Positions 1 to 64,000 of a stretch of 64,000 nt of DNA are shown one piece after another (the stretch's first letter is position 1; each line of letters starts with the position of its first letter). A model generated the notes under the pieces. The model was not told the origin of the DNA. It worked only from the letters and a program-made list of their open reading frames with translations, and did no database searches. The DNA comes from Spiractinospora alimapuensis (GTDB taxonomy: Bacteria; Actinomycetota; Actinomycetes; Streptosporangiales; Streptosporangiaceae). Location: positions 3,162,001 to 3,226,000 of the forward strand of contig NZ_CP072467.1 of assembly GCF_018437505.1 (NCBI RefSeq), read 5' to 3'. The position numbers and the translations under genes were made by a program.

Positions 1-1012
1 GTCGAAGTCCAAGGAACCGGGGATGACGCAACCGCTGGTCGTTCGTCCACTCGGAGAACCCGACCTCGGCGACGAGCTCCGGGGTCACCCACCGCGAATC
101 CTTCTCGTTCACGCGTTCCGCGAAGGGTGAGGCGTCGCGTCGGAGTCCGTCCAGGCGGGACCGCAGCGACCGGAGCGTGGCGGTGTCGTAGCCGGTGCCG
201 ACCTTTCCGGCGTAGCGCAAGCGGCCGCGCTCGAAGTAACCGACGAGCAGCGCCCCGAAACCGACGCGACTGCCCCGCGGCGGAGTGAACCCGCCGATGA
301 CGAACTCCTGTTCGTCCACGCACTTGAGCTTCAGCCACGACCGGCCTCGCCCCGGTCGATAGGGGGCGTCTCCCCGCTTGGCGATGACGCCCTCCCACCC
401 CCGTTGGCAGGCCGCCGCGAAGTACTCCGCGCCGTCGGCGTTTCGGTGTTGCGTGAAGAAGAGCGGCGACTGCCAGGTGACCGCGGACCTCAACAGGCGT
501 TTGCGCGTCCGCAGCGGCAGGCGGGTGGTGTCGTGGCCGTCGAGGTGCAACAGGTCGAAGACGTAGTAATACACCGCCACGGTGCTCTGCCGAACGTCCT
601 GCGGTCGGGTGAGCCCCATCCGTCGCTGCAGCCGGGAGAAACTGGTGAGTCCGCCCTCGAACGCCACGATCTCTCCGTCGATCACGAGCCGGTGGCCGGT
701 GCTACGGGTGACCGCCGCCTTGATCTCGGGATAGGTCCGGTCCAGGGTGCGCCCGGTCCGCGAGAGCAAGAACGCCTGGGACCCGTCGTGCACCGCCAGG
801 ACCCGCTCCCCGTCGAACTTCCGCTCGAAGATCCAGTCGTCGTCGGAGAAGACGTCGTCGGTGAGCGTCGCCAGCATCGCCTCCGGCTGACTGGGCAGGC
901 CCTCCGATCGCAACCGTCCACGTTCGGAGTCGTTCAGGCGCGCGATCAGGTCGTCCACCGGGTGCCTCCACGGAGTCTCGTACTCCCGCTCACTGTGCAT
1001 GTCACCGCTCAT
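1..1012 (-). CDS. ATP-dependent DNA ligase, LigD/LigC-type (3' end cut by window edge)
   Basis: Reads leftward out of the window; about 337 residues are visible and only the extreme C-terminus is missing. The adenylation motif KFDGER places the catalytic lysine at residue 65, followed by the ligase signatures VIDGEIVAF and EGVIAKR, the KLKC motif, and the C-terminal LRHPRFLGLR signature of the bacterial end-joining ligase fold. This enzyme class seals nicks with ATP and in actinomycetes takes part in non-homologous end joining or base-excision repair. It is a stand-alone ligase: no polymerase or nuclease domain precedes it. Start ATG 1012 was chosen; an in-frame ATG at 1000 is an alternative and neither has a strong ribosome site. 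Divergent from the epimerase gene. Confidence 0.9.
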   Translation of the reverse strand, partial: MSGDMHSEREYETPWRHPVDDLIARLNDSERGRLRSEGLPSQPEAMLATLTDDVFSDDDWIFERKFDGERVLAVHDGSQAFLLSRTGRTLDRTYPEIKAAVTRSTGHRLVIDGEIVAFEGGLTSFSRLQRRMGLTRPQDVRQSTVAVYYYVFDLLHLDGHDTTRLPLRTRKRLLRSAVTWQSPLFFTQHRNADGAEYFAAACQRGWEGVIAKRGDAPYRPGRGRSWLKLKCVDEQEFVIGGFTPPRGSRVGFGALLVGYFERGRLRYAGKVGTGYDTATLRSLRSRLDGLRRDASPFAERVNEKDSRWVTPELVAEVGFSEWTNDQRLRHPRFLGLR

Positions 1013-1158
1013 GAACAGCGCAAACACACCGCCGAGGTCGCTCCACCGTTCGTCGCGGGGCACCAGGCGCTGTCTTCCCGCGACAGGTGGGCCCTGGGCA
1101 CGGGCCGGTTCGTTTCCGTACGATCCCTTCCGGAGTTCCTTCCCGAGGGAGGTGCACA

Positions 1159-2247
1159 GTGCGTCTACTGGTCCTCGGCGGCTCGCACCACGTCGGACGA
1201 ACCATGGTGGAGTCGGCGCTGGCGCGCGGCGACCAGGTGACCACACTGAACCGCGGCCTCGCACGCGCCCCCACCCCCGGTGTCGAGGCCCTGGTCGCCG
1301 ATCGGACCGACACTTCCGCACTTCGGGCCGCCCTCGGCGGCAGGGAGTGGGACGTCGTGGTCGATACCTGGCCGATGGCCCCCCGCGTCGTTCGGGACAG
1401 CGCCCGTCTGCTGTCCGGCCGGGTCGGTCACTACGTCTACGTCTCGGCGCGCGACGTGCATCGCTGGCCGTGGCCCCCCGCCGCCACCGAGAACGCGCCA
1501 CTCGTTGACGCCGACCCCGCCAGCGAGGACAACTATGACTACCCGGCGTCCAAGCGCGGAGGCGAACTCGCCGTCTTGGAGTCGTTCCCCACGCGATCCT
1601 TGCTGGTCCGAGCGGGAGGCGTCGTCGGCCCGTACGAGAACGTGGCCCGCGTGTCCTGGTGGCTGCGTCGTTGCCAACGCGGGGGTCGGCTCCTGGCCTC
1701 CGGCCCTCCCGATCGTGGCGTGCAGTTCGTCGACGTTCGCGACCTCGTCGCATGGACGCTCTCCGCGGCGGAGCGTGGCCTGCACGGTCCCTACACAGTG
1801 ACGAGTCCGCCCGACCACATGACAGTCGGTGAACTGTTGGACTCCGTGGTCCAGACGACTGGTGGCGGCGCGGAGTTGGTGTGGGCGTCCCCGGAGTTCC
1901 TCGAAGCGTCGGGACTTCCCCTGGGACTGGAGCTTAGCCTGCGCTTTCCCGGTGTTCCCCATCCCACAGGTGTCCACGACGCCGACGTGTCCGCCGCTCT
2001 GGCGACCGGACTCACGTGTCGCCCTGTCCGGGATACCGTCCTCGACACGTGGGATTGGCTACGCAGGGAGGGAGACCCGCCGCCCTTCGGAGGCGTCCGC
2101 CCACCGTGGACATCCCTGGACCACGACGAGGAACAGCGTGTCCTGCGGCGGCTCGCCTCCGAGTGGGACTACGGCGTGAACTCCGCCCAGGTGGCGTTGC
2201 CCAACACCGACGGGGACGACGGGGACACCGTGGGCCCGACGACGTAG
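1159..2247 (+). CDS. NAD-dependent epimerase/dehydratase (extended SDR)
   Basis: A 362-aa extended short-chain dehydrogenase fold. The N-terminal Rossmann motif GGSHHVG follows the first beta strand and the active-site YPASK (YxxxK) lies near residue 132. It belongs to the group often annotated as reductase or epimerase acting on nucleotide-sugar-like substrates; the true substrate is unknown. The GTG start at 1159 is preceded by GAGGGAGG, much better than any upstream start. The last 79 bases overlap the end of the convergent anti-sigma-type ATPase gene, so both C-termini are coded on opposite strands of the same DNA. Confidence 0.85.
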   Translation: MRLLVLGGSHHVGRTMVESALARGDQVTTLNRGLARAPTPGVEALVADRTDTSALRAALGGREWDVVVDTWPMAPRVVRDSARLLSGRVGHYVYVSARDVHRWPWPPAATENAPLVDADPASEDNYDYPASKRGGELAVLESFPTRSLLVRAGGVVGPYENVARVSWWLRRCQRGGRLLASGPPDRGVQFVDVRDLVAWTLSAAERGLHGPYTVTSPPDHMTVGELLDSVVQTTGGGAELVWASPEFLEASGLPLGLELSLRFPGVPHPTGVHDADVSAALATGLTCRPVRDTVLDTWDWLRREGDPPPFGGVRPPWTSLDHDEEQRVLRRLASEWDYGVNSAQVALPNTDGDDGDTVGPTT

Positions 2248-2645
2248 GTGCCCCACGCGTCGGCGAGGGCGTCGATCAACATCAGACCGCGGCCGCTCTC
2301 CGCGAAGTCCCAGGGGTCCGGGCTGCGGGGGGACGGGCCGGCAGCGTCGTTGGTGCCGTCGTCCATGATGACCACCCGGACGCGTCCCTCCGTGGTGCGG
2401 TACATGGCCCGAAGCACACCACCGCCCGCCTCTCCCGAGCGGGAGTGTTCGACGGCGTTGGCGAAGGCCTCGCTGGCGCACATCGCGACCTTCTCGACGA
2501 GGTCGGAGTCATAGCTGGCGAGATCGGAACGCAGGTGCGCGCGGACCGAGGCGGTCTCCGACAGGTTCCCCGGATACACGCGCACCCGCCACCGGTTCCC
2601 GGTTTCCCCTGGTGGCGCTGTCGAGGAGTTCGGCTGCATGGCCAT
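2169..2645 (-). CDS. RsbW-like serine-kinase / anti-sigma ATP-binding protein (HATPase_c_2)
   Basis: A 158-aa single GHKL ATPase domain. Visible motifs are the N-box EAFANAVEHS (Glu59, Asn63), the G1-type VIMDDGTND and the G2-type ESGRGLMLIDAL. Actinomycetes carry many such stand-alone ATPases that bind or phosphorylate anti-sigma antagonists; the partner is not encoded next to it. Start ATG 2645 follows AAGGAA at proper spacing; an upstream ATG at 2690 lacks one. Convergent with the epimerase, sharing 79 bp of overlapping 3' ends. Confidence 0.85.
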   Translation of the reverse strand: MAMQPNSSTAPPGETGNRWRVRVYPGNLSETASVRAHLRSDLASYDSDLVEKVAMCASEAFANAVEHSRSGEAGGGVLRAMYRTTEGRVRVVIMDDGTNDAAGPSPRSPDPWDFAESGRGLMLIDALADAWGTYVVGPTVSPSSPSVLGNATWAEFTP

Positions 2646-2846
2646 GGCGGCGGTTCCTTCGCTCGCGTACACCCAACGCGCGGCGGGCAACCCAGCGCCC
2701 CACCCCCCGGTCGGGGCGCTAGACGTCGTGACCCGCGTCGGGCTTGGTGTCCCTCACACAGGTGAGACGCAGCACACACCCATGTGGTTGCCCGTCAGGC
2801 GACGTGATTTGGATTCTCCGCCCGAGTCGACGGCCACCCCCGAGCC

Positions 2847-2939
2847 TCAGAGCGCGAGCCCCAGGTAGCGAACCACAGCGTGCTCCAGGTGAGCGAGGTC
2901 GTCCCGCCCCAAGTAATCGACCGGCCGCGCGGAGATCAC
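2847..2939 (-). pseudogene. MazF/PemK-like toxin, C-terminal stub only (30 codons)
   Basis: A 30-codon frame beginning with GTG immediately after the antitoxin TAG stop, and in the same frame. Its product, containing PVDYLGRDDLAHLEHAV and ending RYLGLAL, resembles the last 25 or so residues of MazF/PemK toxins (the 'LGR.. L..(V/L)(E/D).AL..(Y/L)LGL' tail). The whole catalytic N-terminal part is absent. I read this as a toxin gene reduced to its tail by an internal deletion that joined it to the antitoxin stop codon. The family assignment rests on pattern memory of a short sequence. Confidence 0.5.
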
Positions 2940-3209
2940 CTACTCCCTCCCTCTGTCGCGAGGGGCGATCACCCAGTCGGACGCCACCGCACGAATGTCG
3001 CCGTCCGCGCCGTAGTCCCAGTCCGAGGGCACTTTGGAGAGATCCTCGTTCCGGAGCCGCGCCATGTCCTCCCGCGCCTGTTCCTCCCAGGCACGGCGTT
3101 CCAAACTCCGCAGGCCACGCCGCAAGACGTCGGCCGTGCTCTCGCCCTCGAGGCGGTGCGTTTCGATGATGCGCCTGTCGTCCGGCGTGGGCCGAAAACC
3201 AACGGTCAT
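2940..3209 (-). CDS. Ribbon-helix-helix antitoxin-like protein
   Basis: An 89-aa protein that opens with a short strand and two helices (TVGFRPTPDD, then TADVLRRGLRSLERRAWEEQ), the layout of ParD/MazE-type ribbon-helix-helix DNA-binding antitoxins, followed by an acidic, likely toxin-wrapping C-terminal half. ATG 3209 is preceded by GGAGAAG. Downstream and in frame lies only a toxin tail (2847-2939), so the antitoxin appears to be orphaned. Such proteins usually repress their own promoter; no operator was identified with confidence. Confidence 0.65.
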   Translation of the reverse strand: MTVGFRPTPDDRRIIETHRLEGESTADVLRRGLRSLERRAWEEQAREDMARLRNEDLSKVPSDWDYGADGDIRAVASDWVIAPRDRGRE

Positions 3210-3258
3210 TCAGATGGTGTACCGCTTCTCCGAACCACGGTGCCAGCGATTCGTCGAA

Positions 3259-4182
3259 TCAGGCGTTGGCGGCGACTTCCGCGGAGGTCAGGGCGGGCGC
3301 GGTGGTGAGGAAGTGGTTCAGGTGATCGACGAGTTCCTTGAAGGTGGGGTCGTCGTCGAACATCCACTCAGTGTGGCCCTTGCCCTCCAGCATGATGAGC
3401 CGCTTGGGTTCGTGGGCGTGGCGGTAGACCGACTCGGCCTCCTGGGGCCGGTGCAGCAGGTTCTCCCGGCCGTGCACGACGAGCAGAGGACGGGGCGCGA
3501 TCCGGTGCGCGACGCGTTCGGGGGAGAAACGCAGCAGGGTGTCGGCCGACTCCAGGGTCACGCCGCTGCCGAACCCGGGAGCGCGGTACAACTCGGTGTC
3601 CACATAGCCGTCGGTGCGAGTGTCCCGGTCGAGACGGACGATGTCCCACGGCACGGTGATCTCGGAGCGGCCGGCGCGGGACCTGCGCACGCGGTCGGCC
3701 TCGATCCGGGCCAGGAGGTCCCGCCACGTGGCTTCGTCGTGCATCGCCCGGGTGGAGCGGGCCCCGTCTCCGATCCCGTTGCAGGTCGCCACGGCGGAGA
3801 CCCGGTCGTCGTCCGCCGCCTCCGCGACGACGACCCCGCCGCCGAGGCCCCACCCGACCAGTCCGATCCGGGTGGAGTCCAGGTCGTCCTCCCCCACCAC
3901 ACGATCCACGGCGGCGCGCACGTCCTCCACCCACTCCTGGGGGACGAGACGTCCGCGTTCGCCCTCGCTGAGCCCGAAGCCCCGGTAGTCGAACGCCAGC
4001 ACCGCGTACCCGCGCTCGACGAGGGCCCGGGCGAACCGTTCGGGGTGGATCACCTTGAGTCCCTGGTAGCCGGAGCAGGGGATGACCACCGGGTACGGGG
4101 CGTTGGCGCCCCCGTCGGGAACGTGCAGGTCGGCGTCGAGGCGCAGGCCGCTGCTGAAGAAGGAAAGGGGACGCACGGCCAC
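3259..4182 (-). CDS. Alpha/beta hydrolase fold protein with Gly at the nucleophile position
   Basis: A 307-aa alpha/beta hydrolase: the DYRGFGLSEG oxyanion region near residue 65, the nucleophile elbow at 110-114 and the catalytic-type His270 in GKGHTEW. The elbow reads GWGLG where active enzymes have GxSxG, so the expected serine is Gly112. Either this subfamily uses another residue or it is not a classical esterase. GTG 4182 has GAGGAG upstream; the longer reading from 4278 would overlap the IclR gene. It is the last gene of the leftward nitrilase/DUF6282/IclR group and lies 59 bp behind IclR. Confidence 0.8.
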   Translation of the reverse strand: MAVRPLSFFSSGLRLDADLHVPDGGANAPYPVVIPCSGYQGLKVIHPERFARALVERGYAVLAFDYRGFGLSEGERGRLVPQEWVEDVRAAVDRVVGEDDLDSTRIGLVGWGLGGGVVVAEAADDDRVSAVATCNGIGDGARSTRAMHDEATWRDLLARIEADRVRRSRAGRSEITVPWDIVRLDRDTRTDGYVDTELYRAPGFGSGVTLESADTLLRFSPERVAHRIAPRPLLVVHGRENLLHRPQEAESVYRHAHEPKRLIMLEGKGHTEWMFDDDPTFKELVDHLNHFLTTAPALTSAEVAANA

Positions 4183-4241
4183 GGGAACTCCTCGGTTCGT
4201 GGGTTGGTCGTGGATCAGGGAAAACTCGGTGAGGACGGGAG

Positions 4242-5030
4242 TCAGGAAACGCCGAACCCGGCTTCGGGCCGGCCACACATCGCCGCGGTGAGCTGACGAC
4301 TCGCCTCCACGACCACCGGGCCGAGCCGGTCGGTCCGGGGGCCCAGGCGGTACTTCGGCGCGGAGACGTTCACCGCGGCGACGATCTGCCCGCTGAGGTC
4401 ACGCACGGGCGCCGCGACCGCGACCAGCCCAGGCCGGAACTCCTCGTCGGCGACGGCGTAGCCGGTGCGGCGCGCCTCCGCGGTGCGGGCGAGCAGGTCG
4501 TCGAGGTCCCGCGGCGCGTGCGGCCCGGCGTTGCCGAAGCTCACCCCGTCCAGCATCGCGGTGGTCTCGTCCCGGGGCCGGTCCATCAGCAACACCCGAC
4601 CCACCGCGGTAACGTGCAGCGGCGCCGTGCGCCCCACCCATCCGCCACGGTCCGTCACCCGCGGGCTCTCCGAGAGCACGGTCAGGACGGAGTGGTCGCA
4701 CAGGACGCTGAGATAGCCGGCGACCTTCACCGTTCCCACGAGGCGTCGCAGTACGGTGGGGCCAGCACTGCGCAACCGCGCCTCGCCGGCGTTCGCGGCG
4801 AGCGCGAAGAACTGCCACCCCAGGCGGTAGCGCCGAGTGTCGGGGTCACGCTCGACGAACCCGGTCTCGCTGAGCGCCTTGAGCGCGCGGGACACTTGAC
4901 TCTTCTCCCGCCCGACCCGGCGCGCGATCTCCACGACCCCCAAGCCCTCCTTGGGATCGATGTCAGGCGAGCCGAGCACCTGCAGCAGGTTCACGGTCCG
5001 GTGAACGCTTGAGGGGTTCCCATCGGACAT
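4242..5030 (-). CDS. IclR-family transcriptional regulator
   Basis: 262 aa. The winged helix-turn-helix covers about residues 8-70 (VHRTVNLLQVL ... GLGVVEIARRVG ... VSRALKALSETGFVERD) and the IclR effector domain about 80-255, including RPGLVAVAAPVRDLSGQIVAAVNVS. The family binds small catabolic intermediates and controls neighbouring degradation genes. It lies between the DUF6282 gene and the hydrolase on the same strand, so it probably regulates this group. The ATG at 5030 follows GGGGAC; the much longer open frame upstream is a shadow of the DUF6282 gene. Confidence 0.9.
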   Translation of the reverse strand: MSDGNPSSVHRTVNLLQVLGSPDIDPKEGLGVVEIARRVGREKSQVSRALKALSETGFVERDPDTRRYRLGWQFFALAANAGEARLRSAGPTVLRRLVGTVKVAGYLSVLCDHSVLTVLSESPRVTDRGGWVGRTAPLHVTAVGRVLLMDRPRDETTAMLDGVSFGNAGPHAPRDLDDLLARTAEARRTGYAVADEEFRPGLVAVAAPVRDLSGQIVAAVNVSAPKYRLGPRTDRLGPVVVEASRQLTAAMCGRPEAGFGVS

Positions 5031-5137
5031 GTCCCCGATAGTGGCCTGACCTGCGGCCGGAGGCAAGTGGGCGTTGCGCACAGAACAACCCCGAACCGCG
5101 ACACGCAACCGGTCGCACCAGTGGACGGACGGGACCG

Positions 5138-5965
5138 TCAGTTCACCGTCAACCGGTACGGGAGCTCCGCCGCACACGCCTCCACCGCGCCCCTGTCCAG
5201 CCCTTCCGCCACCAGACGTTCCACGAGCAGACGCAGTGCGTCGGGCGCGGACGGCGAGTCCACCTGACCCGCGTCTGAGGTCAGCACGACGCGGTCCAGA
5301 CCGACCTCCCGCGCGAAGGCCGCCAGTGCGGCGGCGTCCACCGAGTCCTGGTGCAGCAACTGGAACGTGGTGATCTCGGCGCAGGCCCCGAGCTCGGTGA
5401 ACTCCCGCGCCCGCGCGGCGCTCATCGCCGGCACCGTGTAGGACGGGTGGGTCAGGAGCATCCGCCGCACCCCCGCGGCGCGGGCGACGGGCAACAGCCA
5501 GGCCACCTCGTCGGTGGAGATGTGCCCGGTCGCCAGCACCGCGTCGGCCTCCGCGATCAGCGCCACGATCTCCCGAACCCGCGCCTCCGTCGTGGGGTCC
5601 ACCGGCGGGAGCGCGTAGGTGTGGGTCGACAACCCCGCGCGGACCCCACACAGCCGGGGGAGGCCGGCGCTGGCCTGGGTGTGGGAGTCGGCCGTCGGGA
5701 ACCAGATGACCCGCGCCCCCGACGCCAACGCCGCGGCCACCGCAGACGGGTTGAGGCCACCGACGTGCTGGTTCAATGCCAATCCCCCGTAGACGGCGAT
5801 GCCCTGTGTCCGGGCCGCCGCGGCGGCCCGGCCCACCGTGGACTCGTAGTGCGCCTTGAGGACACAGCCAGTGAACCCGGCGGCGGCGTAGCGGGCGACG
5901 GTGTCGACGTCGTCGTCGAAACGCTCGACGATGTCCGGCGCGGCGTGGACGTGGAGATCGAACAT
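5138..5965 (-). CDS. DUF6282 family protein, amidohydrolase-like metal enzyme
   Basis: 275 aa. The N-terminal FDLHVHAAPD gives a metal-binding HxH like that of TIM-barrel amidohydrolases; further candidate ligands are Lys/His in LKAHYEST, TGHIS, LTHPS and the terminal SDAGQ aspartate. The DUF6282 name is from memory of this pattern; reaction and substrate are unknown. It sits between a nitrilase and an IclR regulator, which suggests hydrolysis of a C-N bond in a catabolic pathway. ATG 5965 was preferred (G-rich ribosome site upstream) over GTG 5986. Confidence 0.75.
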   Translation of the reverse strand: MFDLHVHAAPDIVERFDDDVDTVARYAAAGFTGCVLKAHYESTVGRAAAAARTQGIAVYGGLALNQHVGGLNPSAVAAALASGARVIWFPTADSHTQASAGLPRLCGVRAGLSTHTYALPPVDPTTEARVREIVALIAEADAVLATGHISTDEVAWLLPVARAAGVRRMLLTHPSYTVPAMSAARAREFTELGACAEITTFQLLHQDSVDAAALAAFAREVGLDRVVLTSDAGQVDSPSAPDALRLLVERLVAEGLDRGAVEACAAELPYRLTVN

Positions 5966-6098
5966 TCCCACACCCTCACCCCTCACACGTCCACCCGCAA
6001 CGATGGTTGTCCCCGGAGCAACATCACCGCCCCGTATGCGAACCTCTCCCCTTGACCCGGGCGGCGGACGCCACCGCCTCTACGGCTTCCGGAGGCGC

Positions 6099-6944
6099 TC
6101 AGGGGTGTTCGTCGGTTTCGACGAGGCGCTCGAGTTCCCGGTTGAGGAGGTCGAACCTCGGGTCCTGGAGGAGTGGGAGACGGTGTCGTTGGCGTCGGAC
6201 GACGGCGACGTCGATCTCGGCCGTCACGGTCGCCGTCCGCCAGAGCGGGGCCTCAGCGAGGACCGTACCGAAGGGGTCGACGATCTGTGACCCGCCCCAG
6301 AAGGACACACCGTTCTCCTGACCAACCCGGTTGGCGAAGATCACGTAGCACTGCTGCATGCGCGCGAGCTGCCGCACGAGGTCCTGCCAGTACACGTTGT
6401 TGTCGAGCGGACCGGCGTCGCCGTCCACGCCTCCGACGGCTGCGCTGTTGGTGGGGACGAACAGGATCTCCGCGCCGTCCTGCGCCGCGAGCCAGGGCAC
6501 CATGGGCTGCCAGGCGTCGTTGCAGATGACGGTGGCGGCCCGGCCGTGGTCGGTGTCGAAGGCACGGATGGAGCGCCCCGGGAAGAAGTGCTTGCGCTCC
6601 TCCCACATCAGATAGTTCGGCAGGTAGAGCTTGTGGTGCAGAGATGTGATCCCGCCGCGGGAGAGGTAGGCGGCGGAGTTGAAGTGACGGAGTCGCCGCC
6701 GTTCGTAGAACCCGATGAGGACGTCGGGGCCGAGCTCGCCCAGCGCCAACAGGCGCTCGTCGTCGGCCCGCAGGGACGTGTCCTCGTCCAACTGGCCCAG
6801 TGCGTAGCCGTGCAACGCGAGTTCCGGGAAGACGACGAGGTCGGCGCCCTGGCTGGCGGCGTCCTCGATCCGGGCGCGCGCGTCCTTCAGATTGGCCTCC
6901 ACGTCCCCCAACACGCAGTCCGTCTGCGCGATCGCCACCCGCAT
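6099..6944 (-). CDS. Nitrilase-superfamily carbon-nitrogen hydrolase
   Basis: 281 aa with the complete Glu-Lys-Cys triad of the superfamily: Glu41 in VVFPELALHGY, Lys105 in LHHKLYLPNY and Cys141 in VICNDAWQP. Members hydrolyse nitriles, amides or carbamoyl groups. The neighbouring DUF6282, IclR and hydrolase genes imply a dedicated catabolic route, substrate unknown. ATG 6944 follows GGGGGAGA. The gene is first in the leftward group and divergent from pdxK. Confidence 0.88.
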   Translation of the reverse strand: MRVAIAQTDCVLGDVEANLKDARARIEDAASQGADLVVFPELALHGYALGQLDEDTSLRADDERLLALGELGPDVLIGFYERRRLRHFNSAAYLSRGGITSLHHKLYLPNYLMWEERKHFFPGRSIRAFDTDHGRAATVICNDAWQPMVPWLAAQDGAEILFVPTNSAAVGGVDGDAGPLDNNVYWQDLVRQLARMQQCYVIFANRVGQENGVSFWGGSQIVDPFGTVLAEAPLWRTATVTAEIDVAVVRRQRHRLPLLQDPRFDLLNRELERLVETDEHP

Positions 6945-7256
6945 GATCGTCTCCCCCCTGTGCCACGAATCATGATCCTGGCGCTTCGGCCAGGGATCCC
7001 CGGTTCTGTACTCGGACCCCGCGCCGGAGGGCTGTCGCCAGCACCCGGCCCCCCACAAAATAGGGCCCGTGGGACGTGGATCGACCAGGGATAGGGCGGC
7101 CCCGGGAAACATATTCCCCGACCCCGTGTTCTACGGTGAGAAACCGTGTGGACGCCGGGACGACGCCCGCGGTTCCCGTCCGCCCACACCGCCCCACGGC
7201 CACGGAGGACCACGGGGGCGACTGGCTGAATGATCTCGAATTCGAGGGGGTGGCCG
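6945..7256. other. Divergent intergenic region, nitrilase / pdxK
   Basis: 312 bp between two divergent genes. It must hold both promoters. I see an AT-richer patch (7105-7145) but no convincing -10/-35 pair, hairpin or repeat, and no coding sequence. Confidence 0.5.
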
Positions 7257-8054
7257 ATGACCGGCCGCGCGTACGTGATCGCCGGCTCCGAGGCGACCGG
7301 TGGTGCGGGGATCCAGGCGGATCTGCGCACGTTCCAGGAACTCGGGGTCTACGGCATGGGGACGATCACCTGCATCGTCTCCTTCGACCCGAAGAACGAC
7401 TGGGCGCATCGCTTCGTCCCCGTCGACCCCCAGGTGATCGCCGACCAGATCGAGGCCGCTACCTCGTGCCACGACCTCGACGTCGTCAAGATCGGCATGC
7501 TGGGGACACCGGACACGATCGACGTGGTCGCCGGCGCGTTGGAGCGAAAGACCTGGCGTCACGTCGTCCTGGACCCCGTACTGATCTGCAAGGGGCAGGA
7601 GCCCGGGGCCGCCCTGGACACCGACAAGGCCCTCACCGCGCAGATCCTCCCCCACGCCAGCGTCATCACGCCGAACCTCTTCGAGTCGCGCACCCTGTCG
7701 GGCATGGACGCGATCGAGTCCGAGGCCGACCTGATCGAGGCCGCGAAGCGGATCCACGACTTGGGCCCCCGGTACGTCGTCGCCAAGGGTGGCGTCGAAC
7801 TGCCCGGGCCGGACGCCGTGGACGTGCTCTACGACGGGCAGGACGTGGTGGTCCACCGGGCTTCCAAGATCGGCGAGAACCGGGTGAGTGGCGCGGGGTG
7901 CACGTTCGCGGCCGCGATCACCGCCGAACTGGTGAAGGGCGGCACCGTGGAGTCCGCCGTGGGGACCGCGAAGAGCATGGTTCGTGCGGGGATCACGGCA
8001 CGGCTCTCGGCCCACACCCCGTTCGACGTGATCACCACCGTCGCCCCCGGCTGA
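7257..8054 (+). CDS. pdxK: Pyridoxine/pyridoxal kinase (ThiD-like ribokinase fold)
   Basis: 265 aa. It begins AYVIAGSEATGGAGIQADL, the substrate/phosphate loop of ThiD-like vitamin kinases; VITPNLFE and the anion-hole motif GAGCTFAAAITAEL follow. Overall sequence is close to Bacillus PdxK rather than ThiD, including FQELGVYGM, DPVLICKG and AVDVLYDG. It phosphorylates pyridoxine, pyridoxal or pyridoxamine with ATP. ATG 7257 follows GAGGGGGTGG; an upstream GTG-type start at 7230 is less likely. A close ThiD activity (hydroxymethylpyrimidine) cannot be excluded. Confidence 0.85.
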   Translation: MTGRAYVIAGSEATGGAGIQADLRTFQELGVYGMGTITCIVSFDPKNDWAHRFVPVDPQVIADQIEAATSCHDLDVVKIGMLGTPDTIDVVAGALERKTWRHVVLDPVLICKGQEPGAALDTDKALTAQILPHASVITPNLFESRTLSGMDAIESEADLIEAAKRIHDLGPRYVVAKGGVELPGPDAVDVLYDGQDVVVHRASKIGENRVSGAGCTFAAAITAELVKGGTVESAVGTAKSMVRAGITARLSAHTPFDVITTVAPG

Positions 8055-8103
8055 CCCGAGAGACGCCGGGGGCCGCGACGCACAGCGCCCCCGGCACCCC
8101 CGG

Positions 8104-9087
8104 TCAGGAGCCGTCGGAGGACCACACCTCGATCTGGTCCTCGATGTCCCCGGCGTAGGTCGTCACCCGGGTGAGGTACTCCGGGTTCGTCCGGTCCATC
8201 CCCACCCCCCACGCCATGACCCCTACCACCTGGCCGTCCAGGACGAGCGGCCCACCGCTGTCGGTTCCCCCCACCCGCAGCGCGGTTTCGTCGACCCCCG
8301 CGCACAGGTAGGAGTCCGGGTCGTAGCCGACCCCCCACAGCGCGAGCGGTGCGGGACTCACCGTGGAGTTCATGCGCTCCCGGCAGGTCTCGTCCTCGAC
8401 GATGGGGGCCGGTTGCTGCCAAAGCACCGGGGCGTCGTCGGGTGCGACGCGATACCCGAACAGGACGCCCTGCTCCCCCTCGGTCGAGGGGACATCATCG
8501 CCGTTGGCGAGGGGGATGGTCTCGTGGGGCAGCTCCTCTTCGAGGAGGACGAGACCGATGTCCGCCTTGGGCCACTGGAGACGCTGTACCAGGCCGCGGA
8601 GGGGGTAGTTGGAGTCGTCCTCGGCCCGGTCCGGGTGGGCCCAGGTGTCCGCCACCCCGAAGATCTCGCCGTCTTCGGTTCGCAGGTCGGAGCGACCCAC
8701 GATGACCTCCATCCCTTCAGGGGCGGTGTGTCCCAGGCAGTGGCCCGCGGTCACGACGACGTCGGGTTCCACCAGGGCCCCCATGCACCCCTTCGCGCTC
8801 GGGGCGTCGTCGGGAGCACCCTCCGGATAACCGATGGCGACCACCCAGGGGTACTCCTCCGTCGTCACCGCTCCCGCTCCCGGAGGGGCGTCGGGGGCCG
8901 GACGGGTGAGCGCCCAGCCCCACCAGGCGAGCCACAGGAGGCTGGGCACCAGGATGATGGCGATGAGGGTCCACACCCAGCGACGGAGTCGTCGTCGCGG
9001 TGCCCGCACCGAGCCGACCGCCGTGTCGTCGTCAGCCCCAGGCGTGTTGTCCTCGGTGTCACGGCCCGTGGCGCCGTTGCCGGCCAT
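8104..9087 (-). CDS. Membrane-anchored trypsin-like serine protease (paralogue 2)
   Basis: 327 aa. An acidic cytoplasmic tail and RRRLRRW stop-transfer precede one membrane segment (about residues 37-60), then an exported S1 protease domain. Triad: His116 in TAGHC, Asp176 in KADIGLVLLEEE, Ser277 in GTDSGGP. Two cysteine pairs typical of the fold are visible. It is a tandem copy of the next protease: both share DYPW/EYPW, PSAKGC.GAL.P, LLEEELP and the DETC stretch. The gap is 109 bp and transcription is probably shared. ATG 9087 has only a weak ribosome site. Confidence 0.85.
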   Translation of the reverse strand: MAGNGATGRDTEDNTPGADDDTAVGSVRAPRRRLRRWVWTLIAIILVPSLLWLAWWGWALTRPAPDAPPGAGAVTTEEYPWVVAIGYPEGAPDDAPSAKGCMGALVEPDVVVTAGHCLGHTAPEGMEVIVGRSDLRTEDGEIFGVADTWAHPDRAEDDSNYPLRGLVQRLQWPKADIGLVLLEEELPHETIPLANGDDVPSTEGEQGVLFGYRVAPDDAPVLWQQPAPIVEDETCRERMNSTVSPAPLALWGVGYDPDSYLCAGVDETALRVGGTDSGGPLVLDGQVVGVMAWGVGMDRTNPEYLTRVTTYAGDIEDQIEVWSSDGS

Positions 9088-9196
9088 CGTGTACCCGCTT
9101 TCGTTCGTCGCACGCCGGCACCGCCCCTGGGACGGTGTCGGTCGTCCGGTGGTGATGTCGTGACGTGATTCGCTCGGACGCTCGGCGAGCGGGGGG

Positions 9197-10117
9197 CTAG
9201 GGCAGGCTGGTGGCTCCGGCGGACGACGCGTCGACTCGCTCCTGGATGTCCTCCGCGTAGGTCGAGACGCGGGTGAAGTAGCTGGGGAGCGAGAAGTCGG
9301 CACCAGCGCCGAACGCCGCGACACCGACGAGTTCTCCGTCGACGACGAGGGGCGATCCGCTGTCGCTGCCCCGCAGGAGGGTCCGCCCGTCGCTCGCGCA
9401 GAGGTAGGCGTCGTTGTCGTAGTAGGCCCCGTGCCACTGCGGCAGAATCATCCGCCGGGCGCTGTCCGCCCGCTCCTGGCAGGTTTCATCATCCACCACC
9501 GTGGACCACTGTCGCCACAGACGTGGCTCGTCGTCCGGCGAGAGCCGGTAGCCCAGCAGGCTCGTCGGCTCTCCTTCCGGCGAGTCAGCGTCCGCCGCCG
9601 CGAGGGGAAGCGGCTCGTTGGGGAGCTCCTCCTCGAGCACGAGGACGGCGATGTCCGCGGGCGCGAGTTCCACCGCCTGATACGTGCCCCGCAGCGCGAA
9701 GCCCGGGTCGAAGTTCATGAAGTCGGGGTGGCCCCACAGCGCGGAGACACCGACCGACACCCCCGAGCCCTCGTCCTCGAGGTCGTCCCGGTCCGCGACC
9801 ACCTCGAGACCGCTGGGGTTGGACCGACCCACGCAGTGGGCGGCGGTCACCACCGCGTGCGGCGCCACCAGGGCGCCGACGCACCCCTTGGCGCTCGGCT
9901 TGTCCGGGTACTGCTCCGGGTAGGAGATCGCCACGAGCCAGGGGTAGTCCTCGGTGGACGCGGCCGCGTGCTCATCCGAGGGCGGCGCGGGGAAGTCCAG
10001 GTTGTACTCCCACACCACGAACGGCGCGTACAACACCAGCGGCGCCAGCAGGATCCCGCCGACTCGCAGAACCCACCGCCGCCCACGCCGGGGCGCCCGG
10101 GTGCCGCCGTCCGACAT
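9197..10117 (-). CDS. Membrane-anchored trypsin-like serine protease (paralogue 1)
   Basis: 306 aa. A basic N-terminus (RAPRRGRRW) precedes one membrane helix (about 17-38) and an exported S1 domain. Triad: His94 in TAAHC, Asp155 in PADIAVLVLEEE, Ser253 in GSDSGSP. The normal GDSGGP is altered so that Ser255 replaces the second glycine, which may alter the oxyanion region but leaves the triad. ATG 10117 has a good GGAGG. It leads the tandem pair; expected role is extracellular proteolysis at the membrane surface. Confidence 0.85.
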   Translation of the reverse strand: MSDGGTRAPRRGRRWVLRVGGILLAPLVLYAPFVVWEYNLDFPAPPSDEHAAASTEDYPWLVAISYPEQYPDKPSAKGCVGALVAPHAVVTAAHCVGRSNPSGLEVVADRDDLEDEGSGVSVGVSALWGHPDFMNFDPGFALRGTYQAVELAPADIAVLVLEEELPNEPLPLAAADADSPEGEPTSLLGYRLSPDDEPRLWRQWSTVVDDETCQERADSARRMILPQWHGAYYDNDAYLCASDGRTLLRGSDSGSPLVVDGELVGVAAFGAGADFSLPSYFTRVSTYAEDIQERVDASSAGATSLP

Positions 10118-10537
10118 CGCCCACCTCCTTCTCGTCCACGCGTCGACGTTCGGTGAGCAGAGTAGAACAGAAAGTGGAGGGGATGCCCGTTTCCGACCGA
10201 ATCCGACGCCCTGACGTCGGCGGAGGACACGTCGATTAACCCACCCGACCTAGCCCGAAGGACATAGGCCCGATCACGGGGGTCGCGCCACGCCGTTGAG
10301 TGATCGCCGGCCACACGCGGATCGGTGACGCCGCCCCTCTCGTTCCGGTCCCCAACGATTCCGGGTGGAATGGTTGACCGAAACCCACCGGCTCTTCTCC
10401 TCCGGCCCGGCACTCCACCGCCGTCATCCTCGAACGCCTCGGTGGGCGACCGATGAGTTTGGGACCCGTCGATTGTCTGACCAGTCAGCGCGCGGTTTGC
10501 CGCCTCGCCACGGCCCCAACGGAAAGGTCCGTCCACC
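10118..10537. other. Divergent intergenic region with a short dyad
   Basis: 420 bp between the protease pair and the flavin-oxidase-like gene. No coding sequence is convincing. The only clear element is CTGAC-CA-GTCAG at 10477-10488, about 50 bp before the ATG at 10538, a TetR-operator-like dyad. A distant TetR (12588-13181) lies on the other strand; linkage is speculative. Confidence 0.4.
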
Positions 10538-11077
10538 ATGCCCTCGTCGTCTCCCGCCGCGGAGCCCTACGACGCTCTCCCCTCGGCCCCAGACGCGGAC
10601 ACGGCGGGCGAGACCTGGGCGCGCGGCCTCTCCGACCTGGAGTCCGCGCACACCTACTGGCTGTCCACGCTTCGCGCGGACGGGCCCGCTCCGCACACAG
10701 TGCCGCTGCTCGCGGTCGTGGTCGGGGGAAGGGTCCATTTCAGTGCCAGTGCGACCTCCCGCAAGGCACGCAACCTCCAACGGAGTGCCGCCTGCACCCT
10801 GGCGGCCAGCGGAGGGTCACTCGACCTGGTCCTCGAGGGCACCGCCGTACCGACCACCGACCCGGGCCGGCTGTCCGCGGTCGCGGCGGCCTACGCCGAG
10901 AAGTACGGCTGGGCACCGGAGGCGCGCGACGGCGCTCTCTGGGCGGAGGGCGCACCGACGGCCGGACCCCCTCCGTACCATGTGTACGAGATCCGTCCGG
11001 AACGGGCGTTCGGCTTCCCCACGGTCGACGACGCGCGTCCCACCCGATGGCGCTTCCCCGACGAACACGACGCCTGA
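10538..11077 (+). CDS. Pyridoxamine 5'-phosphate oxidase-like FMN-binding protein
   Basis: 179 aa with the split-barrel flavin fold pattern: a strand containing TYWLSTLRADGPAPHTVPLLAVV, then VHFSASATSRKARNLQRS, where the SRKARNL segment matches the phosphate-contact region of F420/FMN split-barrel proteins. Actinomycetes hold many such F420H2- or FMN-dependent reductases; the exact cofactor cannot be read. ATG 10538 has GGAAAGG upstream. It converges on the FUSC transporter gene, with a hairpin between them. Confidence 0.75.
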   Translation: MPSSSPAAEPYDALPSAPDADTAGETWARGLSDLESAHTYWLSTLRADGPAPHTVPLLAVVVGGRVHFSASATSRKARNLQRSAACTLAASGGSLDLVLEGTAVPTTDPGRLSAVAAAYAEKYGWAPEARDGALWAEGAPTAGPPPYHVYEIRPERAFGFPTVDDARPTRWRFPDEHDA

Positions 11078-11082
11078 GATCG

Positions 11083-11115
11083 GTGGTGGTGGACCGCGGG
11101 GGCGTTCACCACCAC
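11083..11115. terminator. Bidirectional hairpin terminator
   Basis: GTGGTGGTG (11083-11091) pairs perfectly with CACCACCAC (11107-11115) across a 15-nt loop. It sits between convergent genes; there is no U-tract, as is common in actinomycetes. Confidence 0.55.
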
Positions 11116-11129
11116 GAACCTCAGGACGG

Positions 11130-12422
11130 TCACGACTCCTGCTCGCCCTGCTCGCCCTGGGGTCCGTCGGGACCACATGCCCCGACCGCGTCACCGGTCG
11201 CCCGGAGTTCCTCGACCAGGCGGGCGGCATCGACGACCAGGATCTCGTACCCGCCGGAGCCCGTCCCGGATGGATCAGCGTCCGCCTCACGCCCCTCGGG
11301 CCGGAGATGGCCGTAGCGCTCCTCCGCCTCCTGGATCCACTCGCGCATCGCCGACTGCTGCTCGGTCAGCTCCTCCTCCTGGAGGTTCGCGAGCACCCCC
11401 AAGGCCTCTCCGACCGCCCCCAGGAACCGGCCGTATGAGTACAGGAACCGGGTGTCACCGGAGTGTGGTGCGGTCCCCTCCTCCGACTTCTCCGTCTCCT
11501 CCGAGGACGTGTCCTTCTCGGACCCACCCAACCGCCTGAGGTCATCGGCCACCGCCGTCACCTGGCGTGACAGTCGCTCCAGGGCGTCCAGCAGCGCCGA
11601 GTACCCCTCGAAGGACCGAACGGAGGACCGGCGAATCACGTGTCGGGGGTTGTAGAAGACGCTCTCCCACGCCGTCTGCACCGACGACCGGGCCTGGCTG
11701 ATCGTGGCGCCCAGGTGAACGGCGCGGGAGTGCCACTGGTCGGTGCGCTCGTTTTCCAGGGTCGCGTCGCGCACCGCCGGCGCCATGTCCTGGAAGATGG
11801 CGGCCAGGCCGCTCCCGACCGCACGGACGCCGTACTCGGCGCTTCGGTACCGCAGTGGGGGGAATACCAGCAGGTTGACCAGGACGCCGGCGCCGCAGCC
11901 CACGATCACCAGCAGGACGATCTGGCCGAGCTGCAGGTATCCCTGGATCTGGTCGGTGGCGGCGACGTACGTGGAGAACGCGAAGAACGCCGCCGTCGAC
12001 ACCTGCGATCGTTGCGCTCCGAGGTGGGGCAGCCGGCTGAGCACCAGGGCGACCAGGGCGACGAGCACGAACGACACCAGGTCCGGCCCCACCACCAACA
12101 CGATGAGGCCCTGAACCGCCACGCCGGCGGTCACCGCACCGAAGTAGCGCAACGACTGCACGACCGACTGGTACACCGTCACCTGGAGCATCAGGATGGC
12201 GGAGAACGGGGCGAACGCCGGGGACTGCGCGTCCATTCCGTTGTAGGCGATCACCCACGCGATCGAGGCGGCCAGGGTTCCCTTGCCGACGAACAGCAGA
12301 GTGTCCCGCTCGTGCCCCGCCGTCGCCGCGGCGCGTCGCCACCACTGGCGGATCCGCGCGATTCGCCCCCTGTCCCGGGGTTGGTTCTCGGAGAGTTGCT
12401 CGCTCTCGCCCCGCTGCGCCAT
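11130..12422 (-). CDS. FUSC/aromatic acid exporter (ArAE)-family membrane protein
   Basis: 430 aa. Residues about 40-190 contain six hydrophobic segments in the FUSC arrangement (GKGTLAASIAWVIAY ... PFSAILMLQVTVYQSVVQSL). The C-terminal 220 residues form a soluble, helix-rich cytoplasmic region with an acidic linker near residues 320-345. The family exports aromatic acids or amphipathic compounds. ATG 12422 follows GGGGGAG. The TetR gene 165 bp upstream on the same strand probably represses it, making this an efflux pair. Confidence 0.8.
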   Translation of the reverse strand: MAQRGESEQLSENQPRDRGRIARIRQWWRRAAATAGHERDTLLFVGKGTLAASIAWVIAYNGMDAQSPAFAPFSAILMLQVTVYQSVVQSLRYFGAVTAGVAVQGLIVLVVGPDLVSFVLVALVALVLSRLPHLGAQRSQVSTAAFFAFSTYVAATDQIQGYLQLGQIVLLVIVGCGAGVLVNLLVFPPLRYRSAEYGVRAVGSGLAAIFQDMAPAVRDATLENERTDQWHSRAVHLGATISQARSSVQTAWESVFYNPRHVIRRSSVRSFEGYSALLDALERLSRQVTAVADDLRRLGGSEKDTSSEETEKSEEGTAPHSGDTRFLYSYGRFLGAVGEALGVLANLQEEELTEQQSAMREWIQEAEERYGHLRPEGREADADPSGTGSGGYEILVVDAARLVEELRATGDAVGACGPDGPQGEQGEQES

Positions 12423-12587
12423 CGTGCTCCCCCGCGATGCTGTCCGTAGCCGAGCCCAGCCAGGTCCCACCGTGTCGCCGTGCGACGATCGGTCGCGCGG
12501 CCACTGGCCCGGCCCCCTGTCCTTGTGTTGTCCCCGCTGCGTACGACGCCACGCGACGGCACCGAACCACGCCACGTCGCGCAGGCG

Positions 12588-13181
12588 TCAGGAGAGGGCG
12601 CGCATCCAAAGGTCGACCACCTGCCGAACGCGGGTGTCGCGTTCGGCGTCGGAGGCGGGAAGCACCGAGCCCGCCACCTGGGCGCTCATCCCCTGGACGA
12701 TCAGCAGGGAGGTGGCGTCCGGGTCGTCCATGACCACCCCCACGCGCCAGAGCTCACCAGTTAGCCGTCGGGCCGTGCGCCGTTGGGTGTCGCGAAGCAG
12801 GGCGAGGAGCTCCGGGGTGCGCGGGGAGCGTTCGAAGAGCTCACGGAACAGGTCGGGGCGCCGGGCGTCCACGATGAACCGGACCAGCTCCCAGAGGAGG
12901 GTCTCCAGCGTGGACCGTTCCTCGGCCAACCGGTGGAACGTGGCCGAGACACGAGCCTCGGCGTCGTGAAGGTACTGCTCCGCCAGCGCCGCGACCAGGG
13001 CTTCCTTGTTCGGAAAGTACTGGTACAGCGAGCCGATGGACACCCCGGCCCGTGCGGCGATCCTGTTCGTGGTGGTCGCTGAGTAGCCGTCCCGCTCGAA
13101 GACCTGCGCCGCCGCCTCGAGAAGCACGGCGACGGTCTCGCGGGATCGCTCCTGCTGCGGCTGCTTACGTGATGTGGCCAT
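12588..13181 (-). CDS. TetR-family transcriptional repressor
   Basis: 197 aa. The TetR helix-turn-helix lies at about residues 14-62 (AAAQVFERDGYSATTTNRIA, then GVSIGSLYQYFPNKEALV), followed by an all-helical ligand domain. ATG 13181 follows GGGGG. It precedes the FUSC exporter on the same strand and is its most probable regulator, with auto-repression expected. Confidence 0.88.
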   Translation of the reverse strand: MATSRKQPQQERSRETVAVLLEAAAQVFERDGYSATTTNRIAARAGVSIGSLYQYFPNKEALVAALAEQYLHDAEARVSATFHRLAEERSTLETLLWELVRFIVDARRPDLFRELFERSPRTPELLALLRDTQRRTARRLTGELWRVGVVMDDPDATSLLIVQGMSAQVAGSVLPASDAERDTRVRQVVDLWMRALS

Positions 13182-13275
13182 CGTGCCCCCGTGCGTGTTG
13201 GCGCATGAGTGTACTGCGCCGGCGGGCGCCCCGATCAGCGCGACGCACGGTCGTCGTCCCGCGGACGGCGCGCGT

Positions 13276-13698
13276 TCACTCGTCGGCGCGTGCGTCGTAC
13301 TCGACGCGGGCCTCCGCGATCGCGACGCGGTTGCGCTCGGCCCACGAGGTCAGGCTGGCGAGCGACTCGTAGAGGTCCTCGGCGATCGGGGTGAGGGTGT
13401 ACTCCACCTTCGGCGGGACCACGGGGTAGACGGTACGGCGGATGAGGCCGTCACGTTCCAGGTTGCGCAGGGTCAGGGTGAGCATTCGCCGGCTGATCCC
13501 CGACACGGCGCGTTCGAGTTCGGTGAACCGGATCGGGCCACGGGCGGCGGCGACCATGATCCCAATGGCCCACTTGCCGCTGACCCGGTCGATGACGTCC
13601 ATCAACGTGCACGCCTCGACGCTGTGATCGTCGTCACGGGCGGCCTGGACCCACGGTGATTCCACCTGTGGGGACACATCGATGTTCCTCTGTGACAT
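13276..13698 (-). CDS. HxlR-family transcriptional regulator
   Basis: 140 aa winged helix protein. ACTLMDVIDRVSGKWAIGIM carries the conserved cysteine near the N-terminus, followed by RFTELERAVSGISRRMLTLTLRNLERDGLI and a beta wing with PPKVEYTLTP. HxlR regulators often sense electrophiles or redox stress and control a divergent gene. ATG 13698 has a perfect GGAGG 7 nt upstream. The divergent MFS exporter starts only 95 bp away, so one regulated promoter region serves both. Confidence 0.9.
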   Translation of the reverse strand: MSQRNIDVSPQVESPWVQAARDDDHSVEACTLMDVIDRVSGKWAIGIMVAAARGPIRFTELERAVSGISRRMLTLTLRNLERDGLIRRTVYPVVPPKVEYTLTPIAEDLYESLASLTSWAERNRVAIAEARVEYDARADE

Positions 13699-13756
13699 CA
13701 ATCTGCCTCCTTACGTTGACCAGCAGTGTCTCTCATCATTGCCTCTGTTACAAAAC

Positions 13757-13771
13757 GTGCCCCGAGGGCAC
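13757..13771. promoter_or_regulatory. 15-bp palindrome in HxlR/MFS divergent region
   Basis: GTGCCC-CGA-GGGCAC, perfect 6-bp arms with a 3-bp centre, 22 bp before the MFS start codon. Its place suggests an operator, probably for the adjacent HxlR protein; it could also be a leader hairpin. Confidence 0.35.
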
Positions 13772-13793
13772 TCGACGGAACGGAGCTTCGCTG

Positions 13794-15257
13794 ATGGGGT
13801 CACCCTCCGCGACCCGGCCGATCGTGGCGGTGACTGGCGTCCTGGCGCTGTGCCACTTCCTCGTGTCGGTCGACTTCAACATCGTCTACATCGCGCTGCC
13901 GGACCTCGGACGGGAGATCGCGTTCCCCGACGGGGGCCTCCAGTGGGTCGTGAGCGCCTTCTCCCTGGGCTTCGGTGGCTTCCTGCTCCTCGGCGGGCGG
14001 ACCACCGACCGGGTGGGGCCCCGCCGGGTGCTCGTGGCGGCGCTGGTGCTGTTCGCCGTCGCCTCCTTCGTCGGCGGCCTCGGAACGACCGCCGGCGCGG
14101 TGATCGCGGCGCGGGCCGGCCAGGGGCTGGCGGCGGCGTTCCTGTTCCCCGCGACGCTGGCGTTGATCGGGCGCGCGTTCGCCGAGGGGCCGGACCGCAA
14201 CCGCGCCATGGCGGTCTGGGGCACGGCGGGCGCCTTCGGGGCGCTCGCGGGCGGCGGGCTCGGCGGTGTCCTGACCAGCACCTTGGGCTGGCGATCCGTG
14301 TTCTTCGCCCTGGTGCCCCTGGCCGTGGTGGCTCTCGCCGGAACGCTGCGGCTGCTTCCGAAGGACACCGCACCCACGTCATCCGCGGGTGCCGGCGGTT
14401 TCGACGTCCCCGGGGCGATTCTCGCCACCTCGGCGTCCCTGTTCGTGGTGTTCGGGCTGGTGCGCGGACCGGAGGCGGGATGGATGTCGGCCCAGGGAAT
14501 CGGGGCGATTGGTGGGGGCCTGGTCCTGTTCGGCGCCTTCCTCCTGGTGGAGTCGCGTTCCCGGGACCCGTTGGTGTCGTTGCGGCTCCTGCGCGGCGGC
14601 GGTCTTCCCATCGCCATGGGGCTGATCTTCCTGGTGATGGGTCCGGTGAACGCGCTGCACTACCTGTACACGACCTACCTGCAGGACGTGCTGCAGTACA
14701 GCGCCCTGGTGGCGGGAGTGGGATTCCTCCCGCAGGGGGCGGTGGCGATGGCGGGTTCGGCGTTGCTGCTGCCGCGGGTGCTGGAGCGGTGGGGCGTGCG
14801 CGGCACCCTGTTCGCCGGCGTCCTCGGGGTGGGGCTCACTTCGGCCGCGTTCGCGATCGGCATGACCGCGGGTGGCTCCTACTGGACCCTGCTCCCGGGC
14901 GTGCTGCTGCTCGGCGTCTCCGCCGGCACGGTGTACCCCGCGATCTTCACCGCCGCCGGCGCCGGAATCGCCCCCGAGAACCAGGGGGTGGCCTCCGCCA
15001 TGACCTCGACCGCGCAACAGATCGGCGCGGCGACAGGTCTCGCCGCACTGCTCGCGGTCTCCAGCCTGGGAGCGGGCATGACGCCCGGCCCCGCGACCGA
15101 GCCCGAGTCGGTGACGGCAGGCCTGCGTCTCGCGGCGTGGGCCGGAGCCGGGGCACTGGTGCTCGGATCGCTGCTGGCGCTGCGGTTCCGGACTCCTGAC
15201 GCCACGGGCACCGATCCGGCAGCGACGTCCGGACGAGAACGGGACGGCGCGGTGTAG
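13794..15257 (+). CDS. MFS drug efflux transporter, DHA2-type (14 TM)
   Basis: 487 aa, strongly hydrophobic with about 14 predicted helices. The signature motif A region GGRTTDRVGPRRVL follows helix 2 and ARAGQGLAAAFLFPATLALI matches the motif C/helix 5 region of drug:H+ antiporters. ATG 13794 was chosen with CGGAG upstream; earlier in-frame sequence overlaps the HxlR gene. The divergent HxlR regulator suggests induction by a toxic or reactive compound. Confidence 0.88.
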   Translation: MGSPSATRPIVAVTGVLALCHFLVSVDFNIVYIALPDLGREIAFPDGGLQWVVSAFSLGFGGFLLLGGRTTDRVGPRRVLVAALVLFAVASFVGGLGTTAGAVIAARAGQGLAAAFLFPATLALIGRAFAEGPDRNRAMAVWGTAGAFGALAGGGLGGVLTSTLGWRSVFFALVPLAVVALAGTLRLLPKDTAPTSSAGAGGFDVPGAILATSASLFVVFGLVRGPEAGWMSAQGIGAIGGGLVLFGAFLLVESRSRDPLVSLRLLRGGGLPIAMGLIFLVMGPVNALHYLYTTYLQDVLQYSALVAGVGFLPQGAVAMAGSALLLPRVLERWGVRGTLFAGVLGVGLTSAAFAIGMTAGGSYWTLLPGVLLLGVSAGTVYPAIFTAAGAGIAPENQGVASAMTSTAQQIGAATGLAALLAVSSLGAGMTPGPATEPESVTAGLRLAAWAGAGALVLGSLLALRFRTPDATGTDPAATSGRERDGAV

Positions 15258-15274
15258 TCGGGTCCGCTGGCTAG

Positions 15275-15315
15275 CGCCCCACCAGCCGTGTCGGGGAGCA
15301 CGCGGCGGTGGGGCG
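15275..15315. terminator. Hairpin between convergent genes
   Basis: CGCCCCACC (15275-15283) pairs with GGTGGGGCG (15307-15315) across a 23-nt loop, between the MFS gene and the DUF1963-like gene. Confidence 0.45.
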
Positions 15316-15317
15316 TC

Positions 15318-16009
15318 TCAACAGGATTGAACGAAGAACACTCCGCGAGTGTAATCGGAGTCGAGGAAGGCGTAGGCGATCCCAGCATCGCCGCAATTGA
15401 TGCCGAAGACCACGCCCGCGGAGTCGATTTGCAGCAGGAGCGGCCAGTCGTCGCCCGGTGGTTCCGCACCTTGGAGCCAGTGCGGGCGCCCCCCAAGCTG
15501 GATCCCTGGGGGCTCATCGTCCGCGTCGTCATCCTCAGTTCCGTCCGCCCAGTCGTCCAGGGCTTCGCCGGACAGGGCGGGTTGGTCGTACGGCGCGATC
15601 TGGACCGCGAGCTCTACCGGCTCCCCCTCCGACCCGTCGCGCCGGTACCCGCGCAGGGTCGGCCCCTGTGGGAGCGGGACGGTCGCGACGCCGAGAGGAG
15701 CACCATCGGGTTGCACGACAACCGCGTACTTCTCCTTGGGCTCATGGCGGTCATGGGAGTCGTAGAAGTCGGGATCGTCCATGAACAGATACGCCAGCCG
15801 CACGTCAGGCCCGGGCAGCCGGACCTGGGCGATGAAACGCATCTGCCGGTTGCCCAGGTAGAGCGGCCACTGGGGCTCGGCGAGCCAAACAGGCTGCCGC
15901 CGAACTTGGTGACCGGGTCGAAGATCCGCGGAGCGTGGCCGACGAACATCTTGGTGTCCACGGACACCGTCGTAACCACGTGGTCTTGGCGCAAGTCCTT
16001 GATCGTCAC
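15318..16009 (-). pseudogene. DUF1963 (YwqG-like) protein, split by a single-base frameshift
   Basis: Two overlapping frames give one protein. From GTG 16009 the first frame reads about 45 residues ending in FDPVTKFGGSLFGSP; from near 15880 the second frame continues EPQWPLYLGNRQMRFIAQV and runs to 15318. Joined, they give the DUF1963 pattern (KFGG...P.W.....MRFI.Q). One missing base near 15876-15886 explains the shift; the second frame alone (ATG 15842, 174 aa) would lack the N-terminal strand. It could be a real lesion or a sequencing error. Function of the family is unknown. Confidence 0.65.
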
Positions 16010-16115
16010 CTAGCGTTCCTCACACGAACCGCCGATAGGACGCGCCAGTGTCGCAGCTCGCGAACCGGGCCATGGGGATCGTGACCTGGTTCGATCACCT
16101 TCCGGATCATGGAGA

Positions 16116-16499
16116 TCAGGTGTGCGCCTCCGCGCGGTCGGACTCGCTGCGCAGGACGCAGAACTCGTTACCCTCCGGATCGGCGAGGATCGCCCAGCCG
16201 GAACCGTCGGGGTGGCGGTGGTCGGCGACGAGGGTCGCGCCCAGGCCGAGCAGGCGCTCCACCTCCCGCTCCCGTGAGGTGTTGGGCGTCAGGCACAGGT
16301 GGACCCGGTTCTTGACCGTCTTTTCCTCAGGTACCTGGTTGAAGTGCAGGACCGGCCCCTCGGTCAGCATCACGTCGATCTCCGGATCACCCGGCCTGTC
16401 CTCCGGATGCAACGGGCGGCCGGTCACCGCGCTCCAGAACCGGCCCAGCGCGTAGGCGTCCGCACAGTCGATGGCCACGTTACGCACCACGGAGAACAT
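16116..16499 (-). CDS. VOC/glyoxalase-fold protein
   Basis: 127 aa, two half-modules of the vicinal-oxygen-chelate fold: NVAIDCADAYALGRFWSAVTG at the N-terminus and WAILADPEGNEFCVL at the C-terminus, as in the glyoxalase_6 group. Substrate unknown; members bind or modify small molecules. ATG 16499 has AGAGGGG upstream. The longer open frame above it is a shadow of the AraC gene. Confidence 0.85.
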   Translation of the reverse strand: MFSVVRNVAIDCADAYALGRFWSAVTGRPLHPEDRPGDPEIDVMLTEGPVLHFNQVPEEKTVKNRVHLCLTPNTSREREVERLLGLGATLVADHRHPDGSGWAILADPEGNEFCVLRSESDRAEAHT

Positions 16500-16576
16500 G
16501 CCGCACACCCCTCTTCGTCCACAGATCGACGGCGTGACCCACTCCGGCGTCACATCGATCACACGTTCGGGACAGC

Positions 16577-17512
16577 TTAGGCGGACGCGAGCTGCGTCGC
16601 TACCCCGGGGCGGTCGGCGCTCGGGGCACGACCACGGACCCGCTTGTAGGCGGCGCTGAAGCCGAACGGGTCGGCGTACCCCACACGGTGCGCCACTGAG
16701 GACACCGACGCCCCGGGCTCGGCGAGCAGGTCGGCGGCGAGGGTCATCCGCCACCGCGTGAGGTATGTCAACGGCGGCTCGTTGAGCAGTTCGGTGAACC
16801 GTTTGGCGAAGGTGGCGCGGGAGACCCCCGCCTCCGAGGCGAGCGAGGCCACCGTCCAGGCGTACTCCGGGGCGTCGTGCATCGCGCGCAGCGCCGGCCC
16901 CGCGATCGGGTCGGCGATCGCGGTGTACCACGCGGGGGCGTTGGCCTCCGCGGTGTCGAACCACGCGCGCAGGGTGCACACGAGCAGCCAGTCCAGGAGG
17001 CGTTCCAGCACGATCTGCTGCCCGGGTTTGTCCGCCACCACCTCACCGGCGATGAAGTCGAGGATGTGGTCGCCGTCGTCGTCGCAGGGGATCGTCAACA
17101 GCGGGGGCAGGGCGTCCAACAGTCGAGCACCGATGTGACCACGGATCTCGAACTCCGCCACCACCAGCGCGGTGGGCCCGTCGAGGGTGTCGCCACAGGT
17201 ACGAGGGCCGAGAACCCGGGTCGTGGGGGTGTTGGCGCAGTACAGCGTCCGGGGCGCGGCGAGGGCGGAGGTGTGGAGGTCATCGGTGAACCGGTAGGGG
17301 CGGGGGCCCCGCACGACGGCGGTGTCCCCCGGGGCGAGCCAACGCGCGTCGCTGTCGTCGGTCGAGATCCAGCCACCGCCACGCAACGGGAAAGCGAGCG
17401 TGAGCGGAGCCCCGTCTGCGAACTCCACGGAGAAGGGCGGGTCGAGGATCTCCTGCCCGATGAGCGACGCGTCGGCGTTGATCCCGCGAAGCAGGTCGGC
17501 GAAGGCGTCCAT
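16577..17512 (-). CDS. AraC-family regulator with cupin sensor
   Basis: 311 aa. The N-terminal half is a cupin-like sensor (PLRGGGWISTDD, WLAPGDTAVV) and the C-terminus has two helix-turn-helix motifs (WTVASLASEAGVSRATFAKRF and SVSSVAHRVGYADPFGFSAAY). This type commonly activates a divergent oxidoreductase gene. ATG 17512 was chosen; GTG 17515 just before it is possible. The divergent NmrA-like gene begins 82 bp away and a 21-bp-spaced direct repeat lies between them. Confidence 0.9.
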   Translation of the reverse strand: MDAFADLLRGINADASLIGQEILDPPFSVEFADGAPLTLAFPLRGGGWISTDDSDARWLAPGDTAVVRGPRPYRFTDDLHTSALAAPRTLYCANTPTTRVLGPRTCGDTLDGPTALVVAEFEIRGHIGARLLDALPPLLTIPCDDDGDHILDFIAGEVVADKPGQQIVLERLLDWLLVCTLRAWFDTAEANAPAWYTAIADPIAGPALRAMHDAPEYAWTVASLASEAGVSRATFAKRFTELLNEPPLTYLTRWRMTLAADLLAEPGASVSSVAHRVGYADPFGFSAAYKRVRGRAPSADRPGVATQLASA

Positions 17513-17530
17513 CACTCCACACTAGACGAA

Positions 17531-17561
17531 TACCCATGGAATCTGGACCTCTACCCATGGA
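17531..17561. promoter_or_regulatory. Direct repeats TACCCATGGA x2, 21 bp apart (likely AraC operator)
   Basis: Two identical 10-mers start at 17531 and 17552. The 21-bp spacing is two helical turns, the classic spacing of AraC half-sites. They lie between the AraC gene and the divergent NmrA-like gene, ending 32 bp before its ATG. Confidence 0.65.
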
Positions 17562-17593
17562 TCGTCTGACCGCGGCGGGATTGACTGAGCGAC

Positions 17594-18463
17594 ATGAACA
17601 CGACGACACCAGACCAACCGTCCACCGCCGCGTCCGGCGAGTCCCCCGTTCTGCTGGTTGGCGGCACCGGCAAGATCGGCCGCCGGCTCGCGGCGCGGCT
17701 GCGCGTGATGGGGCTCCCCGTGCGGGTCGCCTCCCGGTCCGGGAACCCCCGTTTCGACTGGCACGACGATTCCACCTGGGATTCCGTAGTTCGCGGCGCG
17801 CACAGGATGTACCTCGCGACCCCGGAGGAAGAGGTCCCCGTCGCCGCCTTCGTCACCCGTGCGGTGGCCGCTGGAGTGCGACGCGTCGTCGCACTCTCCG
17901 GTCGCGGGCTCGAGGAGTGGGGGGAGGACTTCGGGGCCGGGATGCGCGGGGTGGAGACGGCCGTCCGCGAGTCCGGGGCTGAGTGGTCGATCATGCGGCC
18001 CACCAACTTCAACCAGAACTTCGACGAATACAGCTTCCGACCGGCGATCATGGCCGGCGAGCTGGCATTGCCCATGGCCGGTGTCCCCGAACGTTTCATC
18101 GACGCCGAGGACATCGCGGCGGTGGCGGCGGTTCTCCTCACCGAGGACGGACACCAGGGACGGGCCTACGAGATGTCCGGTCCCGAGGCGCTGACGTTCG
18201 GCGAGGCCGTGGAGATCATCGCCCGGGCGAGTGGCCGAGCGGTGACCTATCGGGACGTCGAACCGGACGAATACCTGCGGGCCCTGCTCGACGACGGGGT
18301 CGACCAGGAGGAGGCGGCCTCGCTCGGTGCGATGTTCTCGATCATGCGGCGCGGAGTCCTGAACACACCCGCGACCGGAGTCCGTGAGGTTCTCGGCCGG
18401 GAGCCGATCGACTTCACGTCCTACGCCCTGCGCGCGGCGGCGGCGGGAGCGTGGGCGACGTAG
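17594..18463 (+). CDS. NmrA-like NAD(P)-binding oxidoreductase (atypical SDR)
   Basis: 289 aa with a Rossmann motif LLVGGTGKIGRRLA at residues 20-33, and a C-terminal part including RPTNFNQNF typical of the NmrA/azoreductase-like SDR group. No classical YxxxK is seen, as expected for atypical members. Start ATG 17594. Paired with the divergent AraC regulator, which probably activates it through the repeats at 17531-17561. Likely a quinone or flavonoid-type reductase, substrate unknown. Confidence 0.85.
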   Translation: MNTTTPDQPSTAASGESPVLLVGGTGKIGRRLAARLRVMGLPVRVASRSGNPRFDWHDDSTWDSVVRGAHRMYLATPEEEVPVAAFVTRAVAAGVRRVVALSGRGLEEWGEDFGAGMRGVETAVRESGAEWSIMRPTNFNQNFDEYSFRPAIMAGELALPMAGVPERFIDAEDIAAVAAVLLTEDGHQGRAYEMSGPEALTFGEAVEIIARASGRAVTYRDVEPDEYLRALLDDGVDQEEAASLGAMFSIMRRGVLNTPATGVREVLGREPIDFTSYALRAAAAGAWAT

Positions 18464-18553
18464 CGTCCACGCCACCCGGTGTCCAACGGGGTGATGCGGG
18501 TGAACGCTCCGGGGGACATCGGGCCTCGGCGCCGAACCGATCGACGCGGCGCT

Positions 18554-18589
18554 CTGGTTCTCGCGAGCGATGGGGCTCGCGAGAACCAG
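18554..18589. repeat. Perfect 15-bp inverted repeat
   Basis: CTGGTTCTCGCGAGC (18554-18568) and its exact complement (18575-18589) around a 6-nt loop, GATGGG. Too distant from the upstream stop codon (91 bp) and lacking a T-run, it is not an obvious terminator. Confidence 0.8.
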
Positions 18590-18703
18590 GGGCCGACATT
18601 CGGTGCCGACCCGCTCGCACACAACCAACCATCCGCCCGGCACGGGGCGTCGTGCGGCCCACCGCCCAGGCGGGTCGCTCCCCGATCGGAACGCTGAAGA
18701 GGC

Positions 18704-18774
18704 ACGTCCGAGGCGCCGTTGGCTCGCTGGAGCGAGCCCCGTCGGACGTGGCGTGACATGGCCACGTCCGACGG
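18704..18774. repeat. Nested, mutually exclusive hairpins
   Basis: ACGTCCGA occurs at 18704 and 18764 and its complement TCGGACGT at 18742-18749. The complement can pair with either copy: outer stem around hairpin GGCTCGC-TGGA-GCGAGCC (18721-18738), or a perfect 14-bp stem 18739-18752 / 18761-18774 with an 8-nt loop. This is the geometry of an attenuator-like switch. Confidence 0.65.
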
Positions 18775-18990
18775 AGATATCGCGCCGGCTACCCCAGTTG
18801 ATGGGCGCCTCGTGCTCGGCACGGCCCACGCCCCACCTAGGTCGTGTTTTCGCACCGCTGTGCCCTTTTTTGGGCGGGCGCTGTTGGGGTGCTGGGGGCT
18901 CGCGACCGCCAGGACGGCGTTCGCTGCGTCGATCCTTTCGAACAGCCAACCAGGATGCCCATCACGGATCGCCGCGCGAGCCGAAGCCCG

Positions 18991-19033
18991 GCCCCCGCCG
19001 GGGCACGATCCGCGAAGCGGCCCCAGTAGGGGC
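18991..19033. repeat. Tandem GCCCC-N4-GGGGC hairpins
   Basis: Two stems of the same sequence with different tetraloops: 18991-19004 (loop CGCC) and 19020-19033 (loop AGTA), 29 bp apart. Matching stems with changed loops suggest selection for structure or a small repeated element. Confidence 0.5.
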
Positions 19034-19509
19034 GACGCCCGCTCCCTCATCCGAAAGCCTTCAAAGAACACTCCCTCGCCGCCCGTGGTCCGGTCCACGA
19101 GGAGTACCCGCGTCGCGAGCGCCCCGCCGGTTCGTCGCGGCGAGCCGGCGGGCGTCGTACGCCCATCGCGGTACCCACTGCGTCGTTCCTCCCACGGCCG
19201 CCGCGTCAGTGTGGGAGAAGGGAAGCGAGCGCGCTGAGCGGCGGGGCGACGGACAGGCCCTTCGCGGGCAGGTACGGACGGGATGGCCCCCGCCTCTCGC
19301 CCCGAACACAGGGGCGCGCGACGCACCTGGTCTCGCGTCCCGGCCCGCGACGACCCGTCCAGCGACCAGCCCTCGGCCAAGCCGGACGCCGCTCGCCTGG
19401 AGGTACGGCGTCTCACCAGCGGCTTGCCCGCGTCACAGGGTCTGGTGGTGACTCCGGATGACCCGGGACCGCCAGCGTGACCTACGGATAGGGCGCGCCG
19501 TGGCCGGGG

Positions 19510-19869
19510 TCAACCCTGCGTCGCCTGCCGTGCGGCGAGTGCCCGGGCCATCCGTCCGACGAGGTCGAAGGGCACCGGGTCCCCCAACGGGAACTTCACC
19601 GTGCCCTTCGACGCTCGGTACGGCACCAGCTCTCGGACCAGTTCCTGGGCGGTGTCGGGAATCGGGTACACGCTCACGTGATGCTTCCAGCCGGCGAAGT
19701 GCACGACGTTCCTGCCGCCCAGGGTGAACGTCGGGATGTCGTAGCTGATCTTCTCCTGCGCCTCTGGCAAGGCGCTGTGGATCGTCTCCCGCAGGGCACT
19801 CAGTACCGTCTGGACGTCCGGCGGGAAAGTGGCGATGTATTCGTCGATGGTCTCGTAGTCGTGCGACAT
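19510..19869 (-). CDS. DUF1801 (YdhG-like, 'iron chaperone' fold) protein
   Basis: 119 aa; ETIDEYIATFPPDVQTVLSALRETIHSALPEAQEKISYDIPTF is the DUF1801 signature, followed by a strand-rich half with VVHFAGWKHHVSVYP and a C-terminal TVKFPLGDPVP. The fold resembles frataxin; function in actinomycetes is unproven. ATG 19869 has only a G-rich upstream stretch. A second DUF1801 gene lies at 40035-40391. Confidence 0.85.
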   Translation of the reverse strand: MSHDYETIDEYIATFPPDVQTVLSALRETIHSALPEAQEKISYDIPTFTLGGRNVVHFAGWKHHVSVYPIPDTAQELVRELVPYRASKGTVKFPLGDPVPFDLVGRMARALAARQATQG

Positions 19870-20014
19870 GTCGGAGTACCTACCCCGGGTTCCCCCTGGT
19901 CACCGCCTTCCGACGACCTCACCCACGAGACGTGCCTGGACCGTGCGGAGTGGGTACGCCGAGGTAAGCGGCTTGATCGCCCGGTAGTGCCACGACCGCG
20001 GCTTGGGGGGCACG

Positions 20015-20539
20015 GTGAAGGCCACACTGACGTTGCGCGTCGACGGTGAGGACCACACTCGCACCATCGACACCCGCACCACACTCCTGGACGCCCTGCG
20101 CGAGACGCTGGGCGTGACCTCGCCGAAGAAGGGATGCGGCCACGGCCAGTGCGGGTCCTGCACGGTCCTGGTCGACGGTCGACGCATGGTGTCCTGCCTG
20201 ACGTTCGCGGTGGCACACGACGGTGCGAACATCACCACCGCCGCGGGGCTGTCCCGGGACGGCGAGCTCCATCCCGTCGCGCGCGCGTTCCTGCGGCGGG
20301 ACGCGTTGCAGTGCGGGTTCTGTACTCCCGGCCAGATCTGCTCCACGGTCGCGATGCTGGAGGAGGTGCGGGCGGGCTGGCCGAGCCACGCCACCGAGGA
20401 GTCCGGCTCCCGCCCCCAGGCCACGCCGGACGAGCGTCGCCTCGGCGACGCGGAGATCCGGGAGCGCCTCAGCGGCAACCTCTGCCGGTGCGGTGCCTAC
20501 GTGAACATCGTCGCCGCCGTGAAGGACGTCGCCGAATGA
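20015..20539 (+). CDS. paoA: [2Fe-2S] subunit of PaoABC-type aldehyde oxidoreductase
   Basis: 174 aa. Plant-type ferredoxin cluster at Cys41, 46, 49 and 61 (CGHGQCGSC...C) and a second cluster at Cys100, 103, 157 and 159 (CGFCTPG...CRCG), the standard small subunit of molybdenum hydroxylases. Unlike E. coli PaoA no Tat signal is present, so the complex should be cytoplasmic. GTG 20015 follows a G-run; TTG 20003 is less likely. Its stop overlaps the next start by ATGA, so the three subunits are translationally coupled. Confidence 0.88.
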
Positions 20540-21528
20540 GACCGTTCACCTACCTTCGCCCGACCGACGAGCGGGAGGCCGTCGCCACGGTCGCCGACGA
20601 CCCCGACGCCTCCTACATCGCCGGCGGAACCAACCTCGTCGACCACATGCTGCTGGGGCTGCGTTCCCCCACGACGTTGGTCGACGTGTCCCGTCTGCCG
20701 TTGGACCAGGTGGAGGAGCTTCCCGACGGCGGGATCCGGATCGGGGCCATGGTGCGCAACAGCGACCTGGCCGCGCATCCGTTGGTCCACGAGCACTATC
20801 CGATGCTCTCGGCGGCGCTGGTGTCCGGGGCGTCGGGACAGTTGCGCAACGCGGCCACGACCGGCGGGAACCTGCTGCAGCGGACGCGGTGCGTCTACTT
20901 CCAGAACCCGGCGATGCCGTGCAACAAGCGGGACCCCGGGTCGGGCTGTGCGGCACGGGAGGGGCACGGGCGCAACAACGCGGTGCTCGGTGTGTCGGAG
21001 CACTGCGTCGCCACCCACCCCTCGGACATGGCGGTGGCCCTCACCGCGTTGGACGCGCGGGTCCGCGTGCTGGGGCCGGACGGCACCCGGTCCGTTCCCC
21101 TCACGGAGTTCTACCTGTTGCCCGGCGACGCGCCGGAGCGGGAGACCGTGCTCCGGCACGGGGACCTGGTCACCGCCGTCGAACTTCCGGCACCCCCATC
21201 GCAGTCGCGGTCGCGGTATCGGAAGGTGCGCGACCGTGCGTCGTTCGCGTTCGCCCTGGTCTCGGCGGCGGTCGCGGTCGAGGTGCGGGACGAGACGATC
21301 ACCCGGATCGGTCTGGCCTTCGGCGGCGTCGCGCACACCCCGTGGCGGGCGCGGCTCGCCGAGGAGATGCTGCTCGGAGTACCGCCCAGTGACGAGGCGT
21401 TCCACGGCGCGGTGACGGCGGAGTTCGCCCACGCCCAGCCGGGGCGGGACAACGCCTACAAGGTTCCAATGGCGGTCAACACGATGGTCGCCGCGCTACG
21501 CGACCTGACCTCGGAGGAGGTCCGATGA
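20536..21528 (+). CDS. paoB: FAD subunit of PaoABC-type aldehyde oxidoreductase
   Basis: 330 aa. FAD-binding motifs [12 protein letters not shown] and GNLLQRT are followed by a cysteine insertion with Cys119, 129, 138 and 157, the extra [4Fe-4S]-binding insertion described for E. coli PaoB (YagS). This insertion separates the PaoABC type from xanthine dehydrogenase and CO dehydrogenase medium subunits. Both ends overlap neighbours by 4 bp (ATGA). Confidence 0.9.
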
Positions 21529-23624
21529 CGAACCCGGTACGGCCGCGGGAGATCGGACGCCCCCTGGAACGGCTGGAGGGCGCGGCCAAGGTCACCGGCA
21601 CGGCCACGTACGCCGACGACACCGCCGTCGTCCACCCGCTCTACGTGTTCCCCGTGGTGTCGACAGTGGCGCGAGCACGGATCCGTGCCGTCCACACCGA
21701 CGCCGCCGCCGGACTGCCGGGCGTCCAGGCGGTGCTCACGCCGGACAACGCGCCTCGGCTGGCCGGCGCCGACTCCGGGGAGTTCGCGGTGTTGCAGTCG
21801 GACGAGGTCGAGTTCGCGGGGCAGATCGTGGCGGCCGTCGTGGCCGACACTCTGGAGGTGGCGCGGGACGCCGCCTCCCGGGTGCGGGTGGAGTATGAGG
21901 AGCGCACGGCGCGGTTGGCGTTCCGGGCCGACGACCCGGAGCTGTACACGCCGGGGAAGGTGAACCCCGCCTTCCAGAGTGATACCGACAGCGGCGACTT
22001 CCCCACGGCGTTCGCCGAGGCTCCCATCCAGGTGGACCGGACGTACCGGACCCCCATGGAGCACAACAACCCGATGGAGCCGCACTCCACGGTCGCCGTG
22101 TGGGACGAGGACCTCGCCGGTCTCACGCTGTACGACTCAACGCAGGGCGTGTACGTGGTGCGGCGGGTGCTCGCCCCGGTGTTCGGGCTGGCGCCGGACC
22201 GGCTGCGGGTGGTGTCGCACCACGTGGGGGGCGGGTTCGGGTCCAAGGGCGGTCCCCACGCGCACAACGTGCTCGCGGGACTGGCGGCGCGGGAGTTCCC
22301 CGGGCGGGCGGTGAAGCTGGCGCTGACCCGACAGCAGACGTACGGGTTGGCCGGGCACCGTACGCCCACCATCCAACGGGTGCGCCTCGGCGCGGACCGG
22401 GCGGGGAACATGCTCGCGGTCGGCCACGACGCGATCGTCCACACGTCCACGATCAAGGAGTTCGCCGAGCAGGTCGCGGTGGGAACGCGGATGATGTACG
22501 CGGCGCCGAACCGCCACACCTCGCACCGACTCGCCGCGTTGAACGTGCCGATCCCGTACTGGATGCGCGCCCCCGGCGAGACTCCCGGCATCTTCGCGCT
22601 GGAGATGGCGATGGACGAGCTCGCCGAGGCATGTGGCCTGGACCCGGTGGAGCTACGGGTGCGGAACGACCCGGCGGTGGACCCGGAGTCCGGCCTGCCC
22701 TGGTCGGGACGGCACTTGGTGGAGTGTCTGCGGCAGGGGGCGGACCGCTTCGGTTGGTGGGGCCGGGAGCCGGCTCCGGGGTCGAAGGGACCGCACCACC
22801 GGGGCGACTGGCTGGTCGGGCACGGGGTCGCGTCCATGGTGTATCCGCGCAACGCCATCGGCGGCTCGGTGGCCGAGGTGCGGGCCGCGGCGGACGGCGG
22901 CTACTCGGTGGGAATCGGCGCCGCGGACATCGGTACCGGTGCCCGCACCATTCTCACCCAGATCGCCGCCGACGCCTTGGACGTCCCGGTGGAGCGGGTC
23001 CACCTGCGGCTGGGGGACACCGACCAGCCCCACGCCAGCGTGGCGGGCGGTTCCTCGGGGACCACGTCGTGGGGGACGGCCATCGTGGCCGCGGCGGAGG
23101 TGTTTCGCGCCGAACACGGCCACGCTCCGCCGCCGGGTGCCCAGAGTCGAGCCGAGATGCCGCCCAACCCGGACGCGGACCGGTACTCGATGTACTCCTT
23201 CGGCGCCCAGTTCGTGGAGGCGTGGGTACACGGGGTCACCGGTGAGGTGCGGGTGCCACGGATGCTGGGCGTGTTCTCGGTGGGGCGGGTCATCAACCCT
23301 CGTACCGCGCGTTCCCAGTTCCTGGGCGGGATGACGATGGGGCTGTCGATGGCGCTGCACGAGGAGAGTCTGGTCGACCCCCGCTACGGCCACGTGGTGA
23401 ATCGCGACCTCGCCGAGTACCACGTCGCCACCAACGCCGACGTAGTCGAACAGGAGGCGGTGTGGCTCGAGGAGGAGGATCCGCACTCCAACCCGATGGG
23501 CTCGCGCGGAATCGGGGAGATCGGCATCGTCGGCACGGCCGCCGCCGTCGCGAACGCCACCTACAACGCGACCGGCATCCGAGTGCGGGAGCTGCCGTTG
23601 ACCCCGGACAAGTTCGTCCGGTGA
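21525..23624 (+). CDS. paoC: Molybdenum cofactor subunit of PaoABC-type aldehyde oxidoreductase
   Basis: 699 aa, the catalytic xanthine-oxidase-family large subunit. Visible are the substrate/MoCo segments [30 protein letters not shown] and the C-terminal GIGEIG whose glutamate is the family's catalytic base. Paralogues oxidise aromatic and other aldehydes. ATG 21525 overlaps the previous stop. A MocA/PaoD-type maturation chaperone is not present in this window. A short GC stem follows the stop codon. Confidence 0.9.
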
Positions 23625-23641
23625 GGGCCGGAAGTCGGCCC
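23625..23641. terminator. Short stem after paoC
   Basis: GGGCCG-N5-CGGCCC directly behind the paoC stop, between convergent genes. Only 6 bp and no U-run, so a weak terminator call. Confidence 0.3.
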
Positions 23642-23657
23642 CTGTGGGGCCTCTCCC

Positions 23658-24107
23658 CTAGCGCTCGTCTGGTGGTCTGCGCGCCGCGGCCAGCACCGAG
23701 CCGCCGAGTACGAGACAGAGCGGTCGGTAGAAGGTCCTGTCCAGCTCACGGAACCTACGCCCCGGCTCCGACGCGCCCAGGGCCCGAAGGGCAACGGCAC
23801 CGCCAAGAACACCCCGAGCGAGCAGCCCCACACCGACCAGCCTCCGGGCGTTCACCGCGCACCCGCTCTGGCCACCGACGCCCGCGACTCCGAGGGCGGC
23901 CCCCGCAGCGCCCACCGCCACCACGGCTGACGACGCTGGGGTGGGGACGTCCTCGGCGTTCCCAACGACCATTTCCGCCAGTTCCCCCTGACTCTTGGCC
24001 GGCCAAGGACTCCCCGAAGCCCAGAGGAAGTGGATCGCGCTGATCCCGAGGAGCCCAACAGTGGAGAACGCGGCCGACGCGTTGGCCAGCTTCCGCTTAG
24101 TCGACAT
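23658..24107 (-). CDS. DUF3995 small integral membrane protein
   Basis: 149 aa with four hydrophobic segments; the N-terminus KRKLANASAAFSTVGLLGISAIHFLWASGSPWP carries the DUF3995 signature (AxxHxxWAxGxxWP). Function unknown. ATG 24107 was selected within a longer open frame; the ribosome site is weak. Divergent from a methyltransferase gene 111 bp away. Confidence 0.75.
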   Translation of the reverse strand: MSTKRKLANASAAFSTVGLLGISAIHFLWASGSPWPAKSQGELAEMVVGNAEDVPTPASSAVVAVGAAGAALGVAGVGGQSGCAVNARRLVGVGLLARGVLGGAVALRALGASEPGRRFRELDRTFYRPLCLVLGGSVLAAARRPPDER

Positions 24108-24218
24108 ACGCCGAGCGTATTCGGACACTTCGGCTCGGCGTGATCCGGGTCGGCGGACTGGGTGCCCGCACCACACGTCCACCCATCGACCTCATTCGAC
24201 CAACGAGGTGACACGATC

Positions 24219-25016
24219 ATGAGTTATCCCTTCGAGAGCCGGGCCGCTGAGGACGAAAGGCTGATCGTCCAGGGCAGGCTCCTCGACCCGCTGACAAGAC
24301 GGGTTCTGGTCCAGGCGGGACTGGAGCCGGGGATGCGCGTCCTGGACCTGGGCAGCGGCGCCGGAAACATGTCCCGACTCGCGGCCGACCTCGTGGGTGC
24401 GAGTGGCTCGGTGGTCGGGGTGGAGAAAGACCCCCATGCCATAGAGCTGGCTCGTCGTCGAACCGACCAGGCCAATGTCGAGTACCGGGTGGGGGACGTC
24501 CAGACCCTCGAAGGCGTGGAGGGCGGATTCGACGCCGCGATCGGACGACTCATCCTGATGTACATGCCCGATCAGGTCGAGGCGCTGCGCCAGGCGAGCG
24601 TGCGTCTCAACCCAGGCGGACTCCTCTACCTCCAAGAAGCAGACCTCACCTATCAGTGGGCCGCGCCGCCGACCCCCCTGTGGAGCCGGATCCACACGTG
24701 GGTGCTCGACACCTTCGAACGGGCGGGTGCCAACGCACGAACCGGCCCGTCCCTCTTCTCCCTGTTCGACGCCGCCGAGCTGCCCCACCCGACCCTGCTC
24801 GTCGAGGCGTACGCGGAAGGTGGAGCAGACGCCCCGGCCTGGGGATGGGCGAACGTGGTGACGGGGATCGTCCCCATGATGGAAAGGCTGGGTGTGGCCA
24901 CGAAAGCGCAGGTGAACCCCGCCACTCTCGCCGACCGGCTCCTCGCTGAGACAACCACTGCGAGAGGCCACGTCATCGGCCCTCTCTTCACCTCGGCGTG
25001 GACATCAGTGCCGTGA
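24219..25016 (+). CDS. Class I SAM-dependent methyltransferase
   Basis: 265 aa. SAM-binding motif I is VLDLGSGAGNMSRLA, with the acidic ribose ligand in VVGVEKDP and a post-motif RLILMYMPD. The C-terminal substrate lid is long, as in small-molecule methyltransferases. ATG 24219 follows GAGGTG. Substrate unknown; no biosynthetic partner is nearby. Confidence 0.88.
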   Translation: MSYPFESRAAEDERLIVQGRLLDPLTRRVLVQAGLEPGMRVLDLGSGAGNMSRLAADLVGASGSVVGVEKDPHAIELARRRTDQANVEYRVGDVQTLEGVEGGFDAAIGRLILMYMPDQVEALRQASVRLNPGGLLYLQEADLTYQWAAPPTPLWSRIHTWVLDTFERAGANARTGPSLFSLFDAAELPHPTLLVEAYAEGGADAPAWGWANVVTGIVPMMERLGVATKAQVNPATLADRLLAETTTARGHVIGPLFTSAWTSVP

Positions 25017-25533
25017 GGCCCCACGCGCCTCCGCGATCAATCGTGTCCCTGGGCTGAGCCGGACCGGGAGGCACGAGAACAGTCCGACCCAGGGCCCTCG
25101 ATGCACGAAAGGTGAGGTGGAGGCATTCGTCCCCATTGGAGGTACTCGTCGCCTGCGGCCCCCAGAGGACGGTGCGGTCACGAGACCGGCAAGATGAGTG
25201 GGGTCCAACCGCTCCGCGATCACTGCCAGCCCAGAGCCTCGACCTGACGTTCCGTCTCGACGGAGGCGTCATCGGGGAGCGAGCACGGGTCGAACCCCCA
25301 GTCAGGGGAACGGGCCGAGGGCGTTCGCCGTCGGGCCCTGGCCGCCACCGGGAACGGGGAGGCTCTTCCGCCGCACTCGCTGGTGGCTGTCTGTCCAGGA
25401 CCTTCGTCCTCCCACTCCCACGAGACGAGCACCCACGCCCGGCCCGCGACGCCCCCAACAGCGCCGAATGCACTACAGGGATGACCACACGAAGCGCGGT
25501 CTTTCCTGACGAACCAGGCACGGCGAAACGCCG
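25017..25533. other. 517-bp stretch with no convincing gene
   Basis: Lies between two genes that converge on it. Several open frames exist on both strands (for example 25220-25537 minus, Trp-rich), but none has a recognisable domain, a good ribosome site or consistent codon bias. Possibly decayed coding sequence. Confidence 0.4.
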
Positions 25534-26187
25534 TCAACTCGCCGCTTTGACCCGCTCGGCGGCGTCGCGGTCGCGGCCTATGTGGACGAGTCCGGCGAAG
25601 AACGCGGCGAGGTCGTCGCCGGGGACCAGTGCTCCGAGTTCGTCTCCGGTCTGGGGGAGACCGAGGGCTTGGGCGCCCTTGAGGGTGGCCTTGTCGGCGT
25701 AGGGACGGAGCCAGTCCCAGACTTGTTGGACCTCACGGCAGAAGATGTCGGCGCCGGTGGGGCCGATCCCCTTGAACTCCTGGAGTTCGGTGACCAGGGC
25801 ACGGCGGTCCTTGTTCTTCGCCGCGTCCATGCGGCGCAGGTCTCCCCGGTATCGGTCGAGGGCCCGTTGTGCGCACTCGCCGAGGCGGGTGGCGGTGCTC
25901 TCGTCGTAGCGGACGTAGTGGCCCCGTCCCAGGGCGTCCACCCGTTCCTGCCAGGTCAGCTCGGCCATGCCCTCGGCTGTGTTCCCGCCGGCCTTGTTGA
26001 GCTCCCGGGCCGCGTCGACGGCGATGGACGCCGAGATCCGTGTGCTGAGCAGGTTCGCGGCGACCAGGCTCTGCCACAGCGGTGCGGGTGTGTCGGCCAG
26101 GCGGATCCCGGCCTGCTCGACGATGGTCGTCCCCACCTCCGACTGGACCGTGTGGGCGATCCGATGCGCCTTCTCCACGCTCGACAT
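25534..26187 (-). CDS. HhH-GPD/endonuclease III-like helix-hairpin-helix protein
   Basis: 217 aa, all-helical. Residues 134-150 (LQEFKGIGPTGADIF) form the helix-hairpin-helix of DNA glycosylases. The catalytic lysine of endonuclease III, which follows the hairpin glycine (G(V/I)GRKTA), is replaced here by Thr-Gly, and the [4Fe-4S] cysteines are missing. It is thus a DNA-binding relative, perhaps a monofunctional glycosylase or non-enzymatic. ATG 26187 follows GGGGAGGAG. Confidence 0.7.
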   Translation of the reverse strand: MSSVEKAHRIAHTVQSEVGTTIVEQAGIRLADTPAPLWQSLVAANLLSTRISASIAVDAARELNKAGGNTAEGMAELTWQERVDALGRGHYVRYDESTATRLGECAQRALDRYRGDLRRMDAAKNKDRRALVTELQEFKGIGPTGADIFCREVQQVWDWLRPYADKATLKGAQALGLPQTGDELGALVPGDDLAAFFAGLVHIGRDRDAAERVKAAS

Positions 26188-26334
26188 GTCTCCTCCCCTC
26201 GTGCCCTCCGCGTCCCCTACCCGGTGACGGTCGCGTGGCGCGCAAACTCCGGGGAAAGAGTGGGTCCGGCCTGCGCCAACGGCTGTTTCCGGGGCCCGTT
26301 CCGGGGGCAGCGGCCTGAGCAGGAGGTGATCCCG

Positions 26335-26670
26335 ATGACGCGGAAGCAGGAGCGGGACCACTTGCGGCAGCGCGAGGGCGGCATGTGGGCGCCGACGTCG
26401 CACCACCGGGGCAAGTGGAGTTCGTGGGTGTCGGTGTCGATGATCGCCGTGGGCTCGGTCGCCATCGGCGTCGCACTCGTCCTGGGTCTCTCAGTGCCGC
26501 TGCTCATCGTGGGTGTCGCCCTGATCGTGCTTGGATTTCTCGCCGGTCTGGTCTTCGACATGATGGGCGACGTCGTCCTCGACGAGAAACTCAAGGACAC
26601 GGAGCCGCTGAACCCGCTCAAGGCACAGCGCCAACGGCGGAACCAGTCCGGCTCGCCCCACCCGGCCTGA
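26335..26670 (+). CDS. Small two-TM membrane protein, unknown function
   Basis: 111 aa with a charged N-terminus (TRKQERDHLRQREGG), two hydrophobic helices at about residues 30-75 (VSMIAVGSVAIGVALVLGL and LLIVGVALIVLGFLAGLVF) and a charged tail. ATG 26335 has a perfect AGGAGGTGATC ribosome site, which supports expression. No family recognised. Divergent from the HhH protein. Confidence 0.75.
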   Translation: MTRKQERDHLRQREGGMWAPTSHHRGKWSSWVSVSMIAVGSVAIGVALVLGLSVPLLIVGVALIVLGFLAGLVFDMMGDVVLDEKLKDTEPLNPLKAQRQRRNQSGSPHPA

Positions 26671-26879
26671 CTACACCGGGCGGTACGGACCGCTGTCCAC
26701 GCGCGTCGGTCGATGCGGCGCCTCGTTCCCCATCGTGCGTGGGTCACTGGCCGCTGGGTCGGTCTCCGAGGGTGTCCACTCCTCGGCGAGTCCGCGTCGG
26801 TGTCCGGGAGCGGTTTCGGATCCTCCCCGTCCTCGGTCGACGCACGTCTCCGGTCACGCTTCCGACTGTCTTCCTCCAT
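26671..26879 (-). pseudogene. Small acidic hydrophilic ORF with a frameshift
   Basis: From ATG 26879 (GGTGGGGG upstream) the frame encodes MEEDSRKRDRRRASTEDGED and PKPLPDTDAD; one base shift near 26780-26793 continues into EEWTPSETDPAASD and ends PYRPV before TAG at 26671. Joined, it is a coherent 69-residue charged, proline-rich protein abutting the convergent membrane protein gene. The join is inferred from composition and from the tidy end, not from a known family. Confidence 0.35.
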
Positions 26880-27059
26880 GGCCCCCACCTTCGTTCCTGA
26901 CTGCTCCCCTTCCCGGTCCATCCCCGTTCATACACGTCGGGCCCCGGGTGCGATCGACCGCGCTGTACCAGGTGAGGGTGCACCCCTATGGGGTGGATGT
27001 GCGCAAATCCCGATCAGGGTGGAGAGGTCCTGATGGGGGGCGAGATGGGGGAGGTGGGG

Positions 27060-28409
27060 TTAGGGGGTGAGGCGGCGGCGCTCCAGCCACCGTGTGTCCA
27101 CGGCGGAGGCCCGAAACTCCTCGTCCTCCAGCAACGTGACGTGCAGCCCCGCGGTGCTGCTGACCCCGTCGATCTCCAGCTCGGCCAGCGCCTGGCGGGC
27201 CCGGGCGAGGGCCTGGGTCCTATCGGCGCCCCAACAGATCACCTTGGCGAGCATGGAGTCGTAGAACGGGCTCACGGTGTCGCCCGCCGCGAAACCGGTG
27301 TCCACCCGCACCCCCGGCCCTCCGGGAACGGTGAAGGTGCCGAGGTTGCCGGGCGTCGGCGCGAAGTCGTTCGTGGGATCCTCCGCGTTGATCCGGACCT
27401 CGATCGCCGCCCCGGTCAGTTCCACGTCCACCTGGGCAAAGGACAACACCTCCCCCGCCGCGACCCGGAGTTGCTCGGCGACGAGATCCACCCCGGTCAC
27501 ACACTCGGTGATCGGGTGCTCGACCTGGATCCGCGTGTTCATCTCCATGAAGTAGAAGGATCCGTCCGGCTCCACGAGGAACTCCACGGTGCCGGCTCCC
27601 ACGTAGTTCACGTGCTTGGCCAGCCGCACCGCCGCCGACGCGAGATCGGCGCGCACGGTGGCGCCCAGCCCTGGGGCGGGCGCCTCCTCGATGAGCTTCT
27701 GCCGACGGCGCTGCACCGAACAGTCGCGCTCGAAGAGGTGCACGACGTTGCCGTGCGTGTCCCCCATGACCTGGACCTCGATATGGCGTGCCCCCTCGAT
27801 GGCACGCTCCAGGTACAGGGTGCCGTCGCCGAACGCCGCGCTGGCCTCCGCCTGCGCGGTGGGAAACACCTCGGAGAGCTCCTCGGGGCCGGCGACCGGG
27901 CGAATCCCACGACCGCCCCCACCCGCCGCGGCCTTGACCAGGATCGGATACCCGATGGCCTCGGCCTCCTGGGCCGCCGCGGCGACGTCGGCCACCGGAC
28001 CGGACCCCGGCACGACGGGCACCCCGGCGGCGACTGCGGTCCGGCGGGCCTCGGACTTGTCGCCCATCTGGGCGATGACCTCCGCCGGCGGGCCGACGAA
28101 GACCAGTCCCCGCTCACGCACCGCCGCCGCGAACTCGGCGTTCTCGGCGAGGAACCCGTAGCCCGGGTGGACGGCGTCCGCCCCGGACGCCAGCGCGGCC
28201 TCCAGCACGGCCTCGATGTTCAGGTAGGACTTGGCCGCCGGGGATCCGCCGATGTGATGCGCGGCGTCGGCGAGTCGAACCCAGCGGGCGTCGGTGTCGG
28301 CCTTGGAATGGGCCGCGACCGCCTCGATCCCCGCCTCGTGGCAGGCCCGGAGGATTCGCAACGCGATCTCCCCCCGGTTGGCGACGAGCACCCGCCTCAG
28401 TCCGCTCAT
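27060..28409 (-). CDS. accC: Biotin carboxylase (AccC-like) of the 5-oxoprolinase locus
   Basis: 449 aa, full-length biotin carboxylase: N-terminal VLVANRGEIALRILRAC, ATP-grasp loop KAAAGGGGRGIR, and active-site FMEMNTRIQVEHPITECVTGVDLV. It carboxylates the biotin of AccB using ATP and bicarbonate. It lies in the leftward order pxpB-pxpC-accB-accC, a known association in which a carboxylase pair accompanies 5-oxoprolinase; its acceptor there is unclear. ATG 28409 follows GGAGGG. Confidence 0.93.
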   Translation of the reverse strand: MSGLRRVLVANRGEIALRILRACHEAGIEAVAAHSKADTDARWVRLADAAHHIGGSPAAKSYLNIEAVLEAALASGADAVHPGYGFLAENAEFAAAVRERGLVFVGPPAEVIAQMGDKSEARRTAVAAGVPVVPGSGPVADVAAAAQEAEAIGYPILVKAAAGGGGRGIRPVAGPEELSEVFPTAQAEASAAFGDGTLYLERAIEGARHIEVQVMGDTHGNVVHLFERDCSVQRRRQKLIEEAPAPGLGATVRADLASAAVRLAKHVNYVGAGTVEFLVEPDGSFYFMEMNTRIQVEHPITECVTGVDLVAEQLRVAAGEVLSFAQVDVELTGAAIEVRINAEDPTNDFAPTPGNLGTFTVPGGPGVRVDTGFAAGDTVSPFYDSMLAKVICWGADRTQALARARQALAELEIDGVSSTAGLHVTLLEDEEFRASAVDTRWLERRRLTP

Positions 28410-28514
28410 CGTGTTCCCTCCGTCCGCGCAGCCGTCTTTTCGTGCCTGGGGGCAAAGCCGTCCGAGGTGGCGGGGGCCGGTGCGCCGCGGCGCACCGGCC
28501 CCCGCCGCGAGCGG

Positions 28515-28751
28515 TCAGTCCTTCAGCTCGACGATGTCCTCACCGATGGTGACCTCGTCACCGTCCTCGATCAGGAAACCGGCCACGGTCCCGCCCTGTT
28601 CGGCCTTGACCTCGTTGAAGTTCTTCATCACCTCGATGAGGGCGATCGTCTGCCCGGGGACGATGGTGTCGCCCTCCCGCACGTAGGGGTCGTCCGTCGG
28701 CGACGGGCGGCGGTAGAAGACGCCCGGGATCGCGGCCTTGATCGTTGCCAT
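28515..28751 (-). CDS. accB: Biotin carboxyl carrier protein of the 5-oxoprolinase locus
   Basis: 78 aa, a stand-alone biotinyl domain. The biotinylation site is EVMKNFNEV with Lys43; the usual Ala-Met-Lys-Met is replaced by Val-Met-Lys-Asn, a variant expected in this pathway-specific subgroup. It carries biotin between the adjacent biotin carboxylase and a carboxyltransferase partner not present here. ATG 28751 follows AAGGAG. Confidence 0.9.
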   Translation of the reverse strand: MATIKAAIPGVFYRRPSPTDDPYVREGDTIVPGQTIALIEVMKNFNEVKAEQGGTVAGFLIEDGDEVTIGEDIVELKD

Positions 28752-28837
28752 CTCACTGCTCCTTCTGACTCCACACCTGTTCCGGACGGTACGGCGCCCG
28801 CCGGACTCGGCGATGTCCGGCGGCGACGAACGGGGCG

Positions 28838-29818
28838 TCACCTCCGCAGGGACGCGCGCGCCCGCTCCAGGCGGTCGCGTCGGTCGCGCCGCGCCGCGAG
28901 CGCGGTGTCGAGGTCCACCGGTTCGAACCGGACCTGGTCCCCGGACTTGGTCTGGGCGATGGTGTCGCGGTCCACGGAGATGACGGTGCCGACCGTCGCG
29001 TATCCGCCCGCGGTCACGGCGTCGTTGAGCAGCACGATCGGCTCGTCTCCACCGGGCACCTGGATCGAGCCGATCGGGTAGCCGAGGTCGACGACGTTGG
29101 CCGGGTCGCTCCCGGCACCGTGGGGCGGCTTTCGGTCGACGAACCGCAGTCGTCCGCCGCGCAGTCGGTAGCCGATCCGATCGGCGTCCTTGGTCACCTT
29201 CCACGGCACCTCGGAGAACTCCCGCATGGAGTCCTTGGTGACCCGGTAGCTGCACAGACCGATCATGGTGCGCAGCGTCGCCACGTGCGGGAAGGCTGGG
29301 CGTAGCTTCTCGGTGAGGGTGCTTCCGACCGCGGGCGGCGTGGCGCCGTCGTCGTCGAGTGGGAGGCGGTCGTCGTCCTTGAGCGCGCGGCCCTGGAACC
29401 CGCCGAGTCCGGTGAGGGTGTAGGTCGACCGGGAACCGAGGTACTCCTCCACCCCGATCCCGCCGCTGACCGCCACGTAGAGACGGGCACCCGCGCTCAG
29501 CATGGCGAACTCCAGCACGTCGCCGGCGCGGACCCGGAGCGTGCTCCACCGCTCCACCGGCTCGCCGTTGATCGTGACCGGCGCGTCCGCACCGGTCACG
29601 GCCACGTAGCGGTCGTCGGTGAACTCCAGGGTCGGTCCCACGTAGGTGGCTTCCAGAGCGGCGGCACCGTCGGGGTTCCCGACGAGCATGTTGGCGACGC
29701 GGTAGGAGTACTGGTCCATGGCGCCGGACGGCGGCATGCCCAGCGAGTAGTAGCCGTCACGGCCCTTGTCCTGAACGGTGGTGTGGAGGCCACCCTTACG
29801 TACCAACACGTCGCTCAT
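28838..29818 (-). CDS. pxpC: 5-oxoprolinase subunit C (KipA-type)
   Basis: 326 aa, a KipA/allophanate-hydrolase-subunit-2 family protein: LVRKGGLHTTVQDKGRDGY at the N-terminus, MDQYSYRVANMLVGN, and GYPIGSIQVPGGDEPIVLLNDAVTAGGYATVGTV. With PxpA and PxpB it performs ATP-dependent opening of 5-oxo-L-proline to glutamate. Its ATG overlaps the pxpB stop by ATGA, so the two are coupled. Confidence 0.92.
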   Translation of the reverse strand: MSDVLVRKGGLHTTVQDKGRDGYYSLGMPPSGAMDQYSYRVANMLVGNPDGAAALEATYVGPTLEFTDDRYVAVTGADAPVTINGEPVERWSTLRVRAGDVLEFAMLSAGARLYVAVSGGIGVEEYLGSRSTYTLTGLGGFQGRALKDDDRLPLDDDGATPPAVGSTLTEKLRPAFPHVATLRTMIGLCSYRVTKDSMREFSEVPWKVTKDADRIGYRLRGGRLRFVDRKPPHGAGSDPANVVDLGYPIGSIQVPGGDEPIVLLNDAVTAGGYATVGTVISVDRDTIAQTKSGDQVRFEPVDLDTALAARRDRRDRLERARASLRR

Positions 29819-30717
29819 CGGTACAGCACCTCCAACAGTTCGTTGTTGACACCGTCGGGATCGGCGAGGAAGTGGGCGGGAGAGAACTCGTACTCCCGGA
29901 TCCGGTAGCGGAACGTGCCCTTCTCCACCTCGGCGCGCACCGCGTCGAACTCGGTCTGGTCGATGGACCGGTAGCGCAGGATGTCGCCGGGTCGGGGGAA
30001 GACGATGCTTTCGCGGAAGTCGGCGAGGCTCTGGGACAGGTCGAACACGGGCGCGGGCGCCAGCCCGAACAGTTGGTAGCCGCCGGCCCCGCGCACGGGG
30101 TAGACGACGGCGAACGCCCCACCGAAGCCAAACGCCCGCTCCGGGGTGTCGGTGCGGGGACGGACGTACTTGGGCACTTCGATCTGGCGCTCCTTGGGCA
30201 CCATCTGGTAGCAGAAGGGCAGCCCGGGCACGAAACCGATCATGGTGACGAGGAAGGGCGCGCCGGAGAGGGCGTCGATCACCTGCGGCACGGTGTCGAA
30301 CCCGTTGATCCGGGCCGCGTACTCCAGGTCGGACGCCTCGGGGTCCTGGTGCCGGTCCCGGAAGCGCATCAGCGTCTCGTGGGTCCACGGGTCGTTGTAG
30401 AGCACCGGGACGTCGACGAGTCGGGTGTGCAGGGTCTTGTCGGCGGCGAGGGGTTGGACGGTTCGTTCCAGTCCCTCGAGCCGCGCCACGAGTTCCGCCG
30501 GGTTCACCCGGTCGGGGTCGATCCGGATCAGGTAGGAGGCGTTGGATGGGCAGATGTCGATGACACCGTCGACGTTCTCCTCACGGAGGGCCGACGTGAT
30601 CGCCATCGCCTTGAAGTTGGCTTCCAGGCTCATGGCTTCGTCTAACTCGACGAAGATGAACTCGTCACCGCCGTAGTCATACCGCGCCCGCGGCAATTCC
30701 ACCGACGTCGTGGCCAT
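29815..30717 (-). CDS. pxpB: 5-oxoprolinase subunit B (KipI-type)
   Basis: 300 aa, KipI/allophanate-hydrolase-subunit-1 family: the conserved FLVTMIGFVPGLPFCYQM and the C-terminal GAGGYQLFGLAPAPVFD are present. At about 300 residues it is longer than the common 220-aa PxpB, having an extra N-terminal segment of roughly 70 residues. ATG 30717 follows GAGAGGT. First gene of the leftward pxpB-pxpC-accB-accC operon, divergent from pxpA. Confidence 0.9.
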   Translation of the reverse strand: MATTSVELPRARYDYGGDEFIFVELDEAMSLEANFKAMAITSALREENVDGVIDICPSNASYLIRIDPDRVNPAELVARLEGLERTVQPLAADKTLHTRLVDVPVLYNDPWTHETLMRFRDRHQDPEASDLEYAARINGFDTVPQVIDALSGAPFLVTMIGFVPGLPFCYQMVPKERQIEVPKYVRPRTDTPERAFGFGGAFAVVYPVRGAGGYQLFGLAPAPVFDLSQSLADFRESIVFPRPGDILRYRSIDQTEFDAVRAEVEKGTFRYRIREYEFSPAHFLADPDGVNNELLEVLYR

Positions 30718-31052
30718 TGGGTACCTCTCTGCTCGTCGTCGACGGTCTGTCCGGTTCCCGGTCCGGGCATTCCTCTCCGCTCGACCACGACCAACGAAAC
30801 GTTCGGTCGGGTTTCCCGTGTGTGTCACACCTTCCCCCAGGCGCGGGAGTTATATCTAGTCACCGAGCAGGGAAAGATCAATGTCCTTGGCGCGGCGGGT
30901 GTTTCGGGTGATTCCGGTGTGTCGGGCGAACCCGGACGTATGTCGGGCGTATCTCCCGTGGAGGGTGGGAAACCTAGCCGGCATGGACACCGATGCGGGA
31001 CCCCTGCCCGTGACCGGGCGTTCGGCTGATCCGTCGTGAGGAAGGGTGCGCA
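30718..31052. promoter_or_regulatory. pxpB/pxpA divergent control region
   Basis: 335 bp with both promoters. Visible elements are a dyad GTGTG-T-CACAC at 30820-30830 and a direct repeat TGTCGGGCG at 30920 and 30941 (21 bp apart, two helical turns). No regulator gene is adjacent. No coding sequence seen. Confidence 0.45.
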
Positions 31053-31820
31053 ATGAAGAAGCTCATCGATCTCAACGCCGACGCGGGCGAGAGCATCGGG
31101 CGGTGGCGGCTGGGCCACGATGAGGAACTACTCCCCAAGGTGTCGTCGGTGAACGTCGCGTGCGGCTGGCACGCCGGCGACCCCGCCACCATGCGCCGGT
31201 CGGTGACGCTGGCCCAGGCCGGCGACACCGCGCTGGGGGCCCACCCGGGGCTGCCCGACCTGACGGGGTTCGGGCGGCGGGCGATGGCGCTCTCCCCCCA
31301 GGAGGCGGCGGACGCCTGCGTCTACCAGTATGGTGCGCTGCGCGCTTTCGCCGACAGCGTGGGCGTTCCCGTGACCCACATCAAGGCACACGGTGCCCTC
31401 TACGGAATGACGCTGCGGGACCAGGACCTCGCCGACGCCGTGGCCGACGCGACGACCCGGCTGGGTCTGATCACGGTGCTGCTCGCGGGGCCGACCGCCG
31501 ACCGGGCCGCACAGCGGGGGGCACGCGTGGCCCGAGAGGCGTTCGCCGACCTCGAGTACCGGGACGACGGAACCATCATCATCGAACCCAACCCCGAGGC
31601 CAAGGATCCGGACGCCTGCGCGGAGAAGGCCGTCGGCATCCTCCGCGGCCACGTGTACTCCACCTCGGGCACGCGGGTTCCGGTGGACGCCGACACCATC
31701 TGCATCCACGGCGACCGGCCCAACGCCGTCGACGTCGCCGACGCCATCACCCGTCGTTTCGTCGAGGAGGGCGTACGGATGGCCCCGATGGCGGAGGTGT
31801 TGGCCGCCCGCGGCGCGTGA
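31053..31820 (+). CDS. pxpA: 5-oxoprolinase subunit A (LamB/YcsF family)
   Basis: 255 aa, the LamB/YcsF family: IDLNADAGESIGRW, NVACGWHAGDPATM, GAHPGLPDLTGFGRR, HIKAHGALY and ICIHGDRPNAV are all diagnostic. It supplies the metal-site half of the PxpABC 5-oxoprolinase, a housekeeping enzyme that recycles spontaneously formed 5-oxoproline. ATG 31053 follows GAGGAAGG. Divergent from the other pxp genes. Confidence 0.93.
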   Translation: MKKLIDLNADAGESIGRWRLGHDEELLPKVSSVNVACGWHAGDPATMRRSVTLAQAGDTALGAHPGLPDLTGFGRRAMALSPQEAADACVYQYGALRAFADSVGVPVTHIKAHGALYGMTLRDQDLADAVADATTRLGLITVLLAGPTADRAAQRGARVAREAFADLEYRDDGTIIIEPNPEAKDPDACAEKAVGILRGHVYSTSGTRVPVDADTICIHGDRPNAVDVADAITRRFVEEGVRMAPMAEVLAARGA

Positions 31821-31829
31821 CCGGATGGA

Positions 31830-31865
31830 GGTGCGCTGGCGCCCCGGTGGGGATGCCAGCGCACC
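31830..31865. terminator. Bidirectional hairpin between pxpA and CoxL-like gene
   Basis: GGTGCGCTGGC (31830-31840) pairs perfectly with GCCAGCGCACC (31855-31865), with an inner GCCCC-GGT-GGGG. It lies between convergent genes. Confidence 0.65.
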
Positions 31866-31878
31866 AGCGCGCGCTTCG

Positions 31879-34251
31879 CTAGCCGGTCGCCGCGCCGGCG
31901 TGGCCCTGGGCCGCGCGCAGGGTCTCCCACACTCGCTGTGGGCTGGCCGGCATGTCGATGTGATCCACGCCGTACGGGCGTAGCGCGTCGATCACCGCGT
32001 TGATGACGGCGGGAGTCGAGGCGATACTGCCCGACTCGCCTACGCCCTTCACCCCCAGCGGGTTGGTGGGCGACGGCGTCGTCATGTGGTCCAGGGTGAA
32101 GTCGGGCAGGTCGGGCGCGGCCGGCGTCAGGTAGTCGGCCATGGCGGCGCTCATGAGATTGCCGTCGTCGTCGTAGACGGCCTCCTCGTAGAGCGCCTGG
32201 CCGATGCCCTGGGCGATGCCACCGTGCATCTGCCCGTCAACGATCTGGGTGTTGATGATGACTCCGCAGTCGTCGACGGCGAAGTACTTGGGCACCGTCA
32301 CGTGCCCCGTCTCGGTGTCGACCTCCACCACGCAGACGTGCGTACCGAACGGATAGGTGAAGTTCGGCGGGTCGAAGAACTCCTGCTCCGACAGCCCCGG
32401 CTCCATCCCTTCCGGCAGGTCGGCCGCGGTGTGCGCGGCGACCGCCACCTCCTGGATCGTCACCGAGTTGCCCGGCGAGCCAGCCACCGTGAACCGTCCC
32501 TCGCGGAACTCGAGGTCGGACTCGGCGGCCTCCAACATGTGCGCGGCCAGCGTCCGTGCCTTGTCGACCACCTTCCCGCAGGCCAGGTGCACCGCTGTTC
32601 CGCCGTTGGCGGCGCTGCGCGACCCGTAGGTGTCCAGACCGTAGGGCGCGGCGTCGGTGTCGCCGTGGATCACCTGCACGTCGGCGAAGGGAACCCCCAG
32701 GGCGTCCGCCACGATCTGCGACCAGGTCGTCTCGTGTCCCTGGCCGTGCGGCGAGGTGCCGGTGACGACCTGGACGGTCCCGGTGGACATCATGCGCACG
32801 TGCGCGGTCTCCCAGCCCGGTGCATGCAGGCGCAGCGCGGCGGTCATCTTGGACGGCGAGAGACCGCCGTTCTCGGTGTAGCTGCACAGGCCGATGCCGA
32901 GCTGGCGCGGGTCGCCGGCGGCGCGCCGCCGCTCCTGTTCGGCGCGCAGGCCCTGGTAGTCCGCGAGCTCCAGTGCCTTGTCCAACGCCGCCTCGTAGTT
33001 GCCGGAGTCCATCTCCAGCCCGGCGGGCGTCGCGGCGCCGTTCTCGAACGGCGGGTGGTAGTTGCGGCGGCGTAGTTCGGCGGGGTCCATCCCGAGTCTG
33101 CGGGCCAACGCGTCCATCGCGCGCTCCACCCCGTAGATGCCCTCGGTCCGACCAGCGCCCCGGTAGGAGTCGGTGGGGGTCTTGTTGGTGAACACCCCCG
33201 TGCACTCCACGGAGAACGCGCCGAAGGTGTACACCCCTGGGAAGATGAACGCGCTCAGCACCGGGATTCCGGGCGTGAGCAGTTGCAGGTAGGCCCCCAT
33301 GTCGGTCAGGATCCGCACCCGCATGCCCAACAGTCGTCCCTCGCTGGTGGCGGCGAGTTCGACGTGCTGCACCTGGCCGCGCCCGTGCGTCATGGTCTGG
33401 CTGTCCTCGGAGCGCTCGGCGACCCACTTCACGGGTTTGCCCAGCCGTCGCGCCAGGCCGATGCCGATGCACTCCTCCGGGTACACGTTGAGCTTGCCCC
33501 CGAAGCCACCGCCGACGTCGGGCGCGATCACGCGGAGGTTCTGTTCGGGCACGCCACACACACCGGCCAGCACACTGCGTAGGATGTGCGGGATCTGGGT
33601 GGAGGAGTGGACGGTGAAGCCGTCCCGCCCCGGTTCCGGGGTGACGACCACCGACCGTGGCTCCATCGGGGTCGGCTGCAGGCGCTGCTGCACGTATCGT
33701 TCCGCGATCGTCACGTCGGCCTCGGCGAACGCCGCGGCGACGTCGCCGGTCTCCAGGGCCCACGTGTAGCTCTTGTTGGTGCCCAGCCCCTCGTGCACGA
33801 GCGGACCGCCGATGGCCTGCTCGCTGTCGACCACGACCGGCAGCGGCGTGTAGTCGACGTCCACGTCCTCCAGCGCGTCGGCGGCGAGCCCCGGATCGGT
33901 GGCGACGACAACCGCCACCGCCTCACCGACGAAGTTCACCTCGTCCACCGCCATGGGTGGGTGGTCGGGGATCAGGATGTCCTCGGTCACCGGCCAGGCG
34001 CACGGGATGGAGGCCCATTCGTCGGCGAGATCGGCGCCGGTGAACACCGCGATGACGCCGGGACGACGCGCCGCCGCCTCCACGTCGATCCCGTCGATGC
34101 GGGCGTGGGCGAGCGGGCTGCGCAGGACGGCGACGTGCAGGGTGCCAGGAGGAGCCAGACTGTCGGTCCACCGGGCTCGGCCCGTCACCAGTGGGCCGTC
34201 TTCCTTGCGCGGTGTCGCGCTTCCGATCCGGCGCGGAAGGGTCTCGGTCAT
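31879..34251 (-). CDS. Orphan molybdenum hydroxylase large subunit (form II CoxL-like)
   Basis: 790 aa xanthine-oxidase-family catalytic subunit: VAPDVGGGFGGKLNVYPEE, the active-site loop TDSYRGAGRTEG, MDALARRLGMDPAELRRRN and the catalytic glutamate in KGVGESGS. The YRGAGR loop fits form II 'CO dehydrogenase-like' enzymes, not true CODH, whose loop is AYRCSFR. No [2Fe-2S] or FAD subunit gene lies beside it, although these are needed for electron transfer. ATG 34251 follows GAGGAGG. Confidence 0.85.
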   Translation of the reverse strand: MTETLPRRIGSATPRKEDGPLVTGRARWTDSLAPPGTLHVAVLRSPLAHARIDGIDVEAAARRPGVIAVFTGADLADEWASIPCAWPVTEDILIPDHPPMAVDEVNFVGEAVAVVVATDPGLAADALEDVDVDYTPLPVVVDSEQAIGGPLVHEGLGTNKSYTWALETGDVAAAFAEADVTIAERYVQQRLQPTPMEPRSVVVTPEPGRDGFTVHSSTQIPHILRSVLAGVCGVPEQNLRVIAPDVGGGFGGKLNVYPEECIGIGLARRLGKPVKWVAERSEDSQTMTHGRGQVQHVELAATSEGRLLGMRVRILTDMGAYLQLLTPGIPVLSAFIFPGVYTFGAFSVECTGVFTNKTPTDSYRGAGRTEGIYGVERAMDALARRLGMDPAELRRRNYHPPFENGAATPAGLEMDSGNYEAALDKALELADYQGLRAEQERRRAAGDPRQLGIGLCSYTENGGLSPSKMTAALRLHAPGWETAHVRMMSTGTVQVVTGTSPHGQGHETTWSQIVADALGVPFADVQVIHGDTDAAPYGLDTYGSRSAANGGTAVHLACGKVVDKARTLAAHMLEAAESDLEFREGRFTVAGSPGNSVTIQEVAVAAHTAADLPEGMEPGLSEQEFFDPPNFTYPFGTHVCVVEVDTETGHVTVPKYFAVDDCGVIINTQIVDGQMHGGIAQGIGQALYEEAVYDDDGNLMSAAMADYLTPAAPDLPDFTLDHMTTPSPTNPLGVKGVGESGSIASTPAVINAVIDALRPYGVDHIDMPASPQRVWETLRAAQGHAGAATG

Positions 34252-34393
34252 CGGGCATGCCTCCTCATTGGCGACACAGGCATCACCTGTCCCCATCACG
34301 AAGAAACCGTCACACGAAGCATCTCCATCACCCGTCGTGTCCACACCTCTCGGTGCGGAGAGCGCGTTGACGCCGACCCTCGAGAGGTTTACA

Positions 34394-34422
34394 TTTGCTA
34401 TCAAAGATATTTTGTTAGCAAA
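34394..34422. promoter_or_regulatory. 29-bp AT-rich palindrome (probable operator)
   Basis: Arms TTTGCTA (34394-34400) and TAGCAAA (34416-34422) plus inner CAAA/TTTG; 11 of 14 base pairs are symmetric. It directly follows a -35-like TTTACA (34388-34393) and precedes the SDR start by 27 bp. AT-rich in a GC-rich genome, it looks like a repressor site. Confidence 0.65.
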
Positions 34423-34449
34423 CGAATAGCCGCACCGAAGAGGGGTTCC

Positions 34450-35295
34450 ATGTCCATCCTGATCACCGGCGCTCGCGGGAACATCGGATCTCGCCTGGTC
34501 GAGACCCTGACCAACTCCGGGCACGAGGTGTGGGCCTCGGCGCGGGACACGACGTCCCTGCGCCTGCCACCCGGCGCCACACCACTCACGCTGGACATCG
34601 CCGACGCCGACGCCCCGGGCCAACTACCGGCGGACGTCGAGACCGTGTTCCTCTACCCCACGCTGGGCGGAGCCGCCGGTTTCCTGAAGGCCGCGCGCGA
34701 ATCCTCCGTGCGCCACGTGGTCCTGTTGTCCTCGCCCGGTTCATACGAGGTCGGCGAGTACGAGGGGCCGATCGGCCAGGTTCACCGGGCGATGGAGCGG
34801 GCGATCGAGGACTCCGGACTGAAGCACACGGTCCTCTATCCCGGCTGGCTCGCCTCCAACGCCCAACGCGACTGGGGCGAGGCCATCCGCGGCGAGGGGC
34901 GCGTCGGCCTCACTCCGCCCAACGCCCACGTCGCCCCGATCCACCTCGACGACGTCGCGGAGGTCGCGGCGGCCCTGCTCACCGCCGAACAACACCGGTC
35001 CCGACTCCAGATCCTCACCGGCCCACGGTCCATGACCCAGGAGGAGGCGGTGGGCATCATCGCCAAGGAGACCGGGCGGGAGCTCGGAGTGGATGACGTG
35101 TCCAAGGAAGTCGCCTTGGAACGCCGCCCCGCCTGGATGCCGAAGGAAGTCCTGGAGAGCCTGTTGGACACCGCCACGGCGATGGTCGGGGTCCCGGCCA
35201 CCCTCAACAACAACGTCGAGCGCGTTCTGGGCCGCCCGCCCCGCCCCTTCGAGGACTGGGTGGCGACCCACCGGGCGGAATTCCTGCCGGTGTAG
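34450..35295 (+). CDS. NmrA/QOR2-like NAD(P)-binding reductase
   Basis: 281 aa: Rossmann motif ILITGARGNIGSRL at the N-terminus, VVLLSSPGSYE and VLYPGWLASN, as in NAD(P)H:quinone oxidoreductase type 2 and related atypical SDRs. Substrate unknown. ATG 34450 follows GAGGGG. Its promoter region carries a strong palindrome, but no regulator gene is adjacent; the divergent neighbour is the CoxL-like gene. An OsmC gene follows by 58 bp, so both may respond to reactive compounds. Confidence 0.85.
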   Translation: MSILITGARGNIGSRLVETLTNSGHEVWASARDTTSLRLPPGATPLTLDIADADAPGQLPADVETVFLYPTLGGAAGFLKAARESSVRHVVLLSSPGSYEVGEYEGPIGQVHRAMERAIEDSGLKHTVLYPGWLASNAQRDWGEAIRGEGRVGLTPPNAHVAPIHLDDVAEVAAALLTAEQHRSRLQILTGPRSMTQEEAVGIIAKETGRELGVDDVSKEVALERRPAWMPKEVLESLLDTATAMVGVPATLNNNVERVLGRPPRPFEDWVATHRAEFLPV

Positions 35296-35353
35296 CCTCG
35301 GCCCCTGGGCGACCAGCCCCCTCGGCCAGGGCTTGTTCGGCGGAAGGAACCCC

Positions 35354-35839
35354 ATGGCACACGGCGCTCGCGAGCATCGCTACGCGGTCGAGGTCGTCTG
35401 GACCGGGAACCGGGGTGAGGGCACCACCGGTTACCGGGCCTTCGACCGGAATCACGAGATACGGGTGGAGGGCAAGCCCACTCTGACCGGCTCCGCCGAC
35501 CCCGCGTTCCGCGGTGACCCGACGCACTGGAACCCCGAGGATCTGCTGGTCTCCTCACTCAGCGAGTGCCACATGCTGTGGTTCCTCCACCTCGCGGCGG
35601 TGAACGGTGTCGTGGTGACGGACTACCGCGACACCGCTACCGGCACGATGGCGGTGTCCCGCGACGGCGACGGCCAGTTCACCGAGGTCACGCTGCACCC
35701 AAGGGTGACGGTCCGAGACGCCGACATGGTGACCAAGGTCGAGAAGCTCCACACCGAGGCCAACGCCAAGTGCTTCATCGCCCGATCGGTGAACTTCCCC
35801 GTACACCACGCCCCGGAGACCCTGGTCGCGCCGGGATAG
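35354..35839 (+). CDS. OsmC-family peroxiredoxin-like protein
   Basis: 161 aa OsmC/Ohr fold. The two redox cysteines are in SSLSECHMLWFLHLAAVNG and NAKCFIARSV. Family members reduce organic hydroperoxides with a dithiol reductant. ATG 35354 follows GGAAGGAA. It probably shares a transcript with the upstream reductase gene. Confidence 0.88.
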   Translation: MAHGAREHRYAVEVVWTGNRGEGTTGYRAFDRNHEIRVEGKPTLTGSADPAFRGDPTHWNPEDLLVSSLSECHMLWFLHLAAVNGVVVTDYRDTATGTMAVSRDGDGQFTEVTLHPRVTVRDADMVTKVEKLHTEANAKCFIARSVNFPVHHAPETLVAPG

Positions 35840-35903
35840 CGCGAGCCCTCGTTACGCTTCCTCGCCAGTGCACACGGAATCGGTTAACTCATGCGCTGTG
35901 GAT

Positions 35904-35938
35904 TGTCGCGAAGCCCCACCAAGGGGCTAACTGTCGCG
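35904..35938. repeat. TGTCGCG direct repeats around a hairpin
   Basis: TGTCGCG at 35904-35910 and 35932-35938 flank AGCCCC-N5-GGGGCT (35912-35928), just upstream of the HicB-like start. It may be an autoregulatory site or the upstream gene's terminator. Confidence 0.35.
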
Positions 35939-35946
35939 CTAGAACC

Positions 35947-36126
35947 ATGAGTATGGTTTTGGTTTCCCACAGCGTCGACCAGGACGAGACCGGCGCGTGG
36001 TGTGCCCGTGCCGACCTAGGACAGTTCGGGGTCGCCTACGGCGAGGGCGACACACCGAACGAGGCTCTCTCCGATCTGCGGCAGGGCGTCGCATTGGTCT
36101 TCGAGGACGAGGGCGCGGCCCCATGA
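35947..36126 (+). CDS. hicB: HicB-like antitoxin (short form)
   Basis: 59 aa. GAWCARADLGQFGVAYGEGD and TPNEALSDLRQGVALVFEDE match the partial RNase H fold of HicB antitoxins (strand with W.A...D..G......G.T..EA...L). No DNA-binding tail is present. ATG 35947 was chosen. The stop overlaps, by ATGA, the start of a 24-codon frame that encodes only the tail of a HicA toxin, so the antitoxin seems orphaned. Confidence 0.65.
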   Translation: MSMVLVSHSVDQDETGAWCARADLGQFGVAYGEGDTPNEALSDLRQGVALVFEDEGAAP

Positions 36127-36197
36127 AACCGGGAACGTTGCGCTCAATCATCAGGGATGCCGACCTCACCGTGTCGGAGGTCATTCAACTCCTGTAA
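36123..36197 (+). pseudogene. hicA: HicA-like toxin, C-terminal stub only (24 codons)
   Basis: The frame reads MKPGTLRSIIRDADLT then VSEVIQLL. Complete HicA toxins end in (I/L)KPGTLRSI(L/I)RQAGLS.EEF..LL, so this is the last 23 residues with a start codon. The double-stranded-RNA-binding body with the catalytic histidine is absent. The start overlaps the antitoxin stop by 4 bp, as in complete hicBA operons, which points to a clean internal deletion. Confidence 0.6.
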
Positions 36198-36363
36198 GAG
36201 AGCGGATGATCTGGCACCACGGAAACACGACACGACGTGGCAGTGGGTCTGGACAACCGGGCCGTCGCGGTACAGGGTGTTGCGAGACATTCGCGGGGCG
36301 CGCGCACACCCGACCGGACGACCGCGTGGCGGTTGCCGTCCGTAGTGAGGAGTGGGGTTCGCC

Positions 36364-37845
36364 ATGGACCCGATGCAACCTCTGACCGACGCCTTCGCCG
36401 TGTTCAACGACGATTACTTCTGGCCCTTCGTCATCGTTGTCCTCGTCGCGATCAGCCTCTACTTCACCGTACGTCTGGGCTTCGTGCAGTTCCGGATGCT
36501 GCCCGAGATGCTGCGGTCCCTGCGCGGCGTCCGTGGGCGGGGGGAGGACCGCTCCAAGCAGATCTCCTCCCTCCAGGCGTTCATGGTGTCGGCCGCGGCC
36601 CGGGTCGGCACCGGCAACGTGGCGGGTGTGGCGACCGCGGTGACGGTCGGTGGGCCCGGCGCGGTGATGTGGATGTGGATCATGGCCCTCGTGGTGGGGG
36701 CCGCCAGCTTCGTGGAGTCCACGCTCGCGCAGTTGTACAAGGTCCCCTACCGCACCGGTTTCCGGGGCGGACCGGCCTACTACATGCTGCACGGGCTGGG
36801 GCAACGGTGGATGGGCGTGGTCTTCGCCATCACCATCACGATCACCTTCGGTTTCGTTTTCAACGCCGTCCAGTCCAACACGATCTCCACCACGTTGGTC
36901 GGCTCCGCCAACGAGGTCGGTCTGGCCACCGACGACATGGTGTGGCTGACGCCGACGATCGGCCTCGCCCTCGTCCTGCTCACCGGCGCGGTCATCTTCG
37001 GTGGCATCAAGCGCATCGCCCGCGTCGCCGAGGCGCTGGTGCCGCTGATGGCTCTGCTCTACCTGATCCTGGGCGTCGCCGTGGTGGCGCTGAACATCCG
37101 CGAGGTGCCGGGCGTCCTCTCCCTGATCGTCACCCAGGCCTTCGGTATCCGTGAGGTGGCCGGGGCCTCACTCGGGATGGCGATCATCCAGGGGGTGCGC
37201 CGCGGCATGTTCTCCAACGAGGCGGGCCTGGGTTCCGCCCCCAACGCCGGCGCGACCGCGAGCGTCAGCCACCCGGTGAAGCAGGGCCTCGTCCAGACCC
37301 TGGGCGTCTACTTCGACACCCTCATCGTCTGCTCGATCACGGCGTTCATCATCCTGCTGGGCAACCCCACCTACGGCGAGGACCGCGGCGCCACGATGAC
37401 CCAGGACGCGCTCAACGCCAACCTGGGCAGTTGGGCGGTACACCTCCTCACCATCATCATCTTCCTGCTCGCGTTCACGTCCGTGCTCGGCAACTACTAC
37501 TACGGCGAGTCCAACGTCGGTTTCCTCAGCTCCAGCGAACGTCTGCTCACGGGCTACAAGTGGCTGTTCCTGGTGGCGACGTTCCTCGGTTCCATCGGCT
37601 CGATCAGCCTGGTGTGGACCCTCGCCGACACGACGATGGGATTCATGGCCCTCATCAACCTGGCGGCGATCGCGCCGCTCGGCGGAATCGCGTACCTGCT
37701 GTTGAAGGACTACCGAACCCAACGCCGCGAGGGCCTCGACCCCGAGTTCCGCCTGTCCCGCCTCCCCCACCTGCGCAACGTCCAATGTTGGGGCCCGCCC
37801 CAGGAGGACGCGTCCATCGCCGCCACGGAACCCGCCAAGGACTGA
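36364..37845 (+). CDS. Sodium:alanine/glycine symporter (AGCS family)
   Basis: 493 aa, about 11 membrane helices. AGCS signatures: ISSLQAFMVSAAARVGTGNVAGVATAV, PAYYMLHGLG and RRGMFSNEAGLGSAPNAGATASVSHPVKQGLVQTLGVYFDT. Imports alanine or glycine with sodium. ATG 36364 was chosen with a GAGGAG further upstream; GTG 36352 sits too close to that site. A strong perfect hairpin terminator follows. Confidence 0.93.
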   Translation: MDPMQPLTDAFAVFNDDYFWPFVIVVLVAISLYFTVRLGFVQFRMLPEMLRSLRGVRGRGEDRSKQISSLQAFMVSAAARVGTGNVAGVATAVTVGGPGAVMWMWIMALVVGAASFVESTLAQLYKVPYRTGFRGGPAYYMLHGLGQRWMGVVFAITITITFGFVFNAVQSNTISTTLVGSANEVGLATDDMVWLTPTIGLALVLLTGAVIFGGIKRIARVAEALVPLMALLYLILGVAVVALNIREVPGVLSLIVTQAFGIREVAGASLGMAIIQGVRRGMFSNEAGLGSAPNAGATASVSHPVKQGLVQTLGVYFDTLIVCSITAFIILLGNPTYGEDRGATMTQDALNANLGSWAVHLLTIIIFLLAFTSVLGNYYYGESNVGFLSSSERLLTGYKWLFLVATFLGSIGSISLVWTLADTTMGFMALINLAAIAPLGGIAYLLLKDYRTQRREGLDPEFRLSRLPHLRNVQCWGPPQEDASIAATEPAKD

Positions 37846-37868
37846 CGGCTCCGCCGCCAACACGCTCT

Positions 37869-37906
37869 CGAGGGGCCACCGACACCCGGGTGTCGGTGGC
37901 CCCTCG
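37869..37906 (+). terminator. Perfect 38-nt palindromic terminator
   Basis: A 19-nt arm (37869-37887) is followed immediately by its exact complement (37888-37906), 24 bp behind the symporter stop. Very stable and without a U-run, the usual actinomycete type. Confidence 0.85.
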
Positions 37907-38108
37907 GCCCTGGCCCGGACGACCGACAGCGCGTATGCGGGCAAAAGCCTCATGGGGAACAGGCCGACACGTTCACGGCGATGTCAGGGAACCTGGGTAA
38001 AATCTCGCCACTCACACTCGCTCGGCAGGGACCGCCCCGTTGTCGGTCGCTATCCCCCACGCAGGCCCCTGCCGGCCGCTACCCGGCCTGCCAGCCAAGG
38101 GGATCCCT

Positions 38109-40001
38109 ATGTCACGCGCCACCACTCGGGAGAGACTGCGCTACTGGTTCGACGGAACCATGGCTCGAGGGACCCCCGCGCTCATCGGGTGGCTCGCGGT
38201 GGTTCTGCTCACCATGATCCTCTTCTTCGGGGTGTCGACCTGGCTGCTGGTGCCCAGCACCGGTGACCTGGAGGGCAAGGGGTTCCTCGAGACGCTCTGG
38301 ATCACCTTCATCCGGATCGCCGACCCGGGGGCGATCGGCAGTGACGACACCTCCAACGTGGCGTTCGTCGCGGTGATGCTGCTGGCCACGCTGGGCGGGA
38401 TCATGGTGTTCAGCGCATTGGTGGGTGTGATCGCCACCGGTCTGGACAACAAGATCACCGAGCTGCGCAAGGGTCGGTCCCGCGTGCTGGAGTCCGACCA
38501 CACGATCCTCCTCGGCTGGTCCGAGCAGGTCTTCATCATGCTCAACGAACTGATCGAGGCCAACGAGAGCGAGAAGCACGCCGCGGTCGCCATCCTCGCC
38601 GACCGCGACAAGGTGGAGATGGAGGACGAGATCCGGGAACGCATCCCGGACACGAAGACCACCCGGGTGATCTGCCGGACGGGGAGCCTCCTCAACCCAC
38701 ACGACCTGGAGATCACCAACCCGGACGAGTCCCGGTCGATCATCGTGGTGCCCAGCGGCGAGGAGGAGTCCGACCACCAGGTCATCAAGGTGCTGCTCGC
38801 GATCGCCAACCGGACCGGTGGCCGCGACTCCCCCTACAACGTGGTGGCCGCGGTCAACGACTCCCTCAGCCTCGGGCCCGCGCAGCTCGCCGGCGGGAGT
38901 TCGGCGCACATCGTGGACGTGGACGACGTCGCGTCCAGGCTGGTCGTGCAGACGGCGCTGCAGTCCGGACTGTCCGCGGTCTACACCGACCTGTTCGACT
39001 TCGGCGGGGACGAGATGTACATGTCCGAGGAGCCCCGCCTGGTGGGCTACGCCTTCGGGCAGTCACTCTTCGCCTACGCCACCTCCAGCGTGCTCGGCAT
39101 GCGGCTCGCCGACGGCCAGATCCTCATCAACCCGCCGATGGACACCCCGATCCGCCCCGGCGACCAGCTCATCGTGATCGCCGAGGACGACAGCACCATC
39201 AAGCTGGACGGCGGGGCCACCCCCGTCCAGGAACAGGCGATCGTACGGCCCCTGGCTCCCCCGCCCACCCCCCGCATGATCCTGATCATCGGCTGGAACG
39301 AACGCGCCGGCCGCATCATCGAGCAGCTCGACAGCTACCTGCCGCCGGAGTCGTCCGTCCACGTCACGGCGCGGCACCCCGGCGCCAAGGACGAGATCGA
39401 CTCGGTGCAGCCCACGCTGAAGAACACCTCAGTCGTGTTCGTGGCGGCCAACACCACCAGCCGGGAGTTCCTGGAGCGCCTGGACTACTCGACCTACCAC
39501 CACGTCATCGTGCTGACCTACGACCACCTGGACCTGCAGACGGCCGACTCCCAGACCCTCGTCACGCTCCTGCACCTACGTGACCTCTCGGAGCTGCGGC
39601 GGCAGAAGTACTCGATCGTCACCGAGATGCGCGACGACCACAACCGCCAGCTCGCCCAGATCACCCAGACCGACGACTTCATCGTCAGCGGGAAGCTCAT
39701 CAGCCTGCTCATGACCCAGATCTCGGAGAACCGACACCTGAGCACGGTCTTCGCGCAGCTCCTGGACCCCGAGGGGTCCGAGATCTACCTGAAGCCGGTG
39801 GAGGGCTACGTCCACCCCGGGTTCCCGATGGACTTCTACACGGTCCTGGAGTCCGCCCGCCGCCAGAACCAGATCGCCGTCGGCTACCGGATCCACGCCC
39901 GCGCCAACGACGAGGACTACGGCATCGTCCTCAACCCGAACAAGCGTGACCGCGTCACCTTCTCCCCCGGAGACCGCGTCATCGTACTGGCCGAGGACTG
40001 A
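38109..40001 (+). CDS. CASTOR/POLLUX-related ion channel-like protein
   Basis: 630 aa. Two membrane helices at about residues 24-48 and 82-108 flank a pore-like segment (ETLWITFIRIADPGAIG). Two tandem nucleotide-binding RCK-like modules follow, with TILLGWSEQVFIMLNELI near 130 and MILIIGWNERAGRIIEQL near 395. The family includes plant symbiosis channels CASTOR/POLLUX and bacterial relatives thought to conduct cations; the ion here is unknown. ATG 38109 follows AAGGGG. Confidence 0.88.
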   Translation: MSRATTRERLRYWFDGTMARGTPALIGWLAVVLLTMILFFGVSTWLLVPSTGDLEGKGFLETLWITFIRIADPGAIGSDDTSNVAFVAVMLLATLGGIMVFSALVGVIATGLDNKITELRKGRSRVLESDHTILLGWSEQVFIMLNELIEANESEKHAAVAILADRDKVEMEDEIRERIPDTKTTRVICRTGSLLNPHDLEITNPDESRSIIVVPSGEEESDHQVIKVLLAIANRTGGRDSPYNVVAAVNDSLSLGPAQLAGGSSAHIVDVDDVASRLVVQTALQSGLSAVYTDLFDFGGDEMYMSEEPRLVGYAFGQSLFAYATSSVLGMRLADGQILINPPMDTPIRPGDQLIVIAEDDSTIKLDGGATPVQEQAIVRPLAPPPTPRMILIIGWNERAGRIIEQLDSYLPPESSVHVTARHPGAKDEIDSVQPTLKNTSVVFVAANTTSREFLERLDYSTYHHVIVLTYDHLDLQTADSQTLVTLLHLRDLSELRRQKYSIVTEMRDDHNRQLAQITQTDDFIVSGKLISLLMTQISENRHLSTVFAQLLDPEGSEIYLKPVEGYVHPGFPMDFYTVLESARRQNQIAVGYRIHARANDEDYGIVLNPNKRDRVTFSPGDRVIVLAED

Positions 40002-40034
40002 GCCGCCACGAGCTGGGTGGACACACACGCGAAC

Positions 40035-40391
40035 CTACTCCAGGGCGCAGGCCTGGCGTAGCCAGCCCGCGAAGAGTTCGACGTCCACGTCCGACGAGGT
40101 GTGGAGCTTCACCGCGGCCATGCGGCGCGCCCCGGGCTCCAAACGCCCCGACGGGTCGGTGATGTCCTGCCCCCGCCACAGACCGAAGGTGACGTACTTG
40201 GTGAAGCCCTTGATGTGGCAGACGGGGGACTGCCCCGGTCTGGCCCCGAGGCTCCACACCGGGTGTCCGTGCCAGACGGCGCCGGCGCCCGGGAGCACCT
40301 CCTCGATGACGGGGAGGAGAAGGGTGGCGATCTCGCGTTGCTCCTCGGGACGGGACGCGACGTAGTCGGCTACGGTCAGTGTGTTTGTCAT
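40035..40391 (-). CDS. DUF1801-type protein
   Basis: 118 aa: TVADYVASRPEEQREIATLLLPVIEEVLPGA with HGHPVWSLG and GFTKYVTFGLWRG, a YdhG-like DUF1801 domain. Function unknown. Its ATG overlaps the stop of the upstream DUF998 gene by ATGA, so both are translated together. A relative is at 19510-19869. Confidence 0.8.
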   Translation of the reverse strand: MTNTLTVADYVASRPEEQREIATLLLPVIEEVLPGAGAVWHGHPVWSLGARPGQSPVCHIKGFTKYVTFGLWRGQDITDPSGRLEPGARRMAAVKLHTSSDVDVELFAGWLRQACALE

Positions 40392-41116
40392 GGGTGTTCC
40401 CTGTCGTCGGTGGTGTCGTTGGGTCGGCGGCTCTGGGTACGGTGTCGGAGCTCGCGGCGCAGGAGCCACGCCGTGGTGGAGAGCCACAGCATCGCCGGGA
40501 TCACCCCGGCCGCCAGGGTGAGGGACCCCGCCGGTCCCCCGGTCATCGCCCAGCCGTTACCGAGCGGCACCGCGACTCCCGCGACGAGCGAGACCACCGA
40601 GAGACCACGCTGGCCACGGTGGCCGAAGTACCGGCGCAGGACCAGGCAGGCGACGGCGAGCGCGGTGAAGGAGATCGCCCCGGCGGCGAGGTGGCCGCCC
40701 GCGTGCCAGGAGAGCGAGTTCGGGGGTCCCGCCGGGGTCCCGACCGGGAATCCGTCGGCGGGGTCCATCACCAGCACGCCCGCGGCGACCATCCCCGCAC
40801 CGTAGACGGCGACGAGACGTGGCGCCCACGTCCCACCTGGTGCGCCCGCGAGCACGCGCCGCAGACCGACGGCACCACCGACGATCAGCACGCCCGCCAC
40901 GACGAAGTTGGTGATCTGCAACCAGCCCATCTCACCGGTGCTCAGCGCGCTGAGCGGATGCCGCAGGAGGGTGAACCCCTCTCTCGTCCCCGCCTGCGCC
41001 AGGGAGACGCACGCCCACAGCGGCCCGGCCATCGCGGCTCCGGCGAGCAGCACGGATGTGCGCGGTGGGTCCAGGGAAGGGGTGGGGTCGGTGGTCCTTG
41101 TGTGGTCGGTCGTCAT
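40388..41116 (-). CDS. DUF998 membrane protein
   Basis: 242 aa with six hydrophobic segments; REGFTLLRHPLSALSTGEMGWLQITNFVVAG and NSLSWHAGGHLAAGAISFTAL are typical of DUF998. Function unknown. ATG 41116. Coupled by a 4-bp overlap to the DUF1801 gene and divergent from the DGPF gene with a large dyad between them. Confidence 0.82.
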   Translation of the reverse strand: MTTDHTRTTDPTPSLDPPRTSVLLAGAAMAGPLWACVSLAQAGTREGFTLLRHPLSALSTGEMGWLQITNFVVAGVLIVGGAVGLRRVLAGAPGGTWAPRLVAVYGAGMVAAGVLVMDPADGFPVGTPAGPPNSLSWHAGGHLAAGAISFTALAVACLVLRRYFGHRGQRGLSVVSLVAGVAVPLGNGWAMTGGPAGSLTLAAGVIPAMLWLSTTAWLLRRELRHRTQSRRPNDTTDDREHP

Positions 41117-41161
41117 GGCTCCCCACGAATCGTCGAAAGGTGTCTCGCCTCCACGTCGCCA

Positions 41162-41210
41162 CGACGATGTGACAGGGAACGACTCCAATACCTGTCACCT
41201 GACATCGTCG
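41162..41210. promoter_or_regulatory. Nested inverted repeats in divergent promoter region
   Basis: Outer arms CGACGATGT (41162-41170) and ACATCGTCG (41202-41210); inner arms GTGACAGG (41169-41176) and CCTGTCAC (41191-41198). All four are perfect. Location between the DUF998 gene and the DGPF/sigma gene pair points to an operator. Confidence 0.6.
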
Positions 41211-41247
41211 ACGTAGGGGTGCACACTGACCTGATGAGGAGAGATCG

Positions 41248-41574
41248 ATGCGCTATCTGATGACCACCACCGCCTCCAGCGCCGCGGCGGACGAGAACCT
41301 GCACGTCGAGATGGGGAAGTTCGTCGAGGAGCTGACCGCGTCCGGCGTTCTCCTCGCCACCGGCGGACTGGAGCCGGACGGAACCCGGGTCACGTCTTCA
41401 GGCGACGAGATCACGGTCACCGACGGACCGTTCGCCGAGTCCAAGGACGCCATCGCGGGCTTCGCGCTCGTGGAGGTCCGGTCCAAGGAGGAGGCGATCG
41501 AGGTCACCCGCCGCTTCCGCCGCATCGTGGGCGACGGTGCGAGCACGATCCGGCAGGTGTTCGGTCCCCAGTGA
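41248..41574 (+). CDS. YciI-like DGPF-domain protein
   Basis: 108 aa with the DGPFAESKDAIAGF signature of the DGPF (YciI-related) family. These genes typically lie next to ECF42 sigma factors, as here, and are part of the ECF42 regulon in Streptomyces. ATG 41248 follows GAGGAGAG. Biochemical function unknown. Confidence 0.88.
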   Translation: MRYLMTTTASSAAADENLHVEMGKFVEELTASGVLLATGGLEPDGTRVTSSGDEITVTDGPFAESKDAIAGFALVEVRSKEEAIEVTRRFRRIVGDGASTIRQVFGPQ

Positions 41575-41603
41575 CGAGAACACGGTGAACGGCGGATCTC
41601 GCC

Positions 41604-41633
41604 CGACCCCGCGGACCAGCGCCCGCGGGGTCG
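41604..41633 (+). terminator. Stem-loop between DGPF gene and sigma gene
   Basis: CGACCCCGCGG (41604-41614) pairs perfectly with CCGCGGGGTCG (41623-41633), loop 8 nt. It could be a partial terminator that lowers sigma-factor expression relative to the DGPF gene. Confidence 0.5.
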
Positions 41634-41652
41634 TCGGAATGGTGCGGATCCC

Positions 41653-42846
41653 GTGACAGGGCACGAGGAGACCCACCGCACCGTCGACGCGGTGTGGAAA
41701 CTGGAGTCCGCGCGCGTCATCGCCGGCCTCACCCGGATGGTGCGCGACGTCGGCACCGCTGAGGAGCTGGCCCAGGACGCCCTCCTCGACGCGCTGGAGA
41801 CGTGGCCCGTGTCCGGCACCCCGCACAACCCCGGCGCGTGGCTCATGACCGTGGCCAAGCGGCGCGCCGTTGACCACATCCGACGCGAACGACGGCGCGC
41901 CGCCGCGCACGAACAGGTCGCCCGCGACCTCGACCGGCCAGCGGCGGAGGTACCGAACGACGACGTGCTGCGCCTGCTGTTCCTCTGCGCGCACCCCCTG
42001 CTGCCCGCGCCGGAACGGACGGCGCTCACCCTCCGGTTGGTGGGGGGACTCAGCGCGCGGGAGACGGCCCGCGCGTTTCTCACGACGGAGTCCACGATCA
42101 CCCGACGCGTCGCCGCCGCGAAACGCACCCTCGCCGAGGCCCACGTCGGGTTCGAGGAACTGGCGCCGGAAGCGATTCCCGAGCGCGTCGCGTCGGTTCT
42201 GGATGTCATCTACCTCGTCTTCAACGAGGGATACTCCGCCACGGCCGGAGAGGAACTCCTGCGTCCGGAGCTGTGCCAGGAGGCGCTACGCCTGGGCCGA
42301 CTACTCGCCGAGGTCGCCCCGCCCAACGCGGAGGTGTACGGCCTGGTGGCGTTGATGGAGCTCCACGCCGCCCGTGCCGCCACCCGGATCGGCCCGAACG
42401 GGGAGCCGGTGCAGCTCCACCTACAGAATCGGGGCCGCTGGGACCGGTTGTTGATCGACCGGGGCTTCGCCGCGATGTTGCGGGCGCGGGAGATCGGGGG
42501 GCCGCCCGGCCCGTACCTGCTGCAGGCGGCGATCGCGGTGTGCCATGCCCAGGCCCGGCGGGCCGAGGACACCGACTGGGAGCGCATCGCCTCCCTCTAC
42601 GCGGCGCTGGCGACGCTGTCGCCCACCCCGGTGGTGCGTCTCAACCAGGCCGTCGCGGTGGGGATGGCCCACGGAGCCAAGGCCGGGCTCGACCTCGTCG
42701 ACACGTTGGCGTCCGATCACGCGCTGCGCGACTACCACCTCCTGCCCAGCGTGCGCGGCGACCTCCTGGAACGCCTCGGCCGCCACGCCGAGGGGGCGCG
42801 AGTTCCACCGCGCGGCCGACCTCGCGAACAACGCCGCGGAGAGTGA
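41653..42846 (+). CDS. ECF42-type RNA polymerase sigma factor, 3' end frameshifted
   Basis: 397 aa as read. Sigma2 and sigma4 regions are intact (AEELAQDALLDALETWP; LTLRLVGGLSARETARAFLTTESTITRRVAAAK), followed by the long C-terminal TPR-like extension of ECF42 (NEGYSATAGEELLRPELCQEALRLGRLL). After GRHAEG the sequence turns Arg/Pro-rich. Removing one G from the run at 42792-42796 restores REFHRAADLANNAAESDFLRRRA, the expected ECF42 ending. GTG 41653. Paired with the upstream DGPF gene. Confidence 0.85.
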   Translation: MTGHEETHRTVDAVWKLESARVIAGLTRMVRDVGTAEELAQDALLDALETWPVSGTPHNPGAWLMTVAKRRAVDHIRRERRRAAAHEQVARDLDRPAAEVPNDDVLRLLFLCAHPLLPAPERTALTLRLVGGLSARETARAFLTTESTITRRVAAAKRTLAEAHVGFEELAPEAIPERVASVLDVIYLVFNEGYSATAGEELLRPELCQEALRLGRLLAEVAPPNAEVYGLVALMELHAARAATRIGPNGEPVQLHLQNRGRWDRLLIDRGFAAMLRAREIGGPPGPYLLQAAIAVCHAQARRAEDTDWERIASLYAALATLSPTPVVRLNQAVAVGMAHGAKAGLDLVDTLASDHALRDYHLLPSVRGDLLERLGRHAEGARVPPRGRPREQRRGE

Positions 42847-42871
42847 CTTCCTGCGGCGCAGGGCCACGGCC

Positions 42872-43615
42872 GTGGCCGCCCCCACGCCGGACCCCACCGA
42901 GCCCTCACTCGCCGACGCGGCGACGCAGTTCCTGGGGCACAGCCGCCTGAGTGCCGAGGCGCGCCGCTCCTACGGCCAGACCCTCCGCCGCCTCTGCCGC
43001 TCCCTCGGCGCGCACACACCCTTGTCGTCGGTGACGGCCGAGCAGGTGGCGCGGGTCTTCGACCTGGCGTGGGCGAACGCCGCCCCGGCGACGTGGAACC
43101 GCCACCGCTCCGCCCTGCGATCCTTCGGCGACTGGGTGGCCCGGGAGGACCTCGCGGCCCACCTGGGCCGACGCCCCCAGCCGCGCGTCCCCGCAGGCGG
43201 ACTGAGCCCGACCCAGTTGGAACGACTGTGGGCGCGAACCGATCTCCCGTTACGCGAACGCACGCTCTGGCGTCTCCTGCACGAGTCCGCCGCGACGACC
43301 ACACGCGTTCTCGCCCTCAACGTCGAGGACCTCGACCTGGCCGACCGCCGGGCCCGGACGGCGACCTCATGGCTCCAGTGGCGCTCCGCGACAGCCCAGC
43401 TCCTACCCCAGCTGATCGGCGACCGCACCCACGGCCCCCTGTTCCTCTCCGACCGCAAACCCGCTCCGGCCCGCACCCCAGCCGCCACCGATCTCTGCCC
43501 CGACACCGGCCGACGCCGCCTCTCCTACCCCCGCGCGGAGTACCTGTTCAAGCGGGCGACGAAGACCTTGGACCCCACCGGCGAGGGATACACCCTGCGC
43601 TGCCTGCGCGGGTGA
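42872..43615 (+). pseudogene. Tyrosine recombinase/integrase remnant
   Basis: About 247 codons from a possible GTG. An N-terminal SAM-like domain (SAEARRSYGQTLRRLCRSLG; WNRHRSALRSFGDW) is followed by part of the catalytic domain (RTLWRLLHESAATTTRVLALNVEDLDL; YLFKRATKTL). The first catalytic Arg, normally in AAR.NE.L, is missing and the protein ends at LRCLRG, where HxxR and the catalytic Tyr should follow. It is inactive. Its frame is continuous with the restored C-terminus of the sigma factor. Confidence 0.75.
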
Positions 43616-43643
43616 CGCCCGCACTCCCGGCCGCGACGAGACC

Positions 43644-43796
43644 TCAGGGTTGTTTCCCGGTGCCGTTACACCCGGGGCAGGTGACCTGCACTGTCTTCTC
43701 GGGCTTCCCGGCCTCGCCGTCGCCGGTCGAGGTCTGGATCTTGCCGCTCCCTTGACACATGGAGCAGGTGACAGGGTCTTGGCGGTGCTTGGCCAT
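43644..43796 (-). CDS. 50-aa CxxCxGxG mini-protein (zinc-ribbon-like)
   Basis: A 50-residue protein with two DnaJ-type zinc motifs, CSMCQGSGK and CPGCNGTGK, separated by a flexible Gly/Asp linker containing Asp-Gly. It probably binds one zinc. Its ATG shares one base with the TGA of the upstream methyltransferase gene and has GGGGAGG, so the two are tightly coupled. Either an accessory or a substrate of that enzyme; function unknown. Confidence 0.75.
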   Translation of the reverse strand: MAKHRQDPVTCSMCQGSGKIQTSTGDGEAGKPEKTVQVTCPGCNGTGKQP

Positions 43797-44920
43797 CAGG
43801 AGAACCTCCCCTGGATCTGGTTGTCGGGGTGGTGGAGCCAGAGGCGTTGGCCTTCGGCGTCGACGGTGAGCCCGAAACGATCCATGTCCGGCTCTCCCCA
43901 TCCGACCCAGGCGAGATAGGCCGCCTCCAGTTCCCCCCACAAGTCACGCGGTCCGGACTGCGTAACCTGGGCTGTTCCTCCTCCGGACGACTGGGTCGCG
44001 AGCGCGTGGGAATCCCTGGCGACGTCCCGAAGCGCGATCCGGTAGGTTCCGTCCGTGGGGTTCGTCGCGCCGCTTCCCACCGACACCCCAGGCAACAAGG
44101 CGGCGAAGGCAAGTCGCAGCCCCGGGTTCGCGTGACCGATCCGGCGTGGGTCGACCTCGGCGACGGACTCACGGGTTTCCCCCTGGATGGGCGGACGGCC
44201 GACGCGCTGCGCGCGCAGCATCGTGTATCCGGCGCTGCCGACGCACCGCCCCACGGCGGCCGACCCCGTGGCGCTGAGCCGGACCCGGAACCCGAAGTTG
44301 TGCGGGTCCGGCATCCACGGGGCCACGATGATCCCTCCTGGGCGGGTCTGCTCCACCCAGGCGTAGGGGAACTCGCGAACACCGCAGGTGACGTGGAGAC
44401 GGTCATAGGGCGCGCCCTCGGGGGCGCCGAACGCGCCATCAACCACAAGGAGCGTCGGGGTGAACCCCATCCGTTCCAGGTTCACCCGGGCGGTGGCCGC
44501 CAATCGTTCGTCCACCTCGACGGAGGTCACGCTCGTCGAACCCAGTCGGGCCGACAGCAGACCGGCCGTCCATCCGGTGCCCGTACCGATCTCCAGTACG
44601 CGATCACCCGGATAGGGGTCGAGGAGACGCAGGAACGCGAACACCACCCCCGGCGACGAACAAGAACTCGTCCAGTCCACCACCTGCACGGCCGTTCGCG
44701 GCGACAACTCCGTCCGACCGTCGTCCACCTGGGTGATGATGGCGCTGTCCCCCAGCACCGCCTCTTCCCAGCCCCGTGGGTCCTGGTCGCGGTCGATCCA
44801 GGTGAACGCGCCCGCGTCGAACCCCCGATCCGGCACGAACGCCTTTCGGGGGGCCGCGGTCAACGCCTCGGCCCAGTCCTCGCCGGCCAACCGCACCAGC
44901 TCGTCCGGCGCACCACCCAT
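43796..44920 (-). CDS. Protein-isoaspartate methyltransferase-like (PCMT) protein
   Basis: 374 aa. SAM motif VLEIGTGTGWTAGLLSARLG, VTSVEVDE and YDRLHVTCGVREFPYAW match the PCMT fold; the N-terminus APRKAFVPDRGF is typical of long actinomycete PCMT-like enzymes, some of which modify ribosomally made peptides. The C-terminal 150 residues are an extra domain. ATG 44920 lacks a clear ribosome site. Coupled to the 50-aa Cys-rich protein downstream. Confidence 0.8.
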   Translation of the reverse strand: MGGAPDELVRLAGEDWAEALTAAPRKAFVPDRGFDAGAFTWIDRDQDPRGWEEAVLGDSAIITQVDDGRTELSPRTAVQVVDWTSSCSSPGVVFAFLRLLDPYPGDRVLEIGTGTGWTAGLLSARLGSTSVTSVEVDERLAATARVNLERMGFTPTLLVVDGAFGAPEGAPYDRLHVTCGVREFPYAWVEQTRPGGIIVAPWMPDPHNFGFRVRLSATGSAAVGRCVGSAGYTMLRAQRVGRPPIQGETRESVAEVDPRRIGHANPGLRLAFAALLPGVSVGSGATNPTDGTYRIALRDVARDSHALATQSSGGGTAQVTQSGPRDLWGELEAAYLAWVGWGEPDMDRFGLTVDAEGQRLWLHHPDNQIQGRFS

Positions 44921-45063
44921 ACCGCGACACTAGACCGTCACCTCACATCCCGGAAGCACTTCCACGGACACAAACCCCTACCCACCGCACGTGCCTCGGG
45001 GATCGACCACGGTGGACAATGGGGCACGGCGGATGCGGGCCAGTCGGGTGCGAGTGGAGGCCG

Positions 45064-45723
45064 ATGGTGGGGACGGCGTTGCGGGTGGTCATCGCCGAGG
45101 ACTCCGCGTTGTTGCGGGAGGGGCTGGTCCGGCTGTTGGCGGAGGAGGGGCACGAGGTGGTGGCCTCGGTGGGCGACGCTCCCTCCCTGCTGAAGGCCGT
45201 CCGGGAGTCCGCTCCCGACGTCGCCGTGGTCGACGTCCGGATGCCGCCGAGCCACACCAGCGAGGGCCTCCAAGCAGCTGTACAGCTCCGGCGGGAACTC
45301 CCCGACATGGGGGTCCTGGTGCTTTCGCAGTACGTGGAGCGGGAGTACGCGACCCAGCTCTACATGGAGAACTCCGAAGGCGTCGGCTACCTGTTGAAGG
45401 ACCGCGTCGGCCAGGTGGGCGAGTTCCTGGACGCGTTGGAACGCGTCGCGGCCGGCGGCGCCGCGTTCGACCCCCAGGTGGTCCGCCACCTCATCGCCGG
45501 CGGGCAACGCCGCGACCCCCTGGAGAGCCTCACCCCGCGCGAACGGGACATCATCGAACTCATGGCCCAGGGCCACACCAACGCGGCGATCAGCGCGCGG
45601 CTCCATATCTCCCAGAGCGCCGTGGAGAAGCACGTCAACGCCATCTTCGACAAGCTGCACCTGGGCGACACCGCCGGATACAGCCGCCGCATCCTCACCG
45701 TTCTCCACTACATCGGCGCCTGA
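45064..45723 (+). CDS. NarL/LuxR-type response regulator
   Basis: 219 aa. Receiver domain with acidic pocket Glu12/Asp13, phospho-acceptor Asp57 in VVDVRMP and the lysine of GYLLKDRV. The LuxR helix-turn-helix is LTPRERDIIELMAQGHTNAAISARLHISQSAVEKHV. ATG 45064 follows GGAGG. The likely partner is the histidine kinase at 46816-48096; a CPBP protease gene lies between. Confidence 0.93.
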   Translation: MVGTALRVVIAEDSALLREGLVRLLAEEGHEVVASVGDAPSLLKAVRESAPDVAVVDVRMPPSHTSEGLQAAVQLRRELPDMGVLVLSQYVEREYATQLYMENSEGVGYLLKDRVGQVGEFLDALERVAAGGAAFDPQVVRHLIAGGQRRDPLESLTPRERDIIELMAQGHTNAAISARLHISQSAVEKHVNAIFDKLHLGDTAGYSRRILTVLHYIGA

Positions 45724-45826
45724 GCCGGCCCGCCCACGGTGCGGCGGGGGAACTGCGGTTTCCCACAGGGTAGGTGGGTGGTCATCCCCGTACCGCCAGT
45801 GGTGGGGGATCCGTAGCTTCGTCGGT

Positions 45827-46819
45827 ATGCGCAGCACAGACACCGTCTCCGAACCACCCACGACCACGGCGCGTCTCCCACTACGCGAGATCGTCGCCTT
45901 CGTCCTCCTGGCCTACGGCCTGGCGTGGCTCGTCTACCTCCCCGCGGTCAGCGGCGGTGCGGGCCCCGAGGACCCCATCTACGGCATCAGCGCGTCGCTC
46001 TACATGTTCACGCCGGGCGTCGCGGCCCTGCTGATCACCTACTTCCTCTGGAAACCCCGGAGCGGTCTCCGGGCACTCGGCATCGTGCCGTTGCGTCCGA
46101 TCCGCAGGGTCGGCGGCTACTCGTTGCTCGCCCTAGTCGTTCTCCCCATCGTGGGTGCGGTCGCCCCATGGGTCGCCGCCGCCTTCGGGGTGATCAAACT
46201 GGACCTCACCACCTTCTCCGGGTTCCGCGCCGCGCTGGAGGAACGTGCACCGGCCGTGGTCCCCTACCTGCCCGACGCCGGTTTCCCCCTGGTGGGGCTG
46301 CTGGTCGCCGTCGGCTTCGTGGCGGCCACGATCCTCCCGATGGTGTTGCTGACCTGCCTGGGCGAGGAGATCGGGTGGCGCGGCTACCTCCTGCCCCGCC
46401 TGCTGCCGCTCGGGGTCTGGCCGGCCCTCGTCGTGAGCGGGGTGGTGCACGCCTTCTGGCACAGCCCCCAACTCTTCCTGCAGATCCGCTCCGGCTCGAT
46501 GGACGCGGGCGTCATCGTGGTGTACGTCCTCGGGGTCACCGTGCTGGGCCTCGTGATCGGGTGGCTGCGTCTCGCCTCCGGCTCGGTGTGGCCGGCGACG
46601 ATCGCCCACGCGGCGAACAACAGCTTCGCGATCCTCGGGTTCCTCCTGGTGTCGGACGCCGACACCCCCACGAGCGCCGTCCTGTACTCCGGCAACACCG
46701 GTGGCGTGATCGGCATCGCGGTGACCCTCGCCCTGGTCGTTCCGTTGGCGCTCACCGGACAGCTTCGGGTCCGGTCCTTCGACCCGGTCCTGGAGCACGC
46801 GACCGTCCGGAAACCGTGA
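45827..46819 (+). CDS. CPBP-family intramembrane metalloprotease
   Basis: 330 aa, about eight membrane helices. The three Abi/CaaX motifs are present: GEEIGWRGYLLPRL, VVHAFWHSP and IAHAANNSF. Family members cleave prenylated or membrane substrates or protect against peptides. It lies between response regulator and kinase, and its stop overlaps the kinase GTG (GTGA), so it is probably a regulated part of this signalling operon. ATG 45827. Confidence 0.9.
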   Translation: MRSTDTVSEPPTTTARLPLREIVAFVLLAYGLAWLVYLPAVSGGAGPEDPIYGISASLYMFTPGVAALLITYFLWKPRSGLRALGIVPLRPIRRVGGYSLLALVVLPIVGAVAPWVAAAFGVIKLDLTTFSGFRAALEERAPAVVPYLPDAGFPLVGLLVAVGFVAATILPMVLLTCLGEEIGWRGYLLPRLLPLGVWPALVVSGVVHAFWHSPQLFLQIRSGSMDAGVIVVYVLGVTVLGLVIGWLRLASGSVWPATIAHAANNSFAILGFLLVSDADTPTSAVLYSGNTGGVIGIAVTLALVVPLALTGQLRVRSFDPVLEHATVRKP

Positions 46820-48096
46820 TTCCCTTGAGTGTGCGCCCAGGGTCATCAGCCGGAACACGTCAGGCGCTCGCCATCCTGCGGGGCTTGGTCTCGCGCGTCG
46901 GCGGGCAGTTCCTCGGTCTCGTGCTGGGCTCGGTGTTCGCCTGGGCGACGCTGGGCTGGGTGATGGTCAGCGGCGTGGCGGTCGTACTCACGTCCCCCCT
47001 TCCGTCCGTCGCCCGCCGCACACGCTCATGGTGGTCCCTCGGCGGAGACGTCCTGATCGCGGGCGAACAATGGCGCCTCTCCCGGTGGCTCGACTGCGAC
47101 ATCCAGCGCCCGGGCGGTGTCGAGGGCAGCGGGCTCGCCTACCTGCTACTGCGGATCCCGATCGGGCTCACCACCGGCTACCTCATCTTCAACGCGGTGT
47201 TCATGATCGGCCTGTTGTTCGGTGGTGCGCTCTGGGCCGGCACCGCCGGCGACGGGACGCCCATCGAGATCAGCCTGCCGGGCGTCGACATGACCCCGGC
47301 CCCGTGGACCCTCGGCGCGTTCCTCGGCGCGTTCGTCATCGCGATGGCGATGGTGGGCACGGTCCTCATGGCGGCCGGGGACCGAGCGCTGGCCCGCCGC
47401 CTCCTCGGTCCCGACCTGAGGGATCGGTTGGAGCGGCGGATCAGCGAGCTGACCGAGAGCCGCGCCGCCGTGGTCTCCGCCGTGGACGAGGAGCGCCGCC
47501 GCATCGAACGGGACCTCCACGACGGCGTGCAACAGCGGACGGTGGCGCTGGCCATCCTCCTCGGACGCGCGGTGCGGCGCGGGGGTCAGGGGGGTGGGCA
47601 AGGTGGTGGGTGGGACGGCGAGGACCTCCTCCAACAGGCACACGACCAGTCCCTCCACCTGGTCGACGAACTGCGCGACGTGGCCTGGCGGGTCTACCCC
47701 CGCACGCTGGACGAACTGGGGCTGTCCGCGAGTCTCGCCACCATCGCGGAGAACTCGGCGATCCCCGTCACCGTGCGGGACGCCCTCACGCGACGACCAG
47801 CCGCGACGACCGAGACCGCCGTCTACTTCGTCGCCCGCGAGGCCATCACCAACGCGGTGAAACACGCCAACGCCACCGAGGTGACGGTGGACCTGGCCGA
47901 GGACCCGACCGCGGACACCCTCGAGATCCACATCCACGACGACGGTGAGGGGGGAGCGGACCCGAACGGGAGCGGGCTCCAGGGCCTGCGCCAGCGCGTC
48001 GCCGCCCTGGACGGAACCTTCGCGCTCCACAGCCCGCCCGGTGGCCCCACCACGGTGACCGCGCGTTTCTCCACCGACCGCGCCCCCGACGCCTGA
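46816..48096 (+). CDS. NarL-type sensor histidine kinase
   Basis: 426 aa. N-terminal membrane helices (about residues 25-60 and 110-190) form the sensor. HisKA_3 dimerisation segment EERRRIERDLHDGVQQR has the phospho-acceptor His235; the GHKL ATPase has AREAITNAVKHANA, DDGEGG and GSGLQGLRQRV. A Gly/Gln-rich insertion (GGQGGGQGGG) interrupts the region after the His box. GTG 46816 overlaps the CPBP stop. Cognate regulator at 45064-45723. Confidence 0.9.
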   Translation: MIPLSVRPGSSAGTRQALAILRGLVSRVGGQFLGLVLGSVFAWATLGWVMVSGVAVVLTSPLPSVARRTRSWWSLGGDVLIAGEQWRLSRWLDCDIQRPGGVEGSGLAYLLLRIPIGLTTGYLIFNAVFMIGLLFGGALWAGTAGDGTPIEISLPGVDMTPAPWTLGAFLGAFVIAMAMVGTVLMAAGDRALARRLLGPDLRDRLERRISELTESRAAVVSAVDEERRRIERDLHDGVQQRTVALAILLGRAVRRGGQGGGQGGGWDGEDLLQQAHDQSLHLVDELRDVAWRVYPRTLDELGLSASLATIAENSAIPVTVRDALTRRPAATTETAVYFVAREAITNAVKHANATEVTVDLAEDPTADTLEIHIHDDGEGGADPNGSGLQGLRQRVAALDGTFALHSPPGGPTTVTARFSTDRAPDA

Positions 48097-48268
48097 GGTC
48101 CGCTCCCCGCCACGCTCCGGTCACGCCGTCCGACGGAGCCGGCGCAACGGCACCGCGTATGCACAAAGGCACACCGCAGCGGTGTCCGGCGGGCAATCCA
48201 CTCCCCCGTCTCCCACTGATGGACTGCGTTTCGGCCGCTCACCCGGCCACCGACATCGAGGAGGCACC

Positions 48269-49408
48269 ATGCGCGACGCAGCCCGCCGCACCACACGCTC
48301 CATCGTCACGACCACCGCGGTTCTCGCCCTGGGGCTGGGAACCGTCCCGGCCCATGCCGACACCGACCCCCGCGCCGACCGCCCGGACTCCCCTGGAGAC
48401 ACGATCACCGAAGAGATCGAGGCGGTCGTGGACTCCGAGATCGCGTCGGCCGTCATCGCACGTCACCAGGACAGTGCCACCCACTGGGCGGGGAGCGCGG
48501 GCGTCGCCGACCTCGGACGTGAGGCCCCGGCCGACCCCGACGGGTACTTCCGCGCCGCGAGCAACACCAAGACCTTCGTCGCGACGGTCATCATGCAACT
48601 GGTGGACGAGGGCCGTGTGGACCTGGACCACCCCATCGAGAACTACCTCCCCGGGACGGTTCCCGACGGGGACACCGTCACGGTGCGCCAGATCCTCAAC
48701 CACACCAGCGGCATCCACAACTACACCAGCGTCCCCGGGTTCGAGATCGGGACGTGGCGCGGCGACAACCGGTTCACCAGCTACGAGCCCCAGGAACTGC
48801 TCGACGCCGCGTTCGCCAACGACCCGTACTTCGCCCCCGGGGAGGGCTGGCACTACTCCAACACGAACTACATCCTGGCGGGCCTGTTGATCGAGGCGGT
48901 CACCGGCCGGCCCTACGCGGAGGAGGTCACCGACCGCGTTCTCGAGCCGCTGAACCTGGAGCACACGGTGTTCCCGGGGACCGACCACCGGCTGCCCGAG
49001 CCGCACGCGACGGGCTACACGCTCGTCGACGGCGAGTACGTGGACGCCACGGAGTACAACCCGTCGATCGGCTGGGCCGCCGGCGAGATGACGTCCACCA
49101 CCGCGGACCTCGCCCGCTTCCTCGACGCGCTGTTCGACGGCGAGTTGACCAGCGAGGAGTCGCTGGACGAGATGCTGGACCCGGTCGACACCGGGAGCGG
49201 CTACGGGTACGGCCTCGGCCTGCGCAGCTACGAGCTCGACTGCGGAACCGTGTGGGGGCACGGCGGGACGGAGGTCGCCTACGTCAGCATGATGACCCGC
49301 TCCGAGGACGGCGACACCGCGGTCATCGCCGGAAGCCTGTACCGGACCGATCTCGCCCAGCCGGACCTGCGGGAACGATTGCTCGAATCGGCGCACTGCG
49401 CGGGGTGA
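48269..49408 (+). CDS. Secreted serine hydrolase (class C beta-lactamase / DD-peptidase family)
   Basis: 379 aa. A 30-residue signal peptide ends with PAHA. Catalytic motifs: SNTK (Ser98, Lys101), YSN (196-198) and HGG near residue 332. It acts outside the cell, probably as a D,D-carboxypeptidase or esterase; true beta-lactamase activity cannot be told from sequence. ATG 48269 follows GAGGAGG. Confidence 0.9.
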   Translation: MRDAARRTTRSIVTTTAVLALGLGTVPAHADTDPRADRPDSPGDTITEEIEAVVDSEIASAVIARHQDSATHWAGSAGVADLGREAPADPDGYFRAASNTKTFVATVIMQLVDEGRVDLDHPIENYLPGTVPDGDTVTVRQILNHTSGIHNYTSVPGFEIGTWRGDNRFTSYEPQELLDAAFANDPYFAPGEGWHYSNTNYILAGLLIEAVTGRPYAEEVTDRVLEPLNLEHTVFPGTDHRLPEPHATGYTLVDGEYVDATEYNPSIGWAAGEMTSTTADLARFLDALFDGELTSEESLDEMLDPVDTGSGYGYGLGLRSYELDCGTVWGHGGTEVAYVSMMTRSEDGDTAVIAGSLYRTDLAQPDLRERLLESAHCAG

Positions 49409-49440
49409 CGCACGGCGGGTTCGTCTCCTAGGCTCCGGTC

Positions 49441-49941
49441 ATGACGCGCACGGTCTACCTGTGGCACGACGGGGCGAAGCCCCCCGCGGAGCTCCGGATC
49501 ACCCAGGTGTACGGGTGGCTGTTCGACCCCCACGGCCGGCTCGTGGCCTGCTACGACAACGGCGCGTGGGGGATGCCGGGCGGCCGCCCCGAGGCCGTCG
49601 ACGAGAGTCATCACGACACCCTGGTCCGCGAGGTGGACGAGGAGGTCCAGGTGCGTTTCACCGACGCGGCCTACCTCGGCTACCAGGAGGTGCGTCGAGG
49701 CGGGCGTTCGCCCGTTGCCCAGCTCCGGTTCGTCGCCCGGATCACGGAGCTGCTGCCCCGCCGTCCCGACCCCGACCACGGCCGTACCCACGCCCGCCTA
49801 CTGGCACCGGTACCCAACGTTCTGACCCGACTGGACTGGGGGCCGTCCGCGGAAGCGCAGGCGAGGAGCGCGACCGCGATCGCGGAGGCACGGTGGGCGC
49901 TCCCCGTCACCTCCCCGACGAAGACGGCCTCGCTGAACTGA
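49441..49941 (+). CDS. NUDIX hydrolase
   Basis: 166 aa. The NUDIX box runs from GGRPEAVDESHHD to REVDEEV and fits GX5EX7REUXEEXGU apart from the final Gly. Hydrolyses a nucleoside diphosphate linked to X; substrate unknown. ATG 49441 has a weak ribosome site. It lies 32 bp behind the serine hydrolase. Confidence 0.88.
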   Translation: MTRTVYLWHDGAKPPAELRITQVYGWLFDPHGRLVACYDNGAWGMPGGRPEAVDESHHDTLVREVDEEVQVRFTDAAYLGYQEVRRGGRSPVAQLRFVARITELLPRRPDPDHGRTHARLLAPVPNVLTRLDWGPSAEAQARSATAIAEARWALPVTSPTKTASLN

Positions 49942-50007
49942 CGCCGCCGCTCGCGGTCACGGACCACCGGGAAAGCACGACCGACGCCGCTCGGAACCGG
50001 CCGCGCG

Positions 50008-51129
50008 CTACGCAAGGGTGACGCGCAGCTCCTCCCTGCCGCGGGCGGAGGCGAGACGCTCGGCCTCGTCGCGCAGAGCGTCCCGGGGGAGCTCCTGGAA
50101 AGCGGTGACGGTCAGGTCGAGGCGTCGCGCCGTCGTCTTCGCGCGCCAGGTGCCGACGACCTCCCCGTCCAACCACGCGACGCCCGGGTTGCCAAGCATC
50201 CGCCACACGGCCTTGCGGTGTTCGGTGGAGGGGACCAGGAACTCCCGGTCCCGCCCCTGGAGCCAGGGGTCGAGCGGTGGAAGCAGGCGCAGGGTCCCCG
50301 GTCGGGGGACCTCGACCTCACTCAGGAGAGCCTCGCTGGCCGTGGGCAGCCAGCGCTTCCTTCCCTCCGTGTCCACCCGCACCGGCACGGTGTCCTCGGG
50401 CCACACCTCGCGCAGGGCAGTGGCGGAGGTGCCGAGGAACCCGGCCGCCTCCGCGAGCGTGGCCGGGCCGTGGAGGCGGAGGTAGGCGGTGACGACCTCG
50501 GCCGTTCCCTCGGCGTGCTCGGGGACGGGCCAACGGTTCTCGATCGGGGTCACCACCGCCGGGGTCGTGCCCGGAACCAGCGAGAAACCGGCGAAGATCC
50601 CAACGAGCTGGAACACGTTGCCGTAGACGTGCTCGGTCCCGCACACCCGGCAGAAGTACCGGTAGGCGGCGGGCAGCGAACGCGTCACCTGGCCGCTCAG
50701 GTCACCCCGACCGATCGGTCCCGCCGCGGTGGCCTCGCGTTCCGCCTCGGCGACGGCGGTGAACGCGTCCAGGCCGGCGATTCCCGCCTCGCCGAGGGCC
50801 TTGCGTTCGCTGGTCAGTCGAGTCCAGGCGTCCCGCTCGCCCACCGGCCACAGGGCCGTGGCCAGCCCGGGCAGGTCGGCCCGCCGGTGGAGGTGCGGCG
50901 CTCCGCGAAACGACCACACCGTGAGGTGGTCGACGCCCCAGGGGGCGTCTCCCTCCGGATCGGGCACCTGGTTGAGCCGTGCCCCCAGCGCCGCCGCCAC
51001 CGCGGATCCCGACGGGGCCTGGATCCCCAGGTCGAGTACGCTCAGCTCGTCCATGCTGTCGGTGCGCCGGTCCAGGCCCTGGACGTGCGCACGGTAGGCC
51101 AGGGCCTGGGACCGCGAGATCTCCAACAT
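50008..51129 (-). CDS. Winged-helix DNA-binding domain protein (AlkZ-like, HTH_42)
   Basis: 373 aa. The pattern SRSQALAYRAHVQGLDRR, VWSFRGAPHLHRRADLPGL, TPIENRWPVP and LPPLDPWLQGRDRE belongs to the large actinomycete AlkZ-like family, whose best known member unhooks azinomycin interstrand cross-links as a DNA glycosylase. Whether this one is a glycosylase is open; I could not place the QxQ-type catalytic motif with certainty. ATG 51129 follows GGGAG. In an operon 14 bp behind the TIGR03086 protein. Confidence 0.82.
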   Translation of the reverse strand: MLEISRSQALAYRAHVQGLDRRTDSMDELSVLDLGIQAPSGSAVAAALGARLNQVPDPEGDAPWGVDHLTVWSFRGAPHLHRRADLPGLATALWPVGERDAWTRLTSERKALGEAGIAGLDAFTAVAEAEREATAAGPIGRGDLSGQVTRSLPAAYRYFCRVCGTEHVYGNVFQLVGIFAGFSLVPGTTPAVVTPIENRWPVPEHAEGTAEVVTAYLRLHGPATLAEAAGFLGTSATALREVWPEDTVPVRVDTEGRKRWLPTASEALLSEVEVPRPGTLRLLPPLDPWLQGRDREFLVPSTEHRKAVWRMLGNPGVAWLDGEVVGTWRAKTTARRLDLTVTAFQELPRDALRDEAERLASARGREELRVTLA

Positions 51130-51143
51130 CGCCGGCGCTCCCG

Positions 51144-51692
51144 TCACGCCTGTCGTCCGAGCTTGGCGAGGAGCCGGGTCTGTGCGTCGGCCCCCTCGGG
51201 TGGTGTGACCTCCTCGCCGCACACGTCCTTGCGCCGGACGTTGTCCCCGAACCTTGCCACCCGTTCCCAGGCGAGGTCGATCTCGTCGGGAACGATGAGT
51301 TCGTCGCCACCCGTGGCACGGGCGAGATCCCACCGGTGCACCACGAGATCGAAGTTGAGGAACATGTCGACGGCCGCGTCGAAGCGGGTGCGCCCGAAGA
51401 ACCCGTCGAACTCGGCTCCGGCCCGTTCGGGGGCGTCCAGGTCCGCCTGGACCACCGCCCGCGCGGCGTCCCACGCGGCCACGGGGTCGTCGTCCACTGA
51501 GGGGATCTCGCCCAGGCTTCGGCCCACCAGCGCCAGGAAGTACCCCTGGGTGTCCACCACGTGGCGAACGACGTCGCGCGCCGTCCACTCCTCGCAGGGC
51601 GACTGGTTCTCCCAACGATCACCAGGGACCTTCGCCACGACGTCCGCGAACGCCGCGCCCAGCTGGGCGTACCGCTCTGAAATATCGCTCAT
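51144..51692 (-). CDS. TIGR03086 family DinB-like protein
   Basis: 182 aa, a four-helix DinB/mycothiol-maleylpyruvate-isomerase-like fold: RWENQSPCEEWTARDVVRHVVDTQGYF and FDLVVHRWDLARATG carry the His residues of the metal site. Such proteins are typical of mycothiol-containing actinomycetes; exact reaction unknown. ATG 51692 was taken; GTG 51695 is equally possible. First gene of a two-gene operon with the AlkZ-like gene. Confidence 0.85.
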   Translation of the reverse strand: MSDISERYAQLGAAFADVVAKVPGDRWENQSPCEEWTARDVVRHVVDTQGYFLALVGRSLGEIPSVDDDPVAAWDAARAVVQADLDAPERAGAEFDGFFGRTRFDAAVDMFLNFDLVVHRWDLARATGGDELIVPDEIDLAWERVARFGDNVRRKDVCGEEVTPPEGADAQTRLLAKLGRQA

Positions 51693-51835
51693 CACTGGTC
51701 AACTCCCGTGCGTGTTTCCTTCTGTTCTTCCTCCATCCTGCGCTGGTAAGCCCCGATCGTCTTGAAGAAACACGACGTCACCGCGACTCCGAGTGAGTGG
51801 TGGCCAGAGCGGGGGCGCGGGGAGTGGACTGTGGG

Positions 51836-52594
51836 TCAGGCACTCCGGTGGGCCACGGTGCGCCACAGCCCGGAATCGCTCTGGTCGTGGTGGGCGACGG
51901 TGAACCCGTGTTCGACGAGTCGCTCGACCACCCAGTCGGCGGCCAGCCGGAGTTTGGGGTAGCTACTCGTGGCGAAGGTCCATCCGTCGGCGCTACGGGT
52001 GTGAACGATGTCGTGCACCTCAACCGTGTCCTCGTCGGCGAAGTCCAGGAAACACGTCATGATCTGATCGTCGGTGCTGCGAACCGGGATGGCCCGGTCG
52101 GTACCGTAGAGCGGACGGGAGAGGTCCCGATAGGTGAGGACGAGCCGACCGCCCGAACACAGCGCGCGCGCCGCCGCCTCGAAGACCGCCTCGACGCCCG
52201 CCCGGTCGGGCAGGTGAAGCAGTGTGTCACCCATGCACACGGCGGCGTCGAGGGCTCCGGTGGCGAGCTTGTCGAGGGCACTCACCGCGTGGTCGTGGAC
52301 GGTCTCCACGGCGGGTCGACCCCTGGCGTGCGCTCGGAGCTCCTCGAGCAACGACCCGTCGGTGTCGATCGCGAGGACGTGACCGTAGCCCATGTCCGCG
52401 AGCGCGAGGGTCTGCGCTCCGGACCCACATCCGAGATCGGCGACGGTCCCCGATCCCAGGGAGGCCGGTCCGCCGAGCAGCGTCCCCAGCAACGCTCGCT
52501 GGGTCCGTGCGGTGTGTTCGATGTCGCCGCCCAGCATCCAGGTGTAGTTCGGGGCGAGCAGCCGACGGTAGTGGTCTTCGACTCTGACGCTCAC
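51836..52594 (-). CDS. Class I SAM-dependent methyltransferase
   Basis: 252 aa. Motif I is VADLGCGSGAQTLALADMG, the ribose acid is in VLAIDTDGS, and motif IV is AAVCMGDTLLHLPD; GGRLVLTYRDLSRPL follows. Substrate unknown. GTG 52594 with AGAGGT upstream is preferred over the longer frame from 52735. Divergent from the AraC gene. Confidence 0.85.
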   Translation of the reverse strand: MSVRVEDHYRRLLAPNYTWMLGGDIEHTARTQRALLGTLLGGPASLGSGTVADLGCGSGAQTLALADMGYGHVLAIDTDGSLLEELRAHARGRPAVETVHDHAVSALDKLATGALDAAVCMGDTLLHLPDRAGVEAVFEAAARALCSGGRLVLTYRDLSRPLYGTDRAIPVRSTDDQIMTCFLDFADEDTVEVHDIVHTRSADGWTFATSSYPKLRLAADWVVERLVEHGFTVAHHDQSDSGLWRTVAHRSA

Positions 52595-52833
52595 GTCGCT
52601 GGTACCTCTGTTCTGTTCGGGGCGCGGCCACGCGTCACGAGTGGGCCGAAGACGCGAGGGGGACGGCGCGGCTCGTTCCGGGCGGTGTCGAGGATAGTAG
52701 TGACCCTTCACCCGCTCCTCGAATCCTGCCCCCACACCCTTTCGATTGGTCGCCCCTGAACTGGGAGAAAGACATCACCCCCCGCGAATGTCGGGACGAT
52801 GGTGCGACATAGGATGAGGAGGTGGTCAAGGAC

Positions 52834-53631
52834 GTGGGTCAGGACGCGCGGGGCATCATCGCCCCGGACGCCGGGCTGACCCAGTTCCGGATGGACCGAT
52901 TCGCGCCCTCCACGGAGATCAACCGGCTGGTGGACCGGTACTGGCTCATCCGTTGGGACCTCGATGAGCCGTTCACGCAGCGGGTCTATCCGCATCCCGT
53001 CGTCAACGTCGTGTTCCAGCCCGGGGCGGGAACAGTCAACGGTGTCGCGACGCGGGTCGACAGCCGGGAGCTCGCGGGCGAGGGGTGGGCGCTGGGCGTC
53101 ATGTTCCGTCCCGCCGGCTTCCGTCCGCTCACGGACGGTCCGCTGACCGCGCTGCGCGACCGCGAGGTCGCACTGGATCGGGTGTTCGGATCCGAGGGCA
53201 CGGGACTCAGCGACGCGGTGAACGCCGCGTCGACCGCGGAGGACCGGATCGCCGAGATCGAGACCTTCCTGGCCGCACGACTGCCCGCCGGGCGACACCC
53301 GGCGGAGGACACCGCCGCGCTGGTGGAGCGGATCGCGGCGAATCCGTCGAGCGCCCGCGTCGAGAGCCTGGCGCGGGAGGAACGGGTGAGCACCCGTCAG
53401 CTCCAGCGACGCTTCGCCGACCATGTGGGGCTGAGCCCGAAGAACGTGGTGCGCCGCTACCGACTGTACGAGGCCGCCGAGCGGGTACGCCACGGGACCG
53501 CGGTGGACTGGGCGGACCTGGCCGCCACTCTGGGGTACAGCGACCAACCCCACCTGAGCCGCGACTTCACCGCCGTCATCGGCGTCTCGCCCGGCCGCTA
53601 CACCCAGCTCTGTGGCGCGCCCGCGGCCTGA
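52834..53631 (+). CDS. AraC-family regulator (DUF6597-type N-terminus)
   Basis: 265 aa. The N-terminal sensor (INRLVDRYWLIRWDLDEPF ... RVYPHPVVNVVFQPG) is the type found in AraC proteins with a DUF6597 domain; the C-terminus has RVESLAREERVSTRQLQRRF and DLAATLGYSDQPHLSRDF. GTG 52834 with AGGAGG upstream is preferred; GTG 52822 would sit directly on the ribosome site. Divergent from the methyltransferase gene, its possible target. Confidence 0.85.
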   Translation: MGQDARGIIAPDAGLTQFRMDRFAPSTEINRLVDRYWLIRWDLDEPFTQRVYPHPVVNVVFQPGAGTVNGVATRVDSRELAGEGWALGVMFRPAGFRPLTDGPLTALRDREVALDRVFGSEGTGLSDAVNAASTAEDRIAEIETFLAARLPAGRHPAEDTAALVERIAANPSSARVESLAREERVSTRQLQRRFADHVGLSPKNVVRRYRLYEAAERVRHGTAVDWADLAATLGYSDQPHLSRDFTAVIGVSPGRYTQLCGAPAA

Positions 53632-53684
53632 CCATCTCGGCGCGCTGCGCGAACAGAAGCCGGGTGAACTGGGACGATGGCGTT

Positions 53685-53981
53685 GTGTCGAACGCGGACA
53701 GGGACCGACCGATCAACATCCGGATCGGCCACGAGGAACTCGTCATCCGGCAGCGGTACGAAGCTGTCGGGATCTGCAACGACACCCTCATCGCCGTGTG
53801 GTTCATCGTCGGCAGCATCATGTTCTTCTCCCCCACCTCCACCACGACCGGGACCTGGTTCTTCCTCCTCGGCAGTGTCCAATTGCTGGTCCGGCCGGTC
53901 ATCCGCCTCACCCGCATGATCCACCTGCAGCGCATCGGAAACCTGCCTCCCGGCGCCGACCACGCCGACCAGGAGTTCTGA
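53685..53981 (+). CDS. YrhK-domain small membrane protein
   Basis: 98 aa. INIRIGHEELVIRQRYEAVG followed by two hydrophobic helices (NDTLIAVWFIVGSIMFF and FLLGSVQLLVRPVIRL) matches the YrhK domain. Function unknown. GTG 53685 was chosen; GTG 53664-type upstream starts are possible. Same strand as the AraC gene, 53 bp away. Confidence 0.75.
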   Translation: MSNADRDRPINIRIGHEELVIRQRYEAVGICNDTLIAVWFIVGSIMFFSPTSTTTGTWFFLLGSVQLLVRPVIRLTRMIHLQRIGNLPPGADHADQEF

Positions 53982-54617
53982 CCGCGATCCCCCTGGTCAC
54001 CCAGGCGGGGAGGATTCACCCCAGCCGACCTCGTCCGGTTGTGGGAACGACAGCCCTGTTCGGAGGTACGGGACGAACTCCGGAGCCGAGTGACGGCGCG
54101 GTTACGTGCCGCCCGGGAACGCGTTGAGGAGTACGAACGCTTCCAGGTCTTCTTGCGGGGCGCGCTCGAGAGCCTGGAGCGCCCCGCGGACACCGAGAAG
54201 GGCTGTGGAGCGGACTGTCCGTGCGTGAGCCCTCCCGAGACTCCGCCCGCCGGCGTCGTATCCCTGCCACTGCTGTCCGCCGGCGCCGCCCCGAGCTGCT
54301 CTCTGGGCGACACCGCGCTGACCCAACGGCTGGAGCGGTGGCGTGGGCTGCTGGTGGACGCCGAGCCGTACCCTGGACCCCGCGGCCGGGTTTGGGCGCT
54401 GCCGATCGAACACGCCGGTGCCGTGGCCGAGCTCGCGGCGGCGGAGACCGCGTGCTGTCCGTTCCTGGAGCTGCGCATCGACTTCACCCCAGAGACGGTC
54501 CGTCTGCACGCGCGTCTGGCCCCCGAGGTCGCCCCCGATCTCGACGGCAGGACCGCGGAGGCGGTGCGCTGGCTGACCGGCGGACCGGACGAGGACACGG
54601 AGGACGCACGACCATGA
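53982..54617 (+). pseudogene. MerR-family regulator lacking its DNA-binding domain
   Basis: The frame is open from 53982 but has no ATG or GTG; the first usable codon is TTG 54039 (192 aa). It opens with GFTPADLVRLWERQPCSEVRDELRSRV, the coiled-coil part that normally follows the MerR helix-turn-helix, then CGADCPC and a C-terminal domain with CCPFLELRIDF. About 50 N-terminal residues with the DNA-binding head are missing. Cysteine clusters suggest metal or arsenic sensing. Its stop overlaps the transporter start by ATGA. Confidence 0.65.
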
Positions 54618-55579
54618 CGATCGCGGAGCGGCTGCAGTCGGTCCTGGTGGCCGGCGCCGCCGCCGCGGGGCTGGGCGCCGGCCTGCTCCTTCCCGTGAGC
54701 GACGCGCTCGGACACGTGGTGCTGCCCGCCCTGGTGCTGATGGTGGCGGCGGTCTTCGTGCAGATGGACGCCTCCCGGATACGGGAGACGCGCAACGGCG
54801 GGCCCGTCGTCGCCGCGAGCCTGGTCCTGAACTTCGTGTTCACCCCATTGCTGGCCTGGGCTCTGGGTGCCGGGCTGCTCGGCGGCGCCCCCGACCTCCG
54901 CATCGGTCTCCTACTGCTGTTGGTCACCCCCTGCACCGACTGGTACCTGGTCTTCACCGCCGTGGCGCGCGGCCACACCGGAATCGCCGCCGCGCTGCTG
55001 CCGGTGAACCTGGTCCTGCAGCTCCTGCTCCTGCCGGTCTACGTCCTCCTGCTGGGTGGTCCGGCGACGTTCGTGGACGCGGGGACCCTCGTCGAGTCCG
55101 TACTGCTCGTGTTGGCTGTGCCGCTGCTCCTCGCGCTGGGCGCACGGTGGGGAGCCACACGGCTGCGCGGGCCCGAGTGGCGGGACCGGGTGCTGGTCGG
55201 CCCGGCGGGACACCTCGTCCTCCCGCTGCTCTACGTCGCGGTGTTCGCCATGTTCGCGTGGCAGGCCCGGACGGTGGCCGACAACGGAGGGGAGCTTCTC
55301 GCGCTGCTGCCACCCCTCGCCGTGTTCTTCGTGGTCGCACCCCTGGCGGCCTGGGGAGCCTCCCGACTGCTCCGCCTGCCGGGGGACCAACGGGTCACCC
55401 TGATCATGACAACGACGGCCCGCAACTCGCCGATCGCGCTGGCGATCGCCGTGGCGGCCTTCCCGGATCGCCCACTGATCGCGGTCGCGCTGGTGGTGGG
55501 CCCCCTCATCGAGCTGCCGATCCTCGCGCTGCTCAGCCAGGTCGTTCGCGTCCGGGATCGCCTCTCCGTCGCCACGTGA
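54614..55579 (+). CDS. ACR3/BASS-family arsenic-resistance-like transporter
   Basis: 321 aa with about ten membrane helices of the bile acid:sodium symporter superfamily. LLLVTPCTDWYLVFTAVARG has the conserved cysteine in the helix corresponding to the ACR3 arsenite site, and TTTARNSPIALAIA fits the second cross-over motif. Probable arsenite or thiol-metal exporter, given the coupled cysteine-rich MerR remnant; the substrate is inferred. ATG 54614 overlaps the preceding stop. Confidence 0.8.
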   Translation: MTIAERLQSVLVAGAAAAGLGAGLLLPVSDALGHVVLPALVLMVAAVFVQMDASRIRETRNGGPVVAASLVLNFVFTPLLAWALGAGLLGGAPDLRIGLLLLLVTPCTDWYLVFTAVARGHTGIAAALLPVNLVLQLLLLPVYVLLLGGPATFVDAGTLVESVLLVLAVPLLLALGARWGATRLRGPEWRDRVLVGPAGHLVLPLLYVAVFAMFAWQARTVADNGGELLALLPPLAVFFVVAPLAAWGASRLLRLPGDQRVTLIMTTTARNSPIALAIAVAAFPDRPLIAVALVVGPLIELPILALLSQVVRVRDRLSVAT

Positions 55580-55699
55580 CCTCCCGGGTGGGCCCCGCGC
55601 GGCGCTCCGGGCCCGATGGCGCTGGTCGGACGCGCCTCTCTGCCCACGGTGGCGGCTGCCCGGGGGCGACCGAGGTCGGTTTGCTAGGGTCGAAAGCGC

Positions 55700-55915
55700 C
55701 GTGGGTTTCCCGGTGCCGAGGTCACGGCCTCGGAACTGGGAAGGCAACAGGGAACCCGGTGTGAGTCCGGGACTGCCCCGCAGCGGTAAGTGGGAACGAA
55801 AGCTGTCACCGCCAAGGCGGTAAAGCACTGGGTCTTTTGGGCCCGGGAAGCGGCAGCCGGTAGGAACGGGCGTCACGCCCCCGCCCACGAGTCCGAAGAC
55901 CTGCCCGTGGCAAGC
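55700..55915 (+). promoter_or_regulatory. Cobalamin (B12) riboswitch
   Basis: All main conserved blocks appear in order: GGTGCCGAG near 55712, GGTGTGAGTCCGGGACTG and CCCCGCAGCGGTAA at 55758-55789, and the 3' block GAGTCCGAAGACCTGCC at 55889-55905. It lies upstream of metE in the same direction. With B12 present it should switch off the B12-independent methionine synthase. Confidence 0.95.
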
Positions 55916-56012
55916 GGTCACCACCCGGTGCCCGCTTGAGTCCGAGCCTCGCGGGTGGGCACGACCGAACACACGGGTCCGCAGCGACCCCCTCGGCCGT
56001 TTCCTGGCAGCC

Positions 56013-56053
56013 CTCCCGCGAGGCCCGCGCTCGTCGAACGAGCTCGCGAGGAG
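56013..56053 (+). promoter_or_regulatory. Possible ribosome-site-sequestering stem before metE
   Basis: CTCCCGCGAG (56013-56022) can pair, with one bulge, with CTCGCGAGGAG (56043-56053), which holds the metE Shine-Dalgarno GAGGAG. Between them GCTCGT-CGA-ACGAGC forms a competing hairpin. This suggests translational control by the riboswitch. Confidence 0.45.
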
Positions 56054-56060
56054 AGAGCAG

Positions 56061-58352
56061 TTGAACGCACCACAGCGCATCGGCCCCACCGTCCTCGGAT
56101 ATCCCCGTGTGGGACCCGACCGGGAACTCAAGGCGGCGTTGGAGAGCTTCTGGGCCCAGCGAGTGGACCACGCCGAACTTCTCGAGGTCGGACGCCGTCT
56201 GCGCACCGACGCGTGGCAGCGCATGTCCGAGGCGGGACTGGCGTCCGTCCCCGTCAACACCTTCTCCCATTACGACCACGTGCTCGACACGGCGCACCTG
56301 TTCGGCGCCCTCCCCGAACGCCACACCGCGCTGGGCGGGTCTGAGCTGGACACCTACTTCGCCGCCGCCCGTGGCGCCGACGACACCCCGGCGTTGGAGA
56401 TGACCAAGTGGTTCGACACGAACTACCACTACCTCGTGCCGGAGCTCAGTCCTGACACCCGGTTCACCCTGCACGGGACGAAGCCCGTGGACGAGACGCG
56501 CGAAGCCCGTGGGCTCGGGTACCGGCCCCGCCCGGTGGTGCTCGGGCCGGTCACGTTCCTGCTGCTGTCCAAGCCGAGCTCGGACGCGCCGGCGGGCTTC
56601 TCGCCCCTGTCCCTGCTCGACCGGTTGCTCCCGGTGTACGTCGACCTCCTCCGGGCACTCCAGGAGGCCGGTGCGGACGTCGTCCAACTGGACGAACCCG
56701 CCTTCGCCGCCGACCGATCCCCGGCGGAGCTGGACGCGCTGAGGCACACCTATCAGCGGCTGGGGTCGGAGGTACGGCGTCCCGGAATCTGCGTGGCCAC
56801 CTACTTCGGACCACCCCGGGAGGCGCTCCACGTGCTGGCGCGCACTCCGGTGGAGGCCCTGGCCGTGGACCTCGTGTCCGACCCCGACACGGTCGACGCC
56901 CTCGCCACCGAACCCGCGCTGCGGGATAAGGAGATCGTGGCGGGAGTCGTGGACGGGCGCAACATCTGGCGCACGGACGTGGACACCGCGCTCGGCCGCG
57001 TGGCCCGCCTCCTGGGCAGCGCCGACCGGGTGAGCGTCTCGACGTCGTGCTCCCTCCTGCACGTGCCCTACGACGTGGAGCGCGAGACCGCCCTCGACCC
57101 ACGTGTCCGGTCCTGGCTGGCCTTCGCCGACCAGAAGGTACGCGAGGTGGTACTGCTGGACCGCGCGCTGCACGAGGGACGTGACGCCGTCGACGCCGAC
57201 CTGGCCGCCGCCCGGGCCGTCGTGACCGACCGGACCCGTGCCACCGACCTGCGCGACAACACCGTACGCGCGCGGCTCGAGGCACTGCGGCCCGAGGACG
57301 CGCGACGCGGAGACTACGCGGTCCGCGCGGCCGCCCAACGCGACGCGCTACGGCTACCGCTCATGCCCACCACCACGATCGGTTCCTTCCCCCAGACCCA
57401 GGAGGTGCGCAGGGCCCGCGCCGACCATCGGGCGGGCCGGGTCGACGCCGACGCCTACCGACAGGTGATGCGCGACGAGGTCGAACGCGTGGTGCGGCTC
57501 CAGGAGGAGATCGGGCTGGACGTCCTCGTCCACGGGGAGCCCGAACGCAACGACATGGTGCAGTACTTCGCCGAGCAACTGGGCGGGTTCGCCGCCACGG
57601 AGCACGGCTGGGTACAGTCCTACGGCTCACGCTGCGTGCGACCGCCCGTGCTCTACGGCGACGTCACCCGCGGCGGCCCGATGACGGTCGAGTGGGCACG
57701 TTACGCGCAGTCCCTCACCACGAAACCCGTCAAGGGCATGCTCACCGGGCCGGTCACCATCCTGGCCTGGTCCTTCGTCCGGGATGACCAGCCGCTGGCC
57801 GACACCGCTCGGCAGGTCGCGCTGGCGATCCGCGATGAGGTCCACGACCTGGAGTCCGCAGGGATCCGGATCATCCAGGTGGACGAACCCGCGCTGCGCG
57901 AGTTGCTGCCGCTCCGCTCCGACGAGCACAAGGCCTACCTGGACTGGGCGGTGACGGCCTTCCGGATGGCGACCTCGGGCGTCGCGGCGTCCACACAGAT
58001 CCACACCCACCTGTGCTACTCGGAGTTCGGCGAGGTCCTGCCGGCGATCGACGCGCTCGACGCCGACGTGACCAGCATCGAGGCGGCGCGGTCCCGGATG
58101 GAGGTGCTCGACGACCTCAACGACGCCGGGTTCTCCCGGGCCGTCGGCCCAGGCGTCTACGACATCCACTCCCCACGCGTCCCCGGAGCGGCGGAGATCA
58201 CCGACCTACTGCGCACTGCGGTGGACGCGGTTCCGGTCGAGCGTCTGTGGGCCAACCCCGACTGCGGCCTGAAGACCCGCGGCTACCCCGAGGTGGAGCC
58301 GGCCCTACGCCACCTGGTCACCGCCGCCGAACGCATCCGCGCCGACCGGTAG
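56061..58352 (+). CDS. metE: Cobalamin-independent methionine synthase
   Basis: 763 aa, full length. The N-terminal domain starts [18 protein letters not shown] and the catalytic domain from about residue 435 has [24 protein letters not shown], the zinc ligands [10 protein letters not shown] (His, Cys, Glu) and the final zinc Cys in NPDCGLKTR. Transfers methyl from methyltetrahydrofolate-glutamates to homocysteine. TTG 56061 is the start, with GAGGAG 8 nt upstream. Controlled by the riboswitch upstream. Confidence 0.96.
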
Positions 58353-58357
58353 CCGAC

Positions 58358-58401
58358 ACCGACGCCCCGCCGTACGGCCATGCCCGCGGCGGGGCGTCGG
58401 T
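58358..58401 (+). terminator. metE terminator
   Basis: ACCGACGCCCCGCC (58358-58371) pairs perfectly with GGCGGGGCGTCGGT (58388-58401), loop 16 nt, 5 bp after the metE stop. Confidence 0.8.
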
Positions 58402-58747
58402 CCCGGCCACGGCGAGGGGCGGGAAGCCACAATGGACAGTCGCCCGAACCAGTCGGCCCCACCCACCGCAGGTCTACCCACAGGCTGTGGACGACGCGCG
58501 CCCCGAGCCGCAGCGGGATAGCCTGCTGACACCGCCCCCTGGGTGCTTCGACCCGACCAGCTCCGGAGGTCGGTGCTGGTCGGGTGACTGGACCCAGGTA
58601 TGCGCGTGAAGCCCCGTCACCACCATTTCCGCGACACCATCCGGGAACACCGAGTACGTCACCAACCACGCGCGTGGCCACGGTCCACCGGTCCCGCCCC
58701 ACCCAGCACAGTCCGCTGTGGGACGGGACCCATTCGGACACCGCACC
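58402..58747. other. Intergenic region with a 10-bp stem
   Basis: 346 bp between convergent metE and the DUF606 transporter. It contains a perfect stem CCCGACCAGC / GCTGGTCGGG (58552-58561 with 58575-58584), possibly the transporter's terminator, and a CCACAG-G-CTGTGG palindrome near 58480. No gene seen. Confidence 0.45.
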
Positions 58748-59713
58748 TCACCACAGTTGGATCGCCAAGGCACCGCCCACGAGCAGGCAGAGCCCGGAGC
58801 AGCGGGCGCGGGTCAGCGCTCGTTGGGGGAGACGGAACAGGCCGTACTGGTCGATCGCGGCCGAGGTGAGCTGTTGGCCGGCCACAGTGAGGGCGACGGT
58901 CACCGCCGCGCCGACCACCGGGATGAGCAAGAACGTTCCGGTCACGTACCCCACCGCGCAGGCCGCACCCAGCCATCCCCACCAGGGCATCCGGCGCAGC
59001 GGCCCCAGTCGTGGACGCGGGGTGCCCCCCGCTACGAGCAGCACCGCCAACGTCACCGCGATCGCCAACGTCGCCACCGTGAAACTCACCGAAGCCACCG
59101 CGAGAGGCTCTGCCACCACACCCCGCAGTTGTGCGTTGACCGCACCCTGCACGGGCAAGCCCGCGCCGGCGGCCAAGCCGAGCATCGGCCAGCCCCACCC
59201 AGTCCCCGCGGGGCGCCGCGCCAAGGTGCCCACGGCCCCCGCTGGGACGGAGGCGACCTGAGGGGCACGGTGCTGCGCCCGGACGACGGTCGCGATCCCG
59301 CCGAGCACGGCCAACCCACCCAACACCATCCCGACTGACAGCGGGCGGAGTGTCACACCCAGCGCTCCGGTCAGGTCGAGAGCCAAGGAAGCGAACATTT
59401 GCCCGGACACGAACAACCCGACAGTGGTCACCGCGCCGAGACGCGGAATCAGCAGGATCCCGCTGGTGATGTAGAAGGGGCTGGCCAGTCCGCCCAGAAG
59501 GTGCCACCACCGCGCGTCCACGACGCCGCTCGTGTCGGCGAGCGCCCCGGTCCCGGCTCCCAGGAGCAGAAGCACACCCGCGGCGAGGGCCAGTTGAAGC
59601 GTCGCAGCACCGTAAGGCGTCCCAACAGCCTTGTTGAGCTGCTGATTCACCGACGCCTGCACGGCCAGGAGGCATCCAAGCAGCGTGGCCGCCGCGAGCA
59701 AGAGGGTATACAT
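58748..59713 (-). CDS. DMT-family transporter, DUF606/YdcZ type (fused repeat)
   Basis: 321 aa, ten hydrophobic helices built from two DUF606 repeats; each begins with a Val/Asn-Gln pattern (AVQASVNQQLNKAVGTPYGA and LPVQGAVNAQLRGVVAEPLA). Small-molecule exporter of unknown substrate. ATG 59713 follows GGAGAG. The divergent TetR gene and its two dyads lie directly upstream, so repression by that TetR is likely. Confidence 0.85.
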   Translation of the reverse strand: MYTLLLAAATLLGCLLAVQASVNQQLNKAVGTPYGAATLQLALAAGVLLLLGAGTGALADTSGVVDARWWHLLGGLASPFYITSGILLIPRLGAVTTVGLFVSGQMFASLALDLTGALGVTLRPLSVGMVLGGLAVLGGIATVVRAQHRAPQVASVPAGAVGTLARRPAGTGWGWPMLGLAAGAGLPVQGAVNAQLRGVVAEPLAVASVSFTVATLAIAVTLAVLLVAGGTPRPRLGPLRRMPWWGWLGAACAVGYVTGTFLLIPVVGAAVTVALTVAGQQLTSAAIDQYGLFRLPQRALTRARCSGLCLLVGGALAIQLW

Positions 59714-59726
59714 GACTCTCTCCATC

Positions 59727-59782
59727 CGGACGCAGTGTCCACTTATCCGTGAACCGCAGCATACAACCGGACAGTGTGTCCG
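59727..59782. promoter_or_regulatory. Two related dyads, probable TetR operators
   Basis: Site 1: CGGACA-GTG-TGTCCG, perfect, 59768-59782. Site 2: CGGAC-GCAG-TGTCC, 59727-59740. Centres are 41 bp apart (four helical turns) and both lie in the 95-bp gap between the divergent transporter and TetR genes. Confidence 0.72.
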
Positions 59783-59808
59783 CATATTGGCTCCCGTACG
59801 ATCGAGTC

Positions 59809-60438
59809 ATGAGCGACAGTGGCGACGTGGGGAGCAGAATCGCGCACGAGATCAGCGTGTCCCCCACTGGCGGGCCGCCCACACACGAGCGCGCCGACGC
59901 CGCACTCAACCGATCCCGCATCCTGGCCGCGGCGGAACGACTGTTCTCGTCGGCGGCTGATCCCCGCGCCGTCACCATGGGCGAACTCGCCTCGGCGGCC
60001 GGGGTGGGGCGGGCCACCCTCTACCGTCGCTATCCCGACATCGGCTCGGTCGCGGTCGCACTCCTCGACGAGCACGAGCGGCGGCTGCAGGAGCAGATCC
60101 TCTCCGGTGCGCCCCCGCTCGGCCCCGGAGCACCACCGGCGGAACGCCTGGCCGCTTTCTACACGGCCGCGCTCGACCTCCTCGACCGCCACCTGCACCT
60201 GGTGCTGGGTGCCGAGACTGGTCCCCGACGATTCACCACTGGCGCCTACGCCTTCTGGCGGGCACACGTCGGAACGTTGATCGCACGCGTTCCCGACGTG
60301 GACCGCGAGGCCGTGGTGGACCAACTCCTGGCACCTTTGGACCCGGACCTCTTCACACACCAACGCGACGTACTCGGCATCCCCACCGAACGCCTCGCCC
60401 AAGGCCTCGGTTGGACCGCGCGCCGCCTGCTCACCTGA
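59809..60438 (+). CDS. TetR-family transcriptional repressor
   Basis: 209 aa. A 30-residue disordered lead precedes the helix-turn-helix at about residues 33-80 (NRSRILAAAERLFSS, MGELASAAGVGRATLYRRYPD). ATG 59809. It is divergent from the DUF606 transporter and probably binds the two CGGACA/TGTCC dyads to control both genes. A strong terminator follows. Confidence 0.88.
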   Translation: MSDSGDVGSRIAHEISVSPTGGPPTHERADAALNRSRILAAAERLFSSAADPRAVTMGELASAAGVGRATLYRRYPDIGSVAVALLDEHERRLQEQILSGAPPLGPGAPPAERLAAFYTAALDLLDRHLHLVLGAETGPRRFTTGAYAFWRAHVGTLIARVPDVDREAVVDQLLAPLDPDLFTHQRDVLGIPTERLAQGLGWTARRLLT

Positions 60439-60464
60439 ACCGTCATCCGTCGGGTCACCGCACG

Positions 60465-60512
60465 CGAACGGCGTCGAGGTGCATCGCTCTTCCGTCACCT
60501 CGACGCCGTTCG
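60465..60512 (+). terminator. Perfect 17-bp hairpin after the TetR gene
   Basis: A 17-nt arm at 60465-60481 and its exact complement at 60496-60512, loop 14 nt, 26 bp behind the TetR stop. It may serve both the TetR gene and leftward transcription from the LysR side. Confidence 0.8.
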
Positions 60513-60521
60513 TCTGTCGCC

Positions 60522-60745
60522 CTACCGCCCGACCCCACCGCTCGCCGTCGCGGTGACCCACTCGGCGTGCGCTCCGGCATCGGTGAGAACCATCGGGCCG
60601 ACGCAGAGGGGGCTGACGTCGAAGTCACCGTCGGCTGACCACGCCGACCAGCTCCCAGGCCCCCTCCTCGCCACGGACCAGCGGACCGCCGGAGTCCGTA
60701 AGCCAGACCTGCGCCTCCTCCGTCGGGGTCGCGGGTACGAAAGCG
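60522..60745 (-). pseudogene. Trypsin-like protease relic (C-terminal end, frameshifted)
   Basis: Directly after the LysR stop, one frame reads LTDSGGPLVRGEEGAWELVG and VV, the serine-bearing block of an S1 protease; a shift near 60624-60640 continues SADGDFDVSPLCVGPMVLTD then AGAHAEWVTATASG, the usual C-terminal helix region, to TAG at 60522. The histidine and aspartate parts are absent. It is a relic, related in type to the proteases at 8.1-10.1 kb. Confidence 0.6.
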
Positions 60746-61648
60746 TCAGTCAGCGTCGGCGTGGTCCCTGCCGCCCATGAAGTCCACGCTCAGGAACGCG
60801 TCCCGGACGGCGCTGGTCGTGTGGCGGGGCCACATCGCGCGGACGGGGACGAAAGTCGGGGGGAGCAGCTCCACCACGTGGACCTTGCCCTCGAGGGCGG
60901 TGCCGGGGGGCGCGGTGACGAAGGCCAGCTCCCGCGTTCCCAGTACGGCCGTCACCGGCGGTGTGCCCTGGATCGGGTTGCGGCGGATGTGCGGCTCGAA
61001 GCCGGCCTCCCGGCAGTGGTGTACGAGAAGATCGGTGTAGCCGGACCGGCCGGGATGGCCCCACACCATGATGGGTTCCTCGGCGAGCTCGGCCAGATGG
61101 AGCGTGTCGCGTCCGGCGAGGCGGTGTCCCGCGTCGATGGCGATGTTCAGGCGGTGACGGGTCACCACCATGCTGTCCAGGCCGTAGTCGGTGGACATCG
61201 CTCGGCTCAGCCCGAGGTCGATCTCGCCCCGACGGAGCTGGTCGTTGAGTTCCGCGGGATAGCGCTGGTTCACCTGGGTCGGGAGGTCCGGGTGGACGGC
61301 GTGGACCTGGTGCACGAGGGCGATCACCTCGTCGGCGGTGACCGCCGGCGTGTGCCCGATGTGCAGGATCTCGGTCTCGTTTCGCCCGATCCGGCGGACC
61401 CGCCGCAGCGCCGTCTCCGCCGCTCCCCGCAGTACCCGCGCGTCGCCGATCAGGGCCTGGCCGGCGGCGGTCACCGCGAGCGGGCTGCCACCCCGATCGA
61501 GCAGGTCCACACCGATCTCACGCTCCAACGCGCGGATCGAACTCGACAGCGCCTGCTGCGTGAGACAGAGGCGGGCCGAGGCGCGGGTGAACGTGCCCTC
61601 CTCCACCACCGCGATCAGATGCTCCAGCTTGTGCAGATCCAACGCCAT
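60746..61648 (-). CDS. LysR-family transcriptional regulator
   Basis: 300 aa. N-terminal winged helix-turn-helix LEHLIAVVEEGTFTRASARLCLTQQALSSSIRALEREIG, then the periplasmic-binding-like effector domain. ATG 61648 with GGGAG upstream; the longer open frame above is a shadow of the SDR gene. Located downstream of an SDR gene on the same strand, its possible target. Confidence 0.9.
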   Translation of the reverse strand: MALDLHKLEHLIAVVEEGTFTRASARLCLTQQALSSSIRALEREIGVDLLDRGGSPLAVTAAGQALIGDARVLRGAAETALRRVRRIGRNETEILHIGHTPAVTADEVIALVHQVHAVHPDLPTQVNQRYPAELNDQLRRGEIDLGLSRAMSTDYGLDSMVVTRHRLNIAIDAGHRLAGRDTLHLAELAEEPIMVWGHPGRSGYTDLLVHHCREAGFEPHIRRNPIQGTPPVTAVLGTRELAFVTAPPGTALEGKVHVVELLPPTFVPVRAMWPRHTTSAVRDAFLSVDFMGGRDHADAD

Positions 61649-61853
61649 GGCGACTCGTGACTCCCACCGGTTCCGACGCACCGCATCGCTGACGCAACGC
61701 AGAGTACGCCACAACAGGGCTCGGCGGGAGACGGCTGATGCCCGGCCGGATGTCCCCCCACACCCGACCGGGCCACACGCGGCGGACACGTGCCACACAC
61801 TCCCCCCGCCACGTGAACGGTCCTGGCCGGCTTGACCTGGCCTGGAGCCGTGG

Positions 61854-61879
61854 CTCGTGTTCACCGTGGTGAACACGAG
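61854..61879 (-). terminator. SDR gene terminator
   Basis: CTCGTGTTCACC (61854-61865) and GGTGAACACGAG (61868-61879) form a perfect 12-bp stem starting 2 bp after the SDR stop codon. Confidence 0.75.
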
Positions 61880-61881
61880 GT

Positions 61882-62637
61882 CTAACGCGTCGTGTACCCC
61901 CCGTTCGGGAAGATGGTCTGCCCCGTGATCCACCCGCCGTCGGTGGCGAGGAACCGGATGACCGGGGCGATGTCCTCGATCCGGGTCAGCTTGTTCCCCA
62001 TTCCCTGTGACCGGTGGAACGCCACCCGTTCCGGCGTCTCCTCGGGATAGAAGAACGGGGTGTCCATGGGCCCCGGCGCCACGGTGGTCACCGAGATCTG
62101 GCGGTGGGCGAACTCCTTCGCGGCGGCGCGGGTGAAATGTTCCAGCGGCGACTTGCCGCCGGCATACGTGGAGTACCCGTCGGTGAACGCGGCCAGCAGC
62201 GACGTGCCCAGGCTGATGATGCGCCCTCCGTCGTTGAGCCGCCTGCCGGCCTCCTGGATGAAGAAGTACGCCGCCTTGGAGTTGACCGCGAACATGCGGT
62301 CGTAGTCCTCCTCGGTCGTCTCCAGGATCGGTTTGCGCAGCACCATTCCCGTGGTGTTCACGGCGACGTCGACGCCGCCGAAGTTGTCGACCGCGGTGTC
62401 GAAGAGCCGCTGGACGTCGGCCACCCGGGTCAGGTCCCCCTGCACCGACGTCGCCCGGGATCCGGCTCGTCGCACGGCGTCGACGGTCCGTTCCGCCTCG
62501 GGCCGAGTGGAGTCGCGGTGATAGTGGACGACGACCCGCGCCCCCTCCTCGGCGAGGGTCGTCGCCACCAAGCCCCCCAGGTTCTTGGCGCCACCCCCGA
62601 TCACCGCGACCCGATCCCGCAGCGCGTCCCCCGTCAT
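61882..62637 (-). CDS. Short-chain dehydrogenase/reductase
   Basis: 251 aa classical SDR. Cofactor motif AVIGGGAKNLGG, VNTTGM replacing NNAG, catalytic Ser in ISLGTS and YAGGK for YxxxK. The acid end of strand 2 is absent and basic residues follow (VHYHRDSTRP), favouring NADP(H). ATG 62637 follows GGAGGGAG. Substrate unknown; LysR follows. Confidence 0.88.
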   Translation of the reverse strand: MTGDALRDRVAVIGGGAKNLGGLVATTLAEEGARVVVHYHRDSTRPEAERTVDAVRRAGSRATSVQGDLTRVADVQRLFDTAVDNFGGVDVAVNTTGMVLRKPILETTEEDYDRMFAVNSKAAYFFIQEAGRRLNDGGRIISLGTSLLAAFTDGYSTYAGGKSPLEHFTRAAAKEFAHRQISVTTVAPGPMDTPFFYPEETPERVAFHRSQGMGNKLTRIEDIAPVIRFLATDGGWITGQTIFPNGGYTTR

Positions 62638-62953
62638 CACGTTCTCCCTCCACATCGGCCCACCACTTCCCCCGGTGAGGACCACGCTAGAAGGGCGCTC
62701 CGTCCGTTGGGAAACACGGAAATCCTGTGGGGCCACAAGGAAAAGCAGTAACCACCGATCACGGTGTGATTACACAACGAAATCTTGGCTCCTCCGAAGG
62801 GGTGCGGGCCTGAGGGGCCTCCGTGACGGTCCGGCCCGCGCGCCGTTCGGGTTCATTCCCTATCGAACACTCCGCCGAAACGAACCCCGCGACACTGGTG
62901 GTTTCCGAGCATCGCGTTGACGTTCCTCATCCCCTCCAGCACCCCAACGTGCC
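62638..62953. other. Intergenic region upstream of the SDR gene
   Basis: 316 bp holding the SDR promoter and the 3' end of the serine hydrolase gene. Dyads TGTGG-GG-CCACA (62726-62737) and GTGT-GATT-ACAC (62764-62775) are possible regulator sites, for LysR or another protein. No gene seen. Confidence 0.4.
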
Positions 62954-64000
62954 TCACATGAATCCATAGCTCCAGCCGAAGGCCACCACCACGAGGGCGG
63001 CGACGGTGAGCGAGGAGTAGTGGACCAGGCGGCGAACCCGCCACCAGCCACGGACCCACCCGGTGCCCGTCAGGACCCCCATCACCACCGCGAGGCCCGC
63101 CGTGACCCACATCGGAACCGTCAGCGCGAGTGAGCCCTCCGCGATCCACTGGGTGAGCCGGTTGAAGTCGGACAGCCCGTACACGATGAGTCCCACGGAG
63201 ACAACCGCGGACAAGGCCGTGAGTCCCGCGATGACGCGGGCGGCGGTCGTCGGTCGATCCCACGGGCGTCCCAGCGACACCAGTCCAGTGAGTAGGACCA
63301 ACAGGCCGGCCCCCGCCGCCAGTAGGTGCACGAGCGGATCGTTCGCGGTCCCGACGGCCTCGTAGGCGTGGGTCGGATTTCCGTGCGCGGAGAACCCCAC
63401 GACCTCGCCGTCCCGCGACACGAACTCGATCATGTCGCCACCGTTCTGCGCGACGAAGACACCGTCACGCACCGGGAGCCATCGGTCATCCACGGCGTCG
63501 GGGCCCGCGATGTCCAGCGTGCCGTCCCCGTTGTCGCTGACCCGAAGGTTTCCCACGATCTCCTGGATCCGGTTCAGGTCACTGTGGCTCTTGCGTGTGG
63601 TGACGAAGACTCCCGTATACGGCTGGAGGTCCGCTGCTGGGTCCGCTTCCCCCATGGGCAGGTCGGCGGACGCGAACTCCCTCATGAACTCGTCGATCAC
63701 GGCGGTGCGCAGGTCCCTGGACGCGGCTGTTCCGTCGCTGCCGTTGACCGCGACGTAGACGCCGAGATCGAGCTCGGGTACGAAAACGTAGCGGGTGTAG
63801 GCGCCGATCCAGTCCCCACCGTGGGTGAAGGCGTCGGGCGACGACTGGTACTCCCAGATCCCGTACCCGGCACCGTTGACCTGCGACGCTGGCCCTCCTT
63901 GGTGGCTCAGGAGGAGTTCGACCGACTCTGGCGTGAGCACCCGCTGCCCGTCCCCCTTATCCGCGTCGAGCAGGGCAAGCAGGAACCGCGCCATGTCCTC
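62954..64000 (-). CDS. Serine hydrolase (beta-lactamase family) with C-terminal membrane domain, 5' end beyond window
   Basis: The visible 348 residues are the C-terminal part of a class C beta-lactamase-like hydrolase: the HGGDWIGAYTRYVFVPELDLGV block holds the third catalytic motif (HGG), and a following beta-rich domain leads to four hydrophobic helices in the last 140 residues. The Ser-x-x-Lys and Tyr motifs lie outside the window. Membrane-anchored relatives exist in many actinomycetes. Confidence 0.85.
   Translation of the reverse strand, partial: EDMARFLLALLDADKGDGQRVLTPESVELLLSHQGGPASQVNGAGYGIWEYQSSPDAFTHGGDWIGAYTRYVFVPELDLGVYVAVNGSDGTAASRDLRTAVIDEFMREFASADLPMGEADPAADLQPYTGVFVTTRKSHSDLNRIQEIVGNLRVSDNGDGTLDIAGPDAVDDRWLPVRDGVFVAQNGGDMIEFVSRDGEVVGFSAHGNPTHAYEAVGTANDPLVHLLAAGAGLLVLLTGLVSLGRPWDRPTTAARVIAGLTALSAVVSVGLIVYGLSDFNRLTQWIAEGSLALTVPMWVTAGLAVVMGVLTGTGWVRGWWRVRRLVHYSSLTVAALVVVAFGWSYGFM

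Follow-up and report, generated by a model that had tools for sequence, protein, structure and literature searches.

Two overlapping genes of Spiractinospora alimapuensis very probably encode a cysimiditide (type II pamtide), in which a coupled methyltransferase modifies Asp26 of a zinc mini-protein that is its substrate. The genes lie in a 64,000-nucleotide stretch of the chromosome, called the window here; MT will denote the PCMT-like methyltransferase and mini-protein the small zinc-type cysteine protein. By analogy, and as known here from its genes, the pair is a member of an established class. In the proposed reaction the 50-amino-acid protein would fold as a Zn(Cys)4 ribbon whose hairpin tip is Asp26-Gly27, zinc would make it recognisable to the MT, and the MT would methylate the Asp26 side chain with SAM as donor. 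Closure by the backbone would expel the ester and leave an aspartimide (succinimide), which would open to isoAsp and Asp. More speculatively, the product might act on a protein partner inside the cell.

A first-pass annotation had described a PCMT-like methyltransferase and a 50-residue protein at 43644-44920 that share one base, and both open reading frames were found there, in the order MT>small. The A at 43796 belongs both to the MT stop codon TGA and to the ATG of the small gene, a GGAGG ends 8 nt upstream of that ATG, and third-position GC is 0.84 in both frames. The features are as follows.

43796..44920, minus strand: 374-aa PCMT-like peptide/protein aspartyl O-methyltransferase (PAMT), its C-terminal part extending past the PCMT match (Pfam, NCBIfam and PDB matches)
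43644..43796, minus strand: 50-aa putative precursor/substrate mini-protein, CxxCxGxG-Asp-CxxCxGxG (Pfam, profile of relatives)
43719..43721, minus strand: codon of Asp26, the predicted modified residue at the hairpin tip (sequence, relatives, low-confidence model)
43889..43909, minus strand: WVGWGEP, MT residues 338-344, which fits the WXXXGXP of RiPP-associated PIMTs (sequence; passages of PMC13001092)
43805..43809, minus strand: GGAGG, ribosome-binding-like, for the small gene and inside the MT gene (sequence)

The mini-protein (MAKHRQDPVTCSMCQGSGKIQTSTGDGEAGKPEKTVQVTCPGCNGTGKQP) has the two zinc-type Cys motifs and the Asp-Gly linker that the annotation had pointed out, namely CSMCQGSG and CPGCNGTG, separated by a segment that contains Asp26-Gly27. 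Pfam DnaJ_CXXCXGXG matches it with an E value of 7.6e-5 and 23.3 bits, under the gathering score of 32.7. An AlphaFold2 model, computed from the single sequence without an alignment and weak in confidence (pLDDT 67), is a hairpin with strands at 16-25 and 33-40, in which Asp26 comes directly after the first strand. One MT-adjacent relative (L022) is 60% identical. We considered and rejected a DnaJ chaperone: the protein has only 50 residues, its match to the central Cys-rich domain is sub-threshold, and the combination of J domain and Cys-rich domain that defines such chaperones is absent.

The PCMT domain of the MT is recognised by Pfam at residues 78-204 (E 6e-24), and solved isoaspartyl methyltransferases in the PDB (best match 1dl5) align to residues ~77-215 only. 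Past this core lies a long C-terminal part that holds WVGWGEP; WXXXGXP is given as a motif of RiPP-associated PIMTs in passages of PMC13001092. Among the matches listed, the motif occurs in 57/97 MTs of the small>MT order and in 36/41 of the MT>small order of the window pair, and since only part of the MTs have it, it does not define the group. The best NCBIfam match, near full length, is TIGR04188, the graspetide-associated methyltransferase of ATP-grasp peptide maturase systems (E 1.1e-74, residues 10-359). Membership in that family was rejected: the MT scores 252 bits where the cut-off is 380, and Pfam showed no ATP-grasp gene in the eight neighbours scanned. An anti-phage role was likewise rejected: the single PADLOC match of the MT, mad2, covers residues 91-200, which is the generic core shared by methyltransferases, and the PADLOC anti-phage library had no match for the mini-protein or for the one NEPAE protein (see below) submitted to it.

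The neighbour scan applied Pfam to eight of the nine called genes between 40035 and 49408 (gene 40388-41053 was left out). These encode DUF1801, YCII, a sigma factor, a short phage-integrase-like ORF, a response regulator, an Rce1/CAAX-protease-like membrane protein (45827-46819, on the strand opposite to the pair), a histidine kinase and a beta-lactamase-like protein. None of these eight products was recognisable as an exporter or protease dedicated to a RiPP. The integrase-like ORF (42872-43615, plus strand) looks truncated, its Pfam match being to the N-terminal SAM-like domain only; it is convergent with the small gene and ends 28 nt from it.

The class assignment draws on four properties of the locus: a two-gene cluster with a mini-protein precursor beside a PAMT, a precursor of the form CxxCxGxG - Asp - CxxCxGxG that is conserved in relatives, a PAMT of more than 300 residues with a putative extra C-terminal domain (the PCMT match ends at 204 of 374), and the absence, among the eight Pfam-scanned neighbours, of a modifying enzyme from any other class of RiPP. 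The cysimiditides FcaA-FcaM (Frankia casuarinae), TceA (T. cellulosilytica) and NalA (Nocardiopsis alba) are likewise two-gene systems of a PIMT and a CxxCxGxG-D-CxxCxGxG protein, with the central Asp and Zn ribbon that are predicted for the window pair. The cysimiditide paper, on TceA and NalA, is reportedly that of Zhu et al. 2025. The imiditides or type I pamtides (NmaA-NmaM, SpaA-SpaM) have related methyltransferases, resembling the window MT, but their precursors, unlike the mini-protein, have no cysteine motif (passages of PMC13001092 and PMC10787088). Pcm/PIMT, the protein-L-isoaspartate O-methyltransferase, shares the catalytic core, whereas the window MT has in addition the long C-terminal part and a dedicated small partner; the RiPP-type PIMT homologues also differ from Pcm/PIMT in acting on Asp, according to passages of PMC13001092.

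In cysimiditides, according to PMC10787088 (Lee et al. 2024) and the review PMC13001092 (2026), a Zn-tetracysteine mini-protein has its hairpin Asp converted to aspartimide/isoAsp by a homologue of PIMT, and zinc and the four Cys are essential for modification of the FcaA/TceA/NalA type. Passages of PMC13001092 count 125 type II pamtides, most frequent in Nocardiopsis, and describe three that were expressed, with aspartimide as the product in TceA and NalA and isoAsp in FcaA. By analogy with these relatives, we infer that Zn2+ is held by the four Cys of the window mini-protein and is required for modification, and that the window PAMT methylates Asp26 and thereby converts it to aspartimide/isoAsp. 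Of the two roles that the annotation had offered for the mini-protein, substrate with the Asp-Gly as site or zinc accessory, the former thus gains support in kind from FcaA/FcaM, TceA and NalA; the latter is weakened, zinc in the published work serving to fold the substrate.

The two genes are more than chance neighbours, as the third-position GC and relatives indicate. The 50-residue query alone matched 19 of 150 family genomes at 21 places, and a PCMT-like gene adjoins the small gene in 17 of these (exceptions L029, L033, L035 and L038). A profile of 16 rows (A3), built from MT-adjacent mini-proteins, matched 106/394 genomes of the class at E <= 1e-3, where many of the weaker matches fall within open frames of ~375-390 codons, the size expected of DnaJ; within the family it matched 111/341 genomes at E <= 1e-5 and 35 of the 68 genera. 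For the sample of mini-proteins, 80 further regions were taken from the family matches listed, with six listed matches left out; distinct mini-proteins were counted at 30 bits or more, and an MT within 250 nt on the same strand was scored as adjacent. The co-occurrence check that the annotation had proposed came out in favour of the pairing, with 143 of 163 distinct mini-proteins MT-adjacent among the matches listed, a proportion that overstates the tie because the profile was made from paired members and other kinds of relatives are under-represented. Four of the 20 unpaired mini-proteins (L181, L188, L191 and L250) are near a contig end. Among the paired matches listed, 103 have the order small>MT and 40 share the MT>small order of the window pair; both C..C.G motifs are kept in 130/143, and the tetracysteine motif is partly lost in 13, in one of them through a stop codon. 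Eight MT-adjacent members (L124, L157, L162, L168, L169, L172, L193 and L273) have one Cys changed to Tyr or Arg and retain the hairpin Asp.

The N-terminus of the window mini-protein and its relatives also has a recurrent feature: among the matches listed, 81 of the 143 MT-adjacent members begin with start-[small]-X-His (MAKH, MGKH, MGDH). Removal of Met from such a start would leave NH2-X-X-His, an ATCUN-like copper/nickel site. This idea was set aside as a curiosity; in 44/143 (again among the matches listed) no His precedes the first Cys motif, and in some the His is shifted, as in MGDGGKH (L014), MAGKH (L172) and MGH (L185). No paper came up in a literature search on ATCUN sites in RiPP precursor peptides. 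Type I precursors often start with MGKH as well, an observation that is not a count, since the scripted pick required that motif.

From the enzyme side, the window MT as query matched 61/150 family genomes at E <= 1e-60, and the loci examined, down to E 3.3e-80, comprised 25 distinct paired enzymes and 46 unpaired rows. On a second profile (A2), itself built from paired enzymes, every enzyme at 468 bits or more is paired; at 462 bits or less, pairing is limited to L226 and to L196, a split enzyme with the mini-protein after its second piece. Short upstream peptides, rich in K/P/D/G, free of Cys and of the type I pamtide/imiditide kind, were seen by eye in 10 of 16 loci that have no cysteine mini-protein. 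These limits to the pairing, together with the Cys-free peptides elsewhere, argue that peptide-modifying MTs form a larger family, of which those with a cysteine mini-protein are one bounded part. Of two scans of the genome contigs, the first gave no match and the second at least 80 loci, mostly distant methyltransferases among the matches listed. On a quick FastTree of 214 MTs with many weak forks, the label "cysteine mini-protein adjacent" required 5 changes, and gene order 4 changes among those labelled; a single origin of the cysteine type was not adopted as a firm conclusion from such a tree.

The residue at the hairpin tip is associated with the gene partner. Among the matches listed, 139 of the 143 MT-adjacent mini-proteins have Asp there (119 Asp-Gly, 14 Asp-Asn, 6 other), and four (L153, L281, L284 and L298) have Asn-Gly and are possibly repair-type or intermediate states. 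The 20 unpaired members listed comprise 10 with Asn-Gly, 8 with Asp-Gly, 1 with another Asp and 1 with neither; the other-Asp member and three of the eight Asp-Gly members are near contig ends, leaving five Asp-Gly members away from them (L174, L176, L177, L192 and L324). In nine of the ten unpaired Asn-Gly members (the exception is L291), the mini-protein gene is directly followed by one for a double zinc protein of ~100 aa (95-115 aa), whose sequence has four CxxC pairs and an EPA stretch that is invariant and often reads NEPAE. Run over the loci collected by then, a profile of this NEPAE protein matched those nine and L038; at L033 it gave a weak match that lay on the mini-protein, and it matched nothing elsewhere, hence no MT-paired locus. 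Its own Pfam and NCBIfam matches are to DnaJ or ribbon families, below the cut-offs.

As a query alone, the NEPAE protein matched 66/341 family genomes, and 33 distinct loci, 23 of them new, were examined. A mini-protein lies just upstream in 32 of the 33 (none was found at L354), and all 32 have Asn-Gly, as Pro-Glu-Asn-Gly in L038 and as Asp-Asn-Gly in L331, with L335 seen in part. In the stretches around these 33 loci no MT is directly adjacent, and the only one present, at L264, is 277 nt upstream of the mini-protein. Two-gene NEPAE units without an MT are seen at L313:1701-2164, L303, L186, L265, L326 and L335-L357. The search added 22 mini-proteins without an MT, and Fisher's exact test on 139 Asp and 4 Asn with an MT versus 0 Asp in the 22 from new NEPAE loci gives p 1e-23, a value that ignores relatedness. 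For six of eight Asn-Gly members compared with the 143 paired ones, a paired Asp member is 56-66% identical over the aligned residues; the best for L035 is 46%, and the two nearest to L186 are paired Asn-Gly members. Four genomes (G618, G628, G630 and G675) contain both the Asp/MT and the Asn-Gly/NEPAE kinds.

The first-pass annotation had tied the substrate role to the mini-protein not being widespread without the methyltransferase. That expectation failed, in that an MT-less group with the NEPAE partner is common; the substrate role itself survives, since this group has Asn-Gly in place of Asp. The distribution of Asp with the MT and Asn-Gly with another partner points, moreover, to the hairpin residue as the target of the MT.

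Three other explanations of the pair were weighed against this evidence. A role of the mini-protein as zinc accessory or specificity subunit of an MT that modifies other substrates is very unlikely: DnaJ-type ribbons do bind proteins, and adjacency in either gene order would also fit, but a subunit needs no hairpin Asp, and such a role does not predict the near-exclusive split of Asp and Asn-Gly between the two partners. Furthermore, in FcaA, TceA and NalA it is the mini-protein itself that is modified (passages of PMC13001092 and PMC10787088). It is very unlikely that the MT is an ordinary isoAsp repair enzyme which maintains an age-prone Asp-Gly in an otherwise functional zinc protein. The PIMT-like core of the MT and the four MT-adjacent members with Asn-Gly, a spontaneous isoAsp site, would suit such an arrangement, as would the restoration of Asp by PIMTs through repeated cycles (passages of PMC13001092); yet the characterised relatives methylate L-Asp itself (passages of PMC13001092 and PMC10787088), and repair would favour either loss of the labile residue or an MT alongside Asn-Gly, whereas Asn-Gly members are mostly without one. 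A chance arrangement of the genes or a spurious small ORF, for which the shortness of the frame and its score below the Pfam gathering threshold might speak, can be dismissed in view of conservation at the protein level, the spread of profile matches over half of the genera sampled and the many distinct mini-proteins with an adjacent MT.

Returning to modification of the mini-protein, Asn-Gly is a classic site of spontaneous succinimide formation, and it is also a favoured turn. Lee et al., in passages of PMC10787088, describe an Asn in a graspetide that underwent spontaneous aspartimidylation. We propose tentatively, as a possibility rather than a probability, that the mini-protein family has two largely exclusive forms which would reach the same chemistry either by MT plus Asp or by spontaneous deamidation of Asn-Gly, the NEPAE protein serving as reader of the modified hairpin or as its partner. 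The sequences suggest that the NEPAE/Asn-Gly operon could be an enzyme-free counterpart of the cysimiditides, and in both of them selection may favour the succinimide/isoAsp hairpin as the product. Alternatively, Asn-Gly may be kept for structure alone, as a favoured turn. Gly follows the tip residue in 36/36 Asn cases versus 119/139 Asp cases, which leans towards chemistry (Fisher p 0.015, only indicative, the rows being related); counter to a selected succinimide are the four MT-paired Asn-Gly members and the five unpaired Asp-Gly members away from contig ends. The passages on Asn and deamidation in PMC13001092 and PMC10787088 make no mention of an Asn-Gly zinc mini-protein, and no title in our literature searches, whose scope did not take in the cysimiditide paper, points to one.

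The genome of the window has further copies of the pair. The 50-residue query gave five matches at E <= 1 in its own genome, and beside the window pair there are a second intact pair and two decayed pairs. Two of the non-window matches adjoin an MT of the same clade. At L002/L014 the MT is 58% identical to that of the window and the mini-protein has Asp-Asn; at L003/L015 the MT is 53% identical, with Asp in place of the WXXXGXP glycine, and the mini-protein has its first Cys changed to Arg and lacks an ATG in the 30 codons that precede the motif, where a GTG is present. The mini-protein of L009/L016, its second motif truncated to CWGC-SWHR, lies upstream of an MT shortened to 222 aa. A fifth MT, 5.4-6.4 kb past the right end of the window, is split over two frames. 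Two more MTs of the family (L018 and L019) overlap genes that look ATP-grasp-like by eye and are possibly parts of graspetide clusters.

The class of the window pair was already known, and the new element from the comparison is the split between Asp and Asn according to the partner. Passages of Lee et al. (PMC10787088) call the purpose of the Asp-to-isoAsp change in such peptides "largely unknown". Asp with an MT versus Asn-Gly without one offers a natural comparison for asking whether selection maintains the succinimide/isoAsp as such. The NEPAE protein is a candidate binding partner. The genome of S. alimapuensis, with two intact pairs (one Asp-Gly, one Asp-Asn) and two decayed ones, would provide a compact test set.
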